The translations under genes and the position numbers were made by a program. Below, piece by piece: positions 1 through 64,000 of a stretch of 64,000 nt of DNA. Source of the DNA: Vreelandella jeotgali Hwa (GTDB taxonomy: Bacteria; Pseudomonadota; Gammaproteobacteria; Pseudomonadales; Halomonadaceae); NCBI RefSeq assembly GCF_000334215.1, contig NZ_AMQY01000023.1, positions 124,001 to 188,000 on the forward strand, given 5' to 3'. Numbering within the stretch: position 1 is the first letter of the stretch; every line of letters begins with the position of its first letter. The notes under the pieces are model-generated. The model did no database searches. It saw only the letters and a program-made list of their open reading frames with translations, and was not told the origin of the DNA.

Positions 1-87
1 TGCCCCGGCCGCGCCGTGCCCGATGGGTCATGTCAGACGCCAGCATCCGAGCCGTCCCGGGTGTGGTGGCAAAAGCGTCTCATGTAT

Positions 88-176
88 CTTTCCTTACCCA
101 ACATTCGTCCTTGCCCAAAATTTCGTCCTTGTTCAGTATTCATCGTTGTCCAACATCCGTCTTTGTACACATCCGT
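88..176. repeat. degenerate 17-bp tandem array, about 5 units, 3' of truD
   Basis: On the minus strand, downstream of the truD stop, the sequence reads as successive units such as ggatgttggacaacgat, gaatactgaacaaggac and gaaattttgggcaaggac, with period 16-18. The units are related but none are identical. The rest of positions 1-222 shows no gene I can support; the neighbour beyond truD lies outside the window. Confidence 0.7.
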
Positions 177-222
177 TAAGCCGCATCCCGCGGTTCCGGA
201 CTGCCGTAGAGCCCGCTGATGC

Positions 223-1371
223 TCATTGCCGCGCCGAGCTGTCAGCCACGGTGACAGGGGCAAAATCCGGGTGGTCGATCAGCTCGCGCAGCACCGCCGT
301 GGCAAAGCTGCCTTTCGGCAGGGAGAATGTCAGCTGCATGCCGTTGTCCAGCGGCACCCGCTGAGGGTCGCCCAGACGCAGCCGCAGTGCCCGACGAGCC
401 GGTTTGGCGCCGGCCTGTTCAATGCCGTCGCAGAGAGCCGGATAGTCGCGGCGGAGCTGCTTCTCAAAGCGCTCGGCCGGGGCCACGGTGTCGCTGTCAG
501 CGTCGTCAGCCGAGATGCCTTGCGTCACTGAGCCACCATTGACTCCTGGGCCAGCCTTGCTCCCCGACGCATCCCGGCCCCATAAAAGTCCCGCCGGGTG
601 GAGATCCAGCTCGGCGGCGCGACGCTGCAATGCGCCGTCGATGTGTTCGGCGGTAAAAAGGCTTTGAGTTCCGTCGAGCATCAGGGTGTCGCCGTCCAGC
701 GGGGTCGCCCAGCAGCCCGCCGCCATACGCGCACTCAACAGCTCGTTGAACAGAAAACTCCGCGCGCTCGACAGCAGCATGCCCTGGCGGTCATCGCGCT
801 TGCGCCAGCCCCGGGCAAACAGCGCCTGCGCCCGTAGCAGATTGCGCCCGCCGGCACCGAAGCGCTGGGGGCCAAAATAGTTGGGTACGCCATGCTCGCA
901 CAGCGCCTGCCAGCGGGCGTCAAAGTGGCCTGACTGCACCGCTTCGCCGGTCACTTTGAGGCAGAAGCGGTTGGCACGATGCACGCCGCGCTTGAGCTTG
1001 CGCGGGTGACGCGCCTGCTCCAGCACCCGGCACCCCAGGGCGTCCAGCCGCTTTTCCAGCGCCGGCGGCGCGTCAAGACCGGGCAGATGCACGCTGAGCC
1101 ATTGGCGGGTAATCGCCGAGCGGTCTTTCATGCCCGAATAGCCCACGTCCCGGGGCGTCACATCGCACAGTCGCGCCAGCGCTCTTACCAGATCCCGGGT
1201 GGTTTGGTCACGTTTCTCGATACGCAGCCAAAGGTGCTCACCGTGGCCTTCCGGAGTGAAATCCAGCACTTCATCGACGACGAAGTCCTCGGGCACGGCA
1301 CGATAGCCCCCGGGGCGCGGCGGGCCGAAGTCCGCCGTTAGGCAGCGCTTCCCGTCGAGTACCAGGCTCAT
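223..1371 (-). CDS. truD: tRNA pseudouridine(13) synthase TruD
   Basis: TruD isomerises U13 of tRNA-Glu to pseudouridine in the cytoplasm. The 382-residue length fits the family (E. coli about 349). The N-terminal PEDFVVDE segment and the [15 protein letters not shown] motif, which carries the catalytic Asp after GMK, are typical, as is the FGPQRFG segment near the middle. The region around residues 260-290 is a low-complexity insert ([16 protein letters not shown]) that is probably a loop insertion in the TRUD domain. It is the last gene visible in ftsB-ispD-ispF-truD, and its ATG overlaps the ispF stop by 4 bases (ATGA), so the two are translationally coupled. The family call is secure; the effect of the insert is unknown. 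Confidence 0.95.
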
Positions 1372-1850
1372 GAGCCGCTGCGGCGCGTCAGCAGCACCAC
1401 CGCTTCGGCGGCAATACCCTCACCGCGGCCGGTAAAGCCCAGGCGCTCGGTAGTGGTCGCCTTGAGGTTGACCTGGCCCGAGGACAGCCGCAGATCGTCC
1501 GCCATGTTGGCGCGCATGGCCGCCAGATGCGGCGCCATTTTTGGTGCCTGAGCTATCAGGGTGGTATCCAGGTTCACCGGCGCGAAGCCTTCGCTGTCTA
1601 CCAGCATCAGCACTCGGCGCAGCAGATCGCGGCTGTCTGCGCCCTGCCACGCCGGATCGGTATCGGGAAAGTGGTAGCCGATATCACCCAATGCACAAGC
1701 GCCCAGCAAGGCGTCACATAGCGCGTGCAGCAGCACATCGCCGTCGGAGTGAGCGACAAACCCTCGATCAAACGGCAGCTGCACGCCGCCGATGGTCAAA
1801 TGATCGCCGGGGCCGAAGCGGTGAACGTCAAAGCCGTGGCCGATGCGCAT
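1368..1850 (-). CDS. ispF: 2-C-methyl-D-erythritol 2,4-cyclodiphosphate synthase IspF
   Basis: IspF converts CDP-methylerythritol 2-phosphate to the cyclodiphosphate and CMP in the MEP isoprenoid pathway, as a cytoplasmic homotrimer. The ATG at 1850 is chosen because [13 protein letters not shown] is the canonical N-terminus; it supplies the metal ligands of the DVH motif. The open frame extends 18 codons further upstream, but that stretch is not IspF-like. [23 protein letters not shown] contains the second metal His region, and the C-terminal [19 protein letters not shown] segment is conserved. At 160 residues it matches the family length. It lies between ispD (86-base gap) and truD (ATGA overlap). 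Confidence 0.96.
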
Positions 1851-1936
1851 GGCAAACTCCTGGTAGCCAAAAAGGATGCGAAATCCTGTCACAAAAAAGG
1901 GCAAAAATCCTTGCGGGCCGCGAATGGCCGGGTAAC

Positions 1937-2665
1937 TCAGCCATTGGCGGTACCGGCCGCCGCATGATGCTCCGGCAGCTCCTGTGACGCGAGAACAGCC
2001 GCCGCCAGGGCCAGGTCGTCGGGATGGGTCACCTTGAGGTTGTCCCGCCGCCCGCTGACCAGTCGGGGCCGGCCCCCGAGCGATTCTACCGCCGAGGCTT
2101 CATCGGTCACCAGGGTGCCGTGGGCGCGCGCGTCTTCCAGCGCCCGGCGCAACACGCCGCAGCGGAATCCCTGGGGCGTCAGCGCGTGCCAGAGGCCGTC
2201 GCGGGGCTCGGTGCCCGCGCAGTCACCGCCGGACGTGGCGCGTTTCATGGTATCCGCCACGGGCATGGCCAGCAGGGCGCCATCGACGCTGTCGTGCGCC
2301 GCAGCGGCAAGTGCGCCAACGTCTGCCGGCATCACACAGGGGCGGGCAACGTCGTGGACCAGCACAATGTCGTCATCGTCGGCGGGTAGACTGCGCAGCG
2401 CATTGAGTACGCTATCCATGCGCTCGGCTCCGCCGGTCACTCGCTGCCAGCGGGCAAAGGGCACCTGCTCCGGGGTAAAACGCGCGTCGTCTTCATCCAG
2501 GCATAACGCCAGCCGAGCGTCGGGCAGCGCCAGATGCAGGCGCTCAAGGGTCCGCGCCAGCATCGTCTCACCGGCCAACGGCAGGTATTGCTTGGGCCGG
2601 TCGGCGCCCATGCGCCGGCCCTGCCCCGCCGCCGGCACCACCAGCCAGGTCGTCACGGAACTCAT
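1937..2665 (-). CDS. ispD: 2-C-methyl-D-erythritol 4-phosphate cytidylyltransferase IspD
   Basis: IspD transfers CMP from CTP to methylerythritol 4-phosphate, the MEP step before IspE. The N-terminal nucleotide-binding loop [18 protein letters not shown] is intact, followed by VHDVARP (metal/substrate region) and the C-terminal [10 protein letters not shown] motif. The ATG at 2665 gives 242 residues, normal for the family. The frame is open 144 codons further upstream, but that part is the other-frame shadow of ftsB. The start overlaps the ftsB stop by ATGA. ispD and ispF being separate genes in tandem is the standard gammaproteobacterial arrangement. Confidence 0.96.
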
Positions 2666-3039
2666 GAGCCCTCCCCGCCGGAAGTTGACGCCTCCGGGTT
2701 GGGGGGCGCCGTTGTGTCGTCTGCGCTGACGCCCGGCACCCAGAAAAACTGCTCGTCGGCGCGCACCATGCCCATGTCGCTGCGGGCACGCTCTTCCACG
2801 GCATCCAGGCCGGTCTTCAGGTCTTTCACCTCGGCCGCCAGGCGGGCATTTCGCTCGCGCATCGGCGCATTGGCCGCCTCCTGCGCTTCCACCCGGGCGC
2901 TGACCTGTTCGAGTTCCTGCCAGCCACCGCGCCCCAGCCAGAGCTTGTACTGCAGCAGTATCAGCAGAGCCAACGCCCCCAGCGCGAGCCATTTGCGAAA
3001 CGGCCAGACACCGGTTCCGTTCTTCATTGCACGCGTCAT
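2662..3039 (-). CDS. ftsB: cell division protein FtsB
   Basis: FtsB is a small bitopic inner-membrane protein that forms the FtsQ-FtsB-FtsL division subcomplex. The 125-residue product has a short basic N-terminus (about residues 1-16), one membrane segment (ALGALALLILLQYKLWLG, about 19-36) and then a periplasmic coiled coil (LEQVSARVEAQEAANAPMR...). The QYKLWLGRGGW block corresponds to QYSLWFGKNG of E. coli FtsB. The C-terminal 25 residues are Ser/Thr/Pro-rich and are an extension relative to E. coli (103 aa). A GGGAG about 10 bases upstream supports the 3039 start. eno, which often precedes ftsB, is not next to it here. Confidence 0.92.
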   Translation of the reverse strand: MTRAMKNGTGVWPFRKWLALGALALLILLQYKLWLGRGGWQELEQVSARVEAQEAANAPMRERNARLAAEVKDLKTGLDAVEERARSDMGMVRADEQFFWVPGVSADDTTAPPNPEASTSGGEGS

Positions 3040-3270
3040 TACACACGGACTCCCTGCATCGGTATTCGCGGCACTCGCCCATTCCCTCCGGCCCCATCAG
3101 CCCACGAGCGGCCAGCGCCGCGCTCGGATCAAAGCCCGCCGGTAGGGTGAAAACCCGTTATTATGCCATCAAGCACCTGGGTGGGACCACGCCGTTTGCG
3201 GATTATCCCCGGGCCGGCGGATATCGAGTTCAGTCACGGGCTCAAGCCGGCGATCAATCTGCCGTTATTG

Positions 3271-3315
3271 TAGGGAGTCTTTATAGTAGAGGGTCTTTAT
3301 AATAGAGGAACTTTA
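3271..3315. repeat. 17-bp tandem repeat carrying -10-like boxes, about 2.5 units
   Basis: The units agtctttatagtagagg and gtctttataatagagga follow one another, and a third partial unit begins with actttatg. Each of the first two carries a -10-like hexamer (TATAGT, TATAAT), so the duplication may multiply promoter elements for the downstream kinase gene. That role is inference. Confidence 0.65.
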
Positions 3316-3346
3316 TGTTGCCAGGTGCCAGCAGCCCCGAGCTATA

Positions 3347-3412
3347 GCCCTTGTTGCCCCGGCATTTATTGCCCCACCCTTTGTTGCCACAACATTTGTT
3401 ATCCAACCACTT
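3347..3412. repeat. about 15-bp tandem array, 4 degenerate units, just upstream of the kinase RBS
   Basis: Successive units read cccttgttgccccgg, catttattgcccca, ccctttgttgccaca and acatttgttatccaa. They end just before the GGAG at 3416 that serves the kinase start at 3426. The array contains in-frame TTG codons, so a TTG start at 3351 would extend the kinase frame through the repeat. I consider that extension non-coding. Confidence 0.65.
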
Positions 3413-3425
3413 GCCGGAGATGCCC

Positions 3426-6011
3426 ATGCAAGCGCCCGATCAACCTGCCAATGAAGCCCGGCGCTTGCAGGCGCTGCGCAACCTCAGGGTGCTGGATACC
3501 CCGGCAGAAGAAAGCCTGGATCACCTGACCGAGCTGGCACGGGAGCTGTTTGGCGTCCCCGTGGCGCTGGTATCGCTGGTGGATGAAAACCGCCAGTGGT
3601 TCAAGGCCAAAGCCGGCCTTGACGTCTCCGAAACCGGTCGCGACGTCTCCTTTTGCGGGCACGCCGTCGCCGCCAACGATGCGCTGGTGGTAACCGATAC
3701 GCATACCGACCCTCGCTTTGCCGACAACCCCCTGGTGCAGGATGCGCCCCACATCCGCTTTTACGCCGGCCACCCGTTACGCCCGCTGGACAACATGCCG
3801 GTGGGCACCCTGTGCCTGATCGATTATCGGCCACGCTCGTTCAGCGATCGCGAACGGCGCCTGCTGGCGGGGCTCGCCGGCCAGGCCGAGGCGCTGCTGC
3901 GTGAAACCCGACTGACCGCCGAAATGACCTACACGGCCAAGCGTTTTGAAACCATTTTCTTTACCAGCGCCACCGCCAAGATCCGTATTGACCGCCACGG
4001 GCGAATCATCGCCATCAACCCCTTCGCTCTCAACCTGCTGGGCTATGAGGAGGCGGACGTCGTCGGCCATAACGTGGCCATGCTCGCTCCGCCCGATATC
4101 CGGCCGCACCACGACGGCTACATCGACCGCTACCTGGCCGGCCACGAGCCCCGGGTGATCGGCAAGGGCCGCGAAGTCGACGCCATGCACAAGGACGGGC
4201 ACCTGATCCCCGTCCACCTGGCGGTCAACGCGATTCATGACGACAACGGCCAGGTGGACGAATTCCTCGGCGTGCTGACCGACCTCAGCGAGATTCAGGC
4301 CGCCAATCGGCGCACGCAGAAGGAGCAGGAGCTGCTCAGCGTGCTGCACCAGGGCATTACCGACTACCAGGCACTGATGTCGGGCAAAAAGCTCTGGTCG
4401 TTTCTGATGGAGGCCCTGCGCGACCTGACCAACAGCGACTACGCCCTGATAGGCGAAGTGCTGCACGGCAATGAGGGCAACGCGCTGAAAATCCACGCGA
4501 TTACCGACCTCTCCTGGAATGCGGCGTCGCGCCGGCTGATGGAGCAGCTGCGCAGTGGCGACATGACGCTGAGCCGCGCCGATACGCTGCTGGGCCGTGT
4601 GTTCGCCCACGGTGAAGTGGTAATGACCGACGACCTTTACCACCATCCCAAGCGCGGCGGCTTCCCGCCCGGCCACCCTCGAATCGATAACTATCTGGGC
4701 GTGCCGATTTACAGCGGCAACGACCTGATCGGCATGTACGCGATTGCCAACAGCCACCAGGCCCCGGATGAGGCACTGCTCGAATGGCTGGCGCCGTTTA
4801 CCGCCACCTGTGCGCTGTTGATCAACCTCTACCGGCAAATGGCCGAGCGCGACCGCAACCTCGAAGACCTGGCCCTGGCCAACGACCAGGCCCAGCGCGC
4901 CAACCGGGCCAAGAGCGAGTTCCTCTCGTCCATGAGCCATGAGCTGCGCACCCCGCTCAACGCCATTCTCGGCTTTGCCCAGCTGCTGGCCAGCGGCCGA
5001 CGTAACCCGTTGAGCGACAAACAGACGCGTCAGGTCGGCCAGATCGAAAAAAGCGGCCAGCACCTGCTGAGTCTGATCAACGAAGTGCTCGACCTGGCAA
5101 AAATCGAATCCGGGCGCATGACGCTGTCGCTTGAAAGCATGTCACTGGCGCATGTCATGGAAGATGTCTGTCAGACCCTCGAACCCAACGCCGACGCGTC
5201 GGGTATCCGCATTCTCTTCACCCCGCCGCCGCCGGAATGGCAGATCCACGCCGACTACACCCGCGTCAAGCAGGTGCTGTTCAACCTGATCTCCAACGCC
5301 ATCAAGTACAACCGCGCCGACGGTCAGGTGGCCGTGTCCGCCACCGAGCACGACGACGCGCTCTGTATCAGCATTGCCGACACCGGCCCGGGCATTGCCG
5401 AGCACCGTCAGCACGAGCTGTTTGAGCCGTTCAACCGGCTGGATGCCGAGAACGGCGCCGTCGAAGGCACCGGTATCGGGCTGGCCATTACCCGGGAACT
5501 GGCCGAACGCATGGATGGCAGCATGGGGGTGGAAAGCACGCCGGGAGAGGGCTCGACGTTCTGGTTTACCCTGCCCCGCAGCTACCGGGCATCCACGGCG
5601 GATAGCGGCGATGATACCCGACAGCCGGCCGGCGACTTTCAACAGCAAACGCTGATCTACGTCGAAGACAACCCCGCCAACCAGCGGCTGATGGAAGACA
5701 TCATCGACGACGTCGACGGTCTCTCGCTGCGCATTGCGCCCAGCGCCGAAATGGGGCTGGAAATGCTGCGCACGACTACGGCCGCGGTGATCATCATGGA
5801 CATCCACCTGCCGGGCATGGACGGCTACGAAGCGCTGGCCGCGCTCCGCCGGGACCCGGTGCTGGCGCACCTGCCGGTGATAGCGCTGTCCGCCAGTGCC
5901 ACGCCGCGCGACATCAACAGGGCGCTGGACGCGGGATTCAACGACTATCTCACCAAGCCGCTGGAAATTGTTAAACTCATGGAAACGCTGGAACGTTACG
6001 TTGTTACCTAG
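3426..6011 (+). CDS. hybrid sensor histidine kinase (GAF-PAS-GAF-HisKA-HATPase-REC)
   Basis: A cytoplasmic hybrid kinase of 861 residues with no predicted membrane segments. Order: GAF (about 8-165), PAS (about 173-290; RHGRIIAINPFALNLLGY), a second GAF-like region (about 303-465), HisKA with the H-box SMSHELRTPLNAILGF (phosphorylated His505), HATPase (NLISNAIKYN, DTGPGI, GTGIGLAI) and a C-terminal REC (IYVEDNPANQRL, phosphoacceptor Asp792 in MDIHLPGMDG, Lys in TKPLE). All catalytic boxes are intact. The start at 3426 is chosen for GGAG six bases upstream; ATG 3420 is too close to it. The REC-GGDEF-EAL gene 50 bases downstream is the obvious partner. The signal is unknown; soluble GAF/PAS sensing is inferred. 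Confidence 0.9.
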   Translation: MQAPDQPANEARRLQALRNLRVLDTPAEESLDHLTELARELFGVPVALVSLVDENRQWFKAKAGLDVSETGRDVSFCGHAVAANDALVVTDTHTDPRFADNPLVQDAPHIRFYAGHPLRPLDNMPVGTLCLIDYRPRSFSDRERRLLAGLAGQAEALLRETRLTAEMTYTAKRFETIFFTSATAKIRIDRHGRIIAINPFALNLLGYEEADVVGHNVAMLAPPDIRPHHDGYIDRYLAGHEPRVIGKGREVDAMHKDGHLIPVHLAVNAIHDDNGQVDEFLGVLTDLSEIQAANRRTQKEQELLSVLHQGITDYQALMSGKKLWSFLMEALRDLTNSDYALIGEVLHGNEGNALKIHAITDLSWNAASRRLMEQLRSGDMTLSRADTLLGRVFAHGEVVMTDDLYHHPKRGGFPPGHPRIDNYLGVPIYSGNDLIGMYAIANSHQAPDEALLEWLAPFTATCALLINLYRQMAERDRNLEDLALANDQAQRANRAKSEFLSSMSHELRTPLNAILGFAQLLASGRRNPLSDKQTRQVGQIEKSGQHLLSLINEVLDLAKIESGRMTLSLESMSLAHVMEDVCQTLEPNADASGIRILFTPPPPEWQIHADYTRVKQVLFNLISNAIKYNRADGQVAVSATEHDDALCISIADTGPGIAEHRQHELFEPFNRLDAENGAVEGTGIGLAITRELAERMDGSMGVESTPGEGSTFWFTLPRSYRASTADSGDDTRQPAGDFQQQTLIYVEDNPANQRLMEDIIDDVDGLSLRIAPSAEMGLEMLRTTTAAVIIMDIHLPGMDGYEALAALRRDPVLAHLPVIALSASATPRDINRALDAGFNDYLTKPLEIVKLMETLERYVVT

Positions 6012-6061
6012 AGGCCGGCAGCCGATGCACACCGCGCCCGCAACCCAACCAGGGAAGAACC

Positions 6062-7804
6062 ATGACGCTCGCTACCAAACACCTTCTTGTCGTTGACGAT
6101 AATCCCGTCAACGTGGAGATGATGCAGGATCTGCTGGATGACCACGGCTTTGACCACGTTCATGGCCTCAGCGATCCGCGCGAGGTGCTGGGCTATTGCC
6201 GATCAGCACGACCCGACCTGCTGCTGCTCGACATCCGCATGCCGCACCTTGACGGCTACGGCGTCATTGAACAGCTGCGCGACCACTTCGGTAACGACAT
6301 GCCCCCGATCATCGTGCTGACGGCGCAGGTTGACGACGCCACTCGCCACCGCGCGCTGGCCATGGGCGTGCGTGACTTCCTGACCAAGCCGTTCAAGCAC
6401 GACGAGGTGCTGCAGCGCATCCGTAACACCCTCAACGTTGAAGAGCGTTTCAGCATTCGCGATCAGCAGGCGGCTACCCTGGAGCAGATGGTGGCCAGGC
6501 GTACCCGAGAGCTCGATCGCGAATCGCACACCGACCCGGTGACCCGGCTGGCCAACCGCCGCGGGCTGGCGCGGACGCTGAGCGAAGCGGCCTCAAACGC
6601 CGACCCGACGGGGCTGCTGTTTCTCGCCGTGGACGGCATTGACGACGTTATCCGCCTGCACGGCTATGGCGTCGTCGAGCGCCTGCTCGAACGGCTGGGC
6701 AACGCCCTCCACCAGACGCTCGACAACCCTCGGGAAGTCGGGCTCTGGGGCGGCAGCGAATTTCTCGTGGTAGCGCCGGGGCTGGCCGGCGACGAGCTCG
6801 ATGAGCTGGCCACCGAGCTGCTGCGGATCTTCGAGCAGAGCCTGCCCGTGGACGACCTGCTGCTCAACGTTACCGCGCGCATCGGCATCAGCGAATCCGC
6901 CGGGCATTTCGACCCCGACCGGCTGGTGCAAATGGCCGCACTGGCGATACCGCAAGGCGATGGCGACCACGTTCAGCACTACAGCCAGGATCTGGAAGAC
7001 CAGCAACGCCAGCGGCTGAAGGTGCAGCGTGCGCTGCGGGGCGCGCCGGCGCGCGAGGAAATGTCGCTGGCGTTTCAACCCAAGATCTGTTCCCGGGAAA
7101 ACCGCATCATGGGCGCCGAAGCGCTGCTGCGCTGGTACCACCCCGAGCTGGGCCAGGTGTCGCCGGGACTGTTCATTCCCATGGCCGAGGCCAGCGGTGA
7201 CATTTTGGCCATCGGCAGCTGGGTCATCGAACAGACGCTGGGTTACCTGGCACAATGGCAGGCAGGCGGCTGGCTATCGCCGGATTTCAACATTGCCATC
7301 AACGTCTCGGCGCACCAGCTCAGCCGCCCGGACTTTGCCGACACCCTGCTCGCGCGGATACGGCAGCACGGCGTCGCCCTGAGCCATCTGAGTATCGAAG
7401 TCACCGAGTCCGGCCTCATGAGCGACCTGCACAACGCCCGCCGACAGCTGGAGCAGCTCCACGACGCCGGCATTGCCGTGGCCGTGGACGACTTCGGTAC
7501 CGGGCACTCCTCGCTGACCTATCTGAAAACCCTGCCGCTCTCGACGCTCAAGATCGACCGCGCCTTTGTCATGGATCTGGAGCAAAGCCCCGTTGATCGC
7601 CAGCTGGCCCTGACCATCACCCAGCTGGCTCACGGGGTGGGCTGCAACGTCGTCGCCGAAGGCATTGAAACCCGGGAACAGGCCGACTACCTGGGCTCCA
7701 TTGGCTGCGAAATCATGCAGGGGTACTACTATGCCAAACCGCTGCCCGCCCCCGACTTTGTCGAGCTGTGCCACCGTCGCGATGACGCTCCCCGACCCGC
7801 CTGA
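6062..7804 (+). CDS. response regulator REC-GGDEF(degenerate)-EAL, probable c-di-GMP phosphodiesterase
   Basis: 580 residues: REC (1-125; acidic VVDDN, phosphoacceptor Asp57 in LLLLDIRMP, Lys in TKPF), then GGDEF (about 160-310) and EAL (about 335-570). The GGDEF signature is GGSEF (230-234), so the metal-binding Asp is replaced by Ser and cyclase activity is unlikely. The EAL half looks active: GAEALLRW (E353-A-L), [45 protein letters not shown] and QGYYYAKPL. The likely function is phosphorylation-controlled hydrolysis of c-di-GMP, with the GGSEF domain perhaps a GTP sensor as in other composite proteins. It lies 50 bases after the hybrid kinase, which is presumably its phosphodonor. Confidence 0.9.
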
Positions 7805-7827
7805 CGCCCACCGCTATGGAGACCCCG

Positions 7828-8712
7828 ATGGCCCACGACCTGCTTGACCGCGTACGCCAGCGTCAGGAAGACCTCAACCGCTCGGAACGCAAGGTCGCCT
7901 GCGTGATAATCGACGACCCGGCCGCCGCTACGAGCCTGAGCATTGCCAGCCTGGCTCAGGCCGCCGGCGTCAGCGAGCCCACCGTCAACCGCTTCTGCCG
8001 CAACTTCGGCGCCAAGGGCTACCCGGACTTCAAGATCAAGCTGGCGCAGAGCCTGGCCGGCGGCACGCCCTACGTCACTCGCGCGGTCGAGCCCGGCGAC
8101 AACGCCAGCCAATACACCAACAAGATTTTCGGCGCCACCATTGCCGCGCTGGACGAAGCCCGCCGCGACATCAACATGGACGCCGTTGAACGCATGGTGG
8201 ACTACCTCACCCAGGCCAAGCAGATCCACTTTTTCGGCCTCGGCGCCTCCGGTGCCGTCGCCCAGGATGCGCAGCACAAGTTCTTCCGCTTCAACCTGCC
8301 GGTGATGGCCTACGTCGACGTGCTCATGCAGCGTATGGTGGCCGCTGCCTGCCACACCGGCGACGTTGTGGTGGTGATTTCCTACACCGGCCGCACCCGG
8401 GAGCTGGTCGACATTGCCCGAGTGGCCCGCGAAGCCGGCGCGGTGGTATTGGGGATTACCGCGCCCCGCTCACCGCTGACCCACGAATGCAGCGCCACCC
8501 TTGATGTTGCGACGCCCGAAGACACCGACCACTACATGCCCATGACCTCGCGCATGATCCAGCTGGCGCTGGTCGACACCCTGGCCACCGGCGTTACCCT
8601 GCGCCGGGGTGAGGTATTTCTGCCTCACTTGAAAAAGATCAAGGATAGCCTGCGCGATACCCGCTTTCCGGCGGAGAAAGCGCGTCAGGACACACAGCCG
8701 CCGAACGGCTGA
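7828..8712 (+). CDS. hexR: MurR/RpiR-family transcriptional regulator, HexR-like
   Basis: A 294-residue regulator: N-terminal RpiR helix-turn-helix ([25 protein letters not shown], about 40-65) and C-terminal SIS sugar-phosphate domain (about 125-265; [23 protein letters not shown]). The sequence closely follows HexR, the repressor of zwf/edd/gap-type central carbon genes that is released by 2-keto-3-deoxy-6-phosphogluconate. The start at 7828 is preferred over 7816 because GGAGAC precedes it. In Pseudomonas hexR is adjacent to zwf-pgl-eda; here it stands after signalling genes with no Entner-Doudoroff gene in view, so targets must be elsewhere. Regulator class is certain, HexR identity likely. 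Confidence 0.85.
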
Positions 8713-8780
8713 TCCCGGAGTGCCATGCCGGCAAGGGCCAGCAACGGCGCCTGCCGGCCGTACCAGCGGAGGTTCACCGA

Positions 8781-9179
8781 ATGCCGGACGATAAAATGAC
8801 GGACTCAGCTCGCTGTACCGACCAGGAGGCATCACTGGACGACACCACTCGCGCCTATCAGGCCGAGTATTCGGACAGAGGCTTCTGGCGGAAAGTCGCC
8901 CAACACGCACAAAAGGCGGGCAAAGCCACGCTGTCGCCCGCCCTGACGCTGTATTACGCGGCACAGGACGCGGACACCCCTGTCTGGGTCAAAACCACGA
9001 TTTACGGCGCGCTGGGCTACTTTGTCTCGCCCATCGACGCCATTCCCGACGTGATCCCGATCACGGGGTATACCGACGACATGGGCGTTCTGGCCGCGGC
9101 CATCTGCGTGGCCGCCGCGCATATCAAGCCGGAACACCGGCACAAGGCGGGGCAGTCGCTAAAACGCTGGCTGGGATAG
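8781..9179 (+). CDS. YkvA family (DUF1232) protein
   Basis: 132 residues with a hydrophilic N-terminal half and a hydrophobic C-terminal half containing the DUF1232 hallmark: YGALGYFVSPIDAIPDVIP followed by GYTDDMGVLAAAI. The PxDxIPD core defines the family. Two hydrophobic stretches (about 70-90 and 98-115) suggest membrane association. The function of the family is unknown. GGAGG eight bases upstream supports the start. It converges with the SDR gene at 9296. Confidence 0.85.
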   Translation: MPDDKMTDSARCTDQEASLDDTTRAYQAEYSDRGFWRKVAQHAQKAGKATLSPALTLYYAAQDADTPVWVKTTIYGALGYFVSPIDAIPDVIPITGYTDDMGVLAAAICVAAAHIKPEHRHKAGQSLKRWLG

Positions 9180-9212
9180 GTCACCCAGGCAGGGAAGAAT
9201 TACCGTGCTCAA

Positions 9213-9255
9213 CCCCGCCTACTGCTCACCCATCAGTGTGAAGCAGCAAACGGGG
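9213..9255. other. hairpin between convergent genes (possible terminator without U-tract)
   Basis: CCCCG (9213-9217) pairs with CGGGG (9251-9255), and the inner CTGCTCAC pairs with GTGTGAAGCAG with one bulge. It lies between the YkvA-family stop (9179) and the SDR stop (9296). Neither side has a T-run, so termination is uncertain. Confidence 0.35.
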
Positions 9256-9295
9256 CAACATTCATCCGGAAACGGTCGCATCCGGAAAACAGGCG

Positions 9296-10099
9296 TTACT
9301 GGCATGTCCAGCCACTGTCTATGGGTATGGCAGTACCCGTAACATTGTCGGCCACATCACTCGCCAGGTAAGAAGCCAGCCCAGCGATGCGCGATGGATC
9401 AATCAGCGTTCCACTAGGCTGCTTTTCAATCACCAGGTCATATATGGCTTCATCTCTTGAAACACCCAGCTCTTCTACCCTGGCATTAATTTGTGGTTCG
9501 AGCAGCGGAGTTTCCGTCCAGCCGGGGCAAATGGAGTTGGCAGTAATACCCTGCTTGGCATTTTCCAGTGCAACGACCTTGGTCAACCCTACTACGCCAT
9601 GCTTGGCAGCGACGTAAGCGGCTTTATGGACTGACCCTACCAGACCATGTGCAGAAGCTATATTAATGATGCGTCCCCACTGGCGTTTTTTCATGGCAGG
9701 AACAACATGATGAATACAGCGATACACGGCTGTCAGATTAACGCTCAGCACACTGGACCATGTTTCGGCATCAAAGTCTTCGATGGGCATTGTTTTTTGT
9801 ATACTGGCGTTATTAACCAGAACATCAACTGAAACACCATCTTTATCAAGGCCGTGGAACATGGAGTCAATATCATCCATGGAGCTCAAGTCGGCCTTGC
9901 AGTATCGTACTAAAGAAGCACCCTGCTCCTTCAACGTATGCAAAAATGAAGTAACTGAACCCGACGTCTCCTCATGGATATCATGAACAACAACCGAAAA
10001 AGCCTGCCTGGCAAACATGCTGCAAAGAGCTTGCCCGATGCCGCCCATCGCACCGGTTACCAGAACTGTACTCGCATTACCTTTTACTTCTTTATTCAT
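9296..10099 (-). CDS. short-chain dehydrogenase, 3-hydroxybutyrate dehydrogenase-like
   Basis: A 267-residue classical SDR: NAD-binding VTGAMGGIGQAL (TGxxxGxG), VNNAS, the catalytic Ser in NIASAHGLVGS and YVAAKHG (Tyr-x3-Lys). The best family match is D-3-hydroxybutyrate dehydrogenase, which oxidises 3-hydroxybutyrate to acetoacetate with NAD+; the SAHGLVGS...KAAYVAAKHGVVGLTK block is characteristic of that group. It follows the TRAP genes on the same strand (97-base gap), so a hydroxy/keto acid taken up by the transporter may be its substrate (inference). The A/T content and codon use differ from the flanking genes. GAGG precedes the ATG. Confidence 0.82.
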   Translation of the reverse strand: MNKEVKGNASTVLVTGAMGGIGQALCSMFARQAFSVVVHDIHEETSGSVTSFLHTLKEQGASLVRYCKADLSSMDDIDSMFHGLDKDGVSVDVLVNNASIQKTMPIEDFDAETWSSVLSVNLTAVYRCIHHVVPAMKKRQWGRIINIASAHGLVGSVHKAAYVAAKHGVVGLTKVVALENAKQGITANSICPGWTETPLLEPQINARVEELGVSRDEAIYDLVIEKQPSGTLIDPSRIAGLASYLASDVADNVTGTAIPIDSGWTCQ

Positions 10100-10196
10100 A
10101 CCTACCTCACGATATATTCAAAAGTTCGCGACGTTTTTCGTGAAACTCCAAGCCAGAAACCAAGCTTCGGCCATCTGATCATACTTAAAGTTAACA

Positions 10197-11525
10197 TTAT
10201 CGGCTCAGCAACACGGATGGTAAGCCAGTAGCCAAAACAGGGAAGAAAGCGATAAGCATACAAGCCAGGACTATCAGCAGACAAAACGGCACTACTGCGC
10301 GGTAAAGATCAAGCGTTTCCACACCATCGGGTGCCACTCCTTTCAGATAGAAAAGTGCGTAACCAAAAGGTGGAGTAAGGAAAGATGTTTGCAGCACGAC
10401 TGCCACCATAACCACAAACCAAAGCATATCCACGCCCATGCTCTCTATTATCGGCAACATGATAGGAAAACTCAGCAGCACAATGCCTGTCCAATCCAGA
10501 AACATTCCGAGAATAAAGATCAGGAAAAACATTAGAATCAATGCACCGACATTACCGCCAGGCATTGCCATTACCACCGTATGGATAACATCCATGCCCC
10601 CGCCTATGGAAAATACGCCGGTAAAAGCCGTAGCACCAACCAGCACCAACATAACCATAGTGGTAGTTTTACTGGCTTCAATCATGGTGCGATAGCAAGT
10701 TGAAAGCTTTCGATCACCAAAAATCAGAAATAACAGGAAGGCTATGGTCACACCGATGGCCGATGCTTCAGTAGCAGTTGCAATACCGGTAAACAGTGAG
10801 CCCAACACCCCAAGAATGAGAGCCATGGGTGGCAACACGTACGTAACCAGCATTTTCAACAACTTGCCTGAACTAATTTCAGCCTGTTCTTCGGCAGGCA
10901 CCAGCGGCCCATACGAAGGTTTTATATGGCAAATAATCAAAACGTAGAGTGCATACATAAAGCCCAACATCAAGCCGGGCACCAACGCTCCCGCAAAAAG
11001 CTCACCAACCGATACAGGTGAGTAGCTAGCCATTAATATAAGCATGATACTCGGTGGGATAAGAATACCCAGGCAGCCACTGGCCATAATAACACCAGCA
11101 CTCAGGTGTTTGTTGTATCCATATTTAAGCATGGGAACCAGAGCAATCATCCCCATCACAGCAATTGATGCACCAACAATGCCTGTTGTAGCAGCTAAAA
11201 GCACCGAGACAATAACGACAGTAAGCGCCAGGCCACCTCGAAGATTTGCCAGCAGCAAACGCATTGTTTCAAACATCTTCTCTGTCACGCCCGAATCATT
11301 GAGAAAGCGTGCCATAAGAATAAACAACGGTATTGCTACCAAAACGTAATTATCCATGGCATTGCCATAAATATTGTTAATAATTATCCCAAGCGTCTTG
11401 GCACCAGGGCCCAGCCAGGCGCCAAGTACGGCCACACCCCCGAGTACAAAAGCAAGCGGATGGCCCATAAAGAGCCCCAAAAGCAAACCACTGAACATGA
11501 AAAGTGTCAGAATTTCAGGGCTCAT
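10197..11525 (-). CDS. dctM: TRAP transporter large permease, DctM family
   Basis: 442 residues, nearly all hydrophobic, with roughly a dozen membrane segments. This is the DctM subunit, which forms the Na+-coupled transport path of tripartite ATP-independent transporters. Typical blocks are FMGHPLAFVLGGVAV near the N-terminus, GIVGASIAVMGMIALP-like segments, ASGCLGILIPPSIMLI and the C-terminal TPPFGYALFYLKG. The start overlaps the dctQ stop (ATGA), with GAGGAGG upstream. Like its neighbours it is markedly A/T-richer than the surrounding chromosome. Substrate cannot be read from the sequence. Confidence 0.93.
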   Translation of the reverse strand: MSPEILTLFMFSGLLLGLFMGHPLAFVLGGVAVLGAWLGPGAKTLGIIINNIYGNAMDNYVLVAIPLFILMARFLNDSGVTEKMFETMRLLLANLRGGLALTVVIVSVLLAATTGIVGASIAVMGMIALVPMLKYGYNKHLSAGVIMASGCLGILIPPSIMLILMASYSPVSVGELFAGALVPGLMLGFMYALYVLIICHIKPSYGPLVPAEEQAEISSGKLLKMLVTYVLPPMALILGVLGSLFTGIATATEASAIGVTIAFLLFLIFGDRKLSTCYRTMIEASKTTTMVMLVLVGATAFTGVFSIGGGMDVIHTVVMAMPGGNVGALILMFFLIFILGMFLDWTGIVLLSFPIMLPIIESMGVDMLWFVVMVAVVLQTSFLTPPFGYALFYLKGVAPDGVETLDLYRAVVPFCLLIVLACMLIAFFPVLATGLPSVLLSR

Positions 11526-12025
11526 ACAGCCTCCTCTTCACGCAGCTTCTGTAATGCACGAATAACAACTGCGAAGGCCTGGAGAAGTAGCATTATGGCA
11601 GTCAGTACCAGTGCTGCTTTAACCGGATATACCGGAATGGCCACCATGCCGTAGGTGGTTTCACCTCGACTGAAGGAACGCTCGAAGAAAGCCCAGCCGT
11701 AGGTAAGCAACATCCAGATAAAAGGAACAAAGAAAATCAGATAGCCTGCAAGCTCAATACCGGCCTGTTTACGGCGCGTTAGCAGGCGTTTCAGAACATC
11801 TACCTCAACATGCACATGATGACGGAGCCCATAAGCTGCCATCAGCATGAAGTGGACACCAAAGAGCATTTTGGTCACATCAAAGGCCCAGTCACTCGGT
11901 CGTCCGAGAAAAAAACGCAGAGCGATATCATATACAACAATTCCGGCAATTATGGCAACAAGAGGAGCCACAAGACGGCCAAATGCTTCATTAAGTGCAT
12001 CAATAGCCTTTGCAATAGCATTCAT
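11522..12025 (-). CDS. dctQ: TRAP transporter small permease, DctQ family
   Basis: 167 residues with four predicted membrane segments (about 18-38, 50-70, 90-112 and 130-152), the usual DctQ topology. The RFFLGRPSDWAFDVTKMLFGVHFMLMAAYGLRHHVHVEVD stretch (split here by the second helix) is characteristic. I place the start at ATG 12025 with AAGAGAG about nine bases upstream; a TTG two codons earlier is possible. It sits 104 bases after dctP, with a hairpin in the gap, and overlaps dctM. DctQ stabilises the complex and, with DctM, forms the membrane part. Confidence 0.9.
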   Translation of the reverse strand: MNAIAKAIDALNEAFGRLVAPLVAIIAGIVVYDIALRFFLGRPSDWAFDVTKMLFGVHFMLMAAYGLRHHVHVEVDVLKRLLTRRKQAGIELAGYLIFFVPFIWMLLTYGWAFFERSFSRGETTYGMVAIPVYPVKAALVLTAIMLLLQAFAVVIRALQKLREEEAV

Positions 12026-12099
12026 GAGCAAGACTCTCTTGAATCAACTATAAATTTCTTATCGCCCCTGTCAGGGAGAAAGATTGAACCCACAAAACG

Positions 12100-12120
12100 A
12101 GGCCCTCTAAAAGAGGGCCT
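12100..12120 (-). terminator. intra-operon hairpin between dctP and dctQ
   Basis: aggccctct (12100-12108) and agagggcct (12112-12120) form a perfect 9-bp stem with a 3-nt loop. In the transcribed (minus) direction it ends in CGTTTTG, a short T-run. It lies right after the dctP stop codon and before dctQM. It is probably a partial terminator or RNA-stabilising element giving more binding protein than permease. Confidence 0.65.
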
Positions 12121-12129
12121 GAAAGTAAG

Positions 12130-13233
12130 TTACATGCAATCTTCAATCTTTTCGAGTGATGGCAAATCGTCAGTAACGCGACTCATATTGTAAGGCACTG
12201 AAAGGTCGCGCCAATTGGAGTAGTTTTGCAAATAGCTGATCATCGAATGATAGACTTCCGCCTGCATGGGATTTTCGCAGGAACCCTTGACTATCATTTC
12301 GTTTGTTACGCTCTGAATTTTTTCAAGATCCTCATCAGATAGCTGATTGATCTCTGTACCATCCTCAATGAACTTTACGGTTCCCTGAGTGGACTGACGC
12401 TCTGACCATGCTATCGACCAGCTCATGGTGGCCTGAGCAGCAATTTTCAGCTTCTCCTGTGTTTCTTGAGAAAGTGCATCCCAGGCATCCTGATTAATCA
12501 TTACGCCGAAGACACTGGCAGACTGGTGCCAGCCTGGAACGGACCAGTAGTCAGCGACTTCGGAAAACCCTGCCTTGTAATCTACACCCGGCGTTGAAAA
12601 CTCGGCCCCATCCACGACACCTCGTTCAATACCCTGATATATCTCACCACCAGCCAGAGTCACCTGAGTACCGCCCAGCTCTTCAAGAACGCGACCCTGG
12701 TCACGTCCTGAAAGCCTAAGGCGCAAACCTTCCAGGTCAGCTATGCTTTCGATAGGAGTGTTTCCCCGGAAGCCCGACTCATTGTTGGTAATACCATACG
12801 GCAAGTAGACCATGTTATACTTGCCATAAACCTTTTGATAAAGCTCAAAGCCTCCCCACTCATTTATCCAGTTTAGATAGTCAACACCATTAAACAGGCT
12901 GGTGGTAGTTGCTAATGGCGAGAATGCAGAACTTCGACCTGCCCAATAACCGGGCCAGTCACCTGCTGCTTCAATGCTACCGGTTTCGGTGGCATCAAAC
13001 ACTTCCGTACCCGGCATCAACGTACCACCGGCACGGAAATTGATCTTTACATCATCACCGGCAAGTTTGTTAACCAACTCGGCCCAGTGGCGATCAATCT
13101 GAATCAGGTCAAGATTATCCGGCCATGTGGTAGTCATGGTCCACTGATCTTGGGCTTGTGCGCTGGACACCATGCCGATCATGGCAACGCCTGCCGCAAG
13201 ACCAGTTAAAGCAAACTGGTTAAGCCTTTTCAT
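12130..13233 (-). CDS. dctP: TRAP transporter substrate-binding protein, DctP family
   Basis: A 367-residue periplasmic binding protein. The Sec signal peptide (MKRLNQFALTGLAAGVAMIG...) is probably cleaved after AQA at about residue 28. The mature part shows the family-7 solute-binding fold, with GGEIYQGIERGVVDGAEFS as the conserved GxxxQALxxGxVDG-type motif. Motifs such as PGTEVFDA and DWPGYWAGR resemble the TakP/SmoM branch (2-oxo acids, lactate, polyols), so a small organic acid is plausible, not proven. The start at 13233 has AAGGAG seven bases upstream. It is the first gene of dctPQM, with its own sigma70-like promoter, in A/T-rich DNA. Confidence 0.92.
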   Translation of the reverse strand: MKRLNQFALTGLAAGVAMIGMVSSAQAQDQWTMTTTWPDNLDLIQIDRHWAELVNKLAGDDVKINFRAGGTLMPGTEVFDATETGSIEAAGDWPGYWAGRSSAFSPLATTTSLFNGVDYLNWINEWGGFELYQKVYGKYNMVYLPYGITNNESGFRGNTPIESIADLEGLRLRLSGRDQGRVLEELGGTQVTLAGGEIYQGIERGVVDGAEFSTPGVDYKAGFSEVADYWSVPGWHQSASVFGVMINQDAWDALSQETQEKLKIAAQATMSWSIAWSERQSTQGTVKFIEDGTEINQLSDEDLEKIQSVTNEMIVKGSCENPMQAEVYHSMISYLQNYSNWRDLSVPYNMSRVTDDLPSLEKIEDCM

Positions 13234-13345
13234 TGCATTGCTCCTTGTAAGTATTGTTGTTCTTACTGAAGCCTCGCATGGAGCGCTCTTCAACACCGAC
13301 TGGACGTTTTTATTCTGGGTTTTTGAGCGGCCGAGGACAAAACGA

Positions 13346-13375
13346 TCTATAGCATGGCCATATTTTTTGAGTCAA
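13346..13375 (-). promoter_or_regulatory. sigma70-type promoter of dctPQM
   Basis: On the minus strand, TTGACT (13375-13370), an 18-base spacer and TATAGA (13351-13346) form a near-consensus promoter about 110 bases upstream of the dctP ATG. Confidence 0.7.
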
Positions 13376-13655
13376 ACGATAAATGACCTTTCCATACCTG
13401 CAACCATGACAGGAAACATGGCTTTTCATCCAGCCAAAAATACCGAAAAAGGCTTTCTCCCCCACACCACATATACGTTCTGCCTCTCCCTGCGCTAACA
13501 GCCCGGTGGCGAACTACCTGCTCGTCCTGTTGGGGATCCTGAGCTCAGGGAGTCTATGCCACTCCATATGCTCTCGGCACCCTACCGGCACGGCTTGGCA
13601 CGATAGGCAGGCCTATCATTTTGCTCATGACCTCAGGCATGGTGCGCCCAGCCAC

Positions 13656-13692
13656 AAAAAAAGGCCCGACGCCTGAAGCGTCGAGCCTTTTT
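13656..13692 (-). terminator. intrinsic terminator of tRNA-Leu, probably bidirectional
   Basis: A 15-bp stem with one mismatch joins aaaaaggcccgacgc and gcgtcgagccttttt around a ctgaa loop. A-run and T-run on the two sides allow termination in both directions. It follows the tRNA-Leu 3' end by about 12 bases. Confidence 0.88.
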
Positions 13693-13703
13693 CGGATATT
13701 CAA

Positions 13704-13788
13704 TGGTGCCGGTGGCCGGACTCGAACCGGCACGCCCGAAGGCGGCGGATTTTGAATCCACTGCGTCTACCAATTCCACCACACCGGC
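13704..13788 (-). tRNA. tRNA-Leu (anticodon CAA)
   Basis: An 85-nt class II tRNA on the minus strand with encoded CCA. The acceptor stem GCCGGTG pairs with CACCGGC. The anticodon stem GTGGA/TCCGC encloses the loop TTCAAAA, giving anticodon CAA for UUG. The long variable arm is closed by a TTCG tetraloop (CGCC-TTCG-GGCG), and the T arm contains GGTTCGAGTCC. It is preceded by a strong promoter and followed by a strong terminator. The A/T-rich TRAP island begins downstream of its 3' end. Confidence 0.97.
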
Positions 13789-13799
13789 AACAGCCGCGC

Positions 13800-13827
13800 A
13801 TTATACGCTGCCCACTTATCAGGTCAA
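13800..13827 (-). promoter_or_regulatory. sigma70 promoter of tRNA-Leu
   Basis: On the minus strand, TTGACC (13827-13822), a 16-base spacer and a perfect TATAAT (13805-13800) are followed by a G/C-rich discriminator, as expected for a stable-RNA promoter. Transcription would start a few bases before the tRNA 5' end. Confidence 0.85.
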
Positions 13828-13836
13828 TTATTCCGC

Positions 13837-13865
13837 CTGACTTTATCGCTCTGACGCGCTATCCT
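13837..13865 (+). promoter_or_regulatory. possible promoter of queA-tgt
   Basis: CTGACT (13837-13842), a 17-base spacer and TATCCT (13860-13865) give a moderate sigma70 match about 70 bases upstream of queA, divergent from the tRNA promoter. Confidence 0.4.
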
Positions 13866-13933
13866 GTGCGGCCGATTTTAGAACGCCGCTGTGCGTTCCG
13901 CGACGCCTTCCCGAATGACAGACGAGCCTTGCC

Positions 13934-14986
13934 ATGCAGCGTGCCGACTTTGCCTACGAGCTACCCGAAGAGCTGATTGCCCGCTACCCGTCGGAAAAGC
14001 GCAGCGACTGCCGCCTGCTGTGTGCCGGCCCGGATGGCGACGTGGCCCACCGCCGCTTTCCCGACCTGCTGGAGCTGCTGGAGCCCGGGGATTTACTCGT
14101 TTTCAACGACACCCGGGTCATTCCCGCCCGGCTGCACGGCCACAAGACAAGCGGCGGGCGCGTGGAAATGCTGCTGGAGCGCCCTCTGGATATCCACCGC
14201 GGGCTGGCCCACCTGCGCGCGAGCAAATCGCCCAAAGCGGGCACCGAGATCGTTTTTGAAGGCGACGTTCACGCCGTGGTAGAAGGCCGCCAGGGCGCGC
14301 TGTTTGAGCTGCGCTTTACCGGCGATACGCCGATGATCACGCTGCTGGAACGCCACGGGCACATGCCGTTGCCGCCGTATATCACCCGGGACGACGAAAG
14401 CAGCGACCGCGAACGCTACCAGACGGTGTACGCCCGCCGGGACGGCGCCGTGGCAGCCCCCACCGCCGGCCTGCATTTTGACCAGCCGCTGCTGGACGCC
14501 CTGGCGGCGAAGGGCGTGGAAAGTGCCTTTGTCACCCTGCACGTGGGCGCCGGCACCTTTCAGCCGGTGCGCGCCGACGACATACGCGACCACAGCATGC
14601 ACAGCGAATGGATCGACGTTGACCAGACCGCCTGCGCCAAAGTTCGCGCGGCGCGTGCTGCGGGCAGGCGCGTGATCGCCGTGGGCACCACCGCCGTGCG
14701 CTGCCTGGAAAGCGCCAGCGAGCAGGCAGCGCACGGCGAGATCACACCCTATCGCGGCGAAACCGCTATTTTCATTTATCCCGGCTATGAGTGGCGCTGC
14801 GTGGACGCGCTGATTACCAACTTCCACCTGCCGGAATCCACGCTGTTGATGCTGGTCTCGGCGTTTATCGGCTATGAGGCCACACTTGCTGCTTACCGTA
14901 AGGCGGTGGCCGAGCGCTACGCCTTTTTCAGCTACGGCGACGCCATGCTGCTGTCCCGCCACCGCGCTCCAACGCCCGCCGGATAG
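13934..14986 (+). CDS. queA: S-adenosylmethionine:tRNA ribosyltransferase-isomerase QueA
   Basis: QueA adds the ribosyl moiety of SAM to preQ1 at tRNA position 34 to make epoxyqueuosine. The 350 residues match the family in full: N-terminal [15 protein letters not shown], the early [11 protein letters not shown] motif, APTAGLHF in the middle and the C-terminal [16 protein letters not shown]. It precedes tgt, which acts one step earlier on the same tRNAs, with a 60-base gap. The queA-tgt-yajC-secD-secF order is standard in gammaproteobacteria. No irregularity seen. Confidence 0.97.
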
Positions 14987-15019
14987 CACGCTGCCGAATG
15001 GGCCGGGTACGCTTTTTAG

Positions 15020-16198
<1,179 letters not shown>

Positions 16199-16294
16199 CC
16201 GGCCACTCGGCACGTCATTCCCGCATGACAGTTTTATCGGCCTGTTGTCAGGCCAGTCCAATGCTTGTTTATCGTCAAATCAGGAGTGCTTTGA

Positions 16295-16627
16295 ATGCTG
16301 GACTTCCTTATCTCCCAAGCCCACGCCCAGGACGCCGGTGGCGCTGCCGGCGGCGGGATCGCCCAGATTGTCATGCTGGTCGGTTTCGTGGTGATCTTCT
16401 ACTTCCTGCTCTGGCGTCCCCAGGCCAAGCGGGCCAAGCAGCACAAGCAGCTGATCGGCAACCTCGACACCGGTGACGAAATCGTCATCGGTGGTGGCCT
16501 GGTGGGCCGTATCACCAAGGTCAGCGACGAGTTTCTGACCATGGAAGTGGCGGACGACACTACCGTCAACGTGCAGAAAAGCGCCGTTGCCGCCGTGCTG
16601 CCCAAGGGCACCATCAAGTCCATCTAA
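16295..16627 (+). CDS. yajC: Sec translocon accessory subunit YajC
   Basis: A 110-residue single-pass inner-membrane protein associated with SecDF. A short Gly/Ala-rich leader is followed by the membrane helix IVMLVGFVVIFYFLLWRPQAKR (split by the IFYFLLWRPQ family motif, about 27-48) and a small cytoplasmic beta-rich domain (GDEIVIGGGLVGRITKV). AGGAG at about 16280 precedes the ATG. The tgt-yajC-secD-secF context confirms it. Confidence 0.95.
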   Translation: MLDFLISQAHAQDAGGAAGGGIAQIVMLVGFVVIFYFLLWRPQAKRAKQHKQLIGNLDTGDEIVIGGGLVGRITKVSDEFLTMEVADDTTVNVQKSAVAAVLPKGTIKSI

Positions 16628-16698
16628 CCACCGTTCTGCCCCTGCCGGACACCGCCTTCACCCCGGCGGGGATGCCAGGGTAAACGATGGCACGCCTT

Positions 16699-16729
16699 GC
16701 TGCGCGCTGCACCGACTGCGGCGCGCAGC
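16699..16729 (+). other. hairpin in the yajC-secD spacer
   Basis: gctgcgcgc (16699-16707) and gcgcgcagc (16721-16729) are a perfect 9-bp inverted repeat with a 13-nt loop, about 30 bases before the secD start. There is no T-tract. It may separate yajC and secD expression or protect mRNA ends. Confidence 0.4.
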
Positions 16730-16759
16730 GTTCCGTTCGTTATTCAAGGCAGGGCTTAC

Positions 16760-18613
16760 ATGCTCAACCGTTACCCCCTGTGGAAGTATTTACTGATTGT
16801 GGCTGTTTTACTGACCGGCCTGATTTACTCGCTTCCCAACCTCTTTCCCCAGGACCCCGCCGTTCAGATCAGCACCCAGGGCGACAGCGCGCTATCCCAG
16901 CGCCGGGTCGAGCGCATTACCCAGGCCCTGAAAGACCGCGAGATTCCCGTCAAGGGCGTGGAAAAACAGGGCGATCAGTGGCTGCTGCGGCTTGAAAGCA
17001 CCGACGATCAGTTACCTGCCCGCGACCTCATCAGCGACCGGCTGGGCAACGACGCGACCGTTGCGCTCAACCTGGCCGAAGCCACTCCGGGCTGGCTCGA
17101 AGCGTTCAACGCCTCGCCCATGACCCTGGGGCTGGATCTTCGCGGCGGTGTCCACTTCCTCCTCGAAGTCGACATGGACGCGGCTCTGACTCAGCGCCTG
17201 GAAGTCAACGCCAGCGCCATGCGCGAGCTGCTGCGCGACGAGCGCATCCGTTATCGCAATACCGAGATCAACGACCGCTCGCTGTCTCTCGAGTTTACCG
17301 GCGCTGACGACCGCGACACCGCGCGTGGGTTGATCCGCCGCGAGTTTCCCGACTTCGACTACCAGAACGACGGCGAGGGGCGCGGCGCACGCCTGGTCAT
17401 GACGCTGACCGACCAAAAGGTCAAGGAAATCCAGGACTACGCCGTCGAACAGAACCTCACCACGCTGCGTAATCGCGTCAACGAGCTGGGCGTGGCCGAA
17501 CCCAAGGTTCAGCGCCAGGGCCCCAGCCGCATCGTGGTCGAGCTGCCCGGCGTTCAGGACACCACGGCGGCCAAGCGCATCGTGGGTGCCACGGCCAACC
17601 TCGAGTTCCGTCTGGAGGCGCGCTCCGATACCCCCGAGCGCGAGACCGAAACCATCGCCTTTCGCAACAACCCGCAGCGCGACGCCACGCTGCTGCGCGA
17701 CGTGATCATCACCGGCGACAGCGTCTCCAGCGCCAACCAGAGCTTCGACAAGAACGGCGGCCCCCAGGTCAGTATCGACCTCGACGGCACCGGCGGCACG
17801 CTGATGAATCGCGCCACGCGGAGCAATATCGGGCGCAGCATGGCGGTCGTGTTCATCGAGCATAAAAGCCGCGACCGTGTCGAGGAAGACCCCGAGACCG
17901 GCGAAAAAACCACCGTCCGCGACACCTACGTCGAGCGCGGCATCATCAGCCTGGCGACCATCCAGAGCGCCTTCGGCAACAGCTTCCGCATCACCGGGCT
18001 GGACTCCACCTCGGAATCCTCGGAGCTGGCCCTGCTGCTGCGCTCGGGCTCGCTGGCCGCACCGATCTACTTTGCCCAGGAACGTACCATCGGCCCCAGC
18101 CTCGGACAGAAGAACATCGATCGCGGCCTGCTCTCGGTACAGCTGGGTCTGCTGCTGGTCGTGGCCTTCATGCTGGTGCGCTACAAGGTGTTCGGCATTT
18201 TCGCCAACATTGCGCTGGCCTTTAACCTGACGCTGCTGGTGGCGGTGATGTCGATGCTGGGCGCGACGCTGACGCTACCCGGCATTGCCGGTATCGTGCT
18301 GACGCTGGGCATGGCCGTGGACGCCAACGTGCTGATATTCGAGCGCATCCGCGAAGAGCTGCGCAACGGCCTTTCGGCCCAGCAGGCTATCCATGCCGGC
18401 TACGAGCGCGCCTTTACGTCCATCATCGATGCCAATATCACCACGCTGCTGGTCGCGGTGATTCTCTTCTCGATCGGCACCGGGCCGGTCAAGGGCTTTG
18501 CCGTTACGCTGTCCATCGGCATCCTGACCTCCATGTTCACAGCGCTTCTCGTCTCGCGCGCCATGGTCAATCTGACCTACGGCGGCAAGCCGGTGAAAAA
18601 GCTCCGGATCTGA
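16760..18613 (+). CDS. secD: protein translocase subunit SecD
   Basis: SecD uses the proton motive force to help pull proteins out of the SecYEG channel. The 617 residues match E. coli SecD (615): first membrane helix (WKYLLIVAVLLTGLIYSLP), large periplasmic P1 domain (LGLDLRGGVHFLLEVD at its start), then five C-terminal membrane helices with LTLGMAVDANVLIFERIREEL, the conserved D-x-N motif. ATG 16760 (MLNRYPLWKY) is chosen because it begins the family N-terminus; the frame is open 21 codons earlier in spacer-like sequence. secF follows after 35 bases. Confidence 0.97.
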   Translation: MLNRYPLWKYLLIVAVLLTGLIYSLPNLFPQDPAVQISTQGDSALSQRRVERITQALKDREIPVKGVEKQGDQWLLRLESTDDQLPARDLISDRLGNDATVALNLAEATPGWLEAFNASPMTLGLDLRGGVHFLLEVDMDAALTQRLEVNASAMRELLRDERIRYRNTEINDRSLSLEFTGADDRDTARGLIRREFPDFDYQNDGEGRGARLVMTLTDQKVKEIQDYAVEQNLTTLRNRVNELGVAEPKVQRQGPSRIVVELPGVQDTTAAKRIVGATANLEFRLEARSDTPERETETIAFRNNPQRDATLLRDVIITGDSVSSANQSFDKNGGPQVSIDLDGTGGTLMNRATRSNIGRSMAVVFIEHKSRDRVEEDPETGEKTTVRDTYVERGIISLATIQSAFGNSFRITGLDSTSESSELALLLRSGSLAAPIYFAQERTIGPSLGQKNIDRGLLSVQLGLLLVVAFMLVRYKVFGIFANIALAFNLTLLVAVMSMLGATLTLPGIAGIVLTLGMAVDANVLIFERIREELRNGLSAQQAIHAGYERAFTSIIDANITTLLVAVILFSIGTGPVKGFAVTLSIGILTSMFTALLVSRAMVNLTYGGKPVKKLRI

Positions 18614-18648
18614 CTCCCGGCGCATAGCCCAGACTTCAAGAGGTGGTA

Positions 18649-19575
18649 ATGAAATCCCTGACAAACCGGCATATCGACTTCATGGGGCGGCGCCAATGGG
18701 CGCTGACCCTCTCGGGCATCATGCTGCTGGTGTCGATTGGTGCCATGATTATCCAGCAGCTCAACCTGGGGCTGGACTTTACCGGCGGCACTCTGGTGGA
18801 AGTTCGCTACGCCAACGCGCCGTCGCTGGATACCGTTCGCCAGGTGCTGGAGCAGAACGGCTTTCAGGACATCGCCGTGCAGACCTTCGGCGCCACGACC
18901 GACGTGCTCATCCGGCTGAAACAGGCCTTTGACGCCGAGGTCGGCCACAATATCGTCGCCCTGCTGCGAGACAGCGGTGCCAGCGTTGACCTGGTGCGCG
19001 CCGAATTCGTCGGCGCCCAGGTAGGCGATCAGCTGCGCGACCAGAGCGGCCTGGGCATGCTGGTAGCGCTGGGCGTGGTCATGCTCTACGTGGCATTTCG
19101 CTTTCAGTACAAGTTTGCCATCGGCGCGCTTTTGGCCCTGGTACACGATGTCATCATCGTTATCGGCCTCTTTGCGCTGTTCGGTCTCGAGTTTGATCTG
19201 ACGGTGCTGGCCGCGATTCTGGCGGTGATTGGCTACTCGCTTAACGATACCATCGTGGTTTACGACCGTATCCGCGAAACCATTCGTACCTCGCAGATCA
19301 CCGACATGGGCAAGATCATCAACGAGTCGATCAACGCCACGCTATCGCGTACCCTGGCCACGTCAAGCACTACCCTGCTGGTGCTGCTCGCCCTGCTGTT
19401 TCTGGGCGGCGACATGATCGAGAACTTTGCCATCGCCCTGCTCATCGGCATCGTGGTGGGCACCTTCTCCTCGATCTACATCTCCGGCGCGCTGCTGATT
19501 CCGCTCAAGCTGGGCCGCGAAGACCTGATTCCGCCGCAGAAACCCAGGGACGAAGAAGAGGAAGAGCTGCCATAA
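18649..19575 (+). CDS. secF: protein translocase subunit SecF
   Basis: 308 residues, partner of SecD. Six membrane helices with a periplasmic domain between the first and second (LGLDFTGGTLVEV); the last four carry VIGYSLNDTIVVYDRIRETI, the SecF equivalent of the SecD D-x-N helix. The ATG at 18649 is preferred (AAGAGGTGG just upstream) over a GTG two codons earlier. The C-terminus is acidic (DEEEEELP). The gene ends just before a perfect 18-bp triple repeat and a terminator split by an IS. Confidence 0.97.
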   Translation: MKSLTNRHIDFMGRRQWALTLSGIMLLVSIGAMIIQQLNLGLDFTGGTLVEVRYANAPSLDTVRQVLEQNGFQDIAVQTFGATTDVLIRLKQAFDAEVGHNIVALLRDSGASVDLVRAEFVGAQVGDQLRDQSGLGMLVALGVVMLYVAFRFQYKFAIGALLALVHDVIIVIGLFALFGLEFDLTVLAAILAVIGYSLNDTIVVYDRIRETIRTSQITDMGKIINESINATLSRTLATSSTTLLVLLALLFLGGDMIENFAIALLIGIVVGTFSSIYISGALLIPLKLGREDLIPPQKPRDEEEEELP

Positions 19576-19608
19576 TCCGGCCCGCTTTTTGATACAGCGC
19601 CTCCCTGT

Positions 19609-19662
19609 AGCACCAAAAAGCAAAAGAGCACCAAAAAGCAAAAGAGCACCAAAAAGCAAAAG
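19609..19662. repeat. perfect 18-bp tandem repeat, 3 copies
   Basis: The unit agcaccaaaaagcaaaag occurs three times without a mismatch at 19609-19626, 19627-19644 and 19645-19662, between the secF stop and the left arm of its terminator. It is the only undiverged array in the window and so the most recent expansion. Confidence 0.95.
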
Positions 19663-19710
19663 CCCCTGCCGATATATAATGAACTGACCCCATAAAGTTG
19701 GACGGTTCAT

Positions 19711-20563
19711 TTAGCTGGCACCCAAGGCCTGAGTCCTGTACTGCACAGGGCTCAGGCCTTTTAGCGTCAACTTAATGCGTTCGTGATTATAGTAGTGGAT
19801 GTAGTGGTCGAGTCCTCGCTGCAGTTGCTCAAGCGTCTCGAAACCGATTCAGATAAAAGTACTCGGCCTTGAGGGTGCCAAAAAAGCTCTCCATCGCTGC
19901 ATTGTCCAGGCAGTTGCCTTTACGTGACATGCTTTGAATCAGGGATCGCTCCTTCAGCAAGCGCCGGTAAGCCGGGTGCTGATAATGCCAGCCTTGATCG
20001 GAGTGCAGCTGCGGCTTGTCCGCTGGCTCCAACCGAGTCAACGCCTTGTGCATCATATCGATCACCAGGGAGAGCACGGGGCGCTTGCCGGTCTGGTAGG
20101 CCACGATTTCGCCGTTATAGAGATCCATGACCGGCGATAGATAGAGCTTCTGGCCGTTGACGCTGAACTCCGTGATATCGGTGACCCACTTCTGGTTCGG
20201 ACGTTGTGCCTGGAACTGACGATCGAGCAGATTGGGCGCGATTCGTCCTGCGCTTCCTCGATAGGATCGGTATCGTTTTCGGCGTACCAGTGACCTCAGG
20301 CCCAGACTCTTCATCAGTCGCTGCACGGTCTTGTGGTTGACTGTCTCGCCCGCCTGTTTCAAGGCCGCGGTGATGCGACGGTAACCGTAACGCCCCGATG
20401 GTGGTCGTAGATTTGGCGTATACGCGTTTTCAGAGCCGCGTATTTGTCACCGGTGTTCTGGGCCTTGCGTTGATAGTAAAACGTGCTGCGCGAGAGACCG
20501 GCCGCTCGCAGCAGCAAGGCGAGGGTGTGCTCATGCCTTAATCCCTGGACGACTTGCGCTTTT
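19711..20563 (-). pseudogene. IS150-like transposase orfB (DDE, rve domain), frameshifted
   Basis: Conceptual translation in the -1 frame relative to orfA gives GLRHEHTLALLLRAAGLSRS and continues in several frames into an InsK-like transposase. Recognisable blocks are YRSYRGSAGRIAPNLL, WVTDITEFSVNGQKLYLSPV (first Asp), HSDQGWHYQHPAYRRLL (second Asp), SMSRKGNCLDNAAMESFFGT (Glu) and a C-terminal HYIHYYNHERIKLTLKG. Two frameshifts interrupt it: a missing base in the C-run at 20393-20396 (before the expected GRYGYRR) and an extra base in the A-run at 19841-19843 (after YLNRF). The longest intact piece is 19829-20362. All DDE residues survive but the protein cannot be made whole. Confidence 0.85.
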
Positions 20564-20593
20564 TGCCTCGCGCCACGTCCTGCTCTGCCTGGA

Positions 20594-21064
20594 TCAAGGC
20601 ATCGAGCTTTTTAGATAGGCGTTCTCGGCACGCAGGTAGGCGAGTTCTTTCAGCAACGCCTCTTGAGAGCGCTCTTTATCAGGTAGGGGCGGTGAAGGAG
20701 GCTTCTTTGACATCGGGCGGCGTCCTTTGCGCTGAGGTTCCAGGGCAGTCAGACCCCCACTATGGTACTGACGCTCCCATCTGCCAATAGCGCTGCGCTC
20801 ACGGATATCGAACAGGGCCGCAGCCTGGCGTTGTGACAAGCCATCCCGCCACATTCGCTCAAGCACCTCCCGCTTGAAGGCCGCACTGTGGTGACTGTAC
20901 TTCTTGCGCAGGCCCGACACGCCATGCTGTCGATAGGTTGCCAGCCATTGCCGGATGGTGGACACATCCACGCCATACTGGCGAGCCACTTCCCCCTGGC
21001 TGATGTCCTCGCGTAAACACTGCTGAATAACCCGCAGCTTGAAGCTCTCGTCATATTTCGCCAT
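20594..21064 (-). pseudogene. IS150-like orfA (HTH transposition protein), C-terminally frameshifted
   Basis: Starts at ATG 21064 (MAKYDESFKLRVIQQCLRE) and encodes two helix-turn-helix repeats typical of InsJ-like OrfA, then a leucine-zipper-like segment (LLKELAYLRAENAYLK). At 20608-20612 a run of five T's (plus strand) appears to lack one base: restoring it would continue LKKLDALIQAEQDVARGKK and stop at 20538. As it stands the frame ends in SSMP at 20594. The natural -1 ribosomal slippage site to orfB is probably the A5G tract at 20560-20564, now out of frame. Confidence 0.85.
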
Positions 21065-21132
21065 CAAAAACACCCCGAAGGTTGGATGATGTCCAACTTT
21101 CGGGGTGCAGTTCATAATCGACAGGGGCTTTT

Positions 21133-21214
21133 TAATGCGACGCTTATACGACCCGGCGGATTACAACTATTGGTCGGTTTACGTCTACCGGCGGATCAGG
21201 ACTACCGGCGGATT
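21133..21214. repeat. 17-bp tandem array, about 4-5 units, 3' of suhB
   Basis: On the minus strand, after the suhB stop, the units read taatccgccggtagtcc, tgatccgccggtagacg, taaaccgaccaatagttg and taatccgccgggtcgta, then a decayed fifth unit up to the terminator arm. Confidence 0.75.
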
Positions 21215-22007
21215 AAAAATGCGGCGTCAGCTGCTTGACCAGGGCCTTGTAAAGACGCGGACCGGCGGCCATCAGCACGCCTTCGGGCTTTAGCGCCGGC
21301 TGGCCGTCGGGGGTGCCCATCAGCGCGCCGGATTCCTTTAGCAGCAGCATCCCCGGGTACATGTCCGATTCGCTGAGTCCGGTCACAAAGGCGCTGTCCA
21401 CGCGGCCGGCGGCCACTTCGCAGATATCCAGCAGCCCGCTGCCGGTCGCTACCATGGCTTCGACGGTCGGTCCCAGCTGCTGGGTCAGCGTCATATAAGC
21501 GGGCAGATGGCGCTGGCGCAGCCAGGTGGGCGGCAGGCTCAGCGCGGTGCGGGTGCCGCCCAGCGCCGTGGCCTTGCTGACACGCATGCGCTTGTCGTTG
21601 TGCTGGGCACCGCCGCCGCGGGTGGCGAGGTACTCATCATCTGAAAACGGGCAGATAATCACCGCGTGTTCAGGCCTGCCTTTAACCCGGCACACAACCG
21701 AAATCGCGAAATTCACGCCGGCAACGGCAAGGCTGGAATCGCCGTGCATGGGTTCAATGTGCCAGACGGTATCCTGACCCTCGCCCTCGCCGGCGCGGTA
21801 CTGGGTAAAGCGGCCGACGATGCCGTGCTGCGGGTAGCCGCGCTCCAGCTGCTGAACGATAGTCGCTTCGGCCTTGCCGGCGGTATCGGTCAGCAGCTGC
21901 GTCAGGTTGGTGGCATCGTGAGCGTTTTCAATGCGCTCGCGGATACGGAGAAATTGATCAGCGGCCTTGCGCGTTGCGCGCAGCGTGAACTGAACCATCG
22001 GATTCAT
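21213..22007 (-). CDS. suhB: SuhB-type inositol monophosphatase family protein, catalytic residues replaced
   Basis: 264 residues aligned end to end with SuhB (MNPMVQFTLRATRKAADQ versus MHPMLNIAVRAARKAGN; YPQHGIV; RGGGAQHN; AAGRVDSAF). The metal/phosphate residues are lost: the TEESGE motif is replaced by GRFTQYR, and the DPLDGTT motif reads EPMHGDS (E85, H88). Only the late Asp (SESD for PWD) remains. Phosphatase activity is therefore unlikely. E. coli SuhB also acts non-enzymatically in the Nus-factor rRNA antitermination complex, a role that does not need catalysis, and its position (secF-suhB-trmJ) is the usual suhB locus. I infer a structural antitermination role; a true IMPase may exist elsewhere. 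Confidence 0.85.
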   Translation of the reverse strand: MNPMVQFTLRATRKAADQFLRIRERIENAHDATNLTQLLTDTAGKAEATIVQQLERGYPQHGIVGRFTQYRAGEGEGQDTVWHIEPMHGDSSLAVAGVNFAISVVCRVKGRPEHAVIICPFSDDEYLATRGGGAQHNDKRMRVSKATALGGTRTALSLPPTWLRQRHLPAYMTLTQQLGPTVEAMVATGSGLLDICEVAAGRVDSAFVTGLSESDMYPGMLLLKESGALMGTPDGQPALKPEGVLMAAGPRLYKALVKQLTPHF

Positions 22008-22274
22008 GGGCGAGCCTTGTGACGGTTAAGGTTAAAGACAGGACTGTTAAAGAACGGTGAAGCCGGGAGCGAACGCGCAAAATACATCGCGGACGCAAAC
22101 AATAAGGGAATAAAGCACGACGGCGAACGGCGTACTCGCGGCGGGATTCTAGCAGAGCTCGTGCCGGGGTGCCATGCAGACATGATAGACTCGGGCCCTC
22201 TCGCACAGCGCTTTTCATTTGTCCGGGCCCGGATTTGTCCGGCAATTTACTGACACTCACTACCGAGTCACCCC
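22008..22274. other. 267-bp divergent spacer suhB/trmJ
   Basis: No gene seen. A small dyad, gtccgggcccgga, lies near 22218-22232 ahead of trmJ. No promoter on either strand is close enough to consensus to call. Confidence 0.4.
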
Positions 22275-23051
22275 ATGCTTGAGCGTCTTCGCATCGTCCT
22301 TATCGGCACCAGCCACTCGGGCAACATCGGCGGCGTTGCCCGCGCCATGCACAACATGGGGCTGGCCGATCTGGCCCTGGTCGCCCCACGCTGCCAGGTT
22401 ATCGACCAGGAAAGCATTTCCCGAGCCTCGGGCGCCGACCACCTGCTGCACAGCGCCAGTGTCAGCGAGACGCTGGACAGTGCCGTGGCCGACTGCACCC
22501 TGGTCGCAGGTGCCAGCGCTCGCTCGCGCACCCTGCCCTGGCCTATGCTCTCGCCCCGACAGCTGGCCGATCGACTGCCCGCGGAATGCGAGGCAGACAG
22601 CGCGCGGGTCGCGCTGGTTTTCGGTCGCGAAGACAGCGGCCTGACCAACGATGAGCTCCACCGCTGTCACGCCCACATCCATATTCCCGTGAACGCCGAC
22701 TTCAGCTCGCTGAATCTGGCGTCAGCGGTGCAGGTGATCGCGTATGAATGCCGCATGAAATGGCTGGAACAGCCGTCGGCACCCACCGCCGACGCGCCCG
22801 ACAGCACGCTGCCGCCGGAGCAGCGCCCGGTATCCCATGCGGATCTGGAGCGCTATTTCACCCACCTTGAGCAAACGCTGACAACCATCGGCTTTCACGA
22901 TCCGGACAAGCCACGCCAGCTGATGGCGCGCCTGCGGCGGCTGTACCTGCGCGCCCGCCCCGAAGCGCTCGAACTCAACATACTGCGTGGCGTCCTGACG
23001 GCGACCGAGAAAGCCGCCACCGACCGGGCCAGCCGGCCGCCACGCCCTTGA
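22275..23051 (+). CDS. trmJ: tRNA (cytidine/uridine-2'-O)-methyltransferase TrmJ
   Basis: A 258-residue SPOUT-class methyltransferase that 2'-O-methylates position 32 of tRNAs using SAM. N-terminal VLIGTSHSGNIGGVARAMHNMGL, central LVFGREDSGLTNDEL and the knot segment VNADFSSLNLASAVQVIAYE are diagnostic. The C-terminal tail (residues about 175-258) is the TrmJ dimer/tRNA-binding extension. It is divergent from suhB and 78 bases ahead of cysE, the same order as in pseudomonads. Confidence 0.95.
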   Translation: MLERLRIVLIGTSHSGNIGGVARAMHNMGLADLALVAPRCQVIDQESISRASGADHLLHSASVSETLDSAVADCTLVAGASARSRTLPWPMLSPRQLADRLPAECEADSARVALVFGREDSGLTNDELHRCHAHIHIPVNADFSSLNLASAVQVIAYECRMKWLEQPSAPTADAPDSTLPPEQRPVSHADLERYFTHLEQTLTTIGFHDPDKPRQLMARLRRLYLRARPEALELNILRGVLTATEKAATDRASRPPRP

Positions 23052-23129
23052 ATCCGGTCATTGGCGCCGCCAGTGTTGACCTGCCGGCACCCTGCCGCCG
23101 GACGCCCCACCCATTGAAGGAAAGGCCGC

Positions 23130-24020
23130 ATGTTTCAACGCCTGCGTGAAGATATCAACAGCGTGTTTGTCCGCGATCCGGCGGCACGCAACTTTTTTGA
23201 AGTCCTGACCAACTACCCGGGGCTGCATGCGCTGCTCATGCACCGCTGCCATCACTGGCTGTGGAACAAGCGCGCCAGGTGGCTGGCACGCACGCTGTCG
23301 ACCTTTGCCCGCTTTCTGACCGGTATCGAGATTCACCCCGGCGCCACCATCGGCCGACGCTTTTTCATCGACCACGGCATGGGCGTCGTCATCGGCGAAA
23401 CGGCGCTGATCGGCGATGACGTGACTCTCTATCACGGCGTTACCCTGGGCGGCACCAGCTGGCACAAGGGCAAGCGCCACCCAACCCTGGGCGACGGCGT
23501 GATCATCGGCGCCGGCGCCAAGATTCTGGGGCCGCTGACCCTCGAAGCCGGCGTCAAGGTCGGCTCCAACGCCGTGGTTACAAAGGATGTTCCCGAAGGT
23601 GCCACCGTGGTCGGCATTCCCGGCAAGATCGTCAAGAGCGCCGAGCCGGATAGCGAGCAGTCGCTGGACGTGGACCCTGACAGGCGCGAAGCCATGCGTC
23701 AGAAGTTCGGCTTTGACGCCTACGGCGTCAGCCAGGACATGCCCGACCCGGTAGCCCGCTCGATGCAGGCCATGCTTGACCACATGCACGCGGTTGACGA
23801 ACGCGTCGAGCAAATGTGCTCAACGCTCAGTCGGCTGGATACCAGCTACCGCAATGGCGATCTGCCCGAACTGCACAACGAGGATTTTGCCGCCGTGCTG
23901 GGCGAAGCCGCGGTCAACTGCGCCGACCACGCCGCCGGCGAGAACCAGCGCCATGATGACAACCCGGCCGACGACAAGCCGGATCATGACAAGGCGGATA
24001 CCTGCGACGGTAAAGGTTGA
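23130..24020 (+). CDS. cysE: serine O-acetyltransferase CysE
   Basis: CysE makes O-acetylserine for cysteine synthesis. The left-handed beta-helix hexapeptide repeats run from about residue 60 to 165 ([57 protein letters not shown]). The catalytic Asp/His lie in FIDHG and [14 protein letters not shown]. At 296 residues it is longer than average because of an acidic, His/Asp-rich C-terminal tail ([20 protein letters not shown]). AAGGAAAGG precedes the ATG. Placed before iscR-iscS, where its product supplies the cysteine used by IscS. The iscR -35 box overlaps its stop codon. Confidence 0.94.
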
Positions 24021-24046
24021 CCCTGACGCTCGGGCTTTCCCATAAT
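24017..24046 (+). promoter_or_regulatory. probable iscR promoter
   Basis: TTGACC (24017-24022), an 18-base spacer and CATAAT (24041-24046) lie about 50 bases before the iscR ATG; the -35 covers the cysE stop codon. I do not see a clear type 1 IscR site, so autoregulation is not evident from sequence. Confidence 0.65.
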
Positions 24047-24094
24047 AGCCGTGTTTTCATCTTTAACGCGCTCAGACGAGCGTCGGGGGTCGTC

Positions 24095-24562
24095 ATGCGC
24101 TTGACCACCAAGGGCCGCTACGCCGTTACTGCCATGCTGGACCTGGCGATCAACGCCGACACTGCGCCCACCAGTCTGGGCGATATCGCTCGGCGCCAGG
24201 GGATTTCGCTGTCCTACCTCGAGCAGCTGTTTGCCCGTCTGCGCCGCTCGGGCCTGGTCAAAAGCATACGCGGGCCGGGCGGCGGCTATCTGCTGACCCG
24301 GGCCCCCGATGCCATCAGCGTTTCCAGCATCGTGGACGCCGTGGACGAAAGCGTGGACGCGACCCGCTGCCAAGGACTCTCGGACTGCCAGCAGGGCAAT
24401 ACCTGCCTGACGCATCACCTCTGGTGCGAGCTGTCCGACCAGATTCGCCGGTTTCTTGAAGACGTAACTCTCGAGCAGCTTCGCTCGCGCTCCGATGTTC
24501 AGCAGATCGCCATACGCCAGCAGACCGGGCAGGATACCGGCATCCTGGCCTCCGCGCCCTAG
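24095..24562 (+). CDS. iscR: Fe-S cluster assembly transcriptional regulator IscR
   Basis: A 155-residue Rrf2-family repressor that senses [2Fe-2S] status. N-terminal winged helix [21 protein letters not shown]-reading [20 protein letters not shown] with SIRGPGGGY in the wing, and cluster ligands C-x5-C-x5-C-xx-H ([20 protein letters not shown]), all intact. ATG 24095 is chosen by homology; upstream sequence is spacer. It heads a reduced isc cluster with iscS 42 bases downstream. Confidence 0.96.
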
Positions 24563-24604
24563 CCGGCGCCCTTCCACGCCTTTCCTTACGCGAAGTCAAC
24601 CGCC

Positions 24605-25789
24605 ATGACCGATGTCACGCCCTCGCTACCCGTTTATCTCGACTATGCCGCCACCACGCCGGTGGACGATCGTGTTGCCGCCGTCATGCAGCGCTACCTG
24701 ACCGTCGATCAGCTCTACGCCAACCCGGCATCGCGCAGCCACATGCTCGGCTGGCAGGCCGAGCAGGCCGTGGAACAGGCGCGTCGTCAGGTCGCCGATA
24801 GCCTTCACGCCGACCCGCGTGAAATCGTCTGGACCAGCGGCGCCACCGAGGCCGACAACCTCGCGCTGACCGGCTTCATGCGCGCCAATCGCGAGCGCGG
24901 CATGCACCTGGTGACCTCGATCATCGAGCACAAGGCGGTGGTGGATACCGCCAGCGCGCTGGAGCTCGAAGGCTTCGAGGTGACCTGGCTGACGCCGGGA
25001 ACCGACGGCTGTATTACCCCGGAGCAGCTGCGCCACGCCATGCGCGACGACACCGCGCTGGTGTCGCTGATGGCGGTCAACAACGAGCTGGGCAGCGTCA
25101 ACGACATAGCCGCCCTGGCCGCCGTGGCCCACGAGTTCGGCGCCGCCTTTCATAGCGACGCCGCCCAGGCCATCGGCCGCATCCCGCTGGACGTGGAGGC
25201 GCAGGGCATTGACCTCATGTCGCTGTCGGCGCACAAGGCCTACGGCCCCAAGGGTGTCGGCGCGCTGTACGTCCGGCGTCACCCGGATATTCGCGTGGAA
25301 GCGCTGATTCACGGCGGCGGCCACGAGCGCGGCATGCGCTCGGGCACGCTACCCACGCACCAGATTGCCGGCATGGGCAAGGCTTTTGCGCTCATGGCTC
25401 AGGAAGGCGACGCCGACCAGGCGCACATCGCCGGGCTGGCCGAACGTTTTATGGCCGGCATTGCCCAAACGGGTGGTATCTACCACAACGCCGGCGACGG
25501 CCACCACGTCCCCAACATCATCAATCTGGCGTTTGACGGCATTGACGGCGAGTCGCTGCTGATGGCGCTGCGCGACGTGGCGGTATCCACCGGGTCGGCG
25601 TGCAACTCGGCGAGCGTCGACCCGTCCTACGTGCTGCTGGGCGCGGGTGTGCCGCGCTCGCTGGCGCTGTCGTCACTGCGCTTCAGCTTCGGTCGCTTTA
25701 CCACCGAAGCCGATATCGACCACGCTCTGGGCGTGCTGCAACACGCCGTAAGCGGCCTGCGGGCGCCTGCCCCCGCAGGCTCCGGATGA
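24605..25789 (+). CDS. iscS: cysteine desulfurase IscS
   Basis: A PLP enzyme that takes sulfur from cysteine for Fe-S clusters and tRNA thiolation. 394 residues (E. coli 404). N-terminal PVYLDYAATTPVD, PLP Lys211 in SLSAHKAYGPKG, persulfide Cys333 in VSTGSACNSASV. The C-terminus lacks the last residues that in E. coli bind IscU (the LAWAHH-type end) and finishes in an Ala/Pro-rich tail, in keeping with the absence of iscU from this locus (inference). It is followed by a terminator-like structure and then iscA. Confidence 0.94.
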   Translation: MTDVTPSLPVYLDYAATTPVDDRVAAVMQRYLTVDQLYANPASRSHMLGWQAEQAVEQARRQVADSLHADPREIVWTSGATEADNLALTGFMRANRERGMHLVTSIIEHKAVVDTASALELEGFEVTWLTPGTDGCITPEQLRHAMRDDTALVSLMAVNNELGSVNDIAALAAVAHEFGAAFHSDAAQAIGRIPLDVEAQGIDLMSLSAHKAYGPKGVGALYVRRHPDIRVEALIHGGGHERGMRSGTLPTHQIAGMGKAFALMAQEGDADQAHIAGLAERFMAGIAQTGGIYHNAGDGHHVPNIINLAFDGIDGESLLMALRDVAVSTGSACNSASVDPSYVLLGAGVPRSLALSSLRFSFGRFTTEADIDHALGVLQHAVSGLRAPAPAGSG

Positions 25790-25812
25790 CGCCGCCAACA
25801 CTCGGCGTTTTT
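25755..25812 (+). terminator. probable terminator between iscS and iscA
   Basis: A 9-bp perfect stem at the iscS 3' end (gcctgcggg 25755-25763 with cccgcaggc 25772-25780) is followed by a 6-bp stem (acgccg 25789-25794 with cggcgt 25803-25808) running into TTTTT. The second stem overlaps the iscS stop codon. iscA is therefore probably only partly co-transcribed with iscRS. Confidence 0.6.
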
Positions 25813-25858
25813 CACGTTACGTTTTTCACAGCAGGACGGTTTCAACAGGAGGTCACTC

Positions 25859-26185
25859 ATGGCCACACTCAATATCACGCCGGCTGCTGCCGAGCAGATT
25901 CAGCATGTGCTTACCGAACGCGGCGAAGGCCTTGGCCTACGCGTATCGGTCAAGCCGTCGGGCTGTTCCGGCTACAGCTACGTGCTTGACTTCGCTGACG
26001 ATACCGCCGCGGACGACATCAGCTTTGAAGACCACGGCGCCCGGGTGTTTGTCGCTCCGGATGCGCTGGAGATGCTCGACGGCAGTGAAGTCGACTACGT
26101 CAACGAAGGGTTGAACCGCTATTTCCGCTTCAATAACCCCAACGTCACCGACGAATGCGGCTGCGGCGAAAGTTTCACCGTTTAA
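25859..26185 (+). CDS. iscA: A-type Fe-S carrier, IscA-like
   Basis: A 108-residue HesB/IscA-family protein with the three conserved cysteines: KPSGCSGYSY and the C-terminal DECGCGESF pair. A-type proteins bind iron or a cluster and deliver it to apoproteins. It could equally be named ErpA or SufA on sequence alone; IscA is chosen for the position after iscS. CAGGAGGT precedes the ATG. The scaffold IscU, which normally lies between iscS and iscA, is not in the 69-base gap, nor are hscB, hscA or fdx downstream. Confidence 0.9.
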   Translation: MATLNITPAAAEQIQHVLTERGEGLGLRVSVKPSGCSGYSYVLDFADDTAADDISFEDHGARVFVAPDALEMLDGSEVDYVNEGLNRYFRFNNPNVTDECGCGESFTV

Positions 26186-26226
26186 CCCCGCCGACGCCGG
26201 CAGTATTCACGGCCACGCTGAAACGC

Positions 26227-26232
26227 TATAAT
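26227..26232 (+). promoter_or_regulatory. -10 box of the ndk promoter
   Basis: A perfect TATAAT between iscA and ndk. The best -35 candidate is a weak TTCACG at 26206-26211 with a 15-base gap. Transcription would start near 26239, just before the two alternative hairpins. Confidence 0.55.
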
Positions 26233-26240
26233 TGCTCCTC

Positions 26241-26316
26241 CCGCTGCCTGCCGGCCAATGCCCGGCGGGCAGCGGCGCAATTTGTCTGCCGCCCTGCCCG
26301 CCGGGGCGGCCTTCTT
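26241..26316 (+). promoter_or_regulatory. attenuator-like leader of ndk with mutually exclusive hairpins
   Basis: Segment 1 (ccgctgcctgccgg, 26241-26254) pairs with segment 2 (ccggcgggcagcgg, 26262-26275) over 14 bp with one G-U. Segment 2 also pairs with segment 3 (ctgcccgccggg, 26294-26305) over 12 bp, extended past a 2-nt bulge. The second hairpin ends in CGGCCTTCTTTT. Only one can form at a time, as in transcription attenuation. Sensor and terminator strength are unknown. Confidence 0.55.
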
Positions 26317-26345
26317 TTACGTCCCCCAGCTGGAGAATGCTTAAC

Positions 26346-26771
26346 ATGGCGAACGAACGTACGCTTTCCATCATCAAGCCCGACGCCGTCGCTCAGAACG
26401 CCATCGGCGAGATCGTTGCCCGCTTCGAGAAAGCGGGCCTCAAGGTCGTCGCCAGCAAAATGCTGCACCTGAGCGAAGAAAACGCCGGCGGCTTCTATGC
26501 CGAACACAAGGAGCGTCCGTTCTACGGTGCTCTGGTCGGCTTCATGACCTCGGGCCCGGTGATCGTTCAGGTGCTGGAAGGCGAAGACGCCATTGCCAAA
26601 AACCGCGACCTGATGGGCGCTACCAACCCGAAAGATGCTGAAGCCGGCACCATTCGCGCCGACTTCGCCGAAACCATCGACGCCAACGCCGTTCACGGCT
26701 CCGACTCCGTGGAAAGCGCCGAGCGCGAGATTGCCTACTTCTTCGGCAACGACGAAATCTGCCCGCGCTGA
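26346..26771 (+). CDS. ndk: nucleoside diphosphate kinase Ndk
   Basis: Ndk transfers the gamma-phosphate of ATP to NDPs through a phosphohistidine and balances NTP/dNTP pools. 141 residues, with [17 protein letters not shown] at the N-terminus, [11 protein letters not shown], and the active-site His in [23 protein letters not shown] 26346 ([13 protein letters not shown]) is the family start; the frame is open 38 codons further but that covers the leader hairpins. GGAG lies ten bases upstream. The ndk-rlmN-pilW order is conserved. Confidence 0.96.
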
Positions 26772-26812
26772 TACGCGCCGCAGGGCAACCTTTTCCGTTG
26801 CCGGCCATTTTT

Positions 26813-26836
26813 GCGGGAGCCCGGCTCCCGCCTTTA
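26813..26836 (+). terminator. possible terminator after ndk
   Basis: gcgggagc and gctcccgc form a perfect 8-bp stem with a ccg loop (26813-26831), followed by CTTTATTCC. The T-tract is weak, and the hairpin lies only 22 bases before rlmN. Confidence 0.5.
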
Positions 26837-26853
26837 TTCCGACGCTGAGCACC

Positions 26854-28038
26854 ATGACCACTGCCGCCCCCCGAGACGCTACTTCCGCCACCGCCTCCGA
26901 GGCTGCCACCGCAACGCCGGAGGCAACCGCCGAGCGGGTCAACCTGCTGGGTATGTCCCGGGCACAGCTGGAGGCCTTCTTTCTCTCCATCGGCGAGAAA
27001 AAATTCCGCGCGACCCAGCTGATGAAGTGGATGCACCACGAAGGCTGCGACGACTTTGCCGCGATGACCAACCTGTCCCGGGCGCTGCGGGAAAAGCTGG
27101 AACGCCTGGCCGAGGTGCGTGGCCCGGGCGTGGTGTATGAAGGCAGCTCCCGGGACGGCACGCAGAAGTGGGTGCTGGAAGTGGAAGACGGCAGCTACGT
27201 GGAAACCGTGCTGATTCCCGCCGACAACGGCAAGCGCCGTACCCTCTGCGTCTCCTCGCAGGTGGGCTGCTCGCTGGACTGCAGCTTCTGCTCCACGGGC
27301 AAGCAGGGCTTTCAGCGCAACCTGACCGCGGCCGAGATTATCGGCCAGGTCTGGGTTGCTTCGCGCAGCGATGTTCCCCGCGCCGACAGCCGCCAGCGCC
27401 CGGTCACCAACGTGGTGATGATGGGCATGGGCGAGCCGCTGATGAACTACGACAACGTGGTCGCGGCCATGCAGCTGATGCTCGAGGATAACGGCTACGG
27501 CCTCTCCAAGCGCCGGGTCACACTGTCCACCTCGGGCGTGGTGCCCAAAATCGACAAACTCAGCGACGACATCGACGTCAGCCTGGCCATTTCGCTGCAC
27601 GCCGCCAACGACGAGCTGCGCAACGAACTGGTCCCGCTGAATCGCAAGTACAACATTCGGACGCTGCTGGACGCCTGCAGTCGCTATCTGGAAAAAAGCC
27701 CGGAAAACCGCCAGGTCACCATCGAATACACGCTGATCGCCGGTGTCAACGACCAGCAGGAACATGCCCGGGAACTGGCCGAGGTTCTGCATGACCTGCC
27801 GTGCAAGATCAACCTGATCCCGTTCAATCCGTTCCCCAACTCGGGCTACGAAACGCCGTCGCGCAACCAGGCCGTGCGCTTTCAGCGCTGGCTGGACGAA
27901 CTGGGTTACACCGCGCCGATCCGCACCGCGCGGGGCGATGATATCGACGCCGCCTGTGGCCAGCTGGTAGGACGGGTCAAGGATCGCACCAAACGCCAGG
28001 CGCGCTATATCCAGTCGGTGCAGCTGGATGCGCCCTGA
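26854..28038 (+). CDS. rlmN: dual-specificity 23S rRNA/tRNA adenine-C2 methyltransferase RlmN
   Basis: A radical-SAM enzyme that methylates A2503 of 23S rRNA and A37 of some tRNAs. 394 residues. The CxxxCxxC cluster motif is Cys139/143/146 ([20 protein letters not shown]), the SAM motif is [13 protein letters not shown] and the resolving Cys368 is in DIDAACGQL. The start at 26854 (MTTAAPRDA) gives a 30-residue Ala/Thr-rich N-terminal extension before the conserved [14 protein letters not shown]; a later start is not available in frame close to the core. The gene is followed by a short tandem array. Confidence 0.95.
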
Positions 28039-28039
28039 T

Positions 28040-28090
28040 GCTGTCCTGACTTGTGCACGGCCTTGACTGGTGCCTGTCTTGACTTATGCC
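28040..28090. repeat. about 17-bp tandem repeat, 3 units, 3' of rlmN
   Basis: Units gctgtcctgacttgtgc, acggccttgactggtgc and ctgtcttgacttatgcc lie directly after the rlmN stop codon. The gaps are not multiples of 3 and it is not coding. Confidence 0.65.
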
Positions 28091-28169
28091 GAGCACAGCG
28101 CTTTGATGAACACCCGCGCCCGGCACCCTGCAACCGATTATCGACGACATTACCACTGACTTCACCGCC

Positions 28170-28931
28170 ATGAGACCCACGATGCGCTTTCGCCGACTGC
28201 TGGCAGCTTCCCCGGTTACGCCGGTTATCTGGCTACTGCTGGGCACGCTATCGCTCGGCGGCTGCGCTTCGTCTCCGTCGCTTTCCAGCGCTGACGGGGC
28301 CAACGCCAACCGTGCCTACACGCGGCTGGGCGTTGCCTATCTGGAAAACAACAACCTGACACGCGCGCTGGACGCCCTCGACCGCGCCCAGGAGCTCGAC
28401 GACGACAACGCCGAAACCCTGCAGGCGCTGGCGATGGTGTATCAGCGCCAGGGCGAAAAGCCGCTCGCCCGGGAGTATTTTCGCAAGGCGATTGCCGCCG
28501 ATCCCGACTTCACCCGGGGGCGCAACAATTTTGCGGCGTTTTTATACCAGCAACAGGATTACCGGGGCGCCTGCAACCAGCTGGAAAAGGCCTCGAAGGA
28601 TGCCGGATACGAGCATCGCGCGCGGCTTTTTACCAACCTGGGCCAGTGTTATATGGCGCTTGACGAAACCCGCAAGGCCCGGGAGAGTCTGACCCGGGCA
28701 AGTCATATTGATCCACGCCATGCCGCCAGCTATTTTCACCTGGCCAAACTGGAACTGTCCCGGAAGCGTTACGACCGGGCCGATGATGCCCTGGCAGAGT
28801 TTTTCAAGCTTGCCCGGCCAACCCGCAAGGCCCTGGAGATGGCCGTGGAGCTGGCTTATGCCCGTGGCGATGATGCGCTTGCCGCCGACTACGAGCAAAA
28901 GCTTGAGCGCATGAACACCACACGGCCCTGA
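28170..28931 (+). CDS. pilW: type IV pilus biogenesis/stability lipoprotein PilW (PilF)
   Basis: A 253-residue outer-membrane lipoprotein: signal peptide with lipobox LSLGGC (Cys near residue 32), then at least four TPR repeats (AYTRLGVAYLENNNLTRALD, AETLQALAMVYQRQGEKPLA, and so on). PilW/PilF promotes assembly of the PilQ secretin. Its location between rlmN and rodZ is the conserved gammaproteobacterial place for this gene, the main reason for choosing PilW over a generic TPR protein. No other pilus gene is in the window. The start could also be the ATG at 28182. Confidence 0.88.
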   Translation: MRPTMRFRRLLAASPVTPVIWLLLGTLSLGGCASSPSLSSADGANANRAYTRLGVAYLENNNLTRALDALDRAQELDDDNAETLQALAMVYQRQGEKPLAREYFRKAIAADPDFTRGRNNFAAFLYQQQDYRGACNQLEKASKDAGYEHRARLFTNLGQCYMALDETRKARESLTRASHIDPRHAASYFHLAKLELSRKRYDRADDALAEFFKLARPTRKALEMAVELAYARGDDALAADYEQKLERMNTTRP

Positions 28932-28959
28932 TCACCGTCTTGATGAAGGATGCTCAGCC

Positions 28960-30108
28960 ATGAGCGACACACACACCGACGAACACGCTGACGAGCAGCC
29001 TGCCGCTTCCCCCGGCAGGCTGCTGCAACAGGAGCGCGAGCGCCAGGGCATCTCCCTGGACGCTGCGGCGCTGGCACTGCACCTGCGCCAGGCCGTGGTA
29101 AGAGGTCTGGAACAGGATGATTACAGCGAAATTCCGGTGGTCACCTACCGCCGCGGCTACCTGCGCACCTATGCCAAGTACCTGGAAATCGACAGCCAGC
29201 CGATCATGGAGGCCTATAGCGCGCGCCACGGTGAGCCCGAATCCATACATGAGGTCAAGCCGGTCGCGGTGTCGCGCCCGCCTTCGCGGCTGGGCGGGCT
29301 GCTGTTCAAGCTGGTAACCCTGGTGGTCATCGCCGGGCTGATCGGTGTCACCGTGCTCTGGTGGCAAAGTCGCGGCGGCGGTATGCCGCCGGGTCTGGGG
29401 GGCGATAGCACCCCGGCCACGCAGGAAGCCCCCGGCGCCGCCGAGCCTTCCCGCGACAGCCTGACGTCCGACGACACCGTGGCAACCTCGGGCCGGGAAG
29501 ACGCCGACGCGCCGCGCCGGGATGGCAGCTCCCCGGATGACAGCCCCGTGAATGAAAGCGCTCTGGATGAAAATACTCTCGACGATAACGCTATCGACGA
29601 AAACGCTCTCGACAAAAGTTCTCGGGACGACGCTGCCCTGAATGAGGCTGCCCCGGACGAGGACGCCCGGAGTGACGGCATCCAGGATAACGGCGCTCAG
29701 GACGACAGCGCCCGTAATGACCGCGACATGCCGGCCACCGGCGATGCGGCCGTGGCCGATAACAGCCCCCGTCAGGATGCCGAGGATTCGGCAGACACGG
29801 ACACCGCCCCGGCCGCCGATAACGACGCCGGGACCGCTGAAACCGTCAACGATGGGGAGGGTGACACCCGCACCCTGTCGCTGACGTTCAGCCAGCAATC
29901 ATGGACGGAAATATTCGATGCCCGCGACCAGCGCGTCTTTGTTGGCCTGCAACAGCCCGGCACCGAAGCCAGTGTGGAAGGTCAGCCGCCGTTTCGTTTA
30001 ACCGTCGGCAACGCCAGCGGCGTCGAGCTGCGCTATCAGGGCGAGAATATCGACCTTGCCGAGCGCGCCGGTGCCAATAACGTCGCCCGCTTTATCCTGG
30101 GAGAGTGA
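28960..30108 (+). CDS. rodZ: cytoskeleton protein RodZ with pentapeptide-repeat linker
   Basis: RodZ links MreB to the elongasome. 382 residues: N-terminal Cro/C1-type HTH ([20 protein letters not shown]... about 20-95), one membrane helix ([18 protein letters not shown], about 118-135), an acidic periplasmic linker, and a C-terminal DUF4115 domain ([24 protein letters not shown]). Residues 193-257 are about 13 tandem pentapeptides of the form [DN][DE]-x-A-[LR] ([25 protein letters not shown], ...), encoded by a 15-bp tandem array. The linker length is expected to vary between strains. ispG overlaps or abuts the stop. Confidence 0.93.
29536..29730 (+). repeat. 15-bp in-frame tandem array in rodZ, 13 units
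   Basis: Successive 15-mers such as aatgaaagcgctctg, gatgaaaatactctc, gacgataacgctatc and gacgaaaacgctctc encode the pentapeptide linker. The period resembles that of the spacer arrays, but purifying selection on frame is evident since every unit is exactly 15 bp. Confidence 0.9.
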
Positions 30109-30116
30109 CCCGCCGT

Positions 30117-31232
30117 ATGCACGCGCAATCCCCGATTCAACGCCGCACATCGCGTCAGATCCATGTCGGCAACGTGCCGGTTGGCGGTGGTGCGCCGATC
30201 TCGGTGCAGAGCATGACCAACACCGATACGCTGGACGTTGAAGCCACCATCGGCCAGATCCGCCAGCTGGAAACCGCCGGCGCCGATATCGTCCGCGTAT
30301 CGGTGCCCGACATGGATGCCGCCGAGGCGTTCGGCCGCATTCGCCAGGCGGTCAACGTACCGCTGGTGGCCGATATTCACTTTGACCACAAGATCGCCCT
30401 GCGCGTGGCCGAGCTGGGCGTGGACTGCCTGCGCATCAACCCCGGCAACATCGGTCGCGAAGACCGCGTGCGCGCCGTGGTCAGCGCCGCCCGCGACAAG
30501 GGCATTCCCATGCGCATCGGCGTCAACGCCGGCTCGCTGGAAAAGTCGCTGCAGCGCAAGTACGGCGAACCCACGCCGGAAGCGCTGGTGGAATCCGCGC
30601 TGCGCCATATCGACCACCTTGACCGGCTCGACTTCCCCGACTTCAAGGTCAGCGTCAAGGCCAGCGACGTCTTCATGGCCGTGGACGCCTACCGCGACCT
30701 CGCCAGCCGCATCGAGCAGCCGCTGCACCTGGGGATCACCGAAGCCGGCGGCCTGCGCTCGGGCACGGTCAAGTCCTCGATCGGTCTGGGAATGCTGCTG
30801 CGCGACGGCATCGGCGACACTCTGCGCGTGTCGCTGGCGGCCGACCCGGTCGAAGAGATCAAGGTCGGCTTCGACATGCTCAAGAGCCTCAAGCTGCGCT
30901 CCAAGGGCATCAATTTCGTGGCCTGCCCCAGCTGCTCGCGCCAGAACTTCGACGTTATCGGCACCATGAACCAGCTCGAGGAACGCCTGGACGACGTGCG
31001 CACGCCGCTGGACGTGTCGATCATCGGCTGTATCGTCAACGGCCCGGGCGAGGCCAAGGAAAGCGACCTGGGCCTGACCGGCGGCAGCCCCGCCAACCTG
31101 GTGTATCTCGACGGCAAGCCGGCGCAGAAGTTGCGCAACGACCACCTGGTCGACGATCTTGAGCGCCTGATCCGCGACAAGGTGCAGGAAAAACAGCGCC
31201 GCGAACAGGATACCATCGCCCGCAGCGTGTAA
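30117..31232 (+). CDS. ispG: 4-hydroxy-3-methylbut-2-en-1-yl diphosphate synthase IspG
   Basis: IspG (GcpE) reduces methylerythritol cyclodiphosphate to HMBPP with a [4Fe-4S] cluster, the penultimate MEP step. 371 residues. [28 protein letters not shown] and LRINPGNIG are family blocks; cluster cysteines lie in ACPSCSR and [20 protein letters not shown] 30117 is preferred, with GGGAG at about 30099-30103; a GTG at 30105 overlapping the rodZ stop (GTGA) is the alternative and adds four residues. hisS follows after 31 bases. Confidence 0.95.
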
Positions 31233-31263
31233 ACTGCCGCCCGCGCCCGACAAGGAGTTTTCA

Positions 31264-32583
31264 TTGAGTCCGTCCGCTGACCAACCCGTTAAAAAGATTC
31301 AGGCGATTCGCGGCATGAACGACCTGCTGCCCGATGCAAGCCCGCGCTGGCAGTTTCTTGAAGCCCGAGTGCGCGATCTCATGGCACGCTACGGCTTTGC
31401 CGAGATCCGCACGCCGATTGTCGAGCAGACGGCGCTGTTTGCCCGCTCCATCGGCGAAGTCACCGATATCGTCGAAAAGGAAATGTACACCTTCGACGAC
31501 CGCAACGGTGACAGCCTCACGCTGCGCCCGGAAGGCACCGCCAGCTGCGTGCGCGCGGCCATGCAGCACGGCCTGCTCCACAACCAGACCCAGCGGCTTT
31601 GGTACCAGGGGCCGATGTTTCGCCACGAGCGCCCGCAAAAGGGTCGCTATCGCCAGTTTCACCAGGTAGGCGTGGAAACCTACGGGCTGGACGGGCCGGA
31701 CATTGACGCCGAGGTGATTCTGCTTTCTGCCCGCCTGTGGCAGGAGCTGGGGCTGGCCGAGCACGTTACCCTGGAGCTCAACTCGCTGGGCTCGGCCGAG
31801 GCTCGCGCGGCCTACCGCGATACCCTGACGGCCTACTTCGAGCAGCACGGGGAGGTACTCGACGACGACTCCCGACGCCGCCTGACCACCAACCCGCTGC
31901 GCATTCTGGATTCCAAGAACCCCGAAATGGCCGAGGTCATCGCCGGCGCGCCGCAGCTGATCGACCATCTGGACGAGGCCTCCCGGGAACACTTCGAGCG
32001 CCTCAAGGCCCTGCTGGAGGCCGCCGGAATCGGCTATGTGGTCAATCCCCGGCTGGTCCGCGGTCTGGATTACTATTCTCGCACCGTGTTCGAATGGACC
32101 ACCGATGCGCTGGGCAGCCAGGGCACCATCTGCGCCGGCGGCCGCTACGACGGCCTGGTCGAGCAGCTGGGCGGCAAACCCACGCCGGCGGTAGGCTTCG
32201 CCATGGGCATCGAGCGGCTGGTACTGCTGCTGGAAACCCTCGACCTGGTGCCCGCTGAAGCGCTGGGCGGTTGCGATGCCTACCTGGTGCCCATGGACGA
32301 CGCCTCGACCCCGGAAGCACTGGCGCTCGCCGAATCCTTGCGCACGGCCCTGCCCGGGCTCAACCTGACGCTGCACTGCGGCGGCGGCAGCTTCAAGAGC
32401 CGCATGAAAAAAGCCGACAAGAGCGGCGCACCGCTGGCGATTCTGCTGGGCGAGGACGAGCGCGCCGACCAGGCCGTGACACTCAAGTTCCTGCGCGATG
32501 ATCGCGAGCAGCAGCGCGTGGCACAGTCGGGGCTGGCCGACACCCTGGCATCGCTGACAGAACATCCCCGACACAACACCTGA
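31264..32583 (+). CDS. hisS: histidyl-tRNA synthetase HisS
   Basis: A class II synthetase that charges tRNA-His. 439 residues: [14 protein letters not shown], motif 2 region ([22 protein letters not shown]), His-specific [15 protein letters not shown] and motif 3 [13 protein letters not shown] with [10 protein letters not shown]-terminal anticodon-binding domain from about residue 335. It begins with TTG (31264); an ideal AAGGAG eight bases upstream makes this start convincing, and no ATG lies before the conserved region. Confidence 0.96.
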
Positions 32584-32687
32584 GCCGCTACCTGCCGGTG
32601 CTGATGCGTCAGCTGCCGGCATTTGCCGCCATCGCCGGGAGCCGGCATGGCCGGCGTTCGGGACGCAACATTTCAAGGAGGCCGCCC

Positions 32688-33464
32688 GTGGCGGAGCTGA
32701 GATCCGAAGAAGAGCAGATTGACGCCATCAAGCGCTGGTGGAAGGAAAACGGCACCTCGCTGGTCGCCGGCCTGGTGCTGGCCGGGGCCGGGGTATTCGG
32801 CTGGAATGCCTGGCAGGACCACCAGGACAGCAAGGCCGAAAACGCCTCGCTGCGCTATCAGCAGCTGGTCGCCCAAACCGCCGGTCTGGAATCCGCCGAC
32901 GACAGCAACGCCCAGGCACTGGCCAGCGCCCGAACCGCCGCCGAAGAGCTGGTGGACAAGAACGACGGCTCGCTGTACGCCGAGCTGGCTCTGCTGCTGG
33001 ATGCACGTCTGGCGGTACAGGAAGACGACACCGACGGCGCCCGCGCCTCGCTGGAGCAGGTGCTCGACGACTCGCCGCGGCAGTACCTCAAAAGTCTGGC
33101 TCGGCTACGCCTGGCGCGCCTGGATGTGGCCGCCGACCGCGGCGACGCCGCGCTTGACCAGCTCGACGACAGCCTCGTTGAGCCGCTGGCGGCCCAGCGT
33201 TACAACGTACGCGGCGACGCCTACTACGCCCTGGGCCGCGAGGACGACGCCCGGGACGCCTGGCAGCAGGCCCGGCAGCTGGCCGACGACCAGGATCAAC
33301 CGCTGTACGGCGTGGCGATGAAGCTCGATGACCTGGGCACCCGGGATCTGGATGTCGAGCGTCCGTCTTCCGGCACTCGCCTGCCCGGCAATGCCGCACC
33401 CGGCGAATCCCTGCCCGCGGCATCCACTTCCACCCTTCGCGGCACCGACGAGGCAACGCCATGA
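32688..33464 (+). CDS. yfgM: YfgM family protein (periplasmic TPR, Sec-associated)
   Basis: 258 residues starting at GTG 32688, with AAGGAG seven bases upstream. A cytoplasmic N-terminus (ELRSEEEQIDAIKRWWKENG, the family signature) is followed by one membrane helix (TSLVAGLVLAGAGVFGWNAW, about 24-43) and TPR-like periplasmic repeats rich in Asp, Ala and Leu. In E. coli YfgM works with PpiD at the SecYEG exit. The C-terminal 35 residues are Ser/Pro-rich and probably disordered. It sits between hisS and bamB as in E. coli; the stop overlaps bamB by ATGA. Confidence 0.92.
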   Translation: MAELRSEEEQIDAIKRWWKENGTSLVAGLVLAGAGVFGWNAWQDHQDSKAENASLRYQQLVAQTAGLESADDSNAQALASARTAAEELVDKNDGSLYAELALLLDARLAVQEDDTDGARASLEQVLDDSPRQYLKSLARLRLARLDVAADRGDAALDQLDDSLVEPLAAQRYNVRGDAYYALGREDDARDAWQQARQLADDQDQPLYGVAMKLDDLGTRDLDVERPSSGTRLPGNAAPGESLPAASTSTLRGTDEATP

Positions 33465-34642
33465 CCGCTCCCCGTTTTTTCCGCACGTCGCTATCGCTGA
33501 CGCGCCGCCTGACGCTGGGCGCCGGCCTGGTGGCCGTACTCAGCGGCTGCGCCAGCCAGGGCGACCCCGTGTATCCGCCCAGTGAACTCACCGACATTGA
33601 CGCCTCGTCGAGTCTCGACACCCGCTGGTCGACCGGCATCGGCGACGGCCTCGGGCGGGCGCGCTATCCCGTCGCGCCGGCGCGCGACGGCGACCGGCTG
33701 TTTGCGGCCGATGCCCGCGGGCTCGTGGTAGCGCTGGATACGCAAAGCGGCAAACGTGACTGGGAAGTCGAGCTCGACGCGGATGTCTCCAGCGGGCTGT
33801 CGGCGGTGGCCGAACACGTCTACCTGGGCACTCGCAACGGCAGGATTATCGCCCTGAACCAGAAAGACGGCAGCGAAGCCTGGCACGCTCGGGTTTCCAG
33901 CGAAGTGCTGGCCGCGCCCCAGGCCAACCGCGACCTGCTGCTGGTGCAAAGCACCGACGGCCAGGTAACCGCGCTGGACCGCCGCACCGGCGAATCGCGC
34001 TGGACCTATACCAGCAGCACGCCGTCGCTAACGCTGCGGGGCACCGGCACGCCGCGCACCATCAACCCCGTGACCTTTGCCGGCTTTGCCAACGGCCGCC
34101 TGGTCACCCTGGACAACCGCAGCGGTGAACCGCTGTGGCAGCAGCAGGTCGCGATTCCCGAGGGGCGTAGCGAGGTTGACCGCCTGGTGGACCTCACCGG
34201 CCAGCCGCGGCTCACCCAGGACGGCCGACTCTACGTCACCAGCTACAACGGCCGCCTGCTGGCGCTGAACGCCACCAACGGCGAGCTGATGTGGGAGCGC
34301 CCGCTATCCAGCCGCAAGACACCGCTGCTGGTGGGGGATTACCTCTTTGTGGTCAGCGACGACAGCCGCGTCATCGCGCTGGATGCCGGAAGCGGCGACC
34401 GCCTCTGGGAAAACGACGACCTCACCGGCCGCTGGCTGACCGCGCCGGCGTTTGCCGACGGTCGCATCGCCGTGGGCGACCATGAGGGCTATCTGCACCT
34501 GATCGACGCCCGCAAGGGCGAACTGGTGGGCCGCACCCGCGTTGACAGCTCGGGCATCAGCGTCGCGCCGGTCACCGACGACAGCACCATCCACGTGCTC
34601 GCCAACGACGGCAGCCTGGAAACTCTGGACGTTTCGCCATGA
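33461..34642 (+). CDS. bamB: outer membrane assembly lipoprotein BamB
   Basis: A 393-residue lipoprotein of the BAM complex. Signal peptide with lipobox VLSGC (Cys near residue 28), then eight PQQ-type beta-propeller blades with recurring G-x-L-x-A-L-[DN]-x-x-[TS]-G motifs ([55 protein letters not shown]). Length equals E. coli BamB (392). Start and stop overlap yfgM and der by ATGA, indicating a tight operon. Confidence 0.96.
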
Positions 34643-36042
34643 CGCCGGTTATAGCCCTGGTCGGCCGCCCCAATGTGGGCAAGTCCACCCTGTTCAATCA
34701 CATGACGCGCTCCCGCGATGCGCTGGTAGCCGATTTCCCCGGGCTGACCCGCGACCGTCAATACGGCAATGGCGTGCTCGGCGGCAAGGACTACACGGTC
34801 ATCGATACCGGCGGCATCAGCGGTGATGAACAGGGCATCGACGGCGCCATGGCCGAGCAGTCGCTGGTGGCTATCGACGAAGCCGATATCGTGCTGTTCA
34901 TGGTCGACGGCCGCACCGGGCTCAACGTCGCCGACGAGGCCATTGCCAACCACCTGCGGGTCAACCGCAAGAAAACCTGGCTGGTGGTCAACAAGACCGA
35001 CGGGCTCGAAGAACACTCGGCCATGGCCGACTTCTGGACGCTGGGCATGGGCGACCCCAATGCCATTGCCGCGGCCCACGGGCGCAACGTCGCCGGACTG
35101 ATCGACCGGGTGCTGGCGCCGTTTCCCGAACGCGACGAGTCGATCCCCGTGGATACCGGCCACAGCGGCATCCACATCGGTGTGATCGGCCGCCCCAACG
35201 TGGGCAAGTCGACGCTGGTCAACCGCCTGCTGGGCGAAGACCGCGTGGTGGTCTACGACGAAGCCGGCACCACCCGGGACGCCATCGAGATCCCCTTCGA
35301 GCGGCGCGGCAAACCCTACGTACTGGTGGATACCGCCGGCGTGCGGCGGCGCAAAAGCGTGCGCGAAGCCACCGAGAAGTTCTCGATCATCAAGACGCTG
35401 GATGCGATCAAGCAGTGCCACGTCGCCGTCATGGTGCTCGATGCCCGCACCGGGCTGGTCGAACAGGACCTGCATTTGCTCGACTACGTGCTCACCAGCG
35501 GTCGCGCCCTGGTACTCGCGGTGAACAAGTGGGACGGGCTGGAAAGCGAAGCCAAGGATAGAATGCGCGCCGAAATCAAGCGCCGGCTGGGTTTTGCCGA
35601 CTACGCCGAGCTGCACTTCGTCTCGGCGCTGCACGGCACCGCCGTGGGCGATCTGTATCCGTCCATCGAGCGCGCCTTCGAGGCCGCCCACGCCCACTGG
35701 TCGACCAACCGGCTGACCACGCTGCTGCAGGATGCCGTCGCCCAGCACGCACCGCCGATGATTCACGGCCGACGCATCAAGCTGCGCATGGCCCACCAGG
35801 GTGGCACCAACCCGCCGGTTATCGTGGTGCACGGCAACCAGACCCGCTCGCTGCCCGACGCCTACCGCCGCTACCTGACCAACACCTTCCGCAAGGTGTT
35901 GAAGGTGCGCGGTACGCCCATGCGCTTCGAGTTCCGCTCCGGAAAGAACCCCTACGACAACATGGCCGGCGCCAGCGACCAGCGCAAAGCCAAAAAGCGC
36001 GAGCTCAACCGCACCAAGGAGGCGCGCAAAAGCCGCCGCTAG
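34639..36042 (+). CDS. der: ribosome-associated GTPase Der (EngA)
   Basis: A 467-residue tandem-G-domain GTPase for 50S subunit maturation. Domain 1 (about 1-165) and domain 2 (about 175-350) both have [10 protein letters not shown]-loops; DTGGI and DTAGV are the G3 motifs, NKTD and NKWD the G4. A KH-like domain (about 355-440) and a basic C-terminal tail ([18 protein letters not shown]) follow. Its stop shares the palindromic CTAG (36039-36042) with the stop of the convergent GST gene. Confidence 0.97.
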
Positions 36043-36740
36043 GCGGCCCCGACATCGCTGATGCGCCGTGCGTTTCGCCCCAGCCCGCCGTGCCGGTCCA
36101 GCATGCGCTCCTGCCAGCCGTGAACCGGGTCGGTCTCTGCGATCAGGTCAGCGTTTGAAGCGCAGCGCGCCCACATAAAGTGGCCGAAAACCAGATAGTC
36201 GGCACCAGCGGGGGCCTGTCCGTCGAGAAAAGGCGAGGCCTTTAGCTGGCCCCGGAGCGGTTCCAGCGCGGCATCCAGCTGGCCAACCCCCCTGGCCGGA
36301 GAGTGGAATGCTTCCAGCGTGCAGCCAAGGCGCTTTTCCCGATTCTCACGGAAGTAGGCTCGGTCAGCGGGATGGATGGCGCTGAACAGGTCCATCATGA
36401 TGATCTGCATGATGGACGGAGCCAGGGCACGCTCGGCGTAGTGCTTGAAAAACCGCGCCCGCGCCTCGGTCATGCCTTCTCCCAGCAGCGACGCCTCGGG
36501 ATAGTGATGATCCAGGTAGCGCATGATGTCGTAGCTATCGGTAACGACTTCGTCTCCGTCGACCAGCACCGGCACCTTGTCGTGGTGAGCAAAGGCCAGC
36601 GCCTCCTTCTCGGTGAAACGCCAGGGTCGCGTCTTGACCTCAAGCCCCTTGTGCGCCAGCGCATAGCGAATTCGCCAGCAGAAAGGCGAAAAACGCAGCG
36701 CGTCTTCGATACCGCAGAGTTCATAGAGTAGCCGGGCCAT
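36039..36740 (-). CDS. glutathione S-transferase family protein
   Basis: 233 residues. N-terminal thioredoxin-fold half ([30 protein letters not shown], with the SPFCWR turn), [22 protein letters not shown] as the glutathione-binding cis-Pro/Ser region, and an all-helical C-terminal half. The SPFCW motif with a redox Cys resembles the beta-etherase/LigE-like branch rather than Tyr or Ser GSTs. The substrate is unknown. It is convergent with der and 63 bases from the MliC gene. Confidence 0.82.
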
Positions 36741-36803
36741 ACGCCCTCCTGTGGTTCTGTCTGTATGCTGCGATGACTTTCACGGCCCCAATTTCCTATC
36801 GGC

Positions 36804-37175
36804 TCAAGAGGCCGTACAGAGCTCCATCCGCTCGCCGGTGGTGCCGTCCGCCTTGTGCTGGAAAAGAACGCCCTCGGCCCCAGATCCGGCTCCCTTTGTC
36901 CACCATTCCAGCTCGTCACCGACGTAACGCGCGCCGCTACCGGACACCGCGATTTGCAGGTCGTAACGACGGTTTTCATATTTGACGCGGGCGGTGTCCG
37001 CGGTGGGATAGCTTGCGGTGATCGTGGCGCCGCTTTCGCAGCGGTACTGCTGGGCGGACACCGCGCTGGAATCAGGCGCCGGGGTATCGGCGTTATCCGG
37101 CGGCGCGCCGGCGCAGGCAGAAACGAGCAGGGCACAGGCAAGCGTGACAAACGCCGGGCGGATCATGGAGGACAT
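36804..37175 (-). CDS. mliC: MliC-family lipoprotein (C-type lysozyme inhibitor)
   Basis: A 123-residue lipoprotein: signal peptide ending in lipobox LVSAC (Cys21), an Ala/Pro/Asp-rich linker, then a small beta-barrel domain beginning QYRCESGATITASYP and ending ERMELCTAS. The Cys pair (YRC and LC) and the central GSGARYVGDELEWWTKG segment are characteristic of membrane-bound lysozyme inhibitors, which protect peptidoglycan. The start at 37175 has GGAAGG four bases upstream. Confidence 0.85.
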   Translation of the reverse strand: MSSMIRPAFVTLACALLVSACAGAPPDNADTPAPDSSAVSAQQYRCESGATITASYPTADTARVKYENRRYDLQIAVSGSGARYVGDELEWWTKGAGSGAEGVLFQHKADGTTGERMELCTAS

Positions 37176-37230
37176 GGGACCTTCCGATTCGGTAGTACGT
37201 AAAATAGCGCAATAGCGCGGGTAAAAAATA

Positions 37231-38157
37231 TCAGCTTGGCGTGCAGCGTAACATGGCATTTTGCCACTGCCGTCCGGCCGTTTGCAGGGTTGTGGCCAGC
37301 GCCTGGGTCGCCGGGCCTGCGGCATTGCGGTCGGCATGCACCAAAAACAGCTTTTCCTGGCGCTGGCCGCCTTCTACCAGCGGGAGCGGCTTTAGGCTGC
37401 CCGCCTCCAGCTCCCGACGAATATGCTCATACGGCAGCCAGGCAAACCCCAGCCCGTCGGTGGCAAACTGAATCGAGGTGCTGAGTTGGGACACGGTCCA
37501 GCGCTGCTCGGCGTCAAGCCAGCCCGCATCCTGGCGCCGCTTGAGCCCTGAGTCCCGCACCACAAACTGGCGATGCGCGCGCAGATCGTGATGGGTCAGC
37601 TCACGCTCAAGCTGATGCAGCGGATGCTCGGGGTGCGCTACCGCCAGAAACGACACGTCAAGCAGCGGCTGGCCGAGAAAACCGGGCGGAGGACGGTGGG
37701 TAATAACCAGATCCGCTTCCCCGTTAAGCAGGGCCTCCTGAGTGCCGGACAGCACCGACTCGATGAGCTGCACCCTTGACGCCCGGCTCTCGGGCACAAA
37801 GGCGGCCAACGCCTGGCTCAGCAGAGCGGTGGGAAAGATGGCTTCTACGGCCAGCCGAATTTCGGTTTCCCAGCCTTCGGCCAGGTTGCTGGCCAGATAC
37901 TCAAGGCTCAAGGCGTCATCGACCAGGGCGCGGGCCTGCCGCAGCAGCGTTTTGCCCGCCGGCGACAGCGTTGCCTTGCGCCCCTGCATGGTCAATACCT
38001 CCACCGGCAGCTGCTCCTGCATGCCTTTCAGCACATAGCTTATCGATGACGGGCTGCGGCTGAGCGCCTCGGCGGCCCTGGCGTAGCTGCCTTCATCCAC
38101 TACCGCCTGCAAGACGGCCCACTGCTCCAGGCTGATACGGGGAATTCTTTGGGTCAT
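37231..38157 (-). CDS. LysR-family transcriptional regulator (YhaJ-like)
   Basis: 308 residues: N-terminal winged HTH (LEQWAVLQAVVDEGSYARAAEAL, SPSSISYVLKGMQEQL, about 8-65), a linker with LAEGWETEIRLAVEAIFP, and a LysR substrate-binding domain. The AEGWE...VEA block recalls E. coli YhaJ, a quinone/aromatic-responsive activator located beside yqjG and yhaK. Here the divergent genes are wrbA, a yqjG homologue and a yhaK-like pirin, so the cluster is probably its regulon. A 10+10 bp dyad lies in the shared spacer. Confidence 0.85.
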   Translation of the reverse strand: MTQRIPRISLEQWAVLQAVVDEGSYARAAEALSRSPSSISYVLKGMQEQLPVEVLTMQGRKATLSPAGKTLLRQARALVDDALSLEYLASNLAEGWETEIRLAVEAIFPTALLSQALAAFVPESRASRVQLIESVLSGTQEALLNGEADLVITHRPPPGFLGQPLLDVSFLAVAHPEHPLHQLERELTHHDLRAHRQFVVRDSGLKRRQDAGWLDAEQRWTVSQLSTSIQFATDGLGFAWLPYEHIRRELEAGSLKPLPLVEGGQRQEKLFLVHADRNAAGPATQALATTLQTAGRQWQNAMLRCTPS

Positions 38158-38244
38158 GTCATCCTCTTGTAGCGATACACCCGGCCGGCGTTAGCCCCCG
38201 AGAACGGCCGAACGTTACGCGATCAATCTAATTATTCGTTCTTT

Positions 38245-38275
38245 TTGCGCTAAATAATGCCATTTTTTAGCGCAA
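38245..38275. promoter_or_regulatory. probable LysR operator, LysR/wrbA divergent spacer
   Basis: TTGCGCTAAA (38245-38254) and TTTAGCGCAA (38266-38275) form a perfect 10-bp inverted repeat with an 11-nt spacer. It contains the T-N11-A pattern of LysR sites. The right arm lies just upstream of, or on, a poor -35 for a TATTTT -10 at 38290, as expected for an activator-dependent wrbA promoter. Confidence 0.75.
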
Positions 38276-38339
38276 TAAAACAGGTAAGGTATTTTCTGTA
38301 AACCAAACAGCGGGGGATATTCCCCGGGAGGCAGCAACA

Positions 38340-38939
38340 ATGACCAGGGTACTGGTGCTTTATCATTCCATGTACGGCCACATCGAAACCATGGCGAACA
38401 CCGTCGCCGAAGGCGCGTGTCAGGTAGACGGCGTCGAGGTTACGGTCAAACGCGTTCCGGAAACCATGCCGGCTGACGTCTTTGAATCGGCCGGCGGCAA
38501 AACCGATCAGGAGGCCCCGGTCGCCTCACCAGCGGAGCTTGCCGAGTACGACGCGATTATCTTCGGTACGCCGACCCGCTTTGGCAACATGTCCGGCCAG
38601 ATGCGTACCTTCCTTGATCAGACCGGCGGCTTGTGGGCCAGCGGCGGTCTGGTGGGCAAGGCAGCCAGCGTATTTACCTCGACCGGCACCGGCGGCGGTG
38701 AAGAAACCACCATCGCCTCTACCTGGACCACACTTGCTCACCACGGCATGGTGATTGTGCCGATCGGCTACGCGACTTCCGAGCTTTTTGATATCTCCCA
38801 GGTGGGTGGGGGCACGCCTTACGGCGCCTCGACTATCGCTGCCGGCGACGGCTCGCGTCAGCCCGACGAGCGCGAGCTTACCATTGCCCGCTTCCAGGGC
38901 GAGCACGTAGCCAGGGTGGCGGCAAAGCTCAGCCGCTAA
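38340..38939 (+). CDS. wrbA: NAD(P)H:quinone oxidoreductase WrbA
   Basis: A 199-residue flavodoxin-like quinone reductase performing two-electron reduction with FMN. The N-terminal phosphate loop [14 protein letters not shown], the [21 protein letters not shown] segment and [13 protein letters not shown] are WrbA signatures. CGGGAGG precedes the ATG. First gene of wrbA-yqjG-pirin, divergent from the LysR gene. It protects against quinone redox cycling. Confidence 0.95.
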
Positions 38940-38950
38940 GCCCGACGGGC

Positions 38951-38975
38951 GGAGGGAGGGCTGCGCTCTCCCTCT
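38951..38975 (+). terminator. hairpin after wrbA (weak terminator candidate)
   Basis: ggagggaggg (38951-38960) pairs with ctctccctct (38966-38975), including wobble pairs, giving about a 10-bp stem with a 5-nt loop. Only CCTTC follows, so any termination would be partial. Confidence 0.35.
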
Positions 38976-39035
38976 CCTTCGCTGGCTCTGGCCTGATATC
39001 CCACGCAGCTGATTTTGCATACGGAGTGAATCATC

Positions 39036-39998
39036 ATGGGTCTTTTGATCAACGGCGAATGGCACGACCAGTGGTACGACACCAAAAAGCACGGCGGTGA
39101 GTTTGTGCGCGAATCCGCAAAGCTGCGCGACTGGGTGACCGCCGAGGCGGATCGTTTTCATCTTTACGTTTCGCTTGCCTGCCCCTGGGCGCACCGGTTG
39201 CTGATCATGCGCAAGCTGAAGGGCCTGGAAGGTCTGATCGGCGTCTCCCACACCAGCCCGCTGATGCGGGAAAACGGCTGGACGTATCACGTCGATGAAG
39301 GCTCCAGCGGCGATGCGGTCAACGGCGTTGCCTACCATCACCAGCTCTACACCCTGACCAGTCCGGACTACACCGGGCGGGTAACGGTGCCGGCATTGTG
39401 GGACAAAAGCGACGGGCGCATCGTCAACAACGAATCGGCAGAGCTTGTGCGCATGCTCAACGGGGCGTTTGACGAGCTTACCGGCAACCGGCTGGATTTC
39501 TACCCCGACGACCTGCGCGAAACCATCGATGCGGTCAACGCCGACGTTTACGATCACATCAACAACGGCGTGTATAAAGCCGGCTTTGCTACCGATCAGG
39601 GCGTATATGAAGATCACGTTATAGCGCTGTTTGAGGCGCTTGACCGCATGGAAGCACGGCTCGCCGAGCACCGTTATCTTGCCGGCGAATGGCTGACCGA
39701 GGCGGATATTCGCCTGTTTACCACGCTGATTCGCTTTGATGCCGTCTACCACGGGCATTTCAAGTGCAATCTGCGCCGGATTGAAGACTACCCCAACCTG
39801 TCGAACTACCTGCGCGAGCTGTACCAGTGGCCGGGGGTCAAGGAGACGGTCAACTTCGACCATATCCAGCGCCACTATTACATGAGCCACGACACCATCA
39901 ACCCCAACGGCATCGTGCCCAAGGGGCCGCTTCTTGATCTTGACCGCCCCCACGATCGCGATCGCCTGACCGGTCAGGGCGTGCGTGAAAAGGCATGA
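39036..39998 (+). CDS. yqjG: glutathionyl-hydroquinone reductase (YqjG/Xi-class GST)
   Basis: 320 residues. The catalytic motif SLACPWAHRLLI (Cys within CPWAHR) identifies the Xi-class enzymes that reduce glutathionyl-hydroquinones with GSH. VPALWDKSDGRIVNNESAELVRML is the glutathione-binding cis-Pro/Ser region, and the C-terminal helical domain has ADIRLFTTLIRFDAVY. The GGAG at 39021 precedes the start. Working with WrbA it would clear quinone adducts. Confidence 0.94.
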   Translation: MGLLINGEWHDQWYDTKKHGGEFVRESAKLRDWVTAEADRFHLYVSLACPWAHRLLIMRKLKGLEGLIGVSHTSPLMRENGWTYHVDEGSSGDAVNGVAYHHQLYTLTSPDYTGRVTVPALWDKSDGRIVNNESAELVRMLNGAFDELTGNRLDFYPDDLRETIDAVNADVYDHINNGVYKAGFATDQGVYEDHVIALFEALDRMEARLAEHRYLAGEWLTEADIRLFTTLIRFDAVYHGHFKCNLRRIEDYPNLSNYLRELYQWPGVKETVNFDHIQRHYYMSHDTINPNGIVPKGPLLDLDRPHDRDRLTGQGVREKA

Positions 39999-40038
39999 AA
40001 GCCAATAACCAGGCCAGTAGCCAAGAAAGGAGTGTCTC

Positions 40039-40728
40039 ATGCTGATCCGCGCCGGCAATGAACGTGGCTATGCTGATCACGGCTGGCTGCGCTCGCGCCA
40101 TACCTTTTCCTTTGCCAACTACTTCGACCCTGAACACATGGGCTTTCGCACGTTACGCGTGATCAACGAAGACCGTGTACAGGCAGGCCAAGGGTTTGGC
40201 ACCCACGGCCATGAAGAGATGGAAATCATTTCTTACGTGCTCGACGGCGAGATGGCCCACAAGGACAGCACGGGCAACGGCGCGGTGATGCGCCCGGGAG
40301 ATGTCCAGCGCATGTCGGCGGGCACCGGCGTTCTGCACAGCGAGTTCAACCACTCAAGCGAGCAGGAACTTCATTTTCTGCAGATATGGATCATGCCCGC
40401 GCGGCACGGCATTGCGCCCAACTACGAGCAAAAAGCCTTTCCGCCCGAGCAGCGGCAAGGCCAGTGGAGGCGGGTACTTTCCCCGGACGGGCGCAACGAC
40501 TCCGTGAGTATCAACCAGGACGTCAACCTCTATCTGGGCCGCTTTGCAGCCGGTGAACAAGCCGAGCTGCCCCCGGTGCGCCATGCCTGGCTGCATGTGG
40601 CCAAAGGAGAGGCGGTCATCAACGGCGAGAGGCTTGCCGCCGGCGATGCGGCCGCCTTCAGTCCCGGCGAGCCGATTGAGGTTGCCGGCCAGCGGGACGC
40701 CGAACTGCTGCTGTTTGATCTTGCCTGA
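40039..40728 (+). CDS. pirin family protein (YhaK-like)
   Basis: A 229-residue double-cupin protein: MLIRAGNERGYADHGWLRSRHTFSF is the typical YhaK/pirin start, GFGTHGHEEMEIISYVLDGE holds metal-binding His/Glu residues, and GTGVLHSEFNHS the second metal His region. Some relatives are quercetinases or redox sensors; activity here is unassigned. AAGGAG precedes the ATG, and the gene closes the quinone-stress cluster. Confidence 0.92.
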   Translation: MLIRAGNERGYADHGWLRSRHTFSFANYFDPEHMGFRTLRVINEDRVQAGQGFGTHGHEEMEIISYVLDGEMAHKDSTGNGAVMRPGDVQRMSAGTGVLHSEFNHSSEQELHFLQIWIMPARHGIAPNYEQKAFPPEQRQGQWRRVLSPDGRNDSVSINQDVNLYLGRFAAGEQAELPPVRHAWLHVAKGEAVINGERLAAGDAAAFSPGEPIEVAGQRDAELLLFDLA

Positions 40729-40929
40729 CCTGGTCTGAGCCGTCAGTTTCGCCTCTCTGAACGTTATTCGGCTTGGCCGTGGGCTGAGCCATCTACCTGA
40801 AAGGCAGTGCGCTGAGCAATACTGAAACAAACCCCGCTTTGTTCGAGTCGCGCGAATGCCCCGTTGTTGACGGCCGCCGGGTGATTCAGCATTTTTCGCC
40901 GCGGTCGGCCGAGGTGGGCGGCATTCCGA
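40729..40929. other. 201-bp spacer without a gene
   Basis: It separates the convergent pirin and DUF815 genes. I see no clear terminator or repeat. Confidence 0.4.
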
Positions 40930-41805
40930 TCAACCGGATGCTGCCGCGTGCAAACGCCGGGTGCCGACCCAGTGGTTGGCAAACTGCCAGGCCACGCGAC
41001 CGCTGCGCCCGCCGCGCAGGGTGGCGTAGCGCACGGCCTCGGCGCGGGCGGCGCTGTCCCAGTCCTGCGGTGAGCCCAGCTGCGATACCCACTGGGCACA
41101 GGCCTGGAGATAGACATCCTGCTGAAACGGATGGAACCCCAGCCAGAGGCCAAAACGGTCCGACAGCGAGATTTTTTCTTCCACGGCATCGCCGTGATGC
41201 AGCTCATCCCCAACCAGACGCGATGCCTGATTATCGTCCATGGATTCCGGCAGCAGATGGCGGCGGTTGGACGTGGCGTACAGCAGCACGTTATCCGGCG
41301 GGCCGGTGAGCGCGCCGTCGAGTACGCTCTTGAGCGCCTTGTAGGCATCGTCGTGGCCCTCGAACGACAGGTCGTCGCAATACACCACAAAGCGCTGCGG
41401 CAGATAGCGCAACTCTTCCACCAGCGCCGGCAGCCGGCTCAGGTCGTGGCGGTCAATCTGGATCATGCGCAGCCCCTCGGGAGCCAGCGAGTTGAGCAGC
41501 GCGCGCACCAGCGATGACTTGCCGCTGCCCCGAGCGCCCCACATCAGCGCATGGTTGGCCGGCAGACCCTGGAGAAACGCCCGGGTGTTATCCAGCAGCG
41601 CGAGCTTCTGGCGCTCGATCCCCAGCAGGTCGTCCAGCGCCACACCGTCGCGCACGGGCACCGGCACCAGCTGCCCGCCCAGCGGATGACGCTGCCACAG
41701 AGCGGCAACATGGGTCGTCCAGTCAACCTGCTCCGGCGCGGGCGGCAGCCAGTGTTCCACGCGTTCCAGCAGCTGCATCAATCGCTGCGTCAACTCGGCA
41801 TCCAT
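40930..41805 (-). CDS. DUF815 AAA-type ATPase
   Basis: A 291-residue predicted ATPase. The Walker A is WGARGSGKSSL, Walker B is VVYCDDLSFEG and a sensor Asn/Ser is in LLYATSNRRHLLPE, all typical of DUF815 proteins (DnaA/AAA+-like). Function unknown. ATG 41805 is chosen for GGAGG eight bases upstream. The first 80 residues contain the acidic WLPP...DWTTHVAALW segment shared by family members. Confidence 0.85.
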   Translation of the reverse strand: MDAELTQRLMQLLERVEHWLPPAPEQVDWTTHVAALWQRHPLGGQLVPVPVRDGVALDDLLGIERQKLALLDNTRAFLQGLPANHALMWGARGSGKSSLVRALLNSLAPEGLRMIQIDRHDLSRLPALVEELRYLPQRFVVYCDDLSFEGHDDAYKALKSVLDGALTGPPDNVLLYATSNRRHLLPESMDDNQASRLVGDELHHGDAVEEKISLSDRFGLWLGFHPFQQDVYLQACAQWVSQLGSPQDWDSAARAEAVRYATLRGGRSGRVAWQFANHWVGTRRLHAAASG

Positions 41806-41844
41806 CGAAATTCCTCCGTTGTGATTTATACTCGCCATGTCTTT

Positions 41845-41922
41845 AAAGGCTGCCCTTAAGGACTGTATTCAAGGGCCATGTTCAAGGGCCGTGCTGAAGC
41901 GCTATGCTCAACGCCGGTGATC
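41845..41922. repeat. 13-bp tandem array, 6 units, upstream of the M48 gene
   Basis: Exactly 13-bp units in register: aaaggctgccctt, aaggactgtattc, aagggccatgttc, aagggccgtgctg, aagcgctatgctc, aacgccggtgatc. It lies between the divergent DUF815 and M48 genes. All units keep the initial AA and mostly a tg-tc ending. Confidence 0.85.
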
Positions 41923-41961
41923 CCGCCGACCTGTCGCCGACTTATCAACCAGGAGACGCTT

Positions 41962-42789
41962 ATGCGAAACGTCCGCTCCCTTGCCGTGACCGCTCTAAGT
42001 ACCACGCTCATGGGTACCATGATGATAACGGCGCTTGCCGGCTGCGCCACCTCGCCTACCGGGCGCTCGCAGCTGCTGCTGATGTCGGATGACGAGCTCA
42101 ACCAAATGGGCGACAAGGCGTTTGACCAATACCAGCAGGAGCTTCCTGCCGCCGACGAAAACAGCCAACGCTACGTGCAGTGCGTGGCCCGTTCCATCGT
42201 CAACGAGCTGCCCGCCGAGCAGCGCCGGCAAAGCTGGGAAGTGGAAGTCTTCAAGGCGGACGAACCCAACGCCTTTGCCCTGCCCGGTGGCTACATCGGC
42301 GTCAACAGCGGCATGCTCGACGTCGCCGACAACCCGGCCCAGCTGGCCACGGTGCTGGGGCACGAAGTCGGCCACGTACTCGCCAACCACGCCAACGAAC
42401 GCGCCTCGACCGAAAGCGCGACCCAGCTGGGGCTCTCGGCGCTGTCGAGTGCGGCCGGGGTGGAATCCGCCGGCGGCGAGCAGCTGATGGGCCTGCTGGG
42501 CATGGGCGCGCAGTACGGCATTCTGCTGCCGTTTTCGCGGCGCCATGAAAGCGAGGCCGACCGCATCGGCCTGCAGCTCATGGCCGGCGCCGGTTTTGAC
42601 CCGCGCGAAAGCGTGAATCTCTGGCAGAACATGCAGCGCGCCGGCGGTGGCGGCCCGCCCGAATGGATGTCGACTCACCCCAGCGAAGGCCACCGCATCA
42701 GCGGACTCCAGGCCGATATGCCCCGGGCGCTGGACGCCTATGAAAACGCCCGCAATCGCGGACACACGCCGGACTGCCCGCGCCCCTGA
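41962..42789 (+). CDS. M48-family metallopeptidase, lipoprotein (LoiP/BepA-like)
   Basis: 275 residues. Signal peptide with lipobox ALAGC (Cys near residue 26), zinc site HEVGH (about 136-140) with the third ligand Glu in HESEADRIGL, and ALPGGYIGVNSGM before it, as in LoiP and related outer-membrane M48 proteases acting in envelope quality control. No TPR tail, so it is not full-length BepA. The start at 41962 has AGGAG upstream. Confidence 0.9.
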   Translation: MRNVRSLAVTALSTTLMGTMMITALAGCATSPTGRSQLLLMSDDELNQMGDKAFDQYQQELPAADENSQRYVQCVARSIVNELPAEQRRQSWEVEVFKADEPNAFALPGGYIGVNSGMLDVADNPAQLATVLGHEVGHVLANHANERASTESATQLGLSALSSAAGVESAGGEQLMGLLGMGAQYGILLPFSRRHESEADRIGLQLMAGAGFDPRESVNLWQNMQRAGGGGPPEWMSTHPSEGHRISGLQADMPRALDAYENARNRGHTPDCPRP

Positions 42790-42830
42790 CGCTGCCGGCC
42801 CCACCCGCTTCTGCTTAACCGAGGAATGTG

Positions 42831-43091
42831 ATGATACGTCTGGGATTGCTGTTACTGATTCTGCCGCCGCTGCTGATGCTCGGCCTGTACTTCTGGGAGC
42901 TGGGAGACGTGCGCGCCTGCCAGCTCGACGGCGGCCACTGGGACTACGTCGCCGGCGTCTGCCGCGAGTCGGCCCAGGAATTTGCGCCCTGGATCGAACG
43001 CGCGCCCTTTCTGGTCAACGGCGGCCTGATGGCCTCGGTGATCGGCCTGCTGATGTGCATGGTCGGCCTGGCGCAGCGGCGCCAGGGGTAA
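42831..43091 (+). CDS. small two-helix membrane protein, unknown function
   Basis: 86 residues. Membrane segments at about 4-22 (LGLLLLILPPLLMLGLYFW) and 61-80 (LVNGGLMASVIGLLMCMVGL). A periplasmic loop of about 38 residues with two cysteines (RACQLDGGHWDYVAGVCRES) could form a disulfide. GAGGA lies five bases upstream of ATG 42831. I do not recognise a family. It follows the M48 protease by 41 bases on the same strand and is probably co-transcribed. Confidence 0.75.
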   Translation: MIRLGLLLLILPPLLMLGLYFWELGDVRACQLDGGHWDYVAGVCRESAQEFAPWIERAPFLVNGGLMASVIGLLMCMVGLAQRRQG

Positions 43092-43100
43092 CGCCACGCT

Positions 43101-43922
43101 TCAGCCGTCGGCCAGCGCCTGGCGCAGCGAGGCGCGCACGGCGGTTGTGTCCGGGCGCACGCTGCGCCAGAGAAAGAACGACTCGGCCGCCTGCTCCACC
43201 AGCATACCCAGCCCGTCGATAGTGCGTGCGCCACGAGCCTCGGCCCAGCGCAGAAACACCGTGGGCTCGGCGCCGTACATCATGTCGTAGGCGCTGGCGC
43301 CAGCGGCAAACAGGCCGTCGGGCAGCGGCGGCATATCGCCGGAAAGGCTGGCGCTGGAGCCATTGATCACCACGTCAAAGGCGCCGTCAATATCCTCAAG
43401 GCCGCCGCCGCTGACCTGTCCGGCATCGGCGAACGCCTCGGCCAGCGCGACGGCCTTGGCTGCAGTGCGGTTGGCGATCATCAGCTCCCGGGGGCTCTCG
43501 GCCAGAAGCGGGGCCAACACCCCGCGTACCGCTCCGCCGGCGCCGACCATCAACACACGCTTGCCTTTCAACGTGACTTCGTGATGCGCGAGATCACGCG
43601 CCAGCCCGATGCCGTCGGTATTGTCGCCGTAGGTGCGCCCGTTGCCGCCCATAATCAGCGTGTTCACCGCGCCGGCCCGCTGCGCGCGATGGCTGAGGGT
43701 ATCGCTCAGCGCAAAAGCGTCACCCTTGAACGGCACGGTGACATTGGCGCCGCGCCCGCCGTCTTGCACAAAGCGCTGCCAGGCGCCGGCAAAATCGTCT
43801 TCGGGCGCCTCGACCGTGGTATAGCGCAACGACTGGCCGGTCTGGTCGGCAAAGGCCGCGTGAATCTGCGGCGACTTCGAATGGGCTACCGGATTGCCGA
43901 ATACGGCATAGCGATCAGCCAT
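43101..43922 (-). CDS. aroE: shikimate 5-dehydrogenase AroE
   Basis: AroE reduces 3-dehydroshikimate with NADPH in the shikimate pathway. 273 residues: N-terminal YAVFGNPVAHSKSPQIHAAFA (shikimate-binding Ser pair), catalytic Lys/Asp in NVTVPFKGDAF and GDNTDGIGL, the NADPH loop VGAGGAVRGV and NRT, and C-terminal DMMYGAEPTVFL. ATG 43922 matches the family start; the frame extends nine codons upstream. hemF precedes it with four bases between. Confidence 0.95.
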   Translation of the reverse strand: MADRYAVFGNPVAHSKSPQIHAAFADQTGQSLRYTTVEAPEDDFAGAWQRFVQDGGRGANVTVPFKGDAFALSDTLSHRAQRAGAVNTLIMGGNGRTYGDNTDGIGLARDLAHHEVTLKGKRVLMVGAGGAVRGVLAPLLAESPRELMIANRTAAKAVALAEAFADAGQVSGGGLEDIDGAFDVVINGSSASLSGDMPPLPDGLFAAGASAYDMMYGAEPTVFLRWAEARGARTIDGLGMLVEQAAESFFLWRSVRPDTTAVRASLRQALADG

Positions 43923-43926
43923 GAGA

Positions 43927-44880
<954 letters not shown>

Positions 44881-44923
44881 CTAAAACGGAGGATGGAAAG
44901 CCGGGGTTAACAGGTCGGCCGGG

Positions 44924-45505
44924 TCAGTCACGCAGCACACGGCCGCTGGCCAGATCCCGGATGCTGGAAGGGCGCTCGTGCCCGCCCAGCTCGCCGGCGA
45001 GTACCACTGCCGGCTCGTCCCGCTGATCGGTGGCGAACAGGGCGCCGGCTTCGGCAGCGCTCATGGCCGGCGGCTCGCCGGCGCGATTGGCCGAGGTAGA
45101 CACCAGCGGCCCGCCGAACGCTCTGCACAGCGCCTGCATCCCCGGGTGATCGGTTACCCGCAGGGCGACGGTCGCGTGGTCACCGCGCACCAGCGCATGA
45201 GCCGTGCCGTTATCCGGCACCAGCCAGGTCACCGGCCCCGGCCAGCTGGCCAGCAGGGGCGCGTACAGCCGGTAGTCGAGCCCCGCCAGCCAGGCCGTCA
45301 GCTGGTCGATATCGGCGGCCACCACGATCAACCCCTTGGCCGGCGCTCGGGTCTTCATGCGCAGCAGGCGGGTCAGTGCCGACGGGTTGTGCGGATTGCA
45401 GCTGAGCCCCCAGACAGCTTCGGTCGGGCAGGCAATAACATCGCCGTCGCGCAGCGCGGTCACGGCGTTTTCCAGCGTAGCGGTCCCGGGGATAACCGTC
45501 GGCAT
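44924..45505 (-). CDS. tsaC: threonylcarbamoyl-AMP synthase TsaC
   Basis: TsaC (YrdC/Sua5 domain) makes threonylcarbamoyl-AMP for t6A37 in ANN-decoding tRNAs. 193 residues. The basic nucleotide cleft is formed by CPTEAVWGLSCNP, RLLRMKTRAPAKGLIVV, WPGPVTWLVPD and PLVSTSANRAGEPPA. The start at 45505 has AAGGAG six bases upstream; the frame is open 16 codons earlier. Short form, without the Sua5 C-terminal domain. Confidence 0.95.
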   Translation of the reverse strand: MPTVIPGTATLENAVTALRDGDVIACPTEAVWGLSCNPHNPSALTRLLRMKTRAPAKGLIVVAADIDQLTAWLAGLDYRLYAPLLASWPGPVTWLVPDNGTAHALVRGDHATVALRVTDHPGMQALCRAFGGPLVSTSANRAGEPPAMSAAEAGALFATDQRDEPAVVLAGELGGHERPSSIRDLASGRVLRD

Positions 45506-45617
45506 GAGGAGCTCCTTCGCGGCAGTAGCCAGACACCCGTCGCCGAGCGCCAATAGCAGGCGGCGATCGCGGGCGAGGATTATCGTATCACAGCCGCAGG
45601 GGCCATCGGCACGCGCG

Positions 45618-46727
45618 TCAGCGGCGTACCCAGCCGCCCGGCTGCTGACCGACCAGACCTTCCAGCTCGAGCATCAGCAAGCGCTGCTGAACGTCTCCTA
45701 CCGTCATTTCGGCCTGCTCGACCAGCACATCCAGCGGCGTGGGCGTGGCACCGAGAGCGCCCAGCAGCGGGTCCGACGGCGGCACCGGCGATGGGGGTTC
45801 CGGCGGCGCTGACGGGGGACTGACGGCCCCTGCCCGACAGGCAGCGTAGTGGTCGCCCCAGTGGGCCAGCTCGTCGACAATATCGTCGGCAGTGCATGCC
45901 AGACTGGCCCCGGTGCGCAGCAGCTGCAGCGACCCGCGCGCCTGGGCGTTGTGCAGCGAGGCCGGCAGGGCAAACAGCTCGCGCCCCTGCTCAAGCGTCA
46001 GGCGGGCGCTCACCAACGAGCCGCTCTTTTCGGCCGCCTCGACCACCAGGGTGCCCAGCCCCAGGCCGGTCACCAGGCGGTTGCGGCGCGGGAAAAACGC
46101 CGGATGGGCCCGGGTGCCCGGCGGGTGTTCGGCGAGCAGCAGCCCGCCGGGGGCTGTGGCCAGCTGCTGGTAAAGCTCGCGGTGGCGGGCGGGGTAAATC
46201 ACGTCGATACCGGTCGCCAGCACGGCAATGCTGGGGCCGCCGGCATCCAGCGCGGCACGCTGGGCCTCGGCGTCAATGCCCAGCGCCATGCCGCTGGTCA
46301 CGCAAAAACCGCGCTGCGCCAGTTCCCGGGCAAAGGTACGGGCATTGGCGGCTCCTTCGGCCGTGGGCCGGCGGCTGCCGACCATGGCGATGCCGGCCGG
46401 GTGCAGCGCGCTCAGGTCACCCTGCGCCCAGAGTATCGCCGGCGGGTCGGCAATCTCTTGCAGAAGCGCGGGAAAGGCCGGATGGTCGGGATGCAGCAGG
46501 GTGCGCTCCGGCGCCGCCTCTTCCCAGGCCAGACTCTCTTCGATGGCAGGCGTCAGCGGGCTTTTCGCCGGGTGCTCCAGCCACAGCCGTAGCGCCGCAG
46601 CGGCGTTGCGAGGCAACAGCGCCAGCCAGTCGTCGGGCCAGGTCGGCGCCTGTGCCATTACTGCGGCCAGTCGCTGGGGGCCCAGCCCCGGCAGCGCAAA
46701 AACGGCCAACCATTCCCTGGCGTTCAC
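45618..46727 (-). CDS. dprA: DNA processing protein DprA
   Basis: DprA loads RecA on incoming single-stranded DNA during natural transformation. 369 residues: N-terminal SAM-like region, the Rossmann-like core with AMVGSRRPTAEG, VTSGMALGIDAEAQRAAL, VIYPARHRELYQQL, FPRRNRLVTGLGLGTLVVEA and GSLVSARLTLEQGRELFALP, and a C-terminal winged helix (PLDVLVEQAEMTVGDVQQRLLMLELEGLV). A Pro-rich linker (PPSAPPEPPSPVPPSDP) joins the last two. Presence of dprA alone does not prove competence. Confidence 0.94.
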   Translation of the reverse strand: MNAREWLAVFALPGLGPQRLAAVMAQAPTWPDDWLALLPRNAAAALRLWLEHPAKSPLTPAIEESLAWEEAAPERTLLHPDHPAFPALLQEIADPPAILWAQGDLSALHPAGIAMVGSRRPTAEGAANARTFARELAQRGFCVTSGMALGIDAEAQRAALDAGGPSIAVLATGIDVIYPARHRELYQQLATAPGGLLLAEHPPGTRAHPAFFPRRNRLVTGLGLGTLVVEAAEKSGSLVSARLTLEQGRELFALPASLHNAQARGSLQLLRTGASLACTADDIVDELAHWGDHYAACRAGAVSPPSAPPEPPSPVPPSDPLLGALGATPTPLDVLVEQAEMTVGDVQQRLLMLELEGLVGQQPGGWVRR

Positions 46728-46739
46728 TTTTTCATTCCC

Positions 46740-46862
46740 TGCATTCTATTAGCATACTCTCAACATACTCCCTGAATACTCCCAGCATACTCCCCGCTCA
46801 GTCCCTGAGCCCATTCCTTGAGCCCATTCCTTGAGCCTATTCCTCGAGTCCACTCCTTGAGC
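46740..46862. repeat. 11-13-bp tandem array, about 9-10 units, between dprA and the LysM gene
   Basis: Two sub-arrays join: units like catactccctgaa, tactcccag and catactccccgct, then near-identical 13-mers cccattccttgag (twice), cctattcctcgag and tccactccttgag. The repeat lies in the dprA leader (minus strand) and 3' of nothing else, since the LysM gene ends at 46899. Confidence 0.85.
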
Positions 46863-46898
46863 TCATGACCCTGCCCAATTCTCGAAGAGCCGTCATGT

Positions 46899-47990
46899 TC
46901 AACGCGGCGGGTGCACGCTGTCACCCACTGCCAGGGTGTTGGTGGCGGCCATTACGATGGCATAGCTGGCCCGGTCGTACGGCCGAAACACCACCAGAGA
47001 CCCCTCCGCTTTCCCCGGGAGCGTAACCGGCTCCTGGGTGCGCGGGTCAATAACGCTTTCGCCCTGCGGCTCGATGCTCAGCACATGCCCCGGCTGAATG
47101 CCGTCCTCGGTGCCCAGGTCGATCGCCACGATCTGCATGCGGCCGATAAAGCGCACGCCTCCCGGCACGCCGATAATATGCCCGCTAACATCGCGCTGCG
47201 GTACGGCGGGTGTCAGGTTATCGGCTCGTAGGTGCGGCTCCGGCGGCAGCAGGATATCGTCGTTGCGTACTTCCCGGGCCGCCTTGTTGATGCGCAGACT
47301 GATGACATCGTCATCGCGGCCGGTGGTAACGCCCTCGCCGATGCCGATCAGTTCTCTGCCCAGCGAGGTGCCGTCCGCGTCATGGTAGTGCTCACCGGTG
47401 CGCAAAATGCTCAGCGTCTCGCCCGGCGCCAGCGCGGCACTCGCCGATGCCTCGGTGACACGGGCAAATACCCGATCGCCGGCACCGCTGACCAGCCGCT
47501 TGTTGTCGCCGGCGATTACATACGCCAGCTCGTCGGGCGGATTGGCGTCATCCACCAGGCGGTGCTTGCGCAAAAACGCCTGCAGCACGCTCATTGGCAG
47601 CGGCGCTATCGCCTTGCGGCGCGGCAGCTTGCGCATCTCGGGGGACAGCTTCACCACGCGGCGGCCGCGCTCGCGGCTGAGACAGGGGCGGCCGCCGCAG
47701 CGGTCCAGCGTCAATACGTCGCCGGGATAAATCCGCTGTGGATTGTCGATTTGCGGGTTATTCCGCCAGAGACGCGACCAGTGCCAGGGCGATTGCAAAA
47801 ACTCGCCGGCGATATCCCAGAGCGTATCGCCGTCCTCGACCGTGTAGCGCGACGGGGCATCGCCGCGCATCTGCATATCGTCGGCCGCAGCGGCCGTGCC
47901 CACCAGCGGGGTCAGCATCAGCCCGAGCAGGGCCAGCCCCACCGCCGCCGGGCCCCAGCCCGATCTGCTACGCTGCTTGTGTCGTGCCAT
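46899..47990 (-). CDS. LysM-domain periplasmic protein
   Basis: 363 residues with a Sec signal peptide (GPAAVGLALLGLMLTPLVGTAAAA, cleaved near residue 37) and one LysM domain (RYTVEDGDTLWDIAGEFLQSP..WRNNPQIDNPQRIYPGDVLTL, about 48-97) for peptidoglycan binding. The remaining 260 residues are of the uncharacterised type found upstream of dprA in many gammaproteobacteria. AGGA six bases before ATG 47990 supports this start; the frame is open 63 codons upstream through a tandem repeat. Confidence 0.88.
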   Translation of the reverse strand: MARHKQRSRSGWGPAAVGLALLGLMLTPLVGTAAAADDMQMRGDAPSRYTVEDGDTLWDIAGEFLQSPWHWSRLWRNNPQIDNPQRIYPGDVLTLDRCGGRPCLSRERGRRVVKLSPEMRKLPRRKAIAPLPMSVLQAFLRKHRLVDDANPPDELAYVIAGDNKRLVSGAGDRVFARVTEASASAALAPGETLSILRTGEHYHDADGTSLGRELIGIGEGVTTGRDDDVISLRINKAAREVRNDDILLPPEPHLRADNLTPAVPQRDVSGHIIGVPGGVRFIGRMQIVAIDLGTEDGIQPGHVLSIEPQGESVIDPRTQEPVTLPGKAEGSLVVFRPYDRASYAIVMAATNTLAVGDSVHPPR

Positions 47991-48004
47991 GCCGTGTCCT
48001 TGAG

Positions 48005-48056
48005 TCCAGTTGGTGCGGCTGTCGATTGGTGTGACTGTCGATTGGTGCGGCTGTCG
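48005..48056. repeat. 16-bp tandem repeat, about 3.5 units, upstream of the LysM gene
   Basis: Units tccagttggtgcggct, gtcgattggtgtgact and gtcgattggtgcggct, then a partial gtcggcctgcc, in the def/LysM divergent spacer. Confidence 0.8.
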
Positions 48057-48197
48057 GCCTGCCTGACGCCGGGCCGCTGTCGGCACGCCCGGGCGGGCAT
48101 GATATAATAGCCGGCAGCAAAGCACACAAACCGGTCCCGACTTTTGTGCCCGGTTTGGATGCCCTAACAGAATCAGCATAACGGTAACGATAACGTC

Positions 48198-48710
48198 ATG
48201 GCTAAACTACCCATACTCACCTTTCCCGACGATCGGCTGCGCAACAGGGCAGCTCCGGTCGAGCAGGTTGACGACGAGGTGCGCACCCTGGTCGACGACA
48301 TGCTGGAAACCATGTACGAGGCGCGCGGTATCGGTCTGGCTGCTACCCAGGTCGATGTTCACCGCCGCATTGTGGTGATGGACGTCAGCGAGTCCGGCAA
48401 CGAGCCGCTGGTGCTCATCAATCCGAGCTACGTCGCCCTGGGTGAGGAAAAGGAACCGCTGTCGGAAGGCTGCCTGTCGATCCCCGAATACTACGCCGAG
48501 GTGCCGCGCTACCTGCGCATCCGGCTGAACGCTACCAACCGCGACGGTGAAGACTACGAGCTGGAGGCCGACGACCTGCTGGCCCACTGCATTCAGCACG
48601 AGCTGGACCACCTGGAAGGCGTCCTCTTTGTGGACTACCTTTCGCCGTTGAAGCGCGAGCGCGTCGCCAAGAAAATGCAGAAACACCACAAGCCGGTGCA
48701 GAACGCCTAG
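48198..48710 (+). CDS. def: peptide deformylase Def
   Basis: Def removes the N-formyl group from nascent proteins. 170 residues with all three motifs: [22 protein letters not shown] (metal Cys) and [15 protein letters not shown] (HExxH metal site). The start follows spacer sequence without a strong RBS. fmt follows, giving the standard def-fmt-rsmB-trkA arrangement, divergent from the LysM gene. Confidence 0.97.
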
Positions 48711-48769
48711 CCCATCCGGCGTTAACCGGGCGGGCAGGCGGAAGCGCCCGGCGCCATTGCGCTGTCGGC

Positions 48770-48868
48770 CGATCACCTTCTCCGGCGCCCTCTTTTCCGG
48801 CGCCCGTTTCATTTCCGGTTGGCTTGCCGGGCGTTTCTTCCAGCGCTGTTTTCTTCAGGGACCCTTTT
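48770..48868. repeat. about 17-bp tandem array, 5 degenerate units, def-fmt spacer
   Basis: Units such as ttctccggcgccctctt, ttccggcgcccgtttca, tttcttccagcgctgtt and ttcttcagggaccct precede the fmt start. It lies inside an otherwise compact operon. Confidence 0.65.
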
Positions 48869-48869
48869 C

Positions 48870-49874
48870 ATGTCAGCACTGCGCGTTGTGTTCGCCGGCA
48901 CGCCGGATTTTGCCGCCGATAGCCTCAAGGCACTCCTGCAAAGTCGCCACGAGGTAATCGGCGTTTATACCCAGCCCGACCGCCCCGCCGGCCGTGGCCG
49001 CAAACTCACGCCGAGCCCGGTCAAGGCGCTGGCGCTGGATCACGGCCTGGACATCTACCAGCCGACCACGCTGAAAGACGCCGAGGCGCAGGCAGAGCTT
49101 GCCGCCCTCGACGCCGACGTGATGGTCGTGGTGGCCTACGGCCTGCTGCTGCCCCGGGCAGTGCTGGACATTCCGCGCCTCGGGTGCATCAACGTCCACG
49201 CCTCGCTGCTGCCGCGCTGGCGCGGTGCCGCGCCGATCCAGCGGGCCATCGAAGCCCGAGACGCCGAATCCGGCGTAGCGATCATGCAGATGGATGTCGG
49301 GCTGGATACCGGCGATGTGCTCCGGGAGGCGCGCACTCCGATCACGGCGACGACCACTAGCGGCGAGCTCCACGATACCCTGGCCGGGCTCGGCGCCAAG
49401 ACGCTTACCGAAACGCTTGACGCCATGACCGAGGGCCGCGCCGAGGCCAGCCCCCAGCCGGAAAGCGGCGTCGTCTACGCGGCCAAGCTGTCCAAGGCCG
49501 AAGCCGAGCTGGACTTCTCCCGCCCCGCCGCCGAGCTGGCCGCCAAAGTATGCGCCTTCAACCCCTGGCCGGTGGCCTGGTGCGCGCTCGATCAGGACGG
49601 CGCCCGCCTGCGGCTGCTGCTGGCCAGCGCCGAGGACACCGCCGGCACGCCACAAACGCCCGGCACGCTGCTCGCGCCGGACGCCGATGCGCTACGCATT
49701 GCCTGCGGCGAACGCGGCGATGAAGTGCTGCGCGTTACCCGCGCTCAGCTGCCCGGGGGCAAGGCCCTTTCCGTCCGTGAGCTACTCAACGCGCGCCCGC
49801 CGCGCCTGGCCGAGGGCAAACGCCTGGGGTGCCCCGCCGAAGCCTCGAATCAAACGCAGGGAGCTGCCCAATGA
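48870..49874 (+). CDS. fmt: methionyl-tRNA formyltransferase Fmt
   Basis: Fmt formylates Met-tRNA-fMet with 10-formyl-THF. 334 residues: [15 protein letters not shown], the formyl-THF site [20 protein letters not shown] with [20 protein letters not shown], and [12 protein letters not shown]; a C-terminal OB-like domain follows residue 205. ATG 48870 matches the family N-terminus ([14 protein letters not shown]); the in-frame extension upstream crosses the repeat. The stop overlaps rsmB by ATGA. Confidence 0.96.
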
Positions 49875-51268
49875 ATGCCCCACGGGATAACGCCACCGGA
49901 ACAGCCGTCCGCGCCGCAGCGGCCCGCGCTCTGACACCGGTGCTCAAGGAGCAGGGCTCGCTTGCCGGGCTGGACGAGACGGGCGTCGCCCCGCGCGACC
50001 GCGCCCTGCTCAAGGAGCTGTGTTTTGGCACCTGCCGCTACCTGCCGCGTCTGGAAGCGCTGGCCGGCGAACTTTTGCGCCAGCCGCTGAAAAAGCGCGA
50101 CCAGGACATTCAGGCGCTGCTGCTGCTGGGCATCTACCAGCTGCTGTACATGCGCATTCCCGCCCATGCGGCGGTAGGTGAAACCGCCGGCGCGGCGCGA
50201 CTGCTGGACAAGGCCTGGGCCACCCGGGTCCTCAACGGCTGCCTGCGCCGCCTGCAGCGGGAGTCGGCCGCCTTGCAGGCAAAAGTCGACCGCTCGCCCG
50301 GCAACGCGCTGGCCCACCCGACCTGGCTGCTGACCGCGCTGCGTCAGGCCTGGCCCGAACAGTGGCGCGCGCTGGCCGACGCCAATAACCACCCCGGCCC
50401 CATGACGCTGCGGGTCAACGCGCGCCACGGCCACCGAGACGCCTATCTGGCCACGCTCGCCGAGCAGGGCATGAGCGCGCGGCCATGCCCTCATGCACCG
50501 GATGGCATTACGCTGGACAGCCCCTGCGACGTAACCGCGCTGCCCGGCTTTGACCAGGGGCGGGTCAGCGTGCAGGACGAAGCCGCCCAGCTCAGCGCCG
50601 TTCTGCTGGGGCCGGCGCTGGCCCCGCGCCCCGGCGCCCGGGTGCTGGACGCCTGTAGCGCTCCCGGCGGCAAAACCGCGCACCTGCTTGAGCAGTTCGA
50701 CGTGGCGCTGACCGCGCTGGATAGCGATAACGAGCGGCTGGGCCAGGTGGACAGCACCCTGGAACGGCTCGGGCTCAACGCCGAGCTGCGCCATGCCGAT
50801 GCCGCCGGTCAGGGTGACTGGCGCCATGCCGACTTCGACGCCATCCTGCTCGACGCGCCCTGTTCCGGCAGCGGCGTCATTCGCCGCCACCCCGATATCA
50901 AGCGCCTGCGCCGCCCCGCCGACATTGCCTCGCTGGCCGGCCTGCAGGCCCGGCTGCTGGACAATCTCTGGCCGCTGCTGGTGGAAGGCGGCACGCTGGT
51001 CTACGCCACCTGCTCGGTGCTCCCGGAAGAAAACGCCGACGTCATCCGGGCGTTTCTCGCGCGTACGCCGGATGCCAGGGCGACCACTCCGGACGATGTG
51101 GCCTGGGGGCAGGTCAGCGGCGACGGCCGGCAGCTTTTCCCGCAACTTGAAAGCCATGACGGCTTTTTCTATGCTCGTCTGCAAAAGTGCGCCCGCCCCG
51201 CCGCTCCGGCTGACGCCGAAGGGTACGCAGCGCCTTCCTCTCCCGGCCCGGTAACGGACCCTCGATAA
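49871..51268 (+). CDS. rsmB: 16S rRNA (cytosine-967-C5) methyltransferase RsmB
   Basis: 465 residues. N-terminal NusB-like RNA-binding domain (about 10-150), then a Rossmann methyltransferase: [16 protein letters not shown] motif [30 protein letters not shown] and [10 protein letters not shown], giving the two Cys (PC and TCS) used by m5C enzymes. ATG 49871 overlaps the fmt stop. The C-terminal 25 residues are Pro/Ala-rich and non-conserved. Confidence 0.96.
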
Positions 51269-51272
51269 CCCG

Positions 51273-52646
51273 ATGAAGATCATTATTCTTGGCGCCGGCC
51301 AGGTCGGTGGCACCCTGGCCGAACACCTGGCGCACGAAGAAAACGATATCACCGTGGTGGATACCGACAGCGAGCGGCTGCGCGAACTGCATACTCGCCT
51401 GGATATCCGCACCATTACCGGTCCCGGCTCGTACCCCGTGGTGCAGCGCGAGGCCGGCGGTGAAGATGCCGACATGCTGATCGCGGTGACCAATACCGAC
51501 GAAATCAACATGATCGCCTGCCAGGTGGCCCATACGCTGTTCCGCACCCCGACCAAGATCGCCCGGGTGCGCACCACCGCCTACCTCACACGCAAGGGAC
51601 TCTTTGCCCACGAAGCCATCCCCATCGACGTGCTGATCAGCCCCGAGCAGGTGGTCACCGACCATGTGCGCCGCCTGATCGAACACCCCGGCGCGCTACA
51701 GGTGCTGGAGTTTGCCGGCGGGCTCGTCCAGCTGGTCGCGGTCAAGGCGTTTTACGGCGGCCCGCTGGTGGGTCAGAACCTCGCCTTTCTGCGCCACCAC
51801 ATGCCCAACGTGGATACCCGGGTGGCGGCGATTTACCGCCGCGACCGGCCGATCATTCCCCGGGGCGACAGCGTTATCGAGGCCGACGACGAGGTGTTTT
51901 TCCTCGCTGCCCGGCGCGATATCCGCGCGGTGATGAGCGAGCTGCGGCGCGTGGAACGCACCTTCCGCCGGGTAGTCATTGCCGGCGGCGGCAACATCGG
52001 CGAGCGCCTGGCCGAGCATCTGGAGCACAACCACCAGGTCAAGATCATCGAACGCACGCTGAAACGCTGCACCCAGCTGTCCGAGCGTCTGGATCGCACC
52101 GTGGTGCTCCACGGCAGCGCCACCAGCAAGCGCCTGCTGGAAGAAGAAAACATCGAGGACTGCGATATTTTCTGCGCGCTGACCAACGACGACGAGGTCA
52201 ATATCATGTCGTCGCTGCTGGCCAAACGCCTGGGCGCCAAGAAGGTGCTGACGCTGATCAACAACGCCGCCTACGTGGATCTGGTGCAGGGCGGCGAAAT
52301 CGACATCGCCATCTCGCCCCAGCAGGCGACTATCGGCAGTCTGCTGACCCACGTCCGTCGGGGCGATATCGTCAACGTCCACTCGCTCCGCCGGGGCGCG
52401 GCCGAAGCCATCGAGGCCATCGCCCACGGCGATCCGCAGTCGTCCCGGGTGGTAGGGCGCAGCATCGGCGATATCGACCTGCCCGAGGGCACGACCATCG
52501 GGGCCATCGTGCGCGGCAAGAACGTGATGATTGCCCGGCGCGATGTCGTCATCGAATCCGGCGACCATGTGATTCTGTTCGTGATCGACAAGCGCCGCAT
52601 CCGCGATGTGGAACGCCTGTTCCAGGTCGGGCTGAGCTTTTTCTAG
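51273..52646 (+). CDS. trkA: Trk potassium uptake peripheral subunit TrkA
   Basis: A 457-residue NAD(H)-binding gating subunit of Trk K+ uptake. Two RCK units: [20 protein letters not shown] (N-terminal dinucleotide fold) with its TrkA-C domain, and [18 protein letters not shown] (about 235) with a second TrkA-C. Cytoplasmic, binds TrkH. It starts four bases after the rsmB stop; trkH follows after 51 bases. K+ accumulation is the first response to osmotic upshift in halophiles, fitting the inferred host. Confidence 0.97.
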
Positions 52647-52697
52647 CGCCGACAACCGGCATCTGCGCCACCATGACCACAAGGAGCCACGCTGACC

Positions 52698-54146
52698 ATG
52701 AGCCTGCGGGTGATTCTGCGTATTCTGGGGCTGTTGCTGATGCTGTTCAGCCTCACCATGCTGCCGCCGATGCTGATATCGCTCTGGTTTCGCGACGGCG
52801 TGTGGGATGCCTTTGCCCTGGGCATTGCGATTACCGTGATCACCGGCCTAGCGCTTTACCTGCCCAACCGCCGCGAGCGCAAGGAGCTGCGCATCCGCGA
52901 CGGCTTTCTGATCGCGGCGATGTTCTGGACGGTACTGGCGCTGTTCGGCTCGCTGCCGCTGATGCTGTTTGGCGACGCGGCGCTGTCGTTGACCGATGCG
53001 GTATTCGAGTCGTTTTCGGGGCTGACCACTACCGGCGCGACGGTGATCACCGGCATCGACTTTCTGCCCGAATCCATCCGCTACTACCGCCAGCAGCTCC
53101 AGTGGCTCGGTGGCATGGGGATCGTGGTGCTCGCGGTGGCTATCCTGCCGACGCTGGGCGTCGGCGGCATGGCGCTGTACCGCACCGAAATCCCCGGTCC
53201 GCTCAAGGATTCCAAGCTCACCCCGCGCATCACCGAGACGGCCAAGGCGCTGTGGTATATCTACGCCACTCTCACCGTCAGCTGTATGCTCGCCTACATG
53301 GCGGCGGGCATGGGCTGGTTTGATGCTCTGGGCCACAGCTTTTCCACCGTGGCCATCGGCGGTTTTTCCACCCACGACGCCAGCATCGGCTTTTTCGACA
53401 GCGCCGCTATCGAGCTGATCTGCGCGGGTTTCATGCTGATTTCGGCGTTCAGCTTCAGCCTCCACTTCATTGCCTGGCGGGAAAAGCGCCTGCTGCACTA
53501 CCTTGAAGACCCGGAAGCCCGCTTTCTGATGCTGTTTCTCCTCGGGCTGGTGAGTATTGCCAGCGTCACGCTCTGGCTGACCCACACCTACCAGGGCAGC
53601 CTGGGGCTGCGCCACGCGCTGTTTGAGGTCGTCTCGGTGGCCACCACCTCGGGATTTTCCGTGGCCGACTTTTCCACCTGGCCCGGCGCCCTGCCGTTTT
53701 TGTTATTTGTGGCGGCCTTTGTCGGCGGCTGTTCCGGCTCTACCGCCGGCGGGATGAAGGTCATCCGCATTATTCTGATTCTCAAGCAGGGCATGCGCGA
53801 GATCATGCGCCTGATCCACCCCAACGCCGTTATCGCGGTCAAGATCGGCAAGGTCAGCGTGCCCGACAGTATCGCCCAGGCAGTATGGGGCTTTTTCTCG
53901 GTCTACGTGATGCTGTTTTTCCTGATGCTGGTCGGCGTCATGGCCTCCGGCGTCGACCAGGTCACCGCCTGGTCGGCCGTGGGCTCGGCACTCAACAATC
54001 TGGGCCCGGCGCTGGGCGAGGCCAGCTCCCACTATGGCAACATGCCTGATCTGGCCAAATGGGTGCTGGTCGTGGCCATGCTGCTCGGTCGCCTGGAGAT
54101 ATTTACCGTGCTGGTGCTGTTTACGCCCGCTTTCTGGCGCCGCTAG
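52698..54146 (+). CDS. trkH: Trk potassium uptake membrane subunit TrkH
   Basis: A 482-residue K+ channel-like protein of four M1-P-M2 repeats. P-loop selectivity segments with their central Gly: ESFSGLTTTGATVITG, HSFSTVAIGGFSTHDASIG, EVVSVATTSGFSVADFSTWP and ALNNLGPALGEASSHYGNM. VGGCSGSTAGGMKVIRI is a TrkH hallmark. Adjacent to trkA. Halomonas elongata has TrkH and TrkI paralogues; the location beside trkA fits TrkH. Confidence 0.94.
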   Translation: MSLRVILRILGLLLMLFSLTMLPPMLISLWFRDGVWDAFALGIAITVITGLALYLPNRRERKELRIRDGFLIAAMFWTVLALFGSLPLMLFGDAALSLTDAVFESFSGLTTTGATVITGIDFLPESIRYYRQQLQWLGGMGIVVLAVAILPTLGVGGMALYRTEIPGPLKDSKLTPRITETAKALWYIYATLTVSCMLAYMAAGMGWFDALGHSFSTVAIGGFSTHDASIGFFDSAAIELICAGFMLISAFSFSLHFIAWREKRLLHYLEDPEARFLMLFLLGLVSIASVTLWLTHTYQGSLGLRHALFEVVSVATTSGFSVADFSTWPGALPFLLFVAAFVGGCSGSTAGGMKVIRIILILKQGMREIMRLIHPNAVIAVKIGKVSVPDSIAQAVWGFFSVYVMLFFLMLVGVMASGVDQVTAWSAVGSALNNLGPALGEASSHYGNMPDLAKWVLVVAMLLGRLEIFTVLVLFTPAFWRR

Positions 54147-54161
54147 CCACCCTTTTCATTT

Positions 54162-55418
54162 ATGGATAATCGAGACTCCTGCATGAGCGAAGACCAGGTT
54201 TTATCACCTGCCGACGCAACGCTGCCCGCCACCAGCGGGCCGTTGCAAACCATCAGTGCCGGCGACACCCGCTACACGCTGCTGGGCACCGCCCACGTCT
54301 CACGGGACAGCGCCGACGACGTTCAGGCGCTGCTGGATTCCGGCGCCTTTGACGCCGTGGCCATCGAGCTGTGCGACGCCCGCCACCAGAGCATGACCCA
54401 GCCCGACGCCATGGGAGAAGAAGACCTGTTCAAGGTTTTCAAACAGGGCAAGGCCGGCATGGTCGCCGCCAGCCTGGCACTGGGCGCCTTCCAGCAGCGC
54501 ATTGCCGAGCAGTCGGGTATTCAGCCCGGCGCTGAAATGCGCGCCGCCGTGGAGCAGGCCGAGCATCACCGGCTCCCGCTGCTGCTGATCGACCGCGACG
54601 TGGGCACCACGCTCAAGCGGGTCTATCACAGCGTGCCCTGGTGGCAGCGCCTGGGCCTGTTATCGGGGCTTTTGGGCAGCGTGATGTCGCGTCAGAAGAT
54701 TTCCCCCGAAGAGATAGAAAAGCTCAAGGAAAGCGACATGTTGGAAGCCACTTTCAGCGAGTTTGCCGCCGAATCCGAAGCGCTTTACACGCCGCTGATC
54801 CGCGAGCGCGACCGCTACATGGCGCTGCGCCTGGCCGAAACCACGCCGCCCGGGCGCTACCGCAACGTGCTGGTGGTTATCGGCGCCGGCCACCTACAGG
54901 GCACCGGCGATCACCTATCAGCGCCGCTGCCGGAAAGCCCGGCGGAAGAGCGCGAAAACCTCGAAGCCACGCCGCCGCCGTCGCGGCTGTGGAAGGCGCT
55001 GCCCTGGGTAATCTCGTTGCTGGTGATTGCCGGCTTTGCGCTGGGCTTTTCGCGCAATAGCGAGCTTGGCTGGCAGCTGGTCAGCGAATGGTTTCTGATC
55101 AACGGCGTGCTCTCCGCCGGGGCTACCGTTGCCGCCCTGGCGCATCCGGTCACCGTGGTGGCAACCTTCTTTGCCGCCCCGCTGACCTCGCTCAACCCCA
55201 CCATCGGCGCAGGCTTCGTGGCCGCCGGCGTGGAGCTGTATATCCGCCGGCCCAAGGTCCGCGACTTCGCCACGTTGCGCCACGACGTCACCCGGCTGCG
55301 GGGCTGGTGGCACAACCGGGTATCGCGCACCCTGCTGGTCTTTCTGCTCGCTACCCTGGGCTCTGCCGTCGGCACCTGGATCGCCGGCTTCCGCATAGCC
55401 GGTGCGCTGTTTGGCTAG
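54162..55418 (+). CDS. TraB/PrgY family membrane protein
   Basis: 418 residues: N-terminal TraB domain (about 30-245) with LLGTAHVSRDSADDVQALL, DAVAIELCDARHQSM and VVIGAGHLQGTGDHL, which carry the conserved His/Glu/Gly residues, then a C-terminal membrane half with four or so helices (WVISLLVIAGFALGF, LINGVLSAGATVAALAHPVTVVATFFAAP, TLLVFLLATLGSAVGTWIAG). The founding member, PrgY, limits pheromone activity in Enterococcus; a protease-like role is suggested but unproven. The start may instead be ATG 54183; neither has a good RBS. Confidence 0.87.
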   Translation: MDNRDSCMSEDQVLSPADATLPATSGPLQTISAGDTRYTLLGTAHVSRDSADDVQALLDSGAFDAVAIELCDARHQSMTQPDAMGEEDLFKVFKQGKAGMVAASLALGAFQQRIAEQSGIQPGAEMRAAVEQAEHHRLPLLLIDRDVGTTLKRVYHSVPWWQRLGLLSGLLGSVMSRQKISPEEIEKLKESDMLEATFSEFAAESEALYTPLIRERDRYMALRLAETTPPGRYRNVLVVIGAGHLQGTGDHLSAPLPESPAEERENLEATPPPSRLWKALPWVISLLVIAGFALGFSRNSELGWQLVSEWFLINGVLSAGATVAALAHPVTVVATFFAAPLTSLNPTIGAGFVAAGVELYIRRPKVRDFATLRHDVTRLRGWWHNRVSRTLLVFLLATLGSAVGTWIAGFRIAGALFG

Positions 55419-55421
55419 CGC

Positions 55422-56312
55422 ATGAGCCAGCCGCGTTCCCTGTGGCAGGCCGATGCCCTGCTGCTGTTGACCACGCTAATTGCCGCCGCCGGCTGGCTTT
55501 TCTCCAAGGAGGCGCTTGCCGGCATGCCGCCGATCGGCTTTATCGGCATGCGCTTTTTGCTCGCCGGTGCCGTGCTGGCCATGCCTGCCTGGCCGGGTCT
55601 ACGTCAGCTCTCCACGCCAGCACTTTACCGCGGCTTACTGGTGGGGCTGCTGTTCAGCACGGCCATCGGCTTTTGGGTGCTGGGGCTGGCCCATTCGCAT
55701 CACCTGGGTGAAAGCGCCTTCATCAATAGCCTGGGTATTCTGCTAGTCCCCGTAGTGGCACTACTTTTGTTTGGTGAGAAACCACCGCGTCCCACCTGGG
55801 TAGCGCTACCGGTCGCGCTCGCCGGTTTCGCTCTGCTGTCGTTGAATAACGGCTTTCGGCTCGAATCCGGGCAACTTTTCATGCTGGGATCTGCCAGCTG
55901 CTTTGCGTTACTGATCAATGCCAATATTCGCGTGGTACGCCACCTCCCGGCGCTGCCCCTCACCGCTCTGCAGCTGCTGGTGGTCGGTATCGTGCTCACG
56001 CCGCTTTCGTTTGCCGTGGAAAACGCCGACTACGCGCTGACACCCGGCATATGGGGCTGGTTTATCGCCAGCGCCATCCCGGCCACCGCGCTGCGCTTTT
56101 TCCTCCAGGTTAAGGGGCAAAGCCTGACAACGCCCAGCCACGCTTCGGTGATTCTAATGCTGGAAGCCGTATGGACGGCACTTTTTTCCGCCCTGTGGTT
56201 CGGCGAAACCATGACGGCTCTACAGCTTGGCGGCTGCGGACTGATTTTTACCGCCTTGCTGATCAGCCGCTGGCATTGGTTCGCCTCAGCCTTGCGCCGC
56301 CGGCAGACGTAG
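55422..56312 (+). CDS. DMT-superfamily (EamA) transporter
   Basis: 296 residues with ten predicted membrane helices and two EamA repeats (about 10-140 and 150-290). FLLAGAVLAMPAW and VLMLEAVWTALFSALWFGETMTALQLGGCGLIF-like end segments are typical of drug/metabolite exporters. It starts three bases after the TraB-family stop. Substrate unknown. Confidence 0.88.
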   Translation: MSQPRSLWQADALLLLTTLIAAAGWLFSKEALAGMPPIGFIGMRFLLAGAVLAMPAWPGLRQLSTPALYRGLLVGLLFSTAIGFWVLGLAHSHHLGESAFINSLGILLVPVVALLLFGEKPPRPTWVALPVALAGFALLSLNNGFRLESGQLFMLGSASCFALLINANIRVVRHLPALPLTALQLLVVGIVLTPLSFAVENADYALTPGIWGWFIASAIPATALRFFLQVKGQSLTTPSHASVILMLEAVWTALFSALWFGETMTALQLGGCGLIFTALLISRWHWFASALRRRQT

Positions 56313-56328
56313 AGCCGGTGCCGGCTAT

Positions 56329-57291
56329 TTATTCGTTTACCTCACCCGACTCGCGGGCATCCGGCTCTTGCACCTCAAGAACGGCACGGCGCTTCCACCA
56401 GCCGGCAAGCACCGAGCCCGAGACGTTGTGCCAGACCGAAAAGATCGCCCCGGGCAGCGCCGCCCCGGCGGTGAAAAACTGCCCGGCAAGGCTGACCGCC
56501 AGCCCGGAGTTTTGCAGCCCCACTTCAAAGGCAATGGTGCGCGCGGTGCGTTCATCAAAATGCGCCGCCTTCGCCATGCCGTAGCCGCCGGCCAGCCCCA
56601 CACCGTTGTGCAGCACCACGGCCAGCGCCACCACGGGGCCTAGCGTGGTCAGGCGATCCACATTCAGCGCCACCACGATGGCGATAATCAGCACGATGGA
56701 CAGCATCGCCAGGGTGGCCAGCACCGGCTCAACCGGCTTTATGCGATCGCCCAGAAAGTGATGCACCACCACCCCGACGGCCACCGGCACCACCACCAGC
56801 TGGGCGATGCTCATAAGCATGCCCAGGGTGGGCACATCCACGCTTTGCCCCAGCAGCATCCAGGTGAGCAGCGGCGTGGCAACCACCGACACCAGCGTGG
56901 ATACCATGGTCATCGACACCGATAGCGCCACGTGCCCGCCGGCAAGCCAGGTCATCACGTTGGACGAGGTGCCGCCGGCCGTGGCCCCCACCAGCACCAT
57001 GCCCAGGGTGATCTCAGGCGATAGCGACAGCGCCAGCGAGATCAACAGCGCCGCCAGCGGCATAATCAAAAACTGCAGCGCCACGCCTACCAGGATCGGC
57101 GCCGGGGATTTCACCACCCGGGCAAAGTCACGCCCGGAGAGCGTCAGCCCCATGGAAAACATGATGACCGTCAGCAGCAGCTGGATCTGGTCGGCAAGTC
57201 CGCTGAACCAGTCCGGCACCAGCACGGCAACCGCGGCCAAAAGCACGGCCCAGACGGGGAACAGGCGATTAAAATACGTTAAATAGGACAT
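56329..57291 (-). CDS. bile acid:sodium symporter (BASS) family transporter
   Basis: A 320-residue protein with about ten helices. ITLGMVLVGATAGGTSSNVMTWLAGGHVALSVS corresponds to the Na+-binding crossover of BASS proteins (split at the GGTSSN loop), and TIAFEVGLQNSGLAVSLAG is the second crossover with E-x-G-x-Q-N. Bacterial members transport small organic acids, such as pantoate or pyruvate, rather than bile acids. It is convergent with the EamA gene, and the direction suggests its own promoter upstream of 57291. Confidence 0.88.
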   Translation of the reverse strand: MSYLTYFNRLFPVWAVLLAAVAVLVPDWFSGLADQIQLLLTVIMFSMGLTLSGRDFARVVKSPAPILVGVALQFLIMPLAALLISLALSLSPEITLGMVLVGATAGGTSSNVMTWLAGGHVALSVSMTMVSTLVSVVATPLLTWMLLGQSVDVPTLGMLMSIAQLVVVPVAVGVVVHHFLGDRIKPVEPVLATLAMLSIVLIIAIVVALNVDRLTTLGPVVALAVVLHNGVGLAGGYGMAKAAHFDERTARTIAFEVGLQNSGLAVSLAGQFFTAGAALPGAIFSVWHNVSGSVLAGWWKRRAVLEVQEPDARESGEVNE

Positions 57292-57344
57292 CGGGGTTCC
57301 TTGGCCAGAACGTTGTTGAGCGTATGTTTTAGAACGACAAGCGC

Positions 57345-58061
57345 TTAAGCAGACGCTTGGCGCGCTAAAAGCCGCTGCATGGCGGGCGTCGGCGTCTCGA
57401 TTTTACGGTGGCCACGGCTGGCAGCGTAGCTTTGGTTGAACGCCTCGAAGTAGTCGTCGAGTGTGTCAGCCGCGTCAACATCGCCGTTCTGGCGCAGAAG
57501 CTCGGCGGCGACTTCGGCGGTGCTTAAATGCTCGGCGGCAGCGGATTTGCGCAGCCGGTAGCGGCTTTGCCGCGCGGTGCGCAGCGGCAGCACCGGCAGG
57601 GCGTCGAGATAGGGGCTTTTGCGAAAGATCCGTCGCGCCTGACGCCAGGTGCCGTCGAGCAGGATATACACCGGCACGCGGTCGTCTTCCAGCGCCAGGC
57701 CAACCGCTTCGTTACCCACCACGCGGCTGTGATCGTAGTCCGGCTGATCATCGGGAAATACCACAAAGGGCGCGTAGCGGGGGTCTGCCAACAGCGCCAG
57801 CAGCTTGGCGTCGGGCTCGGTGCGGTGCCAGGTAAACACTCGGGTGTCATCCAGCACGTCACCGATCAGCCGGCCGGTGTTGGTGGGCTTGAAGTGCTCC
57901 ATGCGGTGGGTAATCAGCCATACCCGAGCACGGCTTTGGGCGCTTACCCGGTACGGGCAGAGGCAGTTCAGCGCGGGCAAGTTGCAGCCCTCGCAGCGCA
58001 CCACGAAGCTGCCGCGCGCCTTGAATTCGCCCCGGGTAAAGGTGGCGTCGGGCGTCTCCAT
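57345..58061 (-). CDS. DTW-domain protein, tRNA-uridine aminocarboxypropyltransferase (TapT/YfiP-like)
   Basis: 238 residues. The Cys motif CEGCNLPALNCLC near the N-terminus, VWLITHRMEHFKPTNTGRLIGD and the DTW signature LLDGTWRQARRIF are those of DTW/TDD proteins that make acp3U in tRNA using SAM. C-terminal LRKSAAAEHLSTAEVAAELL is also conserved. The start at 58061 has GGAGG five bases upstream. It is divergent from bioB, and its promoter may overlap the bio operator region. Confidence 0.88.
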   Translation of the reverse strand: METPDATFTRGEFKARGSFVVRCEGCNLPALNCLCPYRVSAQSRARVWLITHRMEHFKPTNTGRLIGDVLDDTRVFTWHRTEPDAKLLALLADPRYAPFVVFPDDQPDYDHSRVVGNEAVGLALEDDRVPVYILLDGTWRQARRIFRKSPYLDALPVLPLRTARQSRYRLRKSAAAEHLSTAEVAAELLRQNGDVDAADTLDDYFEAFNQSYAASRGHRKIETPTPAMQRLLARQASA

Positions 58062-58165
58062 ATGGCCTCCGAGCGGGTAAAAGGCTGGCAGTATAAAGCA
58101 GCTGCCGACCGCTGACGAAGCCTTTGCCCTTTCGCATAATCGTCGTACCTGAAACCACGCCAACC

Positions 58166-58253
58166 TAGTAAACCATAAACATATTTAAAGTTGACACTAA
58201 AGCCGGCGCGTCGCTAAAGTCCCGTCAACTTTAAAAACGAAATAGGTTTACCC
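58166..58253. promoter_or_regulatory. nested dyad in front of bioB: two candidate BirA operators
   Basis: The outer GTAAACC (58168-58174) and GGTTTAC (58245-58251), and the inner TTTAAAGTTGAC (58184-58195) and GTCAACTTTAAA (58224-58235), are inverted repeats sharing one centre (58209.5). Read as BirA sites they give GTAAACC-N14-AGTTGAC and GTCAACT-N14-GGTTTAC, each with one half identical to the E. coli core and one degenerate half fitting GTHAAC. The right site touches the bioB start codon. Confidence 0.65.
58191..58220 (+). promoter_or_regulatory. bioB promoter
   Basis: Consensus TTGACA (58191-58196), an 18-base spacer and TAAAGT (58215-58220). The -35 lies inside the right half of the first candidate BirA site, so bound repressor would occlude RNA polymerase. 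Confidence 0.6.
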
Positions 58254-59312
58254 GTGTCCGAAGCCGCCCTCCAACGCCACGACTGGTCCATCGACGAGAT
58301 CAACGCGCTGTTCGCCCTGCCGTTCAACGACTTGCTGCTGCGCGCCCAGCAGACCCACCGCGCCCATTTCGAGCCCAACGCGGTGCAGGTCTCGACGCTT
58401 TTGTCGATCAAGACCGGTGCCTGCCCCGAGGACTGCAAGTACTGCCCCCAATCCGGCCACTACAACACCGGGCTGGGGAAGGAAAAGCTGATGGAGGTAG
58501 AAAAGGTGGTCACCCAGGCACGCGCCGCCAGGGACGCCGGCGCCAGCCGTTTTTGCATGGGGGCGGCGTGGAAAAGCCCGCGCGAGCGCGATATGCCGGT
58601 GGTGGAAGAAATGGTCCGCCAGGTGAAAGCGCTGGGGCTTGAGACCTGCATGACGCTCGGCAGCGTAAGCGATAAGCAGGCCGGCAAGCTCGCCGAGGCG
58701 GGGCTCGACTACTACAACCACAACCTCGATACCTCGCCGGAGTACTACGGCGAGATTATCACCACCCGCACCTTCGGCGAGCGGCTGGAAACCCTCGACC
58801 ACGTGCGCAGTGCAGGGATGAAGGTCTGCACCGGCGGGATTCTGGGCATGGGCGAAAGCGAGCGCGACAGAAGCGCCCTGCTTCAGCAGCTGGCAAGCCT
58901 CAACCCGCATCCGGAATCCGTGCCCATCAACATGCTGGTCAAGGTGCCGGGCACGCCGCTGGAAAACGTCGAAGACCTCGACCCGCTGGAATTTATCCGC
59001 GCCATCGCCGTGGCGCGGATCATGATGCCCCAAAGCCACGTGCGGCTGTCTGCCGGACGCGAGAACATGAGCGAATCGACCCAGGCGCTGGCGTTTATGG
59101 CCGGAGCCAACTCGATCTTTTACGGCGACAAGCTGCTAACCACCGACAACCCCCAGGCCGACCGCGACCGCGCGCTGTTTAACAAGCTCGGCCTGCACCC
59201 GGAAACCCGCGACGCCGTCCACGCCGGCGAAGACGACGCCGAGGCCGCCCAGCTGGCCCGGCAGATGCACCTGGCCAAAGCCCGCGAGCTGGCGGTGGAC
59301 GCCAGTGCCTGA
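58254..59312 (+). CDS. bioB: biotin synthase BioB
   Basis: A radical-SAM enzyme inserting sulfur into dethiobiotin. 352 residues starting at GTG 58254. Cys57/61/64 ([16 protein letters not shown]) bind the [4Fe-4S] cluster; [38 protein letters not shown] and the Arg of RLSAGRENM near the [2Fe-2S] site are intact. The RBS is weak and overlaps the operator half-site. First gene of bioBFHCDA; bioF starts inside its last codons. Confidence 0.97.
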
Positions 59313-60501
59313 GCCAGTCGCAGAACGCTCAGCCAGTGCCCCACAGCCGTGGCACGACTATTTCGTCGCCGCTAAACAGACGCGCAAGGCCGCCAGCCGC
59401 TGGCGCACCCGCTGCGTCATGCTGGATGCCGCGCTGGACTTCGCCGGCAACGACTACCTGGGGCTTACCCAAGACGCACGGGTGCGCGAAGCCGCCGCCG
59501 ACGGCGCACGCCGCTTCGGTGCAGGGGCTGCCGCCTCGCATCTGGTCAGCGGGCATCTGGCCGTGCACGACACCCTTGAGCAGGAGCTTGCCGAGTGGCT
59601 GGGCCGCGAGCGGGCATTGGTATTCTCCACCGGCTACATGGCCAACCTGGGCGTGATTCAGGCGCTGGCCGACCGCGATACGGCGATTTTTCAGGACCGG
59701 CTCAACCATGCCTCCCTGATCGACGGCGCGGCCCTGGCCGGCGCGCGCTCCCGGCGCTTTCACCACCGCGACGGCGAAGACCTTGAGCGGCTGCTGTCTC
59801 GCAGCGAGGCCATTCGCGATGCCTCTCACGACGCCCCGCGCAAGCTAATCATCAGCGACGGCGTATTCAGCATGGACGGCGATATCGCCAACGTCGCCGA
59901 GCTTGCCGCCATCGCACAGCGCCACGACGGCCTGCTGATGATCGACGACGCCCACGGCGTCGGCGTGCTGGGGGAGACCGGCGGCGGCTGCACCGAAGGT
60001 ATGAGTGCGGCTGAGGTGCCCGTGCTGGTGGGCACCTTCGGCAAGGCGCTGGGCACCGGCGGGGCCTTTGTCGCCGGCGACGCCGCGCTGATCGAGCATA
60101 TCACCCAGTTCGCCCGCAGCTACGTGTACACCACCGCTCAGCCGCCCGCGGTCACCGCCGCGACCCTTGAGGCGCTGAATATCGTGCGCGGCGAGCCCGA
60201 ACGCCGGGCGCGCCTTGAGGCCAACGTCGCGCTGTTCCGCCGGGAAGCCGCGCGGCTGAACCTGCCGCTTTCGCACTCTACTACCCCCATTCAGCCGCTG
60301 ATGCTGGGCGATGAGGCGCGCACCCTACGCTGGGCGGCAACTCTGGACGCCTGCGGCATTGCGGTCGGTGCGATTCGCCCGCCCACGGTGCCCAGCGGCC
60401 AGGCGCGGCTGCGCATTACCCTGAGCGCTCGGCACACGGAGGCCGACATCGAGCGGCTGCTGGACGGCCTTGAGCGCTGCCGGCGGGAGGACACCCCATG
60501 A
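59305..60501 (+). CDS. bioF: 8-amino-7-oxononanoate synthase BioF
   Basis: A PLP enzyme condensing pimeloyl-ACP with alanine. 398 residues from GTG 59305, overlapping bioB by 8 bases. [40 protein letters not shown] and the PLP Lys247 in [13 protein letters not shown] are diagnostic, with [11 protein letters not shown] near the C-terminal domain. An ATG at 60498 for bioH overlaps its stop. Confidence 0.96.
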
Positions 60502-61244
60502 GCCACAATATCAACCTCACCCTGCTTCACGGCTGGGGCGTGGACGCCCGAGTCTGGCAGCCTTTGCAGCCCCACTGGCCCGAGGGCGTGCGCATTACCG
60601 CGCCCAGCTGGCCGGGCTATTTCGACAATTCTTGTGCCGACAGCGCTGCGGTGGCTGACCCAACAAGCCTTACCGCCACGGCCCACGCCATGGCCGCGAG
60701 CCTTCCCCAAGACAGCGTGTGGGTGGGCTGGTCGCTGGGCGGGCTTTTAGCCGTGGCCATGACCGAGCACCTGCCGCCGCCCAGGGGGATTATTCTGCTG
60801 GGCGCCGGCGCGCAGTTCTGCTCGCCTGACGGCGTTACCCCCAGAGCCCTTGCCGAGTTTACCTCCGCTTTTGAACGCAGCCCCGCTGCCGCCTGGCGGC
60901 ACTTTTTGCGCTGGCAGAGCAGCGGCGAGCCCCGAGAAGCCCTGAAGCGGTTGCACGCGCTTTTAGGCAAAACGCCGCCGGCGGATACCGCGACGCTCGC
61001 CGCGGGGCTTGGCTGGCTGGAAACGCTGGATAACCGCGCGCGGCTAAACGCACCGCCCTGCCCGGTGGCGGCGCTTGCAGGGGAAAACGACCCTTTCCTA
61101 AGTCAGCCGCTCGCTGTTGAGAGGGCATCAAACGAGCGGCTGGCACACGCCGGTCACTGCCCCATGGTGTCTCGGCCCGCGGCGCTGGCTGATGCGCTAC
61201 GGCGCATCGCCGCCGATATGACCCGGCCGGCGGAGGTTTTATGA
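60498..61244 (+). CDS. bioH: pimeloyl-ACP methyl ester carboxylesterase BioH
   Basis: 248 residues, alpha/beta hydrolase that frees pimeloyl-ACP from its methyl ester. LLHGWGVDARVWQP oxyanion loop, nucleophile Ser in VGWSLGGLLA (about residue 79), catalytic Asp in GENDPFLS and His in HAGHCPMVSRP. Located within the operon, as in Pseudomonas (in E. coli bioH is unlinked). Overlaps both neighbours by ATGA. Confidence 0.94.
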   Translation: MSHNINLTLLHGWGVDARVWQPLQPHWPEGVRITAPSWPGYFDNSCADSAAVADPTSLTATAHAMAASLPQDSVWVGWSLGGLLAVAMTEHLPPPRGIILLGAGAQFCSPDGVTPRALAEFTSAFERSPAAAWRHFLRWQSSGEPREALKRLHALLGKTPPADTATLAAGLGWLETLDNRARLNAPPCPVAALAGENDPFLSQPLAVERASNERLAHAGHCPMVSRPAALADALRRIAADMTRPAEVL

Positions 61245-62059
61245 GTTCCCTTGCGCTAAGCGATATCAGCCGTAACGCCAGCGACGATGCCTACCATAGC
61301 GTGCAAAGCGACTGGCAGGCTCGAGTAGCGCGGGCGTTTTCCCGCGCCGCTGCCCACTACGACCGCCGCGCCAGTGCTCAGCGCCATATCGGCGAGGCAC
61401 TGTGGCAAATATTGCCTGACGAAGCGGCAAGCGTGGTGGACGTGGGCTGCGCCACCGGCGACTGGACCCGCCGGCTGGCCGCGCGCTACCCCGGGGCCTG
61501 CGTCACGGGCGTGGACATCGCCCCGGGCATGCTCGTTGAAGCGCAAAAGCGCGGCGGGCGGGTGAACTGGCGCGAAGGCAGCGCCGAGGCATTGCCGGCG
61601 GATGCCCAAAGCGTGGCGCTAATCTTTTCCAACCTCGCCCTGCAGTGGTGCCGGGACATGGACGCGGTCATGGCCGAGTTCGCTCGGGTGCTAGCCCCCG
61701 GCGGGCGCGCAGTATTCACCACCTTGCTTGACGGCACTCTTGAAGAAATCGGCGCGGCCTTCCAGCGCCCCGGGGCGCTGCTGGCCTACTCAAGCCAAGC
61801 CGACCACCGCCGCGCAGTCCGCGCCGCAGGGCTCAGGGTGACCCGCGAGCACACCCACCTTGAGCGCTTTTACTACCCCGACATGGCCGCGGTGATGGCC
61901 TCGATCAAGGGCGTAGGCGCGCAGATCGCCCGCCCCCAAGGCGCGGGGCTGACCCGCCGCGATCTCAAGGCGGCCACCCAACGCATGGAGCAACGGCGCA
62001 CGCCTGAAGGGCTGCCCGTGAGCTACCGTTGTTTAACGCTGACCCTGGAGCGCCCGTGA
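61241..62059 (+). CDS. bioC: malonyl-ACP O-methyltransferase BioC
   Basis: 272 residues, SAM-dependent methyltransferase that primes pimelate synthesis by methylating malonyl-ACP. VARAFSRAAAHYDRRASAQRHIGEALW is the BioC N-terminal signature; DVGCATGDWTRRLAARYPG and DIAPGML are SAM motifs; EGSAEALPADAQSVALIFSN and WCRDMDAVMAEFARVLAPGG complete the fold. Start and stop overlap bioH and bioD. Confidence 0.95.
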   Translation: MSSLALSDISRNASDDAYHSVQSDWQARVARAFSRAAAHYDRRASAQRHIGEALWQILPDEAASVVDVGCATGDWTRRLAARYPGACVTGVDIAPGMLVEAQKRGGRVNWREGSAEALPADAQSVALIFSNLALQWCRDMDAVMAEFARVLAPGGRAVFTTLLDGTLEEIGAAFQRPGALLAYSSQADHRRAVRAAGLRVTREHTHLERFYYPDMAAVMASIKGVGAQIARPQGAGLTRRDLKAATQRMEQRRTPEGLPVSYRCLTLTLERP

Positions 62060-62763
62060 ACGCCTACTTTGTGACCGGCACCAACACCGACGCCGGCAAA
62101 ACCCTAGTCACCAGCGCCCTGCTGTACGCCGCCCGCCGCCAGGGCTTGAGCACGCTGGGGCTAAAGCCCGTGGCCTCGGGCAGCGACGCCACCCCCGAGG
62201 GCTTGCGCAACGCCGACGCGCTGGCGCTGCAGGCCCAAAGCGCGCCTGGGGTGAACTATGACACCGTCAACCCTCAGGCCTTCGCCCCGGCCATTGCCCC
62301 GCACCTGGCGGCGAATGAGGCCGGCTGCACGCTCAGCGCCGGCGGCCTGGCCAACGGCATACACATCACCCTTGAGTGCCACCCACGGGATTTGTGCCTG
62401 ATCGAAGGCGCCGGCGGCTGGCGGGTGCCGCTCAACGCGGCCGAAGACTTTGCCGACCTGGCCGCGCGGCTGGATATTCCGGTGATTCTCACCGTGGGGC
62501 TAACCCTTGGCTGCTTGAACCACGCGCGGCTCACCGCGGAAGCCATCGCCGCCGACGGCCTGACGCTTGCCGGCTGGGTGGGCAGCGTGGTGGATGCCGA
62601 CTTTGCCGCCGACACGCCGCGCTTTGTCGCCAACCTTGAGCTGCTGGAGCAAAAGCTCGGCGCGCCCTGCCTGGGCGTGATTCCCCATCTTGAAGATCCA
62701 AACGCCGAGGCGGCCGCCGGCTACCTTAGCCTTTCTCGTCTGACCTTAAAGGAGCCCGCATGA
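62056..62763 (+). CDS. bioD: dethiobiotin synthetase BioD
   Basis: 235 residues from GTG 62056 (GTGA overlap with bioC). An ATP-dependent ligase closing the ureido ring of dethiobiotin. The P-loop VTGTNTDAGKTLVTSALL, GLKPVASG, LIEGAGGWRVPLN and LTVGLTLGCLNHARLTAEAI are typical. The frame is open nine codons further upstream, but MNAYFVTGTNTDAGKT is the family start. Confidence 0.96.
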   Translation: MNAYFVTGTNTDAGKTLVTSALLYAARRQGLSTLGLKPVASGSDATPEGLRNADALALQAQSAPGVNYDTVNPQAFAPAIAPHLAANEAGCTLSAGGLANGIHITLECHPRDLCLIEGAGGWRVPLNAAEDFADLAARLDIPVILTVGLTLGCLNHARLTAEAIAADGLTLAGWVGSVVDADFAADTPRFVANLELLEQKLGAPCLGVIPHLEDPNAEAAAGYLSLSRLTLKEPA

Positions 62764-64000
62764 CCTCCCCCGTCTGGCATCCCTATCAACGCCTGAGCCC
62801 GCGCACCGAGCAGGACCCCGCCGTGCCCAAAGTCATCGGCGGCGAGGGCGTTTATTTTGAGCTTGAGGGCGGCGAGCGGCTGCTGGACGCCTGCTGCTCC
62901 TGGTGGTGCATGATCCACGGCTACCGCCACCCGCGCCTGGTGCGCGCCATCGCCGAGCAGGCGGATACCTTAAGCCACGTAATGCTCGCAGGGCTGAGCC
63001 ACGACCCCGCCGAAAAGCTTGCCCGAGCGCTGGTACGCATTACCCCCGCGGGGCTGAACCACGTGTTTTTCATCGACAGCGGCTCGGTGGGCATGGAAGT
63101 GGCGATGAAAATGGCGCTGCAGTACCACATCCTCACCGGCAGCCCCGAGAAAACCCGCATGCTCGCGCTCAAGCGCGGCTACCACGGCGATACCGGCGGT
63201 TGCATGGCGGTGTGCGATCCGGATAACGGCATGCACAAGCTGTTCAGCTCGCTGCTGCCCCAGCACTACTTTGCTCCTGCGCCCACGTCCCCCTTTGACG
63301 CCGCCCCCGAAGACGTGGAAGACGACCTCGCCGCCCTGCGCGAGGTGCTGGATGCCCACCATCACGAGATCGCCGCGCTGCTGATGGAGCCTTTATTGCA
63401 GGCCGCCGGCGGGCTCAATATGACATCGCCGCACTACCTGCGCGGCGCGCGCGAGCTGTGCGACGAGTTCAACGTGCTGCTGGTGTTTGACGAGGTGGCC
63501 ACCGGCTTCGGCCGCACCGGCAAGATGTTCGCCGCCGACCACGCCGACGTGACGCCGGATATCATGGTGCTGTCCAAGGGGCTCACCGGCGGCTATATCG
63601 GCCACGCCGCAACGCTTGCCACCGACCGGGTCCACGACGCCTTCAAGGGCGAAAGCGACATCCACGCCTTTATGCACGGCCCCACCTTCATGGGCAACCC
63701 GCTGGCCTGCCGGGTGGCGCTTGAGAGTCTGGCGGTGTTTGAAGAAGAGAACTATCTGGAAAAGATCGCCCGGCTCAGCCAGGTGCTGACCCGAGAGCTT
63801 TGCGAGGACGCCGAGCTTGCCGCCCACCCCGCGGTGGCGGACGTGCGCGTGCTGGGTGCTGCGGCGGTAATCGAAGTCCACGACGCCGCCGCGCTCGACG
63901 GCCTGCGCGACTTTGCTCGGGACCGCGGCGTGTGGCTACGGGCGTTCAACCGCTACCTCTATACCATGCCCGCCTACATCACCACCGAGGCGCAAATGAC
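62760..64000 (+). CDS. bioA: adenosylmethionine-8-amino-7-oxononanoate aminotransferase BioA (3' truncated by window end)
   Basis: 413 residues visible, reading open to the edge. It starts at ATG 62760 overlapping the bioD stop. A class III PLP aminotransferase using SAM as amino donor to make 7,8-diaminononanoate. VWHPYQRL is the typical start, DACCSWWCMIHGY, FFIDSGSVGMEVAMKMALQY, KRGYHGDTGG, LVFDEVATGFGRTGKMFA and the PLP Lys273 in VLSKGLTGGYIG are all present. Only a short C-terminal end is missing. It completes the pathway bioC-bioH-bioF-bioA-bioD-bioB in one operon. Confidence 0.96.
   Translation, partial: MTSPVWHPYQRLSPRTEQDPAVPKVIGGEGVYFELEGGERLLDACCSWWCMIHGYRHPRLVRAIAEQADTLSHVMLAGLSHDPAEKLARALVRITPAGLNHVFFIDSGSVGMEVAMKMALQYHILTGSPEKTRMLALKRGYHGDTGGCMAVCDPDNGMHKLFSSLLPQHYFAPAPTSPFDAAPEDVEDDLAALREVLDAHHHEIAALLMEPLLQAAGGLNMTSPHYLRGARELCDEFNVLLVFDEVATGFGRTGKMFAADHADVTPDIMVLSKGLTGGYIGHAATLATDRVHDAFKGESDIHAFMHGPTFMGNPLACRVALESLAVFEEENYLEKIARLSQVLTRELCEDAELAAHPAVADVRVLGAAAVIEVHDAAALDGLRDFARDRGVWLRAFNRYLYTMPAYITTEAQM

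Follow-up and report, generated by a model that had tools for sequence, protein, structure and literature searches.

How does an insertion sequence come to lie in the loop of an intrinsic terminator, and what becomes of transcription at the terminator that it splits? These questions are raised by the secF–suhB interval of Vreelandella jeotgali Hwa, which lies within the window (i.e., the whole stretch of 64,000 nucleotides analysed here, positions 124,001 to 188,000 of contig NZ_AMQY01000023.1). The first-pass annotation described an IS3-family element in the terminator loop, and proposed that this element may target hairpins and that the secDF and suhB transcripts may run into each other once the terminator is split.

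The left neighbour of the element is secF (18643–19575, plus strand; TIGR00966 above cut-off), and the right neighbour is a suhB-like inositol monophosphatase gene (21213–22007, minus strand; best NCBIfam match PRK10757, below cut-off). These profile matches bear out that the two genes converge from either side of the element. The bidirectional terminator between them is split into a left arm with an A-tract (19658–19673), recognised by hairpin score and fold, and a right arm with a T-tract (21118–21132), recognised by hairpin score, fold and its homologue L206. When the flanks were joined with one TAA, a hairpin was obtained with 16-position arms (19658–19673 versus A19679 plus 21118–21132), one C/A mismatch and a 5-nt loop; A and T tracts flank it on either side. 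The terminator of 15 bp with a 7-nt loop described earlier is the same hairpin with its innermost pair open, and the insertion into the loop is real. The rejoined hairpin scored 34, while a score of 28 was reached at only 0.05% of 76,781 flank positions. Folded as RNA it had −23.9 kcal/mol (z = −6.3), a value matched by none of 200 shuffles; each half of the split terminator folded alone was no better than shuffles.

An uninterrupted relative without the hairpin would have spoken against this interpretation. In congener G071, however, the secF–suhB interval holds the intact hairpin (L206), with a TGA loop and the same arms as in the window, except that the position mismatched in the window is paired. 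This uninterrupted site also rules out that the hairpin is part of the element. The arms of different copies are similar in style, as they would be if they belonged to the element and moved along with it, but the arms vary by locus and the duplications lie inside the loop, which leaves this explanation with practically no credibility. Of the 29 congeners examined, G071 included, seven have a stem scoring ≥22 no more than 220 nt away from the suhB match (L204, L206, L217, L218, L221, L223 and L226), and the other 22 have none. Hence, the secF/suhB terminator is no general feature of the genus. By eye, three tandem 18-bp A-rich units lie between secF and the terminator (window 19610–19663), and the last of these runs into the left terminator arm.

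The element itself extends from 19680 to 21114 (1435 bp, with its transposase encoded by the minus strand), as delimited by its ends and duplication, its copies and family profiles. Its termini read TGAACTG...CAGTTCA, and it is flanked by TAA target duplications at 19677–19679 and 21115–21117, identified from the sequence and by end comparison; TG...CA inverted repeats and a target duplication of 3–4 bp are features of IS3 elements. Two genes were assigned, both on the minus strand: orfA (20594–21064; start chosen at the ATG 3' of a T-run), encoding a helix-turn-helix (HTH) protein, and orfB (19711–20590; 5' limit approximate), encoding an rve/DDE catalytic protein. In profile searches OrfA of the window matched PF13518 and PF01527. 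The window orfB is broken twice by a frameshift of one base, near 19841 and near 20392, while an intact orfB is present elsewhere in the genome. OrfB of relative L022 matched PF00665 and PF13333, as well as NF033516, the IS3 transposase model of NCBIfam, at 337 bits (cut-off 160), and the intact OrfB of L135 matched that of L022 at 77%. Named relatives of the element are mostly from Halomonadaceae.

The window genome (2.85 Mb, 26 contigs) contains six long copies of the element and three end remnants. The window copy is identical to L002; both lie in terminators and have the two orfB frameshifts in common. Copies L003–L005 are near-identical to the window copy, yet without its frameshifts. At L135 712–2022, which is the L003 copy, the frame of the host gene runs on into orfA and forms a single open frame of 436 codons; we take the host gene to be Hmp-like. 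The remnants L007 (86 bp), L008 (49 bp) and L009 (40 bp) all adjoin flanks that resemble half terminators. In L007 and L008 hardly anything is left beyond one end hairpin, while L009 is a tiny end fragment that lies, by eye, within an otherwise complete terminator stem. End hairpins kept by such remnants may act as terminators.

The copies compared came from Halomonadaceae, from some Burkholderiales, from relatives at the order level and from wider relatives on named plasmids, and their flanks were rejoined in silico. Because only 2–4 candidates were scored per genome in the many-genome searches, copy numbers are lower bounds. After removal of repeated flanks, 31 copies with both flanks remained, of which 23 had a duplication of 3–4 bp. 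We used a centred test, passed by sites where a stem scoring ≥20 has its centre no more than 4 nt from that of the duplication; score threshold and tolerance were fixed after the first flanks had been looked at. In the first set, 18 of the 23 duplicated copies passed. Addition of seven contig-end pairs from genome G161, eight plasmid copies and three copies from G444 gave 41 distinct duplicated insertions, mostly from Halomonadaceae but also from other Proteobacteria, in which multi-copy genomes count more than single-copy ones. In total, 33 of these 41 insertions lie in strong hairpins centred on the loop. Plasmid copies among those that pass include ones from Rhizobium beringeri, R. tropici, Sinorhizobium meliloti 1021 and Cupriavidus campinensis. 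The passing sites have loops of 3–7 nt and arms of 9–22 nt, and in 15 of them the offset is exactly 0. Duplication lengths in the 41 sites, which were picked for having one, were 3 bp (25 sites), 4 bp (15 sites) and 5 bp (one site).

Several sites need separate mention. The seven G161 pairs were matched via their duplication and hairpin, so that their scores (six of seven pass) are not independent of the pairing; without them, 27 of 34 insertions pass. Eight of the 31 two-flank copies were excluded for lack of a duplication (L004, L006, L027, L028, L052, L053, L056 and L097), and only two of these reach a score of 20. Of 16 plasmid loci, five were excluded because their ends could not be placed (L142, L144, L145, L146, L150), two because they have no duplication, though both lie in hairpins (L143, L151), and one as a repeat of the L012 site (L138). 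The order-level loci L118, L119, L120, L122, L123, L126, L127, L129 and L132 were excluded because of short flanks or ends that could not be placed. Distant relatives in G392 and G438 (L119, L120, L126, L127, L132) end beside a repeated palindrome with GGGGTCAG...CTGACCCC, which is possibly a REP-like target. The arms of the G161 sites resemble each other, while arms otherwise differ between sites. The G161 sites might also derive from a REP-like repeat that is abundant in this genome. One exact form of a palindrome common to several of these sites, which covers the idea only in part, had no exact uninterrupted copies in G161.

The frequency of hairpins at the insertion sites was compared with several controls. 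In the flanks of the same loci, only 0.93% of 76,781 positions passed the centred test (33/41 versus this null, binomial P = 8e-60). In the first 23 sites, 18 hairpins were found at the junction versus 0–1 at each of ten displaced centres. When left and right flanks were re-paired among the 41 sites, the mean number of hairpins was 3.4 and the maximum 8 in 300 rounds. The hairpins therefore reflect complementarity that is specific to each site rather than shared composition. A longer-loop test, with the duplication anywhere in a loop of 3–26 nt and a stem score ≥22, was passed by 19/23 and 10/11 copies, versus 0/12 duplicated copies of other IS elements (null, 1.95% of 4,100). Of the single ends, 38/57 resemble half terminators (null, 8% of 28,978), by a pattern written after the flanks had been seen and with three of the 57 (L121, L128, L133) also in the two-flank set.

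The comparison with other IS elements bears on the simplest rival explanation, i.e., that insertion is random and that purifying selection spares only intergenic copies, where terminators are common. Terminator sites are indeed mostly intergenic, the element's end hairpins could make insertion there mild, and two copies in the window genome lie within coding sequence. Yet no hairpin site was found for any of 19 copies of four different IS elements from G007, G011 and G106 (0/19), which differs strongly from 33/41 (Fisher test, 1e-9). The ends of these control copies were shifted by up to 4 nt in search of a duplication, which was found and used for 12 of the 19, and the ends of both G106 copies are unsure. 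Moreover, selection gives no account of a duplication centred on the loop. The control elements and the loop centring rule out random insertion with selection, which we consider very improbable.

A second alternative is that the transposase recognises a double-stranded sequence motif (A-tract, C-rich arm, loop, G-rich arm, T-tract) without any hairpin. This would agree with 5' arms that are richer in C than in G at 31 of 36 sites and with the A and T tracts in the flanks. However, re-paired flanks keep this composition and nevertheless formed few hairpins, and the letters of the target site duplications are even across the 41 sites. Two insertions, L147 and L148 (Pandoraea and P. aeruginosa), lie near IS66-type genes in long palindromes of other sequence, without T-runs or other long tracts. 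Hence, these two sites suggest that palindromy alone may suffice as target. The palindromes may be the ends of other mobile elements. Because any terminator has complementary arms, these arguments do not fully dispose of motif reading, and we regard this alternative as unlikely rather than negligible.

Most sites resemble terminators, so that the transposase might instead follow RNA polymerase or a factor paused there, with the hairpin being incidental. Insertions centre on the loop and not on the T-run, though, and the two palindromes without T-runs do not fit. The first flanks had raised the suspicion that the element prefers one orientation with respect to the stronger T-tract, but this was ruled out by 36 hairpin sites with or without duplication, of which 14 were in plus and 16 in minus orientation, with six equal. 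This random orientation implies that the target looks like the hairpin itself, although the orientation test is weakened because many terminators are bidirectional. Targeting linked to transcription is improbable on these grounds.

We thus come to hairpin targeting, and consider it quite probable that this IS150-like group inserts into hairpin loops, mostly those of intrinsic terminators, and replaces the split terminator by its own end hairpins. Insertion would duplicate 3–4 bp (5 bp in one case) around the loop centre, and the transposase may read a symmetric or extruded hairpin instead of a fixed sequence. The element would be tolerated as it lands mostly outside genes. Its two end hairpins would take the place of the split terminator by halting transcripts that arrive from left or right, and would shield the transposase gene from outside transcripts. 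IS3-family elements form circles in which two inverted repeats abut, a few bp apart. The presumed circle junction of the element and its target hairpin would have a similar architecture. A more specific version, which we put forward only tentatively and which may well be wrong, holds that the DDE transposase reads DNA shape (an inverted repeat with a spacer of 3–7 nt), that the terminator mimics the circle junction, that the element substitutes its own terminators, and that E. coli IS150, which has inserted repeatedly at hok/sok stems, is a relaxed descendant.

The habit has exceptions. Four of the 41 sites are without convincing hairpin (L003, L005, L077 and L098), and two of these are in the window genome itself: L003 and L005 fall within coding sequence, and their stems are weak, with scores of 13 and 11. 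Four of the six long copies in this genome have a target duplication, and of these only two, the window copy and L002, lie in hairpins. Its own genome thus supports hairpin targeting by half only, and the weight of the argument comes from relatives. Other sites depart less far. L125, L140 and L152 lie in hairpins that resemble terminators, but miss the centred test because the duplication is off centre or the loop is longer; a miss of this type in a terminator-like hairpin is seen in copies from Burkholderia pyrrocinia and Paraburkholderia. The pair L099+L034, with a common duplication and imperfect pairing, misses it too. At L004, L027 and L052 the two flanks do not match, and some are half terminators by eye, as recombination between copies would produce. 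The earlier proposal that the IS targets hairpins hence stands for the group, given the 33 loop-centred sites, their absence at other elements and the G071 site, and fails for a minority of copies. Copies inserted without hairpin flanks, which had been named as contrary evidence, do exist in this minority (4/41). Overall, the targeting proposal is strongly supported by the sequences as right for the group, and the habit is broader than proposed, with exceptions.

We then considered the fate of transcription at the split terminator. Each end of the element has a hairpin with a T-run that faces inward. At the orfB side, the hairpin (19724–19762, plus strand; −31.6 kcal/mol, z = −5.1) has 16 pairs at 19724–19760, is followed by TTTT when read inward, and overlaps the last orfB codons. 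At the orfA side, a hairpin with T5 (21066–21107, minus strand; −26.5 kcal/mol, z = −5.1) lies directly upstream of the orfA start, with the inverted repeat as its 5' arm.

Both hairpins are conserved among relatives. In 27 aligned relatives, 94.7% of cells in the orfB-side hairpin were paired, with compensatory changes: 22 cells were changed on both sides yet paired, versus a shuffled mean of 6.3 (0/500 as high). One of its pairs occurs as C-G, G-C, A-U and U-A; by our codon reading, this pair joins the third base of a Gly codon to a base coding for Ala, Pro or Ser. Similarly, 91.4% of cells were paired in 23 aligned relatives at the orfA side, and 12 cells were changed on both sides yet paired (shuffled mean 4.4; 0/500 as high). 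Combinations paired only in the inward RNA (G-U) outnumbered those paired only in the opposite strand (A-C) by 46 to 4 at the orfB side, which points to RNA that enters this end from outside; the counts were 12 and 5 at the orfA side.

Other measures were less distinct. By a coarser count of covariation, four pairs (orfB side) and three pairs (orfA side) were changed on both sides, with 59 and 127 of 500 shuffles as high, and further pair types numbered 17 and 8, with 77 and 117 of 500 shuffles as high. With the orfB-side arm slid by +1, 15 doubly changed cells still remained, but only 58.8% of cells were paired. Related sequences can exceed shuffles without structure, and therefore the covariation of the end hairpins is support, not proof. 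The T-run at the orfB side has just four T and coincides with conserved codons. A simple terminator scan of the element gave one site, not above shuffles (average 1.4), and this site is a 5-pair version of the orfA-side hairpin.

We infer that both end hairpins are inward-facing terminators. A secF transcript would meet an end hairpin by 19762 and a suhB transcript by 21066, so that each would reach a terminator-like structure within ~90 bp of entry. The element thereby probably replaces functionally the terminator that it splits, as far as can be judged from sequence. Because a conserved hairpin with T-run faces inward at each end, the supposed collision of the secDF and suhB transcripts is unlikely.

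The nearest IS-named matches to the L022 OrfB, among the matches listed, were ISKpn8 and IS150, with 55–56% identity. A tree was made of 36 OrfB proteins of the 42 wanted, with a root for drawing only. In this tree IS150 and ISKpn8 fall inside a clade of 26 rows (fork 93/96, where long branches meet), surrounded by terminator-inserting elements. With 55% identity and an OrfB that groups with IS150, the element is IS150-like. IS150 had been considered as a clean outside control. This was dropped and IS150 was treated separately, because it nests in the tree and because 7/10 of the sampled IS150/ISKpn8 copies (5/8 distinct sites) are at hok/sok loci (L233, L234, L241–L244, L260). The ten copies were taken from spread matches and are not a random sample. 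A search for IS150 across the class gave no matches, a result that carries no weight by itself. Duplications of 3–4 bp were found in 8/10 copies; none of the ten passed the centred test (scores 5–8), and 1/7 passed the longer-loop test. According to the folds, the hok/sok copies lie near a sok-like stem that has a long loop, and the insertion point is close to the loop edge; at L233 a distance of 1.2 kb, which includes another IS, separates the copy from the annotated Hok gene. The element L235 from Pantoea groups with IS150 in the tree, and its stem is weak (score 13). These results for IS150/ISKpn8 and L235 show that the loop-centred habit is not common to every branch of the tree. For ISEnfa3, ISKpn38 and L238 no duplication was found. 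Like the window element, IS150/ISKpn8 have an orfB-side end hairpin, whereas they have no inverted-repeat hairpin before orfA. In a table published in PMC1525189, one of the two IS150 copies in E. coli CFT073 is REP-associated.

Several known systems resemble the element in part. Tn7 uses a safe site at the glmS terminator, one fixed site that is read through TnsD. The element is similar to Tn7 in its safe terminator site, but differs in that the Tn7 site is single and TnsD-read. IS1397 and ISKpn1, also of the IS3 family, insert into palindromic units or REPs, a specificity that the accessible text of PMC1525189 ascribes to the transposase. Insertion of an IS3-family element into palindromic DNA is a likeness by analogy; however, their targets are a host REP/PU family, whereas the arms at the present element differ between sites and are mostly terminator-like. 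Group IIC introns insert at intrinsic terminators, according to the accessible text of PMC4424553. In contrast to these retroelements, which insert after the terminator motif, the present element encodes IS3-type orfA/orfB with a DDE transposase and inserts in the loop, with a duplication, and is hence no group IIC intron. The accessible text of PMC3606827 concerns other Halomonas IS elements and has no further bearing on this one. In the literature searched, with ISfinder and most subscription journals outside its scope, we found no IS3 element described as targeting terminators. The present element is an IS3-family, IS150-like insertion sequence with a target habit that we have not found described.

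If this group does target hairpins, it would clearly exemplify structure-like target choice by a DDE insertion sequence, a choice that is specific and also portable, since intrinsic terminators are widespread. How a transposase finds hairpins in double-stranded DNA would become a directly testable question, and the element might serve as a tool for intergenic insertion. The findings also give grounds to re-examine the insertion sites of the model element IS150. For the host, they suggest that such elements stay nearly harmless by landing in terminators and bringing their own.
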